In this document: positions 1 through 33,291 of the stretch, piece by piece
How the letters are laid out: each line of letters begins with the position of its first letter
Position numbering within the stretch: position 1 is the first letter of the stretch
DNA from: Acidobacteriota bacterium
GTDB lineage: Bacteria > Acidobacteriota > Terriglobia > Bryobacterales > Bryobacteraceae
Assembly (NCBI GenBank): GCA_016201205.1
Contig: JACQDF010000198.1
Span: forward strand, 1 to 33,291
Length of the DNA: 33,291 bases
Direction: 5' to 3'
Program-made: the position numbers and the translations under genes
Notes under the pieces: model-generated
What the model was told of the DNA's origin: nothing
The model's input: the letters and a program-made list of their open reading frames with translations, nothing else
The model's database searches: none

Positions 1-216
1 GCGACGAACAATGTGGATTTTGCGATTCATCGCTTCTTCCCGATTCCCCTGCGCGAATCGTTGAAGCTGGAATTCCGGGGCGAGCTCTACAACCTGTTCA
101 ACCACCCGGCATTCGCCATGCCCGGTGTGACCCTGAATCTTCCTCAAACCGGACAGATCACGGCGACGAGTATTCCGAACCGGCAGGCGCAGTTCGGTCT
201 GAAGTTGCTGTGGTAG
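1..216 (+). CDS. TonB-dependent receptor, Oar-like, C-terminal fragment
   Basis: Reading frame 1 is open from the first base to a TAG at 214-216, so this is the 3' end of a gene starting outside the window (71 codons visible). It encodes the last strands of an outer-membrane beta-barrel. The segment running from FRGELYNLFNHPAF to QAQFGLKLLW matches, position by position, the end of the complete receptor encoded at 24373-20924 (FRAESFNLTNTPSF to QVQFGLKVLF). The terminal aromatic residue (Trp) is the usual outer-membrane-protein C-terminal signal read by the BAM machinery. An internal GTG at 13 could be mistaken for a start, but the frame upstream of it is open. Such receptors take up large ligands using TonB energy; the substrate cannot be read from this piece. 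Confidence 0.85.
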   Translation, partial: ATNNVDFAIHRFFPIPLRESLKLEFRGELYNLFNHPAFAMPGVTLNLPQTGQITATSIPNRQAQFGLKLLW

Positions 217-334
217 CCTGACAACCAACGGGTTCAGGTAAGGTGTTCCCCTAAACTCTCGCTTCAGGTTTCCCCGCTTCCCCGCATCATATTTCCCATT
301 CCCCTAAGGCCTTTCCCGCGTAGGAAAGCGGCTC

Positions 335-370
335 CAGGCTCCCTACCATGGGACTTGAGCTAGGAGCCTG
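335..370 (+). promoter_or_regulatory. Hairpin overlapping the Shine-Dalgarno of the gene at 376
   Basis: CAGGCTCC (335-342) is the exact reverse complement of GGAGCCTG (363-370), an 8-bp stem around a 20-nt loop; two further pairs (344-362, 345-361) can form past a bulged C343. The 3' arm contains most of the AGGAG (362-366) that is the only convincing ribosome-binding site for the ATG at 376. If the mRNA starts upstream of 335, the fold would hide the site. The fold is seen in sequence; a regulatory role is inference. The rest of the 217-375 gap holds a weak 6-bp inverted repeat (311-316/323-328) and no promoter I can defend. Confidence 0.4.
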
Positions 371-375
371 CACGC

Positions 376-3030
376 ATGAGGTGCCTCTATTGTGGAAAGC
401 GGCTGGCGCTGCTGCGCAAGCTGACCGACAGCGACTTCTGCTCCTCGCTCCACCGCCGGCTCTACCAGCAGGAACAGGAAAAGATGGCGCTGGCGCGGTT
501 GGTGGAAGGGCAGAGGCGGTTTGCGACACTGCTCGGCGTCCCGGTACGGGAGTACGACGAGCCGGCGCCGGAGCCCCAGGCACAGCCGGAAAACGAGATC
601 CCCAGTTTCCTTCCACAAGAGCCTTTGCCGCAGGCGCTGCCCGGAATCCGGCTGATCGAAAGCGCCTCGGTCGAGCAGGTTCCCGCCATGACGCTGCCGC
701 CGTACGAGGCGGACTGGCTTTCAGGAAGCGGGCTCTGCGGACGGCTGCCGTTATTGTTCGCCATGGTCGAGCCGAAGACCGGCTACTGGGGACCGCGGGG
801 TGGATATGCTCCCTTCAAGTGTCTGGGGGCGACCTATTCTCCGATGTTGCGGGTCCAGCCGGCGGCGCGCATCCTGGTGGCGCCCATCCTCGAGTGGTCA
901 TGGAGGCATGAGCCTCTGGCCACCGTGGCGCGCCTGTGCGGTGTCGCCGAGCCACTGGTGGTTCTGGTGAGTCCGGCCGAGCCGGTGCTGGTGGTTGCGC
1001 GTCTGTGGCAGCCCGGAGTTCCCGCCGAGAGCGCCCCGATCCGCCAGCCGGAAGTGATGGAAGCTGCCTTCGAGTCAACCGTCGCGCTGGCGTCGCCGGG
1101 AGACTCTTTGCAGAGCGGCGTTCAGGCTTCTCAAGATCAGGGGGATGCGGTGCACCAGGAGCAGGTGCATCGAGATCGGGCGCCAGAGGATGCTCCGGCC
1201 GCTTTTGCCGTCAACCTGCTCCCGCTGGCCAAGCCGGGCAGTCGAGCGGCCGACATCGTGCAACGCCGCCCGCGCCCGCGCGAGCTGTTCTTCCCGCTGC
1301 CCCGGCTGAGCGATTTGCCGTCGATGGCGTTCAAGGTTGCCGCGGGGAATAGCTGTTTCGGCCGTGTGGCAGCCATCCGCGGAGCGGCGTGGAATCCCAG
1401 CGCTCTCATTGCGGCGCTGTTCGGCAATCCTTTCGACAATCACCTCGGGAAAGGTGCGGAGGCGTTTGACGAGATCCGTGTAGAGTTTCTGACGCTGGAG
1501 ACGCTTCCGCGGCTGGCAGTGATTCCAGGGCCGGGTCCAGAATTGCGTCGGGCCGAACGCACTCAGATCACCGCTACGGCGTTGACTCCGGCCGGCGCGA
1601 CCCTGGTGTGCCATTCCCCGGCTTGTGACACCGAGAATCTCACTGCGTTGCAGGCATTGCTGCCGGCGGCTCGGGTCAGGGCGGCCAGCCCGGAACTGAC
1701 GCCGGCGGTCCTGGTGGGGATCACGGGCGAACCGGCTCGAGGCGAGATGGGGGGACGCTCGTCGCATGTGACGGCCTCCGAGGCCAGGGCGCAGGCGCCG
1801 TCCGAACTACCCATGTATTCGGCGGGACCGTCCGTGCCGCGGCTGGCTCTCGATGAATGCACCCAGATGAGCGGGCTGCCTCAAAGCGGCGCTCCGGCCC
1901 GGCTTCCCGGCCTGGTGGAGGTGCAGCCGCAGCCGGTTTTCAGCGAACCTGAGGTGATTCCGGTGGCGGCGCCTGCGTCCGCCCAAGTGATGGATTTCCG
2001 GCCGGCGAGAGCCGCAACCCTTTACCCATTGACGCCGGGTGAGCCGGCGGCGCATGATCTGAAGGCGATTGCAAGGGCGGAAATCTCGTCGTTGTGGCCC
2101 GAGCCGCCCTGCCTCATCCCAAGACTGAAGAGCTCGATCGCCGAAGATGCGGAAGTTCGCGAGGCGGTGCGCGCGATGGCGGCCGTGATGGAAGTGCAGG
2201 CGGGTTCCTTTCTGGCGAAGCTGAAAATTCCGCTGCCGTCGCTCCACTTTCCCCGTCCTGACACCAAGTGGCTGGTGATGTCGATTCCGGCAATTCTGTT
2301 GCTGGGGATGTATTCGCTGACCAACCGCGGCCCGGAGCCCGTCGCGGCCCGGCAGCCGGATCCGGCTGCCGGCGGGAATTTCCTCACGGCGCAGATGGAC
2401 GGCCTGCAACAAAGCATTCTTCACCGGGCTGCGATCTCACTGAGCGACGATTTTCGCAGCGGCCTGGGCGAGTGGGAAGGCCGCGGCGACTGGTCCAATG
2501 CCTGGTCGTACGATGCCGCCGGGTTTCTGATTACCGGCCCGTTGGCGCTCTACCAGCCGTCCATGAGCATGACGGATTACAGGATGGAATTCCTGGGCCA
2601 GATTGAAAAGAAGAGCATCGGCTGGGTGTTCCGGGCGAAGGATTTTGACAACTACTATGCCGTGAGAATCTCCCTTCAGCGAGGCGGGCCGCTGCCGGTG
2701 GCCATCATAGAGCGGTATGCGGTGATCGCAGGCAAAGAGGAAGTCCACACACGCCGGCCGCTTCCGCTTCAGGTACACACCGACACGCTTTACAGGGTTC
2801 GCATGGACGTCCGGGGTAACGGATTCACCCTATCGGTGCAAGGCCAAGTGGTCGATCATTGGGGTGACGACCGACTGAAATCCGGAGGAATCGGCTTCTT
2901 CAGCGCAAAAGGCGAACAGGCTCGCCTGCGCTGGGTGGAAGTCTCACACCAATATGATTTCCTCGGTCGGCTGTGTGCGTTTCTGGCGCCGTACAGTTTA
3001 CCGGCTAGAGAGGGGAGTCTGAAGCAATGA
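376..3030 (+). CDS. Zinc-ribbon, single-TM protein with C-terminal jelly-roll domain
   Basis: An 884-residue protein of no named family that I recognise. Residues 1-30 form a likely treble-clef or zinc-ribbon knob: C3-x2-C6 followed by C22-x3-H26 (DFCSSLH). Residues about 50-630 are low-complexity, rich in Pro, Ala and Glu, with no clear fold. One hydrophobic segment (about 632-648, WLVMSIPAILLLGMYSL) should cross the inner membrane. Residues about 690-865 look like a concanavalin/LamG-like jelly roll (DDFRSGLGEWEG, GWVFRAKDFDNYYAVRI, GGIGFFSAKG), as in the 3-keto-disaccharide hydrolase/GH16-like group. With no signal peptide and one TM, the zinc knob should be cytoplasmic and the jelly roll periplasmic. 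The AGGAG at 362-366 supports this start. The stop overlaps the start of the TPR gene (ATGA), so the two are probably co-translated. Function unknown; carbohydrate or peptidoglycan sensing is a guess. Confidence 0.85.
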   Translation: MRCLYCGKRLALLRKLTDSDFCSSLHRRLYQQEQEKMALARLVEGQRRFATLLGVPVREYDEPAPEPQAQPENEIPSFLPQEPLPQALPGIRLIESASVEQVPAMTLPPYEADWLSGSGLCGRLPLLFAMVEPKTGYWGPRGGYAPFKCLGATYSPMLRVQPAARILVAPILEWSWRHEPLATVARLCGVAEPLVVLVSPAEPVLVVARLWQPGVPAESAPIRQPEVMEAAFESTVALASPGDSLQSGVQASQDQGDAVHQEQVHRDRAPEDAPAAFAVNLLPLAKPGSRAADIVQRRPRPRELFFPLPRLSDLPSMAFKVAAGNSCFGRVAAIRGAAWNPSALIAALFGNPFDNHLGKGAEAFDEIRVEFLTLETLPRLAVIPGPGPELRRAERTQITATALTPAGATLVCHSPACDTENLTALQALLPAARVRAASPELTPAVLVGITGEPARGEMGGRSSHVTASEARAQAPSELPMYSAGPSVPRLALDECTQMSGLPQSGAPARLPGLVEVQPQPVFSEPEVIPVAAPASAQVMDFRPARAATLYPLTPGEPAAHDLKAIARAEISSLWPEPPCLIPRLKSSIAEDAEVREAVRAMAAVMEVQAGSFLAKLKIPLPSLHFPRPDTKWLVMSIPAILLLGMYSLTNRGPEPVAARQPDPAAGGNFLTAQMDGLQQSILHRAAISLSDDFRSGLGEWEGRGDWSNAWSYDAAGFLITGPLALYQPSMSMTDYRMEFLGQIEKKSIGWVFRAKDFDNYYAVRISLQRGGPLPVAIIERYAVIAGKEEVHTRRPLPLQVHTDTLYRVRMDVRGNGFTLSVQGQVVDHWGDDRLKSGGIGFFSAKGEQARLRWVEVSHQYDFLGRLCAFLAPYSLPAREGSLKQ

Positions 3031-4676
3031 ACCAGAAGAAGCGGATGGAGAAAGAGCCGGTCAAGCCGGCATCTTTCGGCGTGATTTCCGATTCCAGGGA
3101 CGCATCCAATTCGCACGCAAAAGCGCTCGCCAAGGCTGTTTCTCTGCATCTGGAAGGAAAGGCGCGGGAGGCGCTGAAAGAACTGGATGGCGCCGTTGAA
3201 GGCGGCGCCGACGCTCCCGAGGTACATTCCGCCCGCGGTCATCTTCAATATGAGCTCGAGCTCTATGAAGAGGCTGTCCAAAGTTACACCCGCCTGCTTG
3301 TTCTGGATTCCCGCCATCCGAATGGCAACTTCAACCTGGCGGTGTGCCTGGAGAAGCTTGGCCGCTGGGAGCATGCCGCGCAGCAATTCGAGAAGGCATT
3401 GGATGCCGATCCTCAGCGGCTGGAAGCGTGGCTCGGCCTGGGCATCTGCCGGCTGCACACGGAAAAGGCAGAACAGGCGCTGGACGCTTTCGAGCGCTGC
3501 CTGGCCCGCGATCCGGAGCACGAGACCGCGCGGTTCGGCAAGGCGGTCTCCCTTCAGTACCTGTGGCGCTTTGACGAAGCCGCCGAGCTGTACCGCAGCA
3601 TTCTGGAAAAGAATCCGAACTCGGAAGAGTCGCTGGTGAACCTGATCACCATCGGCATGGCGCGCAAGGACGAGAAGATGATCCGCGAGTACTCGGAGCG
3701 GCTGTTGCAGATCCGGCCGTTCTCGCAAGCCGCGCTGGAAGGGCTGGCGACGTGCGCGTTCTCGAGCAACGATTACGAAGCCGCCGCCCGGTGCTGCGCC
3801 AAGCTGGTCGAGTTCACTCCAAATCACTTCGAGCGCTGGTTCAACCTCGGGGTCGCCTACCAGAAGACCAGCCGCCTGGAGCAGGCCGCGCAGGCATATG
3901 CCGAAGCGGTCCGCGTACGGCCCGACGCCAAGCAGGCTTATGTCAACCTGGGCATCGTGCGGCAGGAGTTGGGCGATTTGAAAGGCGCGCGCGAGGCTTA
4001 TGAGCGGGCTCTTCAACTGGCGCCCGACATCCCCGAGATTCTGTACAACCTGGGCTCGGTTCTCGAGCAGCAGGGACAGAAGGAGGAAGCCGAGAAGCTG
4101 TACACGCGCCTGCTGGTCAAGAACGCCGACTGGGAGGACGCCTGGTTCCGGCTCGGCTATCTGCGCATCACGCGGGGAGACTACCACGGCGGCGCTGAAG
4201 CATTCGAGGCCTGTCTCCGTAAGAAGAGCAACTGGCCCGAAGCGCTGGTGAACCTCGGGCTTTCATTCTGGAAGATCGGCGACCGTGAATCCGCGCGCCG
4301 TACGTACGAATCGGCGCTGGAAGCGCAGCCGAATTCCATCGACGCCCTGCGCGGTCTGGCCGCGCTGGCCATCGAGCGCGACGATTACGAAAAAGCTCTC
4401 GACTATCAGGCCCGCCTCATTGATCTTGGCGAGCGCAGCCCTGAGCTGTTCTACAACACCGGCCTGCTGCTGCAAAAGTCGGGTCAGATCGAAGACGCGA
4501 TTCGCCTGTACAAAGAGGCGCTTGCAGAGCGGCCCAACTTTGCCGAGGCTCTGCTCAATCTCGGCCACGCGCTCAAGACGCGGGGCCAGCCGGATGAAGC
4601 GCGCAGCTATTGGAAGCAGGCGCTGGAAGCCAAGCCGGAGCTGGCGCAAGGTTACTTCGAACCAGTGCATTCGTAG
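3027..4676 (+). CDS. Tetratricopeptide-repeat protein
   Basis: A 549-residue protein made almost wholly of TPR helical hairpins from about residue 35 to the C-terminus, roughly thirteen repeats. Typical repeat cores are visible, such as NLAVCLEKLGRWEHAAQQFE, NLGIVRQELGDLKGAREAYE and NLGHALKTRGQPDEA. There is no signal peptide or membrane segment, and the N-terminus is polar and Lys-rich, so a cytoplasmic scaffold is expected. The start codon overlaps the stop of the upstream membrane protein by four bases, a classic coupling arrangement, so it may bind the cytoplasmic N-terminal part of that protein (inference). TPR proteins mediate protein-protein contacts; the partner is not readable from sequence. 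The 3' end overlaps the converging cytochrome gene by about 25 bases. Confidence 0.9.
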   Translation: MNQKKRMEKEPVKPASFGVISDSRDASNSHAKALAKAVSLHLEGKAREALKELDGAVEGGADAPEVHSARGHLQYELELYEEAVQSYTRLLVLDSRHPNGNFNLAVCLEKLGRWEHAAQQFEKALDADPQRLEAWLGLGICRLHTEKAEQALDAFERCLARDPEHETARFGKAVSLQYLWRFDEAAELYRSILEKNPNSEESLVNLITIGMARKDEKMIREYSERLLQIRPFSQAALEGLATCAFSSNDYEAAARCCAKLVEFTPNHFERWFNLGVAYQKTSRLEQAAQAYAEAVRVRPDAKQAYVNLGIVRQELGDLKGAREAYERALQLAPDIPEILYNLGSVLEQQGQKEEAEKLYTRLLVKNADWEDAWFRLGYLRITRGDYHGGAEAFEACLRKKSNWPEALVNLGLSFWKIGDRESARRTYESALEAQPNSIDALRGLAALAIERDDYEKALDYQARLIDLGERSPELFYNTGLLLQKSGQIEDAIRLYKEALAERPNFAEALLNLGHALKTRGQPDEARSYWKQALEAKPELAQGYFEPVHS

Positions 4677-4993
4677 GTTAGCAGTGCTTGCGTAAGACCG
4701 CTTGCTGACGCGCGCGGCTCCGAAACAGAGCTCAGTTTGCCGTGCATCCCTGATTCGTAAGCCTGGCGCTCGGCCAAGTGGCAGCCGCCGCACAGGGCGG
4801 GCACTTCCTCGGGAGCAGCCACACGGTCCGGCGCCGCCGCCCCGACTGCGTTGCGATGCTGCTGGCTTGCGCCGTGGCACACCTCGCAACCGACGCCTTT
4901 GGCGAAATGCTTGTGCGTCTTCAGCGCTTCAGAATGTTCCGTGTGACACGGCACGCAGGCTTGAGCCAGCAGAGCCGCCAGCATCAGCCCCAT
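4652..4993 (-). CDS. Small multiheme (triheme) c-type cytochrome
   Basis: About 113 residues carrying three heme c attachment motifs: CVPCH (near residue 13), CEVCH and CGGCH, with extra histidines (HTEH, THKH, QQH, MHGK) that could be distal axial ligands. The first twelve residues (MGLMLAALLAQA) look like a very short export signal, expected because heme c is attached in the periplasm. Two ATGs are possible, at 4993 and 4984; the second forms a TGATG overlap with the stop of the FMN enzyme upstream. Either way the gene is translationally coupled to that dehydrogenase, which suggests it takes electrons from it or acts in the same redox step (inference). The roughly 30 residues after the third heme motif do not look like cytochrome sequence, so the 3' end may be truncated. 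It overlaps the end of the convergent TPR gene. Confidence 0.75.
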   Translation of the reverse strand: MGLMLAALLAQACVPCHTEHSEALKTHKHFAKGVGCEVCHGASQQHRNAVGAAAPDRVAAPEEVPALCGGCHLAERQAYESGMHGKLSSVSEPRASASGLTQALLTYECTGSK

Positions 4994-6117
4994 GGACGGC
5001 GCCTCACCAGCTTGCGGTCGATGGAAGCCAGATTCGCCTTCCCGGCCAGGGCCATGGAGATCTTCAGCTCCGCGCCCAGCATCCACAGGACGCGCTCGAC
5101 TCCGGCTTGCCCGAAGGCCGCCAGGCCCCACAAGGGCGGCCGCCCGACCAGAACGGCTTTGGCGCCGAGCGCGAGCGCCTTCAGAATATCGCTGCCGCGC
5201 CGGATGCCCCCGTCCATCAGCACTGGCGCTTTGCCGCCCGCGGCGTCCACTACATCCGGAAGCGCATCGATGGTGGCGATGACGCCGTCCAACTGGCGCC
5301 CTCCGTGGTTGGAAACAATGATGCCGTCAGCGCCGTGCTTCACCGCCAATTCGGCGTCTTCGGGCGAGAGGATGCCTTTCAGGATCACGGGAAGGTTGAC
5401 GGCGCTCTTCAGCCAGCCGATGTAGTCCCAGGTGAGATTGGGTGTGTGCGGCTGCCACATGGCGGCACGCGCCGGGTTGGCCGGCTGGACGTTTTCGCCT
5501 GGCCGGGGGACACCCGTGACCATGTAGCCATAGTCGAAACGGTTGCGATTGTTGCGGTCGCGGTTCGACTGATATTGGTTGTCCACGGTGACGGTGATGG
5601 CCCTGGCGCCGCGGTCCTCGATCCGGCGCGCGTAGCCTTGGGCCGCCTGCCTGCTGGGCTGGCCGATGGTATTGCTCCACCAGTTCACCGAACTGTCGTC
5701 TTCGACGGCGCGCTCAGCGCCGCTGCCCGTGCAGAACAGCGTCTTCGAATTGGCGCAGGCCCGGGCGACGATCGATTCCGCGTTAGGCAGCACCAGGTTC
5801 TTTCCGCCTGTGGGCGCCACCAGGATCGGGGCGGGCACTTTGACGCCCAGGATCTCGCTGGAAGTGTCCACCTGGCTGACGTCGGTCATGACGCGCGGCA
5901 CCAGGTCCCAGCGCTCGTAGGCAGCGCGGTTGGCGCGCAGCGTCAATTCGTCCTCGACGCCGCCGGCGATGAAGTCGTACGCCAGTTTGTGCAGCTTTCT
6001 CTTGGCGATCTCCTCGAACTCATGCGCATTCACGGGACCGAGCAGGCCTTCTTCGGCCACCAGCGGCGAGGCGGCGGCAAATCCCATCAGGGCGCGAAAA
6101 GCATCCCGGCGATTCAT
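4984..6117 (-). CDS. FMN-dependent alpha-hydroxy-acid dehydrogenase/oxidase homologue
   Basis: A 377-residue member of the glycolate oxidase/LldD family, TIM-barrel enzymes that oxidise 2-hydroxy acids with FMN. Diagnostic stretches are IAKRKLHKLAYDF, the GGVEDELTLRANR block, K247 (VILKG), the catalytic-base motif SNHGGRQLDG (H271, R274) and the phosphate-binding DGGIRRG and GRPPLWG. D179 in TVTVDN matches the family aspartate. The N-terminus (MNRRDAFRALMGFAAASP) resembles a Tat-type signal, so it may be periplasmic, in keeping with the coupled cytochrome. Compared with spinach glycolate oxidase (from memory), three active-site residues differ: Y24 is F49, W108 is G133, and the QLYVYKDR segment carrying Y129 is replaced by a WWSNTIG stretch with no tyrosine. 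Substrate is therefore uncertain. GGGGGAG precedes the ATG. It lies 12 bases after the SDR gene. Confidence 0.9.
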   Translation of the reverse strand: MNRRDAFRALMGFAAASPLVAEEGLLGPVNAHEFEEIAKRKLHKLAYDFIAGGVEDELTLRANRAAYERWDLVPRVMTDVSQVDTSSEILGVKVPAPILVAPTGGKNLVLPNAESIVARACANSKTLFCTGSGAERAVEDDSSVNWWSNTIGQPSRQAAQGYARRIEDRGARAITVTVDNQYQSNRDRNNRNRFDYGYMVTGVPRPGENVQPANPARAAMWQPHTPNLTWDYIGWLKSAVNLPVILKGILSPEDAELAVKHGADGIIVSNHGGRQLDGVIATIDALPDVVDAAGGKAPVLMDGGIRRGSDILKALALGAKAVLVGRPPLWGLAAFGQAGVERVLWMLGAELKISMALAGKANLASIDRKLVRRRPWG

Positions 6118-6129
6118 TCGTACTCCCCC

Positions 6130-7152
6130 TTAGAATCTTCCGTCACGGACTGCGAACTTTGTCGGCTTGCCAAGCGTGGAACCTCCCATGCCGATCCACT
6201 GGGCCGTCCACTCGATCAATTGCTCGGGGGCAACGCTTGGGTAACCGAACAGGCGGTGGCATTTGGCGGCGTTGTTGAGCAGCGCGGTCCCGGCTTCCAC
6301 GCCCTGGAAAAGCGGCTCGACTCCAAAGTGGCTGCCGAACCGCCAGGCGATCCAGCGGACCGACAGTGTCTCCGGGCCGGTGAGATTCAGCGCGGCGGGC
6401 GGCGACGCGCACAGCTCGAGGCTGCGCAGGATGACCGAGTTGGCGTCACCCTGCCAGATGACGTTGACGTTGCTCATCGACAGGTCCACAGGACGCCGCT
6501 CGAAGACCGCGCTGCCGATGTCGAGGAGCACTCCATAGCGCAGCTCGACGGCGTAATTGAGCCGTACCAGCGTTACCGGCGTCCCGTAGCGAATGGAAAA
6601 AAACTCGAGGATGCGCTCGCGCGCCAGCACCGATTGCCCGTATTCGCCCACCGGGTCGAGCGGCATGCTCTCGCTGGCTCCGCCCGAAGAGACGGGCACC
6701 AGCGGATAGATATTGCCGCTCGACATGGCGACGATGCGGGCGCTGCGATAGCGCTCGGCCACCAGGCCGGGGAGCCATGCATTCATACCCCACGTCAGGT
6801 GCTCCGCGCCGGTCGAGCCGAACTTGCGCGCGGCCAGGTAGATCACGTTTCCGGCGTCGGGCAGGCACGCCAGTTGCCCCCGGTCCATCAGGTCCGCGCT
6901 GGCCGTTTCCACGCCCCATTCTTCGAGCTTCTGCCGCGTCTCGTCGCTGGAATAGCGCGAGACGGCGATGACACGCCGTGAAACGCCGGCCTCGGCCGCG
7001 GAGCGCGCGGCCCGGCGGGCAAGCGTCGGCCCCATCTTGCCGCCGGCGCCCAGGATCACCAGCGGCCCTTCCAGCCGCGCCATCAGCTCGGCATCGGCCT
7101 TCGCCGGCCGCGAGAGCAATTCGTCCAGTTCCTGCTCAGAGGCAATGATCAT
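6130..7152 (-). CDS. NAD-dependent epimerase/dehydratase (extended SDR-like)
   Basis: A 340-residue Rossmann-fold protein. The dinucleotide loop GAGGKMG is at residues 35-41, a short way in from the N-terminus, and an SSGNIYP strand (144-150) holds the expected serine. The start at 7152 is chosen over an upstream ATG (7191) because it forms an ATGA overlap with the stop of the adenosine-specific kinase gene. The usual catalytic YxxxK appears as Y171-G-Q-S-V175: the lysine is replaced by valine. The enzyme is therefore either non-standard or acts as an NAD-dependent regulator or binding protein; both are inference. Its place between a small kinase-like protein and an FMN hydroxyacid enzyme suggests a sugar-acid or hydroxyacid pathway, but the substrate is unknown. 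Confidence 0.8.
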   Translation of the reverse strand: MIIASEQELDELLSRPAKADAELMARLEGPLVILGAGGKMGPTLARRAARSAAEAGVSRRVIAVSRYSSDETRQKLEEWGVETASADLMDRGQLACLPDAGNVIYLAARKFGSTGAEHLTWGMNAWLPGLVAERYRSARIVAMSSGNIYPLVPVSSGGASESMPLDPVGEYGQSVLARERILEFFSIRYGTPVTLVRLNYAVELRYGVLLDIGSAVFERRPVDLSMSNVNVIWQGDANSVILRSLELCASPPAALNLTGPETLSVRWIAWRFGSHFGVEPLFQGVEAGTALLNNAAKCHRLFGYPSVAPEQLIEWTAQWIGMGGSTLGKPTKFAVRDGRF

Positions 7153-7631
7153 CGCTTGTATCCGAACTTGCACAGCAGGCCATGCCGCCATTGTCTGCCG
7201 GTATCGTCTTCCACGCCTTTCGGCGCCGATCCGTCGATCACCCCGAGAATGCCGCGCCCCAGGCCGCTTTCGGCGACGATCACCTCAACCGGGTTGGCAG
7301 TGGCGCAGAACAGTCCCACCACTTCGGGCACTTCCTGGATGCGCCCGAGGATGTTGATTGGAAAGCCGTCTTTGAGAACGATGACGAAGGCGTGGCCGGC
7401 GCCGACCGCGGTTGCATTCCGCACGGCCGCCTCCTTGAACTCGTCGTCGTTTCCTTCGACGCGCGTCAGGCACGCGCCGGAAGCTTCGTTGAAGGCCACG
7501 CCGAATTTCATCTGTGGCACCGTATTCACGATGGCTTCGTACAGGTCCTCCACGGTCTTGATGAAGTGCGACTGTCCGAGGATGATGTTTGCGCCCGGCG
7601 GAATCTCCAGCGGAACGGATTTGAGCTCCAT
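7149..7631 (-). CDS. Adenosine-specific kinase family protein
   Basis: A 160-residue protein that I recognise as the small adenosine-specific kinase family (Pfam Adenosine_kin). Its hallmarks are the opening with GANIILGQSHFIKTVEDLYE, the central QMKFGVAFNEASG, RNATAVGAGHAFVIVL, EVVGLFCATANPVEV and the closing LGRGILGVIDGSAPKGVE. Members are compact single-domain proteins found in archaea and scattered bacteria; the length fits. The assigned reaction is ATP-dependent phosphorylation of adenosine, though few members have been tested. No clear Shine-Dalgarno precedes the ATG at 7631. The gene follows the TIGR03790 gene by 24 bases and overlaps the next gene by four. Confidence 0.85.
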   Translation of the reverse strand: MELKSVPLEIPPGANIILGQSHFIKTVEDLYEAIVNTVPQMKFGVAFNEASGACLTRVEGNDDEFKEAAVRNATAVGAGHAFVIVLKDGFPINILGRIQEVPEVVGLFCATANPVEVIVAESGLGRGILGVIDGSAPKGVEDDTGRQWRHGLLCKFGYKR

Positions 7632-7655
7632 AGGTAGATTTTGACGCGATTCGGC

Positions 7656-9362
7656 CTACGGCGTCACAACGACCGTGGCGAGGGAACTCGCGCCCGCGTA
7701 GGATGCGTTCACATCGACGGGAGTGTTGGCCGCGACCGGCGACGTAGTGATGACAAAGCTGGCGGCGGTCAAACCGGCGGGTACGGTGACGGACGCCGGC
7801 ACGGAGGCGACCGCCGGATTGTTGCTAGACAAGGACACGATGGCGCCGCCGAGGGGGGCGCGATCGTTCAGGAGAACCTTGGCGCCAAGGGAGGCGCCGC
7901 CGGTTACGGATGGCTGCGCCAGGCTGATGCCTGCCAGCAGGGGGTACAGAGCAAAGTCGTTTCTCATCGACACGGGGCCCGCATTCGCGGTGATGCGCAC
8001 TTCCAGCCGCGAGGTCACGGCGGCAGTGGCGATGTTGAAGCTGGCGGAGCGGCTCCCCGCGGGCACGGTGACGGAAGGCGGCGCCGTCGCGACGGGCGGG
8101 TTCGAGGAGGCCAAGCTGACCAGCGTCCCTCCCGCGGGGGCGGTATTCGCCAGTTGCACCGTGGCCAGAACCGGCTTGCCGCCAACCAGGTCGCGCATGT
8201 TCAGGCGAAGTGAGTTCTCGAGCAGCGGCGCGTTGAAAGGCGCCAGGCCACCGGGGAACGGCCGGTAGAGCGGGTCCCCCAGGAACAGGATCCGCCATCT
8301 GAGCCATCGGGTATTGCGAAGGAATGCGTCCGCGACGTTGGCGCCCTCGAACAGGTTCCGGAAGACGCCGGCGGCGCGCGACAGGCCCTGGAGGTAGGGT
8401 TCTTCGGTCGCCCCGGCGGTGACGGTGATCCCGTTCTGAATCGCGTTGGCGGACCAGTTGGGCCCAGCGCGCGGATCGAGCGCAGAGGCGCTGTCCAGGT
8501 GAAATCCGATGGCGCCCGGATTCCAGGTGAACGCGTTGTTGTAGTTGTTGAGGCTGTACCAGCCCGTGTACAGGAGCGCGTTCGGACAGAGCAGAGGCGA
8601 TGGCGCAGTGCCGAATTCGGTGGGCAACTGGTCATTGACGGTCGCGAAACCGGCTTGGCCGGCATAGAGAGAAGCGCGGTAAATATCCCAGTCGCCGGAG
8701 GCGAGGCCATGGTCGTTCAGCAGCGTCGTATCGCCCAATTGCATATCAAAGCAGCCGTTGCCGGTGCGAGCCGGCAGCGCTTCGGCCGCGATGGCTCGAT
8801 CCACCAGAGCTTTCGCCAGGGCCTTTGTGGCCGCATCGAGGCGCCAAACGGAATAAATCAGGGTGGACTTCGGGTTGGTGCGGTAAGCCGCCAACGAAAC
8901 AAAAGCCGGAAACGAATTGCCGGCAGCCTGAGTGTCGGCATAGTACCCGTGCACGCCGGACGGTACAACGGGGAAATCCTGAACGGAGTAGCGGTCCCAC
9001 ACGTCGGCAAGGTAGGAATCCAGTGCGTAGGCGCCAGGCAATATCGCAAACGGCGTCAGGTATGTCATCACGATGTAGAGGATCTTCGACGGCCCGACAG
9101 CGTTCAGACAAGCGCGGATTGGATCGCGCGCCACCGGCGGATACGAGAAAACGATTCGCGAGTCCGCGCTGGTCATGGCGCAGAGGTTCGCCGGCGGCAC
9201 GCCACGCTGGGTGGCATAGTACTGGGCCACTTCGAGCGAATCCGCAAAGGCGGTGTTGTAGACAATCAAAGTGCGTTCGTTGAGAGGCTGGCCGGACGCG
9301 AAAGAGCCCGGCAAGGCGATCGTGGCCAGAAGAATCCAGATGCGTCGTCGAGAGTTGTCCAT
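7656..9362 (-). CDS. TIGR03790 family protein with two C-terminal beta-sandwich repeats
   Basis: A 568-residue exported protein. Residues 1-25 are a signal peptide (RRR, then a hydrophobic run ending at FASGQ). Residues about 26-375 match what I know of TIGR03790: an opening RTLIVYNTAFADS, VAQYYATQRGVP, a mid-region GYYAD, GATEEPYLQGL, and FLGDPLYRPF at the end of the domain. The remainder is a tandem pair of about 90-residue beta-sandwich units sharing a core (SLASSNPPVATAPPSVTVPAG and SLSSNNPAVASVPASVTVPAG), a type of repeat common in acidobacterial surface proteins. The start at 9362 is chosen because GGAG lies seven bases upstream and the signal peptide follows; a longer frame reaching 9524 lacks these. 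As I recall, TIGR03790 occurs only in genomes with exosortase; the divergent neighbour at 9507 is a PEP-CTERM protein. Catalytic activity unknown. Confidence 0.85.
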   Translation of the reverse strand: MDNSRRRIWILLATIALPGSFASGQPLNERTLIVYNTAFADSLEVAQYYATQRGVPPANLCAMTSADSRIVFSYPPVARDPIRACLNAVGPSKILYIVMTYLTPFAILPGAYALDSYLADVWDRYSVQDFPVVPSGVHGYYADTQAAGNSFPAFVSLAAYRTNPKSTLIYSVWRLDAATKALAKALVDRAIAAEALPARTGNGCFDMQLGDTTLLNDHGLASGDWDIYRASLYAGQAGFATVNDQLPTEFGTAPSPLLCPNALLYTGWYSLNNYNNAFTWNPGAIGFHLDSASALDPRAGPNWSANAIQNGITVTAGATEEPYLQGLSRAAGVFRNLFEGANVADAFLRNTRWLRWRILFLGDPLYRPFPGGLAPFNAPLLENSLRLNMRDLVGGKPVLATVQLANTAPAGGTLVSLASSNPPVATAPPSVTVPAGSRSASFNIATAAVTSRLEVRITANAGPVSMRNDFALYPLLAGISLAQPSVTGGASLGAKVLLNDRAPLGGAIVSLSSNNPAVASVPASVTVPAGLTAASFVITTSPVAANTPVDVNASYAGASSLATVVVTP

Positions 9363-9506
9363 GTATGAACTCCGGTTCGATCCCCGCGCCTCCGAGATGC
9401 GGGACCACCGGGGGAGAGAGAAGCCCCTGAGACGCGATCCTAGGGATACAATACCGCAGCCAAAGGGAAGCGTGGAGTGGAGTAAGATTGCTGAAGCAGG
9501 TTCTCC

Positions 9507-10202
9507 ATGCCGTCTCTGTCCCAAGCATCTTCCTGTCTGGCCTTGGCGATCGCTCTGCTAAGCCAACCCGCCAGCGCAGCCTCGCTGACCTTCAGCGGCG
9601 CCGGCGGAGCATTACCGGACTTCGACGCCATCAACGGCGTTCCGGGCGAGGTGTCTTTCGTGATCACCGTGCCCGAACCAGGGGTCGTGTCGGGGGCCAT
9701 CGATAACATCCACGTCCGCCTGATCGGCTTTCAGCACACGTTCGCCAGTGACCTCGAGGTGATCCTTACTCATGAAGCGAGCGGTGTCAGCCGCAGCCTG
9801 TTCAGCCAGATCGGGTTGCCGGGTACGGCCGCCAGCAGCAACTTCAACGACAACTACGATTTCTGCGGATGCAACACAGGCGACCTGTGGACCACAGCGC
9901 TCGGGCTGGGCGACGTGGACGATATACCCGGCGAATCGGCTGGCCTGTTGTATTACCCGACGAACGCCGGCTCGAATGCGCCCAACGACTTCAGCGCGGC
10001 TTTTCGAGGCCTGCTGGCGCCAGGGCAATGGAGACTCACGATCCGGGATTTTGCCGCCGGCGATATTGGAGATCTGCTGGCCTGGGATCTGGCGCTGGAT
10101 GTGGTGAATACCGTGCCAGAGCCAGCGACCCAACTGCTGGTTCTGGCCGGCGCGGGCGTATTCCTTCTCCGGCTCTGCTCAAAGAGCCGCCCAGCTCGAT
10201 GA
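9507..10202 (+). CDS. PEP-CTERM protein with proprotein-convertase P-domain
   Basis: A 231-residue secreted protein. It has a signal peptide (cleavage likely after PASAA, about residue 25), then a P-domain-like beta-sandwich (about 45-195: IDNIHVRLIGFQHTFASDLEVIL, LAPGQWRLTIRDFAAGDIGDLLAWDLAL). The C-terminus is a textbook PEP-CTERM sorting signal: VPEPAT, a hydrophobic stretch (LLVLAGAGVFLLRL) and a basic tail (KSRPAR). By family knowledge, exosortase removes this tail and the protein reaches the surface or matrix. A CGC motif near residue 117 could be redox-active or metal-binding (guess). It is divergent from the TIGR03790 gene across a 144-base gap. The only ribosome-binding sequence is a weak AGG. 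The stop overlaps the rnr start. Confidence 0.88.
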   Translation: MPSLSQASSCLALAIALLSQPASAASLTFSGAGGALPDFDAINGVPGEVSFVITVPEPGVVSGAIDNIHVRLIGFQHTFASDLEVILTHEASGVSRSLFSQIGLPGTAASSNFNDNYDFCGCNTGDLWTTALGLGDVDDIPGESAGLLYYPTNAGSNAPNDFSAAFRGLLAPGQWRLTIRDFAAGDIGDLLAWDLALDVVNTVPEPATQLLVLAGAGVFLLRLCSKSRPAR

Positions 10203-12490
10203 CAGACGCCTCCCTTCTGGAGCACATCCGCCTTCAGCCGCATGCCCGAGCCGGCTTCAAGCAGCTCGTGCGGGAGCTCGGAGCCAAGGGAGCAACGCGG
10301 CAGGATCTGGAGCAAGCCCTCGATCGGCTGGAAAAGCGCGGCGAGCTGATCCAGCCGCGGGCGGGGCATTACGTTCTGACGCGCGCGAACCGTGAGTACG
10401 CTGTCGGCCGGCTGGTGACGCATCGGGACGGCTACGGTTTTGTCGTGATGGATCCTCCGGCGGCGGGGATTGAAGGCGATCTGTTCCTCCCGCCCGGCGA
10501 AGCGGGCAAGGCGATGCACGGCGACCGCGTGCTGGCGCGTATTGCGCGCATCAGCCCGCAGGGGAGGGCGGAAGGAACGATCCTGCGTGTACTGAAGCGC
10601 GCGCACAGCGAAGTGGTCGGCGAATTCACCGTGCGACCCACCGGCTGCTACGTGATCCCTCACGACGACCGTATCCGGCATTGGATCCGCATCCCCGATG
10701 GGCTGGAGAAGCCGCCGCGGGAAGCGAGCGCTCACCGCATTGGAGCGGAAGCGGTCGAGGCGCGCGGCCCGGAAGATCTGGCGGGCCTGATCGTCCAGGC
10801 CGAGATCCTCGAGTATCCGGCGGACGAAGAACACGCCATTGGCCGCGTCCTCGAGGTGCTGGGCCATCCCGAGGATTTCGGCGTCGACGTCGAGATCATG
10901 ATCCGCAAGCACCACATCCCGAACCGCTTTCCGGAGGATGTGCTGGCCCAGGCGCGCCAGGCGCCGGCCTCGGTGAGCGGAGAGGAAACGCACGGGCGGC
11001 GTGATTTCCGCGGCATGGATGTGGTGACGATCGACGGCGAAACCGCCCGCGACTTCGACGACGCCGTCTGGGTGGACCGCTTGCCGAACGGCCACTTCAC
11101 GCTGCATGTTCATATCGCGGACGTAGGCCGCTACGTGCTGCCTGGCACGCCGATCGACCGCGAAGCTTTGCTGCGCGGGACCAGCGTGTACTTTCCGGAC
11201 CGCGCGGTGCCGATGCTGCCGGTCGAGCTGTCCACCGGGATCTGCTCGCTCCAGCCGGGTGTGGACCGGCTGGTGCTTTCGGCGCTTCTGGAAATCGACC
11301 ACGCGGGCGACGTCGTCCGGCAGGAGTTCACGCGCGGCGTCATCCGCAGCGCCGAGCGGATGACGTACACCAGCGTGCATCTGCTGCTGGAAGGCGATGC
11401 TGCTGAACGCGAGCGCTACGCGCCGCTGGCCGCGCGGTTCGAGCTGATGAAGGAGCTGGCGCTGATCCTTAACCGCAAACGGCAGCGCCGCGGCTCGATC
11501 GACTTCGACCTGCCGGAGCCGCTCATCGAGTTCGACGAGTTCGGCGAAATGGCCGGAGTGAGCCGCGCGCCGCGCAACATCGCGCATCGCATCATCGAGG
11601 AACTCATGCTGGCGGCCAACGAGGCCGTGGCCGGACATCTGGAAGCGCTGGGATGGCCGGGCCTGTACCGCATTCACGAGCCGCCGGATGCCAGGCGGGT
11701 CGCGGACTTCGAACTGGTGGCCGCCCATTTCGGCTGCTCGCTCGGCGTGGGCGCTATTCCAGCGAAGCGCTACCCGCTGGTGGAGCGCAAGCGCGATGGC
11801 CGCAAGATCCGCAAGGACATCGTGCTGGTGGAGCAGATGCCCATCTCGCCGCGCCAGTATCAACGCCTGGTCGCGCGGATCGAGGGCAGACCCGAAGAGC
11901 GGATTCTGAGCTATCTGATGCTGCGCTCGCTGAAGCAGGCGCGCTACAGCGAGCAGAACACGGGCCACTTCGCGCTGGCCGCCCGAACGTACACCCATTT
12001 CACGTCGCCGATTCGCCGTTATCCCGACCTGGTGGTGCACCGGCTGCTCAGCGCATGGCTCGATCAGCGCCAGCCGCCTCTTGATCCGCATCTGCTGAGC
12101 GAGATCGCCGCTGATTGCTCGTTTACCGAGCGGCGGGCGGCCGAGGCCGAGCGCGATCTGGTCGAGTGGAAGAAGCTCAAATTCATGGCGGCCCATGTCG
12201 GCGGGGAGTTTCCCGCGCTGATTATCCAAACAACGAAGTTCGGGTTCTTCGTCGAGCTGGAGAATCTGTTCGTGGAAGGTCTGGTTCCGGTTGAATCGCT
12301 GCCGGGGGAACGCTACGGCTATCACGAGAACACGCGCAAGATCATCGGGGAGCGATCCAAACGGCAATTTTCGATCGGCGACCGGGTGCGTGTGATTCTG
12401 GATCGCGTGGACGCGGTGGAGAAGAAACTCGTGTTTTCGGTGGCCGAGCAGGAGCCTGTGAAGGGCCGGCGCGCGCGCCGTGTACACTAA
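10199..12490 (+). CDS. rnr: Ribonuclease R (3'-5' exoribonuclease)
   Basis: A 763-residue RNase II/R family enzyme that degrades structured RNA 3' to 5' in the cytoplasm. Domains in order: an N-terminal winged helix (about 1-65, ATRQDLEQALDRLEKRGEL), cold-shock/OB domains (about 70-230, DGYGFVVMDPP), the RNB catalytic domain from about 270 and a C-terminal S1 domain (about 655-740, GFFVELENLFVEGLVPVESL). The magnesium-binding acidic cluster is intact: D279, D285, D287 and D288 in TIDGETARDFDDAV. YTHFTSPIRRYPDLVVHRLL is the conserved late RNB signature. The basic tail (KGRRARRVH) is typical. The start at 10199 overlaps the stop of the PEP-CTERM gene (ATGA) and gives a normal N-terminus; the frame open further upstream is the shadow of that gene. 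Confidence 0.96.
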   Translation: MTDASLLEHIRLQPHARAGFKQLVRELGAKGATRQDLEQALDRLEKRGELIQPRAGHYVLTRANREYAVGRLVTHRDGYGFVVMDPPAAGIEGDLFLPPGEAGKAMHGDRVLARIARISPQGRAEGTILRVLKRAHSEVVGEFTVRPTGCYVIPHDDRIRHWIRIPDGLEKPPREASAHRIGAEAVEARGPEDLAGLIVQAEILEYPADEEHAIGRVLEVLGHPEDFGVDVEIMIRKHHIPNRFPEDVLAQARQAPASVSGEETHGRRDFRGMDVVTIDGETARDFDDAVWVDRLPNGHFTLHVHIADVGRYVLPGTPIDREALLRGTSVYFPDRAVPMLPVELSTGICSLQPGVDRLVLSALLEIDHAGDVVRQEFTRGVIRSAERMTYTSVHLLLEGDAAERERYAPLAARFELMKELALILNRKRQRRGSIDFDLPEPLIEFDEFGEMAGVSRAPRNIAHRIIEELMLAANEAVAGHLEALGWPGLYRIHEPPDARRVADFELVAAHFGCSLGVGAIPAKRYPLVERKRDGRKIRKDIVLVEQMPISPRQYQRLVARIEGRPEERILSYLMLRSLKQARYSEQNTGHFALAARTYTHFTSPIRRYPDLVVHRLLSAWLDQRQPPLDPHLLSEIAADCSFTERRAAEAERDLVEWKKLKFMAAHVGGEFPALIIQTTKFGFFVELENLFVEGLVPVESLPGERYGYHENTRKIIGERSKRQFSIGDRVRVILDRVDAVEKKLVFSVAEQEPVKGRRARRVH
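12483..12488 (+). promoter_or_regulatory. Candidate -10 box for a leaderless mRNA (gene at 12497)
   Basis: TACACT lies exactly 8 nt before the ATG at 12497, placing the expected transcription start at or next to the start codon. There is no Shine-Dalgarno between rnr and this gene, and no clear -35. It overlaps the rnr stop region. Sequence-based guess only. Confidence 0.3.
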
Positions 12491-12496
12491 TCACAA

Positions 12497-13507
12497 ATGA
12501 GACTGCTGCTGATTCTTTTGATTGCCGGGATGCTGCCGGCGCAACAGGCGCCTGCTCCCGCCCCCGCGGCCGCGCCCTCCCGCACTTCCCAACACGATAC
12601 CGACCGCGTGCTCAAGGCGATTGACGACTTGATGTGGCGCTTCCAGCTTGGCGATATCGCGGAAGTGGACAAGGCGGTATTCACCAGCTCGCCGCCGCAC
12701 TATGTTCCCAACCGGACGGCGCCGGGCGCGGAGAATCCGATGATCATCTACGCCTACACCTTCGTGCCGAAGAACCTCGACCGCTCGAGGAAGCATCCGC
12801 TGCTGGTGTACGTCCACGGAGGCGTGCATGCCAACTTCCAGAGCGGGTCTTCGGGCAACTCGGCGCACATCGTGCGCGAGATGATCGTGCAAGGCTACGT
12901 GGTGGCGGCTCCGGATTACCGAGGCAGCACGGGCTATGGCCGCGGCTATTACGACGCCATCGACTACGGCGGGCGCGAGAACGACGATGTCCTGGCGACG
13001 CGCAACTGGATGCTCGAGAACTACCCGTTCCTCGATCCCAAGCGCGTGGGCATCGTCGGCTGGAGTCACGGCGGCATGATCGCGCTGATGAACATTTTCC
13101 AGCACCCGGAATCCTATGCCTGCGCCTATGCCGGCGTGCCGGTCAGCGACCTGGTGCTGCGGCTGGGCTACAAGACGGAATCCTACCGCCAGGTGTTTTC
13201 CGAGCGAAGCCACATCGGAAAGACAGTGGCGGAGAACCCGGAAGAATACCTGCGAAGGTCTCCGGTGAGCCACGTGTCCAGGCTGGCCACGCCGTTGCTG
13301 ATTCATACGAACACCAACGACGAAGATGTGAATGTGCTGGAAGTGCGGCGGTTGATTGACGCGCTCAAAGCGGCGGGCAAGCAGTTCGAGCACAGGATCT
13401 ACGAGAATGCGCCGGGCGGGCATCACTTCAACCGCATCGACACGAAGCTGGCCCGGGAGTCGCGGGCCGAGATCTACAGGTTTCTGGCGCGGTACTTGAA
13501 GCAATGA
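12497..13507 (+). CDS. Exported S9-type prolyl oligopeptidase-like alpha/beta hydrolase
   Basis: A 336-residue secreted hydrolase. A short signal peptide (MRLLLILLIAGMLPAQ) is followed by a Pro/Ala linker, then an S9C/DAP-like catalytic domain. Visible landmarks are PLLVYVHGG (oxyanion region), APDYRGSTGYG, the nucleophile elbow GWSHGG (S190), a likely acid in HTNTNDED (D275 or D277) and the histidine in GGHHFN (H309/H310). It lacks the N-terminal propeller of full-size S9 peptidases, so it is a single-domain peptidase or esterase acting in the periplasm. The ATG is 6 bases beyond the rnr stop and has no ribosome-binding site; a -10-like TACACT upstream suggests its own leaderless transcript. 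Substrate not determinable. Confidence 0.88.
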   Translation: MRLLLILLIAGMLPAQQAPAPAPAAAPSRTSQHDTDRVLKAIDDLMWRFQLGDIAEVDKAVFTSSPPHYVPNRTAPGAENPMIIYAYTFVPKNLDRSRKHPLLVYVHGGVHANFQSGSSGNSAHIVREMIVQGYVVAAPDYRGSTGYGRGYYDAIDYGGRENDDVLATRNWMLENYPFLDPKRVGIVGWSHGGMIALMNIFQHPESYACAYAGVPVSDLVLRLGYKTESYRQVFSERSHIGKTVAENPEEYLRRSPVSHVSRLATPLLIHTNTNDEDVNVLEVRRLIDALKAAGKQFEHRIYENAPGGHHFNRIDTKLARESRAEIYRFLARYLKQ

Positions 13508-13528
13508 CTCAGTTCGGCGGCGGGACAG

Positions 13529-14320
13529 TCATAGGATGTGGTAGAGCCCGCGCCGCTCGAGCACCTCGACAGGAAACCCGAACAGCTCGCTGAGTGCGCC
13601 GCTTTCCAGCACTTCGCGCTTAGGCCCGTCGCGAAAGACCTTGCCCTTGCGCAGCAGCACGACTCGCTCGATTTCCGGAATGATATCGGACAGATGATGG
13701 GTGACGAGGATGATGGTGGTTTCGCCGGCCAACTTGCGCATGATCCCGATCAGCTCGTGACTGGCGCGGAAGTCCAGGCTGGCGGTGGGCTCATCGAAGA
13801 TGAGGGCTTTGGGACGGTGCACCAGCGCGCGGCCGATCAACAGGCGGCGGCTCTCGCCGGTGGACATATGGCTGACGGTGCGATCGGCGAGGTGGACGAT
13901 CTCGAGCTGTTCGAGGATCTCCCCGGCGCGGCGGCGCATCGAGTCTGTCACTTCGTGATTCGGCCAGATGCCAACACTCGAGAAGAAGCCCGACAGGATC
14001 ACTTCGCGGCCCGTGTAGGGGTAGCGGATGCAGCTCTGCATCAGGTCGTTGTGAACGATCCCAAGCAGCGGCCGCAGGTGGAAGACATTCCACGTTTCCT
14101 TGCCGAACAGGCGGACGGCGGAGCCTTCGCGGTACAGCGGATAGCACTCGCGGGTGATGGTTTTGATCAGAGTGGACTTGCCGCTGCCGTTGGGTCCGAG
14201 AACGGCCACATGCTCGCGCAGGTGGATGGTGAGGGTGAGGCCGTCCAGGCCGGTCTGGCCATCGTGAGAAACGGTAATATTGCGGAATTCGAGAAGGGGT
14301 GGCTCGGTCACGTTGACCAT
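13529..14320 (-). CDS. Stand-alone ABC transporter ATP-binding protein (YlmA/ModF-like)
   Basis: A 263-residue ABC ATPase. Walker A is GPNGSGKST, the signature is MSTGESRRLLIGRAL (a TGES rather than the usual SGGQ form), Walker B is ALIFDEPTASLD, and the switch histidine is in LVTHH. The TGES signature and the insert after Walker A (REGSAVRLFGKETWNVFHLR) fit the YlmA/ModF-type group. No permease or binding protein is adjacent, so it may serve a distant permease or have a non-transport role. A good GGAAGAGG Shine-Dalgarno precedes the ATG. It is divergent from the AraC gene with only 14 bases between start codons, and converges with the hydrolase gene across 21 bases with no obvious terminator. 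Confidence 0.88.
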   Translation of the reverse strand: MVNVTEPPLLEFRNITVSHDGQTGLDGLTLTIHLREHVAVLGPNGSGKSTLIKTITRECYPLYREGSAVRLFGKETWNVFHLRPLLGIVHNDLMQSCIRYPYTGREVILSGFFSSVGIWPNHEVTDSMRRRAGEILEQLEIVHLADRTVSHMSTGESRRLLIGRALVHRPKALIFDEPTASLDFRASHELIGIMRKLAGETTIILVTHHLSDIIPEIERVVLLRKGKVFRDGPKREVLESGALSELFGFPVEVLERRGLYHIL

Positions 14321-14322
14321 GG

Positions 14323-14328
14323 TATCCT
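14323..14328 (+). promoter_or_regulatory. Candidate -10 box for a leaderless mRNA (AraC-type gene)
   Basis: TATCCT lies 6 nt before the GTG at 14335 (9 nt before a second GTG at 14338). The same hexamer is the -10 of the better promoter at 20056-20084. No -35 is evident, and the 14-base gap leaves no room for a leader with a ribosome-binding site. Confidence 0.25.
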
Positions 14329-14334
14329 CTTCCC

Positions 14335-14754
14335 GTGGTGGTGGACTACGAGACCTTCCGGCGGCTGTGCCGCTCGCGGGATTACGTGGCGGCGGATTTG
14401 GGCCGGCCTTTGCGGCTGGAAGACGCGGCGGGCGCCGCCTGCCTGTCGCCGTTCCATTACCATCGCCTGTTCTCGAGGACCTTTGGGGAAACGCCGCACG
14501 ATTTTCTGACGCGAGTGCGCCTCGAGCGTGCCCGGCAGCTTCTGGCGGCCAGCGACGAGCCGGTCACCCAGGTCTGCCTGGCGGTGGGCTATGAAAGCCT
14601 GGGGTCCTTCAGCACGCGCTTCCGCTCGGCCGTGGGGTTGTCACCGCAAGAGTACCGGCGCAGCCTGCGGAGGATTTTTCCCGTGCCGGCGATCCCGCCG
14701 CACCGCTTCATTCCAACCTGCTTCTTGAGATTTTTTGGTGAGCGGCAGTTCTGA
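14335..14754 (+). CDS. Short AraC-family transcriptional regulator (DNA-binding domain only)
   Basis: A 139-residue protein consisting of the AraC/XylS double helix-turn-helix with little else. The first HTH is in LEDAAGAACLSPFHYHRLFSRTFGETPHDF; the linker helix is RLERARQLLAASDEPVTQV; the second HTH is CLAVGYESLGSFSTRFRSAVGLSPQEYR. No effector-binding or dimerisation domain is present, so it is either constitutively active or depends on a partner. The start is GTG at 14335 (or 14338), without a Shine-Dalgarno. The next gene begins 3 bases after its stop, so it probably controls and is co-transcribed with the propeller-PHP gene, and may also control the divergent ABC gene (inference). Confidence 0.88.
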   Translation: MVVDYETFRRLCRSRDYVAADLGRPLRLEDAAGAACLSPFHYHRLFSRTFGETPHDFLTRVRLERARQLLAASDEPVTQVCLAVGYESLGSFSTRFRSAVGLSPQEYRRSLRRIFPVPAIPPHRFIPTCFLRFFGERQF

Positions 14755-14757
14755 GAG

Positions 14758-16860
14758 ATGCTGATTCTACTCCTCTCGTTGACGCTATTTGCCCAGCGGC
14801 CGGACCCCGGACCTTCGCCACGGCCAAACCCGGATCGCGATGCCGCCCTGGCGCAGGTGGTTGCGGTAACCAGCGGCCAGCGCGAAGATGACCATCCGGC
14901 CATCGCCCAGCGTGACGGCACGGTGTGGATGACTTGGGTTTCTTATTCTGAAGCGGAGCACGCCGGCCACATTTATGCGCGCTCCTGGAAGGCGAATCAA
15001 TGGTCGCAGCCGGTGCGGGTCACCCAGACGGCGGGGGATTATCACAAGCCGGCGTTGGCGATCGACCGCGGAGGCGTTGTCGTTGTAGTCTGGCCGGCGC
15101 AAGTGCGAGGCAATTGGGATTTGTACGCCCGGCGGCGGCTGGCTTCGGGCGGCTGGTCGCCTGTCGAGCGGCTCACGACCGATGACGCGCCGGATGTGCT
15201 GCCGCAACTGGCATTCTCCGGCGCGCGCATGATGCTGGTATGGCAGTCGATGCGAAAGGCGAACCACGACATCCTGTACCGCGTCCATGAGAACGGCGCG
15301 TGGGGGCCGGAGGGCTTCGTGACTGAGAGCGCCGCCGGCGATTGGGAGCCGGTGATTGCGGCCACCGGAGACGGCGCTTTTCATGTTGCCTGGGACAGCT
15401 TCCGAGGGGACTATGATGTGCTGCTGCGGACGTGGCGCAACCGGCAGTGGTCGCCGGAGATGGCGGTGGCGGCATCAGCAAAGCTCGAGAACCACGTCTC
15501 GATCAGCTCGGATGCGCAGGACCGCGTCTGGCTGGCATGGGAGACCGGACCGGAGAACTGGGCGGCGGACTCGGCGGAAGGCGGCTTGCGGGCGCGGCGC
15601 GAAATCGGACTGGCGTGTCTGATGGACGGCAAACTGTACCGCGTGCCGGCGCCGGAAGCCGGAGCAAGGGGCTGGCAGGCGCCCCTGTTGGCGGCAAGCG
15701 GGGGCGGTGTACGCTTGCTGGCGCGCCAGCCGCTCAACAACAACTGGCTGACAGTGCAGGCGACAGCATGGACAGGGTCCGGCTGGGGGGCCTGGGAGAC
15801 GCTGCCGTACAGCGAAGGGCGCGTGGATCAGCGCATCGTGGCGGCGCCGCTCAGCGACGGGCGCATTCTGGCGGCTTACCCGGCGGGGTCTTCGCACAAC
15901 GTCGTGTACGCGAAGGTGTTTGCCGCAGTGAAAGAACCGATGCCACTCACGCCCATGGATGCCGCCAGAGCCAAAGCCGCGCCGCCGGCCCCGCCAAAGC
16001 ACCGCCTCCAAGGCTACACACTGGTATGGGGCGATCTGCACCGCCACACCGACATCTCCGAAGACGGCGGCATCCTCGACGGCTCGCTGATGGACGCGAT
16101 GCGCTACGCGCTCGATGCAGGCGGCCTCGACTTTCTGGGCATCACGGATCACACGCGCTACCTGCCGCGGCGTTACAACCTGTATCGCATCCAGCAGATC
16201 AACGACGCGTTCTACAAACCGGGCGCCTTTGCGCCGCTGCACGCTTATGAGCGCAGCCAGTATTCGCCGTGGGGCCACCGCAATGTCGTGCACCAGGAGC
16301 GCGATTTCACGCCGGTGCCCGCTTCCTACGATCTGGGTGATCCGGGAGTGAGCCCGTGGGGCCTGTTCGATGCGTTGCGCGGCGGCAAAGCGATGTCGAT
16401 CCCTCACACCTCCGCGTGGGGCAACAAGCAGGTGAGCTGGGATTACTTTGATCCACAGGTGGAGCGGCTGGTGGAGATCTACCAGGGCCTGCGCAGCACG
16501 TATGAGTATAATGGCGCGCCGGATCCGGCCGGCCGCGCGGTTTACGAAAAGGACTCGAAGAATTTCGTCTGGGATGCACTGGCGCGCGGCCGCAAGCTCG
16601 GCTTTATCGCCAGCTCCGACCACACCACGGTGCAGGGCGCGCCGGAGCTGAATGTGGCAGTCACCGGGACAGCAGAAATCGCGCGTGTGGATGTCATCAA
16701 GAATGGCGCTTTTGCCTACAACGTCGAGCCCAAGTCGCGTTCGGCGAAGTTCGTGTTTCGCGACCAGGGCTTCGAGGGCAAAGAGTCGTATTATTACGTG
16801 CGCGTGATCCAGACCGATCAGCAAATGGCGTGGTCGAGCCCGATTTGGGTGAAGCCTTAA
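14758..16860 (+). CDS. Secreted propeller-PHP/DUF3604-like metallohydrolase
   Basis: A 700-residue protein with a minimal signal peptide (MLILLLSLTLFAQ). Residues about 40-390 form repeated blades with WxxW/VWW cores (GTVWMTWVSYSE, GVVVVVWPAQVRGNWDLYAR, RMMLVWQSMR, AFHVAWDSFRGDYDV), a sialidase- or YVTN-like propeller. Residues about 420-700 are a PHP/DUF3604-type metal-dependent hydrolase: metal motif D426-L-H428-R-H430, then GITDHTRY, IPHTSAWG and IASSDHT. PHP enzymes cleave phosphoesters; DUF3604 members are mostly uncharacterised. The propeller probably binds a polymer or positions substrate (inference). The gene begins 3 bases after the AraC regulator, with a weak GAGAG ahead of the ATG. 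Confidence 0.82.
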   Translation: MLILLLSLTLFAQRPDPGPSPRPNPDRDAALAQVVAVTSGQREDDHPAIAQRDGTVWMTWVSYSEAEHAGHIYARSWKANQWSQPVRVTQTAGDYHKPALAIDRGGVVVVVWPAQVRGNWDLYARRRLASGGWSPVERLTTDDAPDVLPQLAFSGARMMLVWQSMRKANHDILYRVHENGAWGPEGFVTESAAGDWEPVIAATGDGAFHVAWDSFRGDYDVLLRTWRNRQWSPEMAVAASAKLENHVSISSDAQDRVWLAWETGPENWAADSAEGGLRARREIGLACLMDGKLYRVPAPEAGARGWQAPLLAASGGGVRLLARQPLNNNWLTVQATAWTGSGWGAWETLPYSEGRVDQRIVAAPLSDGRILAAYPAGSSHNVVYAKVFAAVKEPMPLTPMDAARAKAAPPAPPKHRLQGYTLVWGDLHRHTDISEDGGILDGSLMDAMRYALDAGGLDFLGITDHTRYLPRRYNLYRIQQINDAFYKPGAFAPLHAYERSQYSPWGHRNVVHQERDFTPVPASYDLGDPGVSPWGLFDALRGGKAMSIPHTSAWGNKQVSWDYFDPQVERLVEIYQGLRSTYEYNGAPDPAGRAVYEKDSKNFVWDALARGRKLGFIASSDHTTVQGAPELNVAVTGTAEIARVDVIKNGAFAYNVEPKSRSAKFVFRDQGFEGKESYYYVRVIQTDQQMAWSSPIWVKP

Positions 16861-16873
16861 GACGGCCGCGGGC

Positions 16874-18433
16874 TCAGGGCGCGCTTCCTCGCGACTGCGC
16901 TCCGGGGGCGCTTTCCGGAAGGCCAAATGCGTACAGGTAGCCATCGAATGTTACGGCGTAGATTTGCCCGCTGGAAAGGGCCAGGCCGCTGAAGTGCGTC
17001 CACCCCGGCACGGTCTTGCCGCTCGAGTAGAGCTGCTCACCGGTTTCGGCGTCGAACGCAAAGAGCACGGCATTTCCGGTCGGCGTGGAGGCGCGTTCTA
17101 AGGACGTAAGCAGACGCCCGCTCTCGTGAATCGAGGTCACGTTCTCTCCATTGGAGAGTGCAAACACGATCCCGTTGGCGACGATCAGCGGCTCGGCATA
17201 TTGCATATCCCTGGATCGCCACGCCGGCGCGAGCACGGGTTTGCCATCCTTCACGTCGAGCCGGAACGCCATCACGCTGCCGTTCGGGGTCGGGCCGTGA
17301 TGAGACGGGAATTCGGGCGAGCGGCTCGCCTGAGGCCCCCAGGCAGGAGCATAAAGCCAGCGCGTTCCTTTGGGATCCTCCCACGTGGACAGCGTTCCCC
17401 AAAAGCCGCGTCCGGCCAGGTTGACTTCTTCATTGGTGTAAAGAGGACTGCGAAACAGCGGGCTTCGGTGATCAGGTCCGCCAAGGGACCTGGCATCCAG
17501 CAGGTAGATCACCCCCTCCTTGCCGGCCGCCGCTACCAGCTCCCACTCCCGGAACGGGAACACAACCGGACTCATGCAACCCATGTCCAGGTCTTTCTTC
17601 GTAATCCAGGCGCGGTTGGCGGGCGTGTAGTAGTCGGCCAGCTTGAGGTGTTTGGAGGAGAGTCCCAGCACCGTGTCCGAGAATTTGCCGGCGGCGGGGT
17701 CCCACGGCCCGTCGCCCGTCTCAGCGTACACATGACCGTCGGATCCTACAGCGACGCCGGCGCGTCCCCAGATGCCTGCCCCTGCCGTGGATGCCTGGAA
17801 AGACGTCACCGGGCGCCGTGGATCGGTCAGATCCATGACATACACGCCCGACTTTGCGCCATTGCAGCCTTGCGAGAGGGCGGTGTACAACAGGCCGTCC
17901 GCCAGATTCAAGCTCCAGTTCTTCGAGAACGGCGGAACAAACTGAACTGGCGGCTTGCGGTCCTCTCCATTCACGGCGTTGAGCGAATGCAGCTTGCCGT
18001 CGCTGGCGATCGCATAGACAGTCCAGTTCCACATGCGCTTCTCGATGACCGGCGTCGCGTTCAGCGCATTGGGGCACAAGAAGGACGGTCTCATTTTCGG
18101 AACGCCTTCGGTGACAAGTTGTTTGCGCCACAGGAGCTTGCCGGTATCGGCATCCACGGCAAAAACGACATCCCGGCTGCCGGCCACAACGACGATGTCG
18201 ACGAAGCCGCGAGGCGTTACGGCCCGCTCCAGGACCAGCGGGACGGTCAGGAAATTCAGCTCGTTCGGCTCGTTTTCGAGGTGAACCTTCCAAAGGAGTT
18301 TGAGCCGCCTGACGTTCTCCTTGGTGATCGCCGTTTCCTCTTTCGCCCAACCCGTGCGCTGCGGGTCGCCGCTAAAGGTGAGCCAGTCGGCCGCCGGCAA
18401 TGCGGCGGCCAGAACGAAGATTGCCATGTGCAC
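16874..18433 (-). CDS. Exported PQQ-type beta-propeller protein
   Basis: A 519-residue protein with PQQ/quinoprotein-like blades: VVFAVDADTGKLLWRKQL near the start, SDGKLHSLNAVNG, GVIYLLDARSLGG, VLFAFDAETGEQLYSSG and GQIYAVTFDGYLYAFGLP at the end. The N-terminus (MAIFVLAAALPAADW) is a short export signal. Two starts are possible: GTG at 18433, five bases from a GAGG, or ATG at 18427. The GTG is given because of ribosome-binding-site spacing; only two residues differ. It lacks the fused cytochrome seen in PQQ alcohol dehydrogenases, so it may be a quinoprotein dehydrogenase or simply a binding propeller. It is the third gene of a unit with the ThuA and TIM-barrel genes. Confidence 0.85.
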   Translation of the reverse strand: MHMAIFVLAAALPAADWLTFSGDPQRTGWAKEETAITKENVRRLKLLWKVHLENEPNELNFLTVPLVLERAVTPRGFVDIVVVAGSRDVVFAVDADTGKLLWRKQLVTEGVPKMRPSFLCPNALNATPVIEKRMWNWTVYAIASDGKLHSLNAVNGEDRKPPVQFVPPFSKNWSLNLADGLLYTALSQGCNGAKSGVYVMDLTDPRRPVTSFQASTAGAGIWGRAGVAVGSDGHVYAETGDGPWDPAAGKFSDTVLGLSSKHLKLADYYTPANRAWITKKDLDMGCMSPVVFPFREWELVAAAGKEGVIYLLDARSLGGPDHRSPLFRSPLYTNEEVNLAGRGFWGTLSTWEDPKGTRWLYAPAWGPQASRSPEFPSHHGPTPNGSVMAFRLDVKDGKPVLAPAWRSRDMQYAEPLIVANGIVFALSNGENVTSIHESGRLLTSLERASTPTGNAVLFAFDAETGEQLYSSGKTVPGWTHFSGLALSSGQIYAVTFDGYLYAFGLPESAPGAQSRGSAP

Positions 18434-18440
18434 AACAGCC

Positions 18441-19139
18441 TCACTTCCCGCGGCCCAAGGCCCAGAGGATGCCGCTGCTTAAGAGTTCGATGTAGTTGGG
18501 ATCTTGTTGCGATCTTTGATCGTGCCCGAACGTCATGGCAAAGACCCGCCCCTTTGAATAGGTCTTGGTCCATACTTCGGGCTCGGCGCTATCGCGTTTC
18601 TCGTAGGTTTTGCAGGTGCGGATCAGAACGTGCATCGAGGGGTCCCGGCGATCCACCAGATACGGTTCGTCGGTCAGCTCGAAGGTGAAAGGAAGCCGGG
18701 AGACAACGGGATTCGAGGCATCGGCGGCCTCGACACACATCGGTCCGAAACGCGCGTGACCCGGGACAAAGGCTCCCAGCAGGCGATGGAATTCCGGCCA
18801 GGATTGAAAACACCAGAAGGTGCAATGGAGAGCCACAAGCGGAAGACCTCCACGCACCGCGCCAAGCAGTCCCTCTTTCTGTCGATCGGAGAGTTCGGTT
18901 TGCTGGCAAAGGTTCAGCATCAGCAGATCGAACTTGCTCAACTCTTCCGCACGCAGGAGGTGAAGGTCCTTCGTAATGTGAAATTCGATCGGGACGGCGC
19001 CCGCCATTTTTTTCCGCAAGGCGTCCGCCAGCACCCGCGGGGCCTCGTCGTAGTCGTGGTAATCGCCACCCACAAGGAACAGCACCCTGACGGGCGCAGG
19101 CTGGAAGAGCGGCAGCAGGAGAGCGACTGCCGGCCACAT
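18441..19139 (-). CDS. ThuA-domain protein
   Basis: A 232-residue ThuA-like protein of the glutamine-amidotransferase-like fold. It has a signal-like N-terminus (MWPAVALLLPLFQPA), VRVLFLVGGDYHDYDEAP, FDLLMLNLCQQTELSD, LVALHCTFWCFQSWPEFHRLLG and a C-terminal KGRVFAMTFGHDQRSQQDPNYIELL. ThuA proteins are linked to trehalose or sucrose oxidation in rhizobia and to sugar degradation in Planctomycetes and Acidobacteria; the precise reaction is often unknown. The start ATG forms a TGATG overlap with the stop of the TIM-barrel gene, and the propeller gene begins a few bases after its stop. The three together suggest a keto-sugar or sugar-acid utilisation set (inference). Confidence 0.88.
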   Translation of the reverse strand: MWPAVALLLPLFQPAPVRVLFLVGGDYHDYDEAPRVLADALRKKMAGAVPIEFHITKDLHLLRAEELSKFDLLMLNLCQQTELSDRQKEGLLGAVRGGLPLVALHCTFWCFQSWPEFHRLLGAFVPGHARFGPMCVEAADASNPVVSRLPFTFELTDEPYLVDRRDPSMHVLIRTCKTYEKRDSAEPEVWTKTYSKGRVFAMTFGHDQRSQQDPNYIELLSSGILWALGRGK

Positions 19140-19999
19140 CAGGCGACCGCCGCTTTCACCAGCAGCCCGCGCAGCCAGTTGACACTCGGGTGCAGGATCT
19201 CATCGGCGCCCTCGCATTCGATCGACAGCACGCCGTTCCAGCCGGTGTCCTGCAAGTAGCGGATGCAGGCCTCGATATTTCGAGCATTGACGCCTGCGCC
19301 GATGGATGCCAGCGACGTCGCGATACCGGTCGATTCGCCACGCACGGCGGCCGCCAGCTCAGCGCTCACATCCTTGACGTGGCAGTGCGACACCCACTTG
19401 CGGACGCCTTTCAGGAACTCCAGCGGGTCGTTGCCGGAGATGTACGTGTTTCCTGTGTCGAAGTTCACCCGCAGGTATTCGGATTCGAAGAAACCCATGA
19501 TGCGCCGCATGGTTTCGAGATTGGTCGTATAAGGACCATGGGTCTCGACGTTGACGATCACCTTGTGCTCTTCGGCCGTCTCGAGGATCAGCCGCAGGTT
19601 ATGCTTCATCAACGCCAGGATCTCCTCGTCCGTGTACCCTTCAGGCTTGGCGGCGCCGTCGGTGGTATCGACGCAGGGGCAGCCGATGGCCTCCGCGAAG
19701 AGAATCGCGCGGCGGACGTAGGGCACGCCGTAGGGGCCGGTATCCGGGCTGGTCAGCGGATAGGCAGCGTCGATTTGCGAGACCTGCAAGCCTTTGGAAT
19801 CCAGGTAGCGGCGCAACTTCGCCGGGTCGGTGGAAAGCGGCAAGTGAGGGCTGTAGCCGAGAGCCTGGATGAAGTACTGGCCATCGAACACACCAAACTC
19901 GATGCAATCCAGGCCTAGCTCGACGGCGGCATTCACAGCCACCTCGAACGGCTTGTCGAGGTGGCGCCAGTTATCGCTGTGCATTCCTAAACGGATCAT
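19139..19999 (-). CDS. Sugar phosphate isomerase/epimerase (xylose-isomerase-like TIM barrel)
   Basis: A 286-residue AP-endonuclease-2/xylose-isomerase-like TIM barrel. The four usual divalent-metal ligands are visible: E152 (VNVETHG), D181 (NFDTGN), H207 (SHCHVKD) and E261 (LSIECEG). No signal peptide, so cytoplasmic. Family members isomerise or epimerise sugars, inositols and hydroxypyruvate-type substrates; the exact one cannot be read. A strong GGAGGT lies seven bases before the ATG, and a good sigma-70 type promoter is at 20056-20084, so this is the first gene of the unit, followed by the ThuA and propeller genes. Confidence 0.9.
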   Translation of the reverse strand: MIRLGMHSDNWRHLDKPFEVAVNAAVELGLDCIEFGVFDGQYFIQALGYSPHLPLSTDPAKLRRYLDSKGLQVSQIDAAYPLTSPDTGPYGVPYVRRAILFAEAIGCPCVDTTDGAAKPEGYTDEEILALMKHNLRLILETAEEHKVIVNVETHGPYTTNLETMRRIMGFFESEYLRVNFDTGNTYISGNDPLEFLKGVRKWVSHCHVKDVSAELAAAVRGESTGIATSLASIGAGVNARNIEACIRYLQDTGWNGVLSIECEGADEILHPSVNWLRGLLVKAAVA

Positions 20000-20055
20000 G
20001 AAAACACCTCCAAATGAGTTGAACTATGACGAGTCACCGCGCAATGTTTGCCAAC

Positions 20056-20084
20056 AGGATATGCACATCGAGAAGTCAAGTCAA
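20056..20084 (-). promoter_or_regulatory. Sigma-70-like promoter for the isomerase-ThuA-propeller unit
   Basis: On the minus strand TTGACT (20084-20079) is followed by exactly 17 nt and TATCCT (20061-20056). Transcription would start near 20049, giving a leader of about 50 nt that contains the GGAGGT site of the gene starting at 19999. This is the only promoter in the window with both boxes and ideal spacing. Confidence 0.6.
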
Positions 20085-20135
20085 TCCCCCTGAATGCCGC
20101 AATGCTGCAATGCCGCATCCATCCCGCCGCGCCCT

Positions 20136-20141
20136 TAGAAT
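20136..20141 (+). promoter_or_regulatory. Candidate -10 box for a leaderless mRNA (hydrolase gene)
   Basis: TAGAAT lies 8 nt before the ATG at 20150. The purine run AGAGAAGG between them touches the ATG and is too close to act as a normal Shine-Dalgarno. No -35 is evident. Confidence 0.3.
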
Positions 20142-20149
20142 AGAGAAGG

Positions 20150-20911
20150 ATGGTTCAGCGCGTCGAGTTCCGCAACTCACGAGGGCTGCGCCTGGCGGGC
20201 GAGTTTTATCGCGCCGGCTCAAATTCCACTGTGGTGATGGCCCACGGCTTCACCAGTGACAGGTCGTCTTCTGGCCGGTTCCCTCTGTTCGCGTCCGCTC
20301 TCAATCGGGCCGGATACGACGCACTTGCATTCGACTTCACCGGCTGCGGGGAGAGCGACAACGAAACGCTGACCATGGGCAAACAGACGGAGGACCTTCA
20401 CGCGGCCGTCCAGTTTGCTTATTCTTACGGGCTGGAGCACGTTGCTCTTCTCGGCAACAGCCTCGGAGGCCTGGTCTGCCTTCGCGCGTATTCTCCCGAC
20501 ATCGTGACGATGGTGCTGCTGGGCGCGGCCACCGGCCCGGTGCACTACCAGTGGGACGCATACTTTTCTCCCGAGCAGATGCGGGAGCTGCGCGTAACCG
20601 GCCGCATCACAATCCACAAGACGGAGGGCGCTCGCCGCTGGGTTGTCGTCGAGCGGCAGTTGCTTCTGGATTTCGAGCAGATCGATCAGCCACAGTTGCT
20701 CTCGGCGGTGAATTGCCCGGTTCTCCTCATCCACGGAGATGACGACGACGAAGAGCGCCAGTTGCTGCTGCGATCCCGGCAGGGGATGGAGTACCTGCCG
20801 CCGGGTTCTCGCCTGGAAGTGATCCAAGGCGCCGGGCACGGGTTCCGGAGCCATCTGGACGCGGTCGTCCAGTTGCTGCTCGGTTGGGTGCAACAGCACA
20901 TGCCTATTTAG
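20150..20911 (+). CDS. Cytoplasmic alpha/beta hydrolase
   Basis: A 253-residue alpha/beta hydrolase. The fold landmarks are in order: VVMAHGFTSD (oxyanion strand), AFDFTGCGESD, the nucleophile elbow GNSLGG (Ser), the acid strand VLLIHGDDDDEE and the histidine in GAGHGF. There is no signal peptide. The set resembles small serine esterases/acyl hydrolases, and the substrate is open. It stands alone between a divergent isomerase operon and a converging receptor gene (12 bases between stops, no clear terminator). Confidence 0.88.
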   Translation: MVQRVEFRNSRGLRLAGEFYRAGSNSTVVMAHGFTSDRSSSGRFPLFASALNRAGYDALAFDFTGCGESDNETLTMGKQTEDLHAAVQFAYSYGLEHVALLGNSLGGLVCLRAYSPDIVTMVLLGAATGPVHYQWDAYFSPEQMRELRVTGRITIHKTEGARRWVVVERQLLLDFEQIDQPQLLSAVNCPVLLIHGDDDDEERQLLLRSRQGMEYLPPGSRLEVIQGAGHGFRSHLDAVVQLLLGWVQQHMPI

Positions 20912-20923
20912 CGGCCCCCTCTC

Positions 20924-23900
20924 TCAAAACAGCACCTTCAGCCCAAACTGCACCTGCCGAGCCGCATTGGACGTCCCCGTGATCTGCCCGAACTGCACCG
21001 CGCTCAGATTCTGGTTTGGCTCCCCAAAGCTCGGCGTGTTGGTCAGATTGAAGGACTCAGCCCGGAACTGAAGCGACAGGCCCTCCCTCAGGCTGAAGTT
21101 CTTGAACAGCGAGTAGTCGAGATTCTTCAGTCCCGGAGCCCGCGCATCGGGCAGCGTCCGGCCCAAACTGCCGAAGGTGAACGGGGCAGGCAGCGCGAAC
21201 GCCGTCTTGTCGAAGTACTGCGTCAGCCGGCTCTCCACCGGCCCCTCGAGCTTCGCGCTCTTCCCGGTGCTGTTCGGACGAAGCACGTTGCCGCCGGAGT
21301 TCGATGTGTTGGTCGTGGTCAGCGCCAGAGGCGGGCCCTTCTGGAACGCAACGATGCCGTTCATCTGCCAGCCGCCCACAAAGGCATCCACGATCCGGTT
21401 CCACCCCGAGCCGAACCTACGCCCGCGCCCGAATGGCAGCTCGTAGACGAAGCTGGCCACGAAGCGCTGCGAAATATCGTTTGCGGAAATCGAGCGCTCG
21501 GCGCGCCGGTTGTTGATGTTTTGAACGTTCGCGTTGCGCCCCAGGTTCGAGATGATCGAGAAGTCGTCGATCAGCTTGGCGTCGGTGTACGAAACCAGCA
21601 GGCCCAACCCCGAGCTGAAGCGCTTCTCCACCTTGATTTGCAGGGAGTGATAGATGGAAGAGGCGCCCGTCCAGTACAAGGGGTTCACCGTGGTGAATTG
21701 CGGGAAGGACCGCAGCAGGAAACTCTGCGGCACCGTGGCCGTGGCCAGCGGTCCGCTCGGGATGATCCCGAAGAAAGGATTCCGCACTGGCTGCTGCAAC
21801 TGGCTGCCGAGCGCCAATTGCTGGATCGTCAACTGGTTGAGATTGGCGGTGCCCTCCCCGGTCTGCGTCAGGTGCAACCCGTGGCTGCCGACGTAGCCCG
21901 CCTCCACCAGCAGGTTCCCGCGCATTTGCTGCTGGATGTTCAAGCTCCAGTTCTCACTGTACGGCACCACGCTGTCACCCTTCAGGCTGGCGCTGATCGT
22001 CGAGCCGGCGGCCGTCAACAGTCCCTGCGTATTGCCCACCACCGGAGTCAAGCCGTCCGGGAACGGATTGCGCAGATAATTCGTGGGCGTGACTCCGTTC
22101 TGGCTGCCGATGAACTGCGTGTCGCTGCGGTACCCGAAGTTTCCCACCGTGCCTCCCGCGGCTCGCAGCGACGGCGCGTAGAAGATGCCGCCCCCGCCGC
22201 GGATCACCGTGTTCCGGAACGCCTGATAAGCAAAACCGAACCGCGGCGCAAAGTTGTTCCTGTCCGCCTCAAACTGCTGCGCGCTGACCCCGCTCACCCC
22301 GGCAAACACCAACCCGCCTTTCAGGTTCGGCGACCCCGCGGGACCGGCCAGCGGCGATGCTGCCAGCGGGTCAAAGACGTTGATCCGGTTGTACCGTTCA
22401 TGGCGCGGAATCTCGAGCTCATACCGCAGGCCAAGATTGAGCGTCAGCTTATTGCTCACCTTCCAGTCGTCGGCCACGTACCAGGCCCAGTACGTGCTCT
22501 GCGTGGATACGCATTTGAAGCACTTGGTCATGACGCCGCCTCCCAGGCCGAGCAGCATCGACGCCATGCCGTCGCCCGCCGTGGCGGTCGCCTGGTTGGG
22601 GTTTGGCCCCTGCGTCAAGCTTCGGTCGAAATTGAAGTTCCCCACCGCATCGGTGACCTCGCTGTTGTTCACACGCACCAGCCGCGCTTCGAAACCGAAC
22701 TTCAGAAACTGCCGCGTCAGAACCTTGCTGTTATTCAGGCTCCAGTTGTGCGTCTCAAACGCGTTGCGCCGGAAGAACGAGCTGGCGCCGAGAGCAAGAT
22801 ACCCGGCCGGTGAGAACGTCGGGAAATAGATGCCGTCGGCGTTCGCCTTGATGTAGCCCGGCATGCCCAGTTGCGTCGGATCGAATCCGGCGCTGCGCGG
22901 GCTGAATTTCAGCAGCGTTCGCCCGAATCCGTATCGAAAATCGATCAGGAAGGTCGGCCGAAGATTGTGCGTGTAATCGAATGCCGCGTTGTTGGCGATC
23001 TGGGGCTGATAGGAGCCGCCTTGCGCCACGGCGATGTCGGCGGGAAAGCGGTTCTCCAACATCTGATTGAAATTGCGATGAGAAACGCGGATGAAGAACC
23101 GGTTGCGTTCGTTGATGTTCTCGTCGCCCTTGATGTCGAACTGGTTGCTGTCGGTGGGCAGCGTTCCCGGGAGTGCGAGGTTGTTGGCGCCGGTGAACCT
23201 GTCGCCTGTCCGGTTGGGTAGCGGGTAGTATTTCACGACGTTGCGCGCCACCGGGTCCATGCGGGACACCGGGATGAGGTTTGCCGGGAATGCCTGCCGC
23301 ACAAAGCCGCTGCCTGCCGCCGCGGTCGTTACCGGGTCGAAGATCACGATCTGCGCGCCGTTGGCGTTCAGCGTCTGGGAAAAGTCGCCCCCGCGCTGCA
23401 ATTCCGCGGGCACGGTTGTGGTGAGGTTGCCCTGCGAGCGTTCCTTCAGACCTTCGAAGGCGGCGAAAAAGAAAGTGCGGTTGCGCCCGTGATAGAGACG
23501 GGGAATCCAGACTGGCCCGCCGGCCGAGACGCCATACTGGTTCCGTTTGAAGTTCGCAAGCGGCAGCCCGCGCTGGTTGGCGAAGAAGCCGTTGGCGTCG
23601 AGCTTCGAATTGCGCACGAACTCGAACAGGCTCCCATGGAGCTGGTTCGTCCCCGACTTGAACACCAGATTGATGATGCCGCCGCTCGAACGGCCAAATT
23701 CGGCCGAGTAGCTGTTGGTCTGCACCTTGAATTCCTGCACCGAGTCCACCGAGGGGTAGACGGTGAAGCCCTGGATCGGGTTCACCAGCGGCGGGGAGGA
23801 TGGGATGCCGTCGGCCAGAATCTCGTTGGCGCCGGGCCGGCCTCCGTTGATGGAGATATTGGCTTGGTTGAACTGCGGCGCCACGTTGCCGATCACGCCC

Positions 23901-24373
23901 GGCGCCAGAAAGACCAGCGCATAGGGGTTGCGCTGGTTGAGCGGGAGATTGGTGATGCTGCGGTTTGCGATCACCTGACCGAGCGCCGCGCTCGAGGTTT
24001 CGAGCAACGGCGCCTCCGCGCGAATCTCCACCGTTTCGGTCACCGCGCCGATCTCCATCACGATCTCGATGCGCGCCGTCTGGTCCACCTGGAGCACGAT
24101 TCCGCTGCGATCCACTTTCTTGAATCCTGGCGATTCCACTACCACGGAATAAGGACCGGGAGGAAGGGAAGGCGCGAGAAATCTCCCGTCAGGACCTGTC
24201 TCCAGCCGGGTGGTGATATTCGTGGCTCTGTTGATCACCTGCACCCGCGAGCCGGAAATGACCGCGCCGCTCGAATCGCGCACACTTCCTTCGAGCGAGG
24301 CGGTGATCGTCTGCGCGGCGAGTGCGGGCGCAAAAATCAGAATTGCCGCAAGCGAGCACCTCATGGGACGCAT
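20924..24373 (-). CDS. TonB-dependent receptor, Oar-like, with carboxypeptidase-regulatory-like domain
   Basis: A 1,149-residue outer-membrane receptor. After a signal peptide (MRCSLAAILIFAPALAAQ) comes a carboxypeptidase-regulatory-like beta-sandwich (about 25-105, LEGSVRDSSGAVISGSRV), then the TonB plug (about 115-240, SITNLPLNQRNPYALVFLAPGV, FGRSSGGIINLVFKSGTNQLHG) and a large barrel. The end QVQFGLKVLF carries the C-terminal Phe signal. The start at 24373 is chosen because GGAGGG stands four bases upstream; ATGs at 24385 and 24364 fit less well. The architecture is typical of the many acidobacterial Oar-like receptors, which import oligosaccharides or other large ligands; substrate unknown. 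A CFKC motif lies in the barrel (22511-22522). It parallels the fragment at 1-216. Confidence 0.92.
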   Translation of the reverse strand: MRPMRCSLAAILIFAPALAAQTITASLEGSVRDSSGAVISGSRVQVINRATNITTRLETGPDGRFLAPSLPPGPYSVVVESPGFKKVDRSGIVLQVDQTARIEIVMEIGAVTETVEIRAEAPLLETSSAALGQVIANRSITNLPLNQRNPYALVFLAPGVIGNVAPQFNQANISINGGRPGANEILADGIPSSPPLVNPIQGFTVYPSVDSVQEFKVQTNSYSAEFGRSSGGIINLVFKSGTNQLHGSLFEFVRNSKLDANGFFANQRGLPLANFKRNQYGVSAGGPVWIPRLYHGRNRTFFFAAFEGLKERSQGNLTTTVPAELQRGGDFSQTLNANGAQIVIFDPVTTAAAGSGFVRQAFPANLIPVSRMDPVARNVVKYYPLPNRTGDRFTGANNLALPGTLPTDSNQFDIKGDENINERNRFFIRVSHRNFNQMLENRFPADIAVAQGGSYQPQIANNAAFDYTHNLRPTFLIDFRYGFGRTLLKFSPRSAGFDPTQLGMPGYIKANADGIYFPTFSPAGYLALGASSFFRRNAFETHNWSLNNSKVLTRQFLKFGFEARLVRVNNSEVTDAVGNFNFDRSLTQGPNPNQATATAGDGMASMLLGLGGGVMTKCFKCVSTQSTYWAWYVADDWKVSNKLTLNLGLRYELEIPRHERYNRINVFDPLAASPLAGPAGSPNLKGGLVFAGVSGVSAQQFEADRNNFAPRFGFAYQAFRNTVIRGGGGIFYAPSLRAAGGTVGNFGYRSDTQFIGSQNGVTPTNYLRNPFPDGLTPVVGNTQGLLTAAGSTISASLKGDSVVPYSENWSLNIQQQMRGNLLVEAGYVGSHGLHLTQTGEGTANLNQLTIQQLALGSQLQQPVRNPFFGIIPSGPLATATVPQSFLLRSFPQFTTVNPLYWTGASSIYHSLQIKVEKRFSSGLGLLVSYTDAKLIDDFSIISNLGRNANVQNINNRRAERSISANDISQRFVASFVYELPFGRGRRFGSGWNRIVDAFVGGWQMNGIVAFQKGPPLALTTTNTSNSGGNVLRPNSTGKSAKLEGPVESRLTQYFDKTAFALPAPFTFGSLGRTLPDARAPGLKNLDYSLFKNFSLREGLSLQFRAESFNLTNTPSFGEPNQNLSAVQFGQITGTSNAARQVQFGLKVLF

Positions 24374-24435
24374 TGGACCCTCCATGGTCCCCAATTCTAC
24401 CCTTCGATGAGCAGGCGTGGGGCGGAGCGCCGGCG

Positions 24436-25497
24436 CTATCGCCCGCCGGGCTTGTGTTGCAGCTCCACCGGAACCCGCTCGCGGTCGTGCCCTTCCACTT
24501 CGAGCGTCCAGGCCAAAGGCACTGTTTCCGGCGGATAGCACAGCCGGTCGTTGCAGGCCTGGTACTTCAGCGTCCCTTCGAGCTTCCATTCCCGGTTCGG
24601 CGAAAGGAGCGGCTTCACGTTCTTGTCCTCGCCTGCCGTCAGATCGCGCGTCAGCCGCAGCATGCCTTCATAGACCGGAACTTTCTCCTTGATCGCCTCG
24701 AGGTACAAAACCCGCGACCCGGGGTAGCTCACGGCGTGGGCGCGATAAGCGGGCGATTCCGCCATTTTCCAGTCCACCGCATGATAGCCCTCCACACCCG
24801 GCGCATACAGATGGAAGCCCTTGGGTATCTCGATTTCGACCGCCAGCAGGATGCGCTGTCCGGGCCGCACGATGGAGGTGCTGGCCGCCGTCACCAGCTT
24901 CACGTGCTTGGCCGCGGGCGCTGCTCGAGCCGCCGCCGGCGCCACCCCGTGCTCTTTCGCCAGCAGCCCCGCCAGCGTTTGCCGCTCCCGGTAATCCTCC
25001 TCGAAGTACTTGCTCTTCACCACGCCTTGCCCGCCGGCGACGATCGTCACGGGATGCGGGATGCCGTGGAAGGCACTGCTCGCAGGGACTGTTTCATTCA
25101 GCAGGCCGAACGCGAGGATCACCTTCGAGCCCGTGTCGCTCAACAGCGGATAGCGGATCTTGCGCCGCTCGGAAAAATTCTTGAGGATGGCTTCACTGTC
25201 GTAACTGACCGCTGCCAGCCCCAGCCCTTGCCGCCTCAGTTGGTCCAGGTTCTGATCCAGCTCGACGAGCTGGCTTTTGCAGTACGGTCACCAGTCCGCC
25301 GACCGGAAGAACACCAGCATCAATCCTTTCGGTCCTTTCAAAGACTCGAATGTCTGCTCGCGTCCGGTCTGATCCCGCAGGCTGAAGGCAGGCAGTTTGG
25401 CTCCGGCCTTGATTCCAGGATCGGCGGGAGTTTTCTGGGGGAGCGCCGGCCATGCGGACGCAAGACTGGCGTAAAGAAGCAACGCGATTCGCACCAC
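24436..25497 (-). CDS. Selenoprotein: exported redoxin (U-x-x-C) fused to DsbD-alpha-like domain
   Basis: One frame of 353 codons interrupted only by a TGA at 25290-25288. A signal peptide (RIALLLYASLASA) is followed by an AhpC/TSA redoxin (about 30-185: KAGAKLPAFSLRDQTG, GLMLVFFRSADW-TGA-PYCKSQL, AAVSYDSEAIL, YPLLSDTG). The UGA codes residue 70, where Cys homologues have W-C-P-Y-C, so it is read as selenocysteine (U70, C73). Residues about 215-353 are a DsbD-alpha-like domain ending in QACNDRLCYPPET, the C-x5-C disulfide pair of that fold. A perfect hairpin 21 nt after the UGA is the likely SECIS. Start is GTG at 25497 (second GTG at 25494), without a Shine-Dalgarno. It should reduce peroxides or protein disulfides in the periplasm. 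The alternative, a nonsense mutation, is unlikely because both halves remain fully conserved. Confidence 0.85.
25257..25273 (-). promoter_or_regulatory. Candidate bacterial SECIS hairpin
   Basis: In the mRNA, CCAGCUC-GUC-GAGCUGG forms a perfect 7-bp stem with a three-base loop that begins with G. The loop starts 22 nt after the UGA (21 nt between). Bacterial SECIS elements, as I recall, need a short apical loop with G at its first or second base, about 16-37 nt beyond the UGA, so this fits. SelB would bind it. It lies within the coding sequence and encodes QLVEL. Confidence 0.75.
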
Positions 25498-25531
25498 TAC
25501 AGTATGCCAGCACAGGCCGGGTCTATGCCGC

Positions 25532-27076
25532 CTACGGAGTCTGATGAGAGGATTTCAGTCTTGCGAGCGCCTGTTCGGCTCTCTGAAAGAAACGGGTCCT
25601 TTCTTCCTCGGAGGGAAACAGCAAGGGAGCCGTGCGGTAGTAACCGATCTCATCCTGCCAGCGCCTGGCCAGCGCCTGACGCGCCTCCGGGAGCGCCGGC
25701 TCGCCGGTCCAACCCAGATAGACAGGGTTGGTGTGCGCCTTGAGCAGGCCGGCATCTGCTCTGGCGGCGAGCCACAGCGGACGCTGGGAGGGTATCTTCG
25801 CCGCGACCTCGGCTCCCTTCGAGGAAGCGAGCACACGGCCGTTGGCGACCAGTTCGACGCTGTCCAGGACGCGGTGGAATTTCGCTCTCGCCCGCGCCGT
25901 CCCCGCCTCCTGGTTCACGTCGATCTCGATCATCGGCCCATTCGTCACCATCCCCTCGCCGTTGCGAATCCCGCGCGCCCAGGCTTCGTAAGCCGACTCA
26001 CCGGCGTTCGCCTTGATCAGAAGGCGCTCCGGCCCCAGCAGCGGAATCCACCGTGACCATTGCTCGGCCCGCGTGGACCTGTTCAGCGAAACCGGAAAAT
26101 CACTGCCCGCCACGCCCGTCACCTTGAAGCCCGCGTTCAGCAATTCATACCACTGCTCGGTCCTCAGACTCCCGAACTGGAAGACTTCGACAAAGTCGAT
26201 CGACCCCAGGGCCACATCCATCAGCAGCGCCGAGTGCTTCGTCGAGCCGTCGAAGTGCGCATAGCCGACCGTGGCGCCCAGCTTGCGCCCCATCCCGAAC
26301 AGAACAAAAGGATAGGGATATGTTTCCGGGCCGTTGGCGTACATTGTCCCCAGGCTCAACGGCCGGATCAGCTCGCGGCCGCCCAGCAGGTTGACATGAC
26401 CGAAGAATTCCGATCGCGATTCGTGTCCCGGCCGAATCGAGCGGCCCGGGATTCGCGCCTCGGCTTTGGGCCCGAACCCGTACTGCGCCGCCGCGTCCAT
26501 CTGCCGCTGAAGCTGAAGGAAGTTGGCAACTGACAGATCCTCCGCGTCCATCCATTTCAGGAAAAGGGCGTCGTCCTCCGGCGCCCGCACCAGGTGAATG
26601 TGATCATCGCCGCTCAGCCACGAGGCGCTTTCAGCGCCGGCCCAGTTCTCCATCCGCAGCGTCACAGTCTCGGTCGCGCCCGCGTTCAGCTCGAATTCCA
26701 CCGAAACCGGTTTGAAAAACAGGCCCCGGTAGGCCTCGATACGGTACTTCCCGGCCGGCAGATCGAAGCCCGCGGCGCCCTTGAGCAGAAAGAAATGCGA
26801 GATGTTGTTGCAGGTGACTTCGAGCGTCGCCGGATCGTTGCTCCGCCGCCACAGCCGCTCCCGGTAGAACAAGTCAACGCGAAGCGGCAGCAGCGCGTCG
26901 ACCGGACTCAGCCGGAACGGCCGTCCGTCTTTGTAGAGATAGACGCGCGCCGGCATGCGCGGCTCGGTCTGAATCTCCAGCCGGGCCGCGATTTCGCGCA
27001 AGCCGGATTCGCGAAACTGCGCCCAGGCAAGCGCGACGAGAAAAGCGGGAACAAGAACGGTACGCGAGAGTCGCAT
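25532..27076 (-). CDS. CehA/McbA-like metallohydrolase, exported
   Basis: A 514-residue protein with a signal peptide (MRLSRTVLVPAFLVALAWAQ), an N-terminal beta-rich region (about 30-150, LPAGKYRIEAYRGLFFKPVSV) and a PHP-like catalytic region. The metal motif is WLSGDDHIHL (the HxH equivalent of WYRGDLHVH in CehA/McbA proteins); later landmarks are ATVGYAHFDG, VEVFQFG, KVTGVAGSDFP and GMVTNGPMIEI. CehA/McbA members include carbaryl hydrolase-like enzymes, but most are unassigned, and the substrate here is unknown. It lies 34 bases upstream of the selenoprotein gene on the same strand, so they may share a transcript; the functional link is unclear. It is divergent from the ABC operon across a 102-base gap. 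Confidence 0.82.
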   Translation of the reverse strand: MRLSRTVLVPAFLVALAWAQFRESGLREIAARLEIQTEPRMPARVYLYKDGRPFRLSPVDALLPLRVDLFYRERLWRRSNDPATLEVTCNNISHFFLLKGAAGFDLPAGKYRIEAYRGLFFKPVSVEFELNAGATETVTLRMENWAGAESASWLSGDDHIHLVRAPEDDALFLKWMDAEDLSVANFLQLQRQMDAAAQYGFGPKAEARIPGRSIRPGHESRSEFFGHVNLLGGRELIRPLSLGTMYANGPETYPYPFVLFGMGRKLGATVGYAHFDGSTKHSALLMDVALGSIDFVEVFQFGSLRTEQWYELLNAGFKVTGVAGSDFPVSLNRSTRAEQWSRWIPLLGPERLLIKANAGESAYEAWARGIRNGEGMVTNGPMIEIDVNQEAGTARARAKFHRVLDSVELVANGRVLASSKGAEVAAKIPSQRPLWLAARADAGLLKAHTNPVYLGWTGEPALPEARQALARRWQDEIGYYRTAPLLFPSEEERTRFFQRAEQALARLKSSHQTP

Positions 27077-27138
27077 CGGGGCGATTTCGATGAGTCAAGC
27101 GTATCACGGTTCGAGGGCGACCTTGCTCCAGCGCCGCG

Positions 27139-27144
27139 TACAAT
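27139..27144 (+). promoter_or_regulatory. Candidate -10 box for the ABC-LolA-barrel operon
   Basis: TACAAT stands about 35 nt ahead of the ATG at 27179 in the divergent gap. No -35 is evident at the right distance. It includes an in-frame ATG (27143), which argues that the real start is further down. Weak evidence. Confidence 0.3.
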
Positions 27145-27178
27145 GGAAGTTGAACCGCTCCTCAGTCTTGCCGGCGTG

Positions 27179-27849
<671 letters not shown>

Positions 27850-27853
<4 letters not shown>

Positions 27854-30399
27854 CGCTGCTCAAGCTGCTCACCTGGCCCTACGTTCGCAAGCACCTGCTG
27901 CGCACCTGGCTCACGGTCGCGGGAATCGCCTTGGGCGTCGTTGTTTTCGCCGGCATGCACACGGCCAACGACACCGTCCTGTACGGTTTCCAGAAGACCG
28001 TCGATCGCATCGCGGGAAAAGCGCAGCTCGAGGTGTCTTCCGGTGAAACCGGCTTTCCCGAGGAGGTGCTCGAGAAGGTCCAGGCGCTGGCGGAAGTGGA
28101 CGTCGCCGTCCCGGTCATCGAAGCGACCGTCAGCGCGGGAAGACAGGGCAACCTGCTTCTGCTCGCCGTCGACATGACCGGCGACCGCAGCCTGCGCGAG
28201 TACGACTTCGAAGAGGGCGAGGAGGCTGTCCTCGAGGATCCGCTTGTTTTTCTGGCGCAACCCGATTCGCTCATCGTGACGCGCGATTTCGCCGCCAGGA
28301 ACAATCTCGCCGCCGGGGGTAAGCTGGCGCTCGATACGATGGAAGGCCGCAGGCACTTTACCGTTCGCGGCATTATGAAGCCGGGCGGGCTGGCCAGCGC
28401 GTTCGGCGGCAGTCTCGCCGTCATGGACATCTACGCGGCGCAGAAAGTTCTGGGTCGCGGCCGCAGGTTCGACCGCATCGACCTGACCGTGAAGCCGGGC
28501 GTCCCCGTCGATCAGGGCAGAGCAGCCATCCAGAAAGCGCTGGGCAGCGGATATCAGGTCGAGCGGCCCGCTTCTCGAGGCAAGCAGTTTGAATCCATCG
28601 CCCGCATCTTCGCCATCGGAGCGACGTTGAACGGCATGTTCGCGCTGCTGATCGGCCTGTTCATCATCTACAACACGTTCTCGGTCGCCGTGGCGCAGCG
28701 CCGCTCAGAGATCGGCGTTCTTCGAGCGCTGGGCGCGACACAGGGTCAGATCCGCCGCCTGTTTCTGCTCGAGAGCGCCGTGCTGGGGCTGGCGGGAAGC
28801 GGTCTCGGCATTCTGCTCGGCCTGTTGATGGCCCGAGCCATGGCCGGCTACCTCAGCGATTACTTCGGCGAGGTCTACGGCATCGCCCAACGCACCGAAG
28901 CAGTGGCAGCCGACCCGGCGCTGCTCGCCTTTTCAGTCCTGGCGGGCGTTCTCGCGAGCATGCTGGCGGCATGGATTCCCGCCCGGCAGGCCGCTCAGGT
29001 GGATCCGGTCCGGGCGCTGCACAAGAGCGCCCACGAAACTTTTTCTTCACGCGAGAGCCGGATGCGGCTGGCGTGGGCCGCGATTTTTCTCGCCGTCGCC
29101 CTGGCCATGGTGGCGGCGGGCGGCCATACCGGCCTCCGTCTCTATGTCGGATACCTGAGCGTGGTCATCGCCGCGGTTCTGCTGACGCCGGCCATGGTTC
29201 GCGCACTGATCCGCGTTCTCCGCTCCGTGCTCCAGGCCATCCTGCCGGTCGAGGGAGCGCTGGCGGCGGACAGCCTCTTGCAGTCTCCCCGGCGCACCTC
29301 GGCCACGGTTGCCGCTGTCATGCTGTCGCTCTCCCTCGTGGTTGGCCTTGGCGGCATCTCGGCGGCCAGCTACGATTCGATTTTCGAATGGATGTCGAAC
29401 GTGCTGAACCCGGATCTATTCGTCGGCACTTCCGAGCAGATCGCGGAGCGCAGCTACCGCTTCCCTCCCGCCTTGGGTGAGACCATTCGTCAAATGGATT
29501 TTGTGGACCAGGTACAAATGGTGCGCACCGTGCGCGTCCTGTACCGGCAAACACCCGTGATGCTGGTGGCGACCGATCTCAAGAGCTTGTCGGAAAGGGT
29601 GCGTCCCAAGGTGGTTGCCGGCGACGCAAGAACCATGTTCGTGGAAGCGGCTCAGGGCAAAGGAGTCGTGCTCGCCGACAACCTCGCCTTAATGCAGCGG
29701 CTGAAACTGGGCGACGTCATCGAGATCCCGTCCCCGGGCGGTGTCTTGCGGCTGGCCGTCCTCGGCATCACCATCGACTACTCGGATCAGGCCGGCGCGG
29801 TGCTCATGGACCGCTCGCTTTTTCTCCGGAATTGGAACGACGATTCCGTGAACCTGTTCCGCGTCTATCTGAAAAGAGGCGTCAAGCCGGAGGAGGCCAG
29901 GCAGCGGATTCTCGAACGGCTCGGACCGCACAGCCGCCTGTTCGTGATGACCAATCAGGAGCTGCGCAAATACGTCATGAAGGTGACCGACCAGTGGTTC
30001 GGTTTGACTTACTTGCAGATTTTCGTCGCCGTGCTGATTGCGATTCTGGGAATCGTCAACAGCCTGACGGTGTCGATCACGGACCGCAGGCGCGAGCTTG
30101 GCGTGTTGCGGGCCGTCGGCGGGCTCAGAAGGCAGGTGCGGCAGGCGGTCTGGATGGAGGCGGCCGGGATCGGGGCAGTGAGCATCGTGCTGGGGCTGGC
30201 CCTGGGCGCGGTGGTCCTGTACTACTACCTCGGCGTGGTTGGCGGGGACCTGGTTGGGATTCGCCTCGAATACCGGTATCCGGCCGGCATGGCGCTTCTG
30301 CTCGTGCCCACGATGCTTCTGGTGGCGCTGATCGCGGCGCTGGGTCCGGCCGAAGCGGCGGTTCGCGCATCCCTGGTGGAAGCGCTCGAATATGAATAG
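27850..30399 (+). CDS. FtsX-type ABC permease with two FtsX domains
   Basis: An 849-residue inner-membrane protein. An N-terminal TM (about 17-36, LTVAGIALGVVVFAGMH) leads into a first large periplasmic domain (about 40-255), then an FtsX block (about 265-400, RSEIGVLRALGATQGQIRRLFLLESAVLGLAG), a middle membrane region (about 415-480), a second periplasmic domain (about 530-720) and a second FtsX block (about 725-845, RRRELGVLRAVGGLRRQVRQAVWMEAAGIGAVS). It thus resembles LolC and LolE joined in one chain. With the ATPase it forms a mechanotransmission-type extractor. The start is set by the ATGA overlap with the ATPase, and the stop overlaps the LolA-like gene by 8 bases. Confidence 0.92.
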
Positions 30400-31138
30400 C
30401 CTTGTACTGTTGCTGATGGTGTGCGGCGTCCGGGCCGAGGACGGCCGTCAGATCATGCGCGAGGTGCAGAACCGCACCAAGGCGAATTCCCAGCGTTACG
30501 AAGGCACGCTCAAAGTCATCGACGGAAAGAACCGGATCAGCGAAAAGCGCTGGACCTATGAGCGCATCGGCTCGGCGGGCGACAGCAAAGTAGTGTTGCG
30601 CTTCCTCGCTCCGGCGGAAGTCAAGGGAGTGGCGCTGCTGGTGGTGAATCATCCGGATCGCGCCTCCGACCAATGGATGTGGACGCCGGCTTTGCAGCGC
30701 GACCGCCGCATCGCCTTGCAGGACCGCTCGACGCGCTTCTTCGGAACCGACTTCAGCTTCGAGGATCTCGAAGAGCGCGACGCCGATCAGTTCGACTACA
30801 GAGTCCTGGCCGAGGAGAACGTCAACGGCGCCGCCTGCTGGAAGATCGAAGGGCGGCCGAAGAAAACGCGATCCTCGCAGTACACCCACTCGTACCTGTG
30901 GATCGAAAAGGAGCGCTACGCCGTCATCGCAATCGACGCCTGGCACAACGAGCGGCTCGTACGCCGCATCCATTACGGCGACTACAGAAGAGTGAGCAAC
31001 ATCTGGACGCCGCTCACCCTCGAAGTCGAGGACATGGGCCGCAAGAGCAAGACCGTGCTCAAGACGGAGAAGCTCGAATACAACGTTCCGGTGAAAGAAG
31101 AAGCGTTTACTTTGCAGGCGCTGCGACGCGAATCATGA
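30392..31138 (+). CDS. LolA-like outer-membrane lipoprotein-sorting protein
   Basis: A 248-residue periplasmic protein of the 'outer membrane lipoprotein-sorting protein' family, a LolA-like half-barrel. The signal peptide is MNSLVLLLMVCGVRA. Visible landmarks are RQIMREVQNRTKANSQ, LRFLAPAEVKGVALLVV, DQWMWTPALQRDRRIA, FFGTDFSFEDLEERD, YTHSYLWIEKERYAV and NIWTPLTLEVEDM. These proteins carry a lipidated protein or lipid across the periplasm inside a hydrophobic cavity. Encoded between an FtsX permease and a barrel, and overlapping both genes (8 and 4 bases), it is the natural periplasmic shuttle of the system. Confidence 0.9.
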   Translation: MNSLVLLLMVCGVRAEDGRQIMREVQNRTKANSQRYEGTLKVIDGKNRISEKRWTYERIGSAGDSKVVLRFLAPAEVKGVALLVVNHPDRASDQWMWTPALQRDRRIALQDRSTRFFGTDFSFEDLEERDADQFDYRVLAEENVNGAACWKIEGRPKKTRSSQYTHSYLWIEKERYAVIAIDAWHNERLVRRIHYGDYRRVSNIWTPLTLEVEDMGRKSKTVLKTEKLEYNVPVKEEAFTLQALRRES

Positions 31139-32346
31139 AGTGGCTCGCCGGGTATGTGCTCCTGCTGCCGCTGTGGGGGCAGAATTTTTCGCACCGCGGA
31201 TACCTGGAAACGCGGGGCTACTTTTTTCCGCAAGCGACGCCCGGCGACAGCAGCCATGCCATCGGCGAGGCGATTCTGCGTTGGGAAGCGTTCTACAAGG
31301 CCGGCGGCAACTGGAGATTTTCCGGCGGCTTGGATACACGCACGGATACGCACCGCCAGGTGGAACGTGAGGCGCGCCTGGATTGGCAGGATCGCAGCCT
31401 CGAGCGCCCCGCGTTTTCCCTGCGCCGCTTCAGCGCCGCTTACCACAAAGGCCGCTTCACGGCGGAATTCGGCAAGCAGTTTATCCGCTGGGGTAAGGCC
31501 GACATCCTGAATCCCACCGACCGGTTCGCTCCCAAAGACTTTCTCGAAGTGATCAACCATGATTTTCTGGGCGTGCTGGCCGCGCGGGCCGCCTATGGAA
31601 CCTCCAGCGACTCGTTTGAGCTGGTCTACACGCCCCGCTTCACGCCCAGCCGCGCGCCGCTGTTCAGCCAGCGCTGGGTCATTCTTCCGCCACAATCGGG
31701 CGTCGTGAGGTTGCTCGACGCCGGATCGCGCTTTCCGGGCGCGGGCCAGTTTGGCGCGCGCTGGAACCACGTCGGCAAGGGCTGCGAATTTTCGGCGTCG
31801 TTCTTCGAGGGCTTCAACCATCTGCCGTCGCTCGATCTTGCGATCAGGATTGCCGCCGTCGAGTTCGCCCGCGTCTACCCGCGCTTGCGCTTTTACGGGG
31901 CCGATGCAGCCGTTCCACTCAAGTGGTTCACGGTGAAAAGCGAGGCGGGCTACTACACTTCCTCCGACCGGCGCGCGGACGAGTTCCTGCTGTACGTGAT
32001 CCAGCTCGAGCGCCAGCAGGGCGAGTGGGCGTTTGTCGGCGGCTATGCGGGCGAGTTCGTCAGCAAGCAGCGCAACCCGTTCATGTTCGCGCCCGACCGC
32101 GGCATTGCCAGGACCTTCCTTGGCCGCATCGGATACACCATCGACGCCAATCGCAGCGTCGCCGTCGAGACAGCCCTGCGGCAGAACGGTCGTGGCGCGT
32201 ATGTCAAGGGCGAGTATTCGCGCGCCTATGGTTCCCATTGGCGCGCCAGCGCGGGGTTTGTTCTGATGCGCGGCCGGCGGGACGATTTCCTGGGGCAGTA
32301 CAGCCGCAATTCGCACCTGCTGCTGACCCTGCGCTACAGCTTCTGA
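31135..32346 (+). CDS. Outer-membrane beta-barrel protein (DUF1302-like)
   Basis: A 403-residue barrel with signal peptide MKWLAGYVLLLPLWGQ. Strand-like alternation runs throughout, with FGKQFIRWGKADILNPTDRFAPKD near residue 115, a pattern I associate with DUF1302-type barrels (GRQ-x-WG-x...NP-x-D). It ends in LLLTLRYSF, with a terminal Phe for BAM recognition. The start is fixed by the ATGA overlap with the LolA-like gene. DUF1302-type barrels often sit with RND-family exporters and DUF1329 LolB-like partners; here an ABC extractor replaces the RND pump (comparison from memory). Likely the outer-membrane exit of the route. Confidence 0.82.
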   Translation: MKWLAGYVLLLPLWGQNFSHRGYLETRGYFFPQATPGDSSHAIGEAILRWEAFYKAGGNWRFSGGLDTRTDTHRQVEREARLDWQDRSLERPAFSLRRFSAAYHKGRFTAEFGKQFIRWGKADILNPTDRFAPKDFLEVINHDFLGVLAARAAYGTSSDSFELVYTPRFTPSRAPLFSQRWVILPPQSGVVRLLDAGSRFPGAGQFGARWNHVGKGCEFSASFFEGFNHLPSLDLAIRIAAVEFARVYPRLRFYGADAAVPLKWFTVKSEAGYYTSSDRRADEFLLYVIQLERQQGEWAFVGGYAGEFVSKQRNPFMFAPDRGIARTFLGRIGYTIDANRSVAVETALRQNGRGAYVKGEYSRAYGSHWRASAGFVLMRGRRDDFLGQYSRNSHLLLTLRYSF

Positions 32347-32359
32347 GCGCCGGAGACTG

Positions 32360-33019
32360 CTACTGCCTGGGGAACTTCCCCAGCAGCCCCAGCAGCTTCT
32401 GCGCTGCCTTGGGAGCGGTCACATTGCCCTTCACAATCGCCTTGTTGTCCAGGTCCTTCCGGTACATGCCTTGGATGGCGGTGTGGTCCGGCCGCAGCGT
32501 GGCGCCTTGCAGGGAGATGCCGGCGAAGACGCCGCGGGCGCGCGACCAGGTCAGAATCTCGGCGCGCATCCTGGCGTCGGTCTCCGCGGAGATCGTGCGG
32601 CCGACAGGCCCGGCGGCAGCCGATGCATCACCGCCCACCGTGAACTTGCTGCCCAGCAGCTTATCCACCCCCCGCTCGTTCATCACCAGCATCACGACAT
32701 CCGTCTCCGAGCCGCCAATCTGCAACCCGAAGCTTCCGCCTTCCACGCGCACGGCTCCGGGCGCCGACCACACGCCGTTCGGCTTGCGGCAAAACACGAA
32801 TCCGCGCCCGTACTTGCCGCCAAAGATGAACGCGCCTTTCTTCACCCCCGGAACGATCACTGCGCAGGCCGACTTGCGCAGCAGCTCCTCGGGAATGGAA
32901 TTGTCCTTGGCGCCCATGATTTCTTCAAACATGATGGTGGCCGCTTCCAGGCGCTTGTCTTCACCGATGCCGGCCGACAGAGCAGCGGCGAACAGAGGCA
33001 ACAGAAACAAAATCCCCAT
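32360..33019 (-). CDS. Lipid-binding SYLF-domain protein (Ysc84-like)
   Basis: A 219-residue exported protein: signal peptide MGILFLLPLFAAALSAG, then a SYLF domain over nearly the whole length. Landmarks are SIPEELLRKSACAVIVPGVKKGAFIFGGKYGRG, GSFGLQIGGSETDVVMLVMN, LLGSKFTVGGDASAAAGPVGR and a C-terminal GVFAGISLQGATLRPD. SYLF domains bind phosphoinositides in eukaryotes; the bacterial role is unsettled, probably periplasmic lipid binding. It converges on the barrel gene across 13 bases. There is no Shine-Dalgarno; TATGAT is 6 nt before the ATG. Its location beside a lipid-transport operon is suggestive but on the opposite strand. Confidence 0.9.
   Translation of the reverse strand: MGILFLLPLFAAALSAGIGEDKRLEAATIMFEEIMGAKDNSIPEELLRKSACAVIVPGVKKGAFIFGGKYGRGFVFCRKPNGVWSAPGAVRVEGGSFGLQIGGSETDVVMLVMNERGVDKLLGSKFTVGGDASAAAGPVGRTISAETDARMRAEILTWSRARGVFAGISLQGATLRPDHTAIQGMYRKDLDNKAIVKGNVTAPKAAQKLLGLLGKFPRQ
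32367..32383. other. Perfect 17-bp palindrome between convergent genes
   Basis: CTGGGGAA and TTCCCCAG flank a single C, a perfect 8-bp inverted repeat at the 3' end of the SYLF coding sequence, just past the barrel gene stop. It could help terminate transcription from both sides, but there is no T-run and the loop is too short for a normal hairpin. Possibly only codon-driven (LGKFPRQ). Confidence 0.2.
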
Positions 33020-33025
33020 ACTTTG

Positions 33026-33031
33026 ATCATA
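33026..33031 (-). promoter_or_regulatory. Candidate -10 box for a leaderless mRNA (SYLF gene)
   Basis: On the minus strand TATGAT is followed by CAAAGT and then the ATG at 33019, a spacing of 6 nt. No ribosome-binding site precedes the ATG. The divergent gap to the MATE gene is only 47 bases. Confidence 0.35.
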
Positions 33032-33066
33032 AGCAAAAACACGCCTCCGCCAGCTAAGCTGAGAGG

Positions 33067-33291
33067 ATGGGGGTTAGCTCTCAGCCGCAGGCGGCGGACA
33101 GAGAGGCCGCGCAGAGTTTCTGGGCCAACGCGCGCGAAGCGATCCGCGGCTCCAAGCAGGACTACACCGAAGGCAACCTCGGCCGCGCCATCGTCCTGCT
33201 CGCCATTCCGATGATCCTCGAGATGGTGATGGAGTCGCTGTTCGGCATCGTGGATGCCTTCTTTGTGTCCACCCTCGGCACCAACGCCGTC
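33067..33291 (+). CDS. MATE family efflux transporter, N-terminal fragment
   Basis: The frame opens at ATG 33067 and runs to the window edge (75 codons) without a stop. After a polar lead of about 35 residues comes [36 protein letters not shown], the first membrane helix of MATE transporters (the family opening is a G-x-I-x-x-x-L-x-x-x-x-P-x-I-L pattern followed by helix 1). MATE proteins export drugs or metabolites using sodium or proton gradients. GAGAGG touches the ATG, and TAAGCT (33055-33060) lies 6 nt upstream, like other candidate leaderless starts here. The C-terminal part is outside the window. Confidence 0.85.

Follow-up and report, generated by a model that had tools for sequence, protein, structure and literature searches.

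Gene organization and the in-frame TGA

The locus raises the question of whether a redoxin-like gene interrupted by a single TGA is a broken gene or encodes a selenoprotein and, if the latter, what its product might do. We analyzed a 33,291-nt stretch of JACQDF010000198.1, a contig of a soil-type acidobacterium (the stretch being the window), for which the initial annotation had proposed a frame open on both sides of one TGA, with this codon in place of the first Cys of a W-C-P-Y-C motif. Both proposals held. With TGA decoded, the minus strand has one frame of 353 residues, running from a GTG start at 25497 to a TAG stop at 24438-24436, which is open throughout and has exactly one TGA, at codon 70 (...FFRSADW-U-PYCKSQL...). 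The features of the gene are as follows.

24436..25497, minus strand: very probable selenoprotein gene (redoxin plus DsbD_N), GTG start, TAG stop, 353 residues
24979..25410, minus strand: redoxin / AhpC-TSA domain, residues 30-173
25288..25290, minus strand: in-frame TGA, codon 70, the very probable Sec of W-U-P-Y-C; Cys codon or TGA in relatives
25279..25281, minus strand: Cys73, second residue of the UxxC pair, invariant in 68 rows
25257..25273, minus strand: SECIS-type hairpin, stem 25273-25267 / 25263-25257, loop GUC 25266-25264
24523..24879, minus strand: DsbD N-terminal (DsbD-alpha-like) domain, residues 207-325
24538..24555, minus strand: C315-NDRL-C320, Cys pair of DsbD_N, both Cys invariant in 68 rows

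The presence of redoxin sequence in both halves, followed by a second domain, was also borne out by Pfam. The AhpC-TSA match covers residues 32-161 (E 9.6e-25) with the TGA inside it, the Redoxin match also spans the TGA, and the DsbD_N match (residues 207-325, E 3.3e-11) lies C-terminal to the redoxin part. PF00578 was matched by all 68 aligned rows and DsbD_N by 65 of them. No other Pfam domain was matched, and the membrane and C-terminal thioredoxin parts of DsbD are absent. Under translation table 11 the ORF is broken at the in-frame stop, in keeping with the expectation that automatic annotation would split the gene. The start codon was judged by eye only, as was a short apparent signal peptide in the first ~15 residues.

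A gene for a CehA/McbA-type metallohydrolase (25532-27076, minus strand) ends 34 bp upstream on the same strand and is a possible operon partner. Just downstream lies a gene for a TonB-dependent-type outer-membrane beta-barrel (20924-24589, minus strand), whose longest-ORF start overlaps the selenoprotein gene.

Exchange of UGA and Cys at codon 70

We aligned homologous loci by tblastn, using a code in which TGA is read as Cys. Among 165 loci aligned across the site (a number that includes the window gene, L001, a duplicate, L112, the non-family loci L004 and L006, and possibly one organism counted twice, as contig and as genome), the codon 70 column is TGA, TGC or TGT in 164, and a Trp codon occurs in none. 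The one exception, ACC (Thr), comes from L004, a different peroxiredoxin with its own TGA at the TxxU position. The first alignment set accounts for 112 of 113 loci (46 TGA, 46 TGC and 20 TGT); from a second set of 53 loci 52 were aligned, all with one of these three codons. L003, L005 and L079 of the first set and L204 of the second gave no alignment across the site. Cys and UGA interchange at exactly residue 70, which was the comparison that the initial annotation had recommended. Decay around the UGA, which it had named as a refuting sign, is contradicted by the intact downstream frame and its invariant cysteines.

The genome also has a paralogue (L002, 46% identity), located on a different contig, whose sole TGA is at the same codon. 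Because the same codon is TGA in this paralogue and in dozens of relatives, the TGA is not a chance occurrence. For counting, L112 (a duplicate of L002), matches worse than E 1e-30, L003-L031 and identical 150-nt segments were dropped (161 segments kept, 148 distinct), which gave 85 distinct Sec-form segments with TGA at codon 70, the gene and its paralogue included, and 63 Cys forms. The locus scan used the pattern DWCP[YF]CK, which favors Cys forms, and therefore the Sec:Cys ratio of L032-L111 is meaningless.

On a quick LG+G4 tree of 115 near-full-length proteins (84 Sec and 31 Cys), in which some forks are open, a long-branch warning applies and the hairpin columns were kept in, Sec and Cys replace each other 11 times, and well-supported branches force at least 9 of these switches; the figure in shuffles is 27.5. 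Some more divergent homologues also have the UGA here, namely L202, L203, L190 and L191, of which two read W-U-Q-Y-C. An acidobacterial-type homologue was also seen in a record titled as a Bifidobacterium breve MAG (L078), which is probably mislabelled or mis-binned.

A covarying SECIS-type hairpin

There is a covarying bacterial-type SECIS hairpin just downstream of the UGA, which goes beyond what the initial annotation had claimed. It begins 14 nt past the TGA and consists of a 7-bp stem and a 3-base loop (with the first base of the TGA as 0, bases 17-23 pair with 27-33 and the loop is 24-26), and its sequence codes for part of S-QLVEL-D. Watson-Crick pairs occupy 516 of 567 stem positions in 81 distinct 45-mers of the Sec form, as compared with 442±7 after permuting codons within column and amino acid; none of 5000 such shuffles reached the observed count. 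The 63 Cys forms have no excess (227 of 441, with 231 expected).

At pair 20:30 the 81 Sec forms have G-C in 54 cases, A-U in 24 and G-U in 3. On the tree there are 16 changes on each side of this pair and 17 in the pair as a whole. Of 11 independent row pairs, ~10.4 on average had the partner changed the same way and none had it changed the opposite way. Pair 17:33 gave 5 independent pairs, ~3.7 agreeing and 0 opposed, which are too few for significance. This pair and 23:27 are the weaker ones, kept in 70 and 46 of the 81 forms, respectively.

The core hairpin lies within the minimum-energy fold of 68 of the 85 Sec segments and of 4 of the 63 Cys forms; for the other 17 Sec segments, the minimum-energy fold of the 45-mer is without it. 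Compared with synonymous resampling, the free energy shows a moderate excess (mean z -1.0), with 37 of 81 Sec forms below -1. In the window, a stem of that length at about the same distance follows 5 of 854 TGA triplets; among 333 other codons of the gene, 2 are followed by one. A scan of the window against Rfam returned nothing at the gathering score.

The loop is GTC, GTG or GTT (GUN) in all 85 Sec segments. All 81 distinct Sec forms have Val78, as against 12 of 63 Cys forms. The peptide encoded across the stem is QLVEL or QLVQL in every one of the 85 Sec forms and in 4 of 31 near-full-length Cys forms (the 31 include L078, the record bearing another phylum's name). In the model bacterial SECIS, according to the available part of PMC8659212, G23 and U24 of the loop are not variable, and the GUN loop, together with Val78 and QLV(E/Q)L in the Sec forms, fits this invariability. 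The bulged U17 of that model, described in the same part, has no counterpart in the perfect stem found here. The hairpin also fits the small loop containing G that the accessible text of PMC1088965 gives for bacterial SECIS elements.

Selenocysteine machinery in the genome and across the class

The initial annotation had called for selA, selB, selC and selD to be sought in the same genome, and three of the four are there. The assembly (7.0 Mb, 94.3% complete) has a full-length selB (391.5 bits against a cut-off of 242), a tRNA-Sec gene (selC) with anticodon UCA on another contig (L007), and selD (366 bits), which carries its own UGA in the UASK site (L028:1450-2600) and, just downstream of it, a 7-bp stem with the loop GGU in the minimum-energy fold. 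selA was not found: a profile search of this 94.3%-complete assembly gave five weak matches, below the cut-off. The best two of the five, L023 and L024, were rejected as candidates; they match part of the SelA profile only and have, by eye, export-type leaders. We also examined 8 loci out of 11 matches to RF01852, and by ARAGORN only L007 is a tRNA-Sec, the remaining seven being tRNA-Ser (three), Gly, Cys, Leu and Trp, with a tRNA-Thr alongside in L011.

In all three same-genus genomes searched, selA was found right after a PIG-L gene, which itself has a peptidase S9 gene before it (Pfam names taken from one of the three loci), and these two genes have 75-84% identity among the three loci. Their best matches in the assembly studied here reach only 33% and 41%. 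Because the two genes preceding selA in the relatives are also missing, the data suggest that the selA-containing block is absent most simply owing to a gap in the assembly; alternatively, there may have been a real loss of the block.

The same genome has a peroxiredoxin gene (L004:1390-1953) with TGA at the TxxU position, which is a further likely selenoprotein gene; its minimum-energy fold differs, and a 7-bp stem with the loop GGC is seen by eye only. Beside the paralogue, a MerA-like reductase gene (L002:2796-3947) ends in LSCCAA-TGA; its frame continues beyond this stop for another eight codons.

We searched 299 genomes of the acidobacterial class, 78 of which had a classified homologue, taking as present a tRNA-Sec with E below 1e-10 and a SelA with E below 1e-70; a pass with a stricter filter, which loses weak matches, was also run. 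The UGA form occurs in at least 68 of the 299 genomes, that of the window being one of them. All 68 have selA or tRNA-Sec (59 both, 5 tRNA only and 4 selA only), the no-SelA status of G102, G126, G218, G289 and G297 following from absence among the matches listed. Among 10 Cys-only genomes, 7 have neither selA nor tRNA-Sec and 3 have both. In this table of 68 plus 10 genomes, from which those with partial or distant homologues only (e.g. G036 and G173) are omitted, the UGA form is associated with the machinery at a Fisher p of 4.5e-8, uncorrected for relatedness.

Decoding of the UGA

From the anatomy of the gene, the covariation and the machinery, we infer selenium insertion, and we are highly confident that the gene makes a selenoprotein with Sec at UGA codon 70. 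The selenoprotein interpretation of the initial annotation is thus upheld by the Sec/Cys interchange, by selB, selC and selD, and by the covarying hairpin downstream. That the TGA is a nonsense mutation or a base-call error would agree with the ORF being split under table 11, but it is hardly credible in view of the same-codon TGA in 85 distinct Sec-form segments from independent assemblies, the covarying hairpin, and the intact downstream frame with its invariant cysteines. Decoding of the TGA in some other way, by near-cognate readthrough or genome-wide reassignment, is very improbable: the only point for it is the selA not found in the assembly, whereas selB, tRNA-Sec and selD are present, the hairpin covaries in UGA forms only, and the alternatives at the site in the 165 loci are Cys codons, with no Trp and with one Thr, in the different peroxiredoxin. 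In the selenoprotein reading, the ribosome would read UGA codon 70 as Sec under the direction of the hairpin 14 nt downstream, which would show its GU-containing loop to SelB.

Active site and proposed role

An AlphaFold2 model built with 68 relatives had a mean pLDDT of 93.6 and a pTM of 0.87. In the PDB it is closest to the AhpE and Bcp peroxiredoxins, with a target-normalised TM near 0.8, and ResA is among the matches listed. In sequence alignments, U70 corresponds to the first Cys of the ResA active site (best match 3c71, a CPHC variant), and Cys73 to the Cys of TxxC in peroxiredoxins, presumably the peroxidatic one. The Thr position of TxxC is U or C in the redoxin-DsbD family. The column of AhpE Arg116 holds the nearly invariant Pro149, presumably the equivalent of the thioredoxin cis-Pro; it is Ala in 4xih, an R116A mutant. 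Because of the alignments with the ResA Cys and with TxxC, and of the Pro in the AhpE Arg116 column, the site reads as a thioredoxin-type U-x-x-C plus Pro on a peroxiredoxin scaffold. Assignment as a classical peroxiredoxin (P-x-x-x-T-x-x-C/U plus a catalytic Arg) was rejected, with U70 at the Thr position and Pro149 at the Arg position.

On this sequence evidence we somewhat favor a role of the product as a thiol-disulfide oxidoreductase, and domain identity makes an exported, periplasmic protein most likely. The Sec70-x-x-Cys73 pair would reduce disulfides or other oxidised partners, and the C-x4-C pair of DsbD_N would take electrons from a membrane DsbD, so that the path, as domain identity suggests it, would run from DsbD to the DsbD_N pair, to U70/C73 and to the oxidised substrate. 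In favor of such a role, another gene of the genome (616 residues) combines DsbD_N and DsbD_TM with a thioredoxin-type domain; against DsbD as the partner, the product of this gene scores below the NCBIfam DsbD cut-off (148.7 of 330 bits).

The product might instead be a selenoprotein acting as a peroxidase, with Cys73 in the place of the peroxidatic Cys and Sec70 resolving or attacking peroxide. The closest solved relatives are indeed the AhpE and Bcp peroxiredoxins, and Cys73 aligns with the Cys presumed to be peroxidatic; however, the Thr of TxxC is replaced by U or C, the active-site Arg of AhpE is replaced by the nearly invariant Pro, and the peroxiredoxin whose TxxU position is TGA (L004) has a gene of its own in the same genome. 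We regard peroxidase activity as rather unlikely and prefer the oxidoreductase role.

Relation to known selenoproteins

A 2026 table of 119 selenoprotein families includes PF00578 and PF08534 proteins with UxxC as well as TsoB, a rhodanese/DsbD fusion (PMC13188914); a redoxin-DsbD fusion is not among the 119 families by that description. UxxC Prx-like thiol:disulfide oxidoreductase selenoproteins are already known (PMC13188914 and the available portions of PMC1794560 and PMC2398784). The protein described here shares with them PF00578, UxxC replacing TxxC, and Cys homologues; as compared by description, it is set apart by the fused DsbD_N with its invariant second Cys pair and by QLV(E/Q)L, which the hairpin sequence encodes in all 85 Sec forms sampled. 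The Redoxin family selenoprotein (PF08534, HEU0032618.1, PMC13188914), also compared by description, likewise has a redoxin domain and UxxC and may belong to the same family. TsoB (NF045694) is likewise a selenoprotein with a DsbD-type part, but is listed with UxxxxU, two Sec and a rhodanese partner, and NF045694 gave no match to the redoxin-DsbD protein at E 0.01. With this protein as the query, none of the NCBIfam models scored above its cut-off.

ResA/TlpA-type oxidoreductases have a C-x-x-C that aligns with U70-x-x-C73 (3c71, CPHC variant); here, in contrast, Sec stands for the first Cys, DsbD_N is fused, and the best structural matches are peroxiredoxins. E. coli-type DsbD shares the DsbD_N domain with its Cys pair, but the membrane and C-terminal thioredoxin parts are not found here. 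Other selenoprotein fusions, one of them with an unidentified CxxC domain, appear in the accessible part of PMC2398784, and the available part of the deep-Sep paper of 2025 gives one acidobacterium with three known selenoprotein genes (PMC12013277). Among the titles and abstract openings listed by searches of the open-licence literature, none describes a redoxin-DsbD selenoprotein.

The chances appear evenly balanced that these proteins form an unlisted subfamily, widespread in one acidobacterial class, that would act as a self-contained periplasmic selenium relay, a UxxC redoxin being fed by its fused DsbD-alpha; the coding SECIS would dictate QLV(E/Q)L in all sampled Sec forms, and the Cys lineages (at least 9 Sec/Cys changes) would mostly be without the peptide. 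With these findings, the probable use of Sec in Acidobacteriota reaches a redoxin-DsbD fusion, apparently exported, whose frame the standard code splits in two. As Sec and Cys forms alternate often, the family offers a direct view of a coding SECIS constraining both RNA and peptide and, if the above is true, would serve as a natural experiment on what bacterial SECIS elements cost the protein. It also provides testable Sec/Cys pairs for asking what benefit selenium brings. One Cys form (L071:4127), sister to the Sec form L194, keeps the complete hairpin sequence and is possibly a fossil SECIS.
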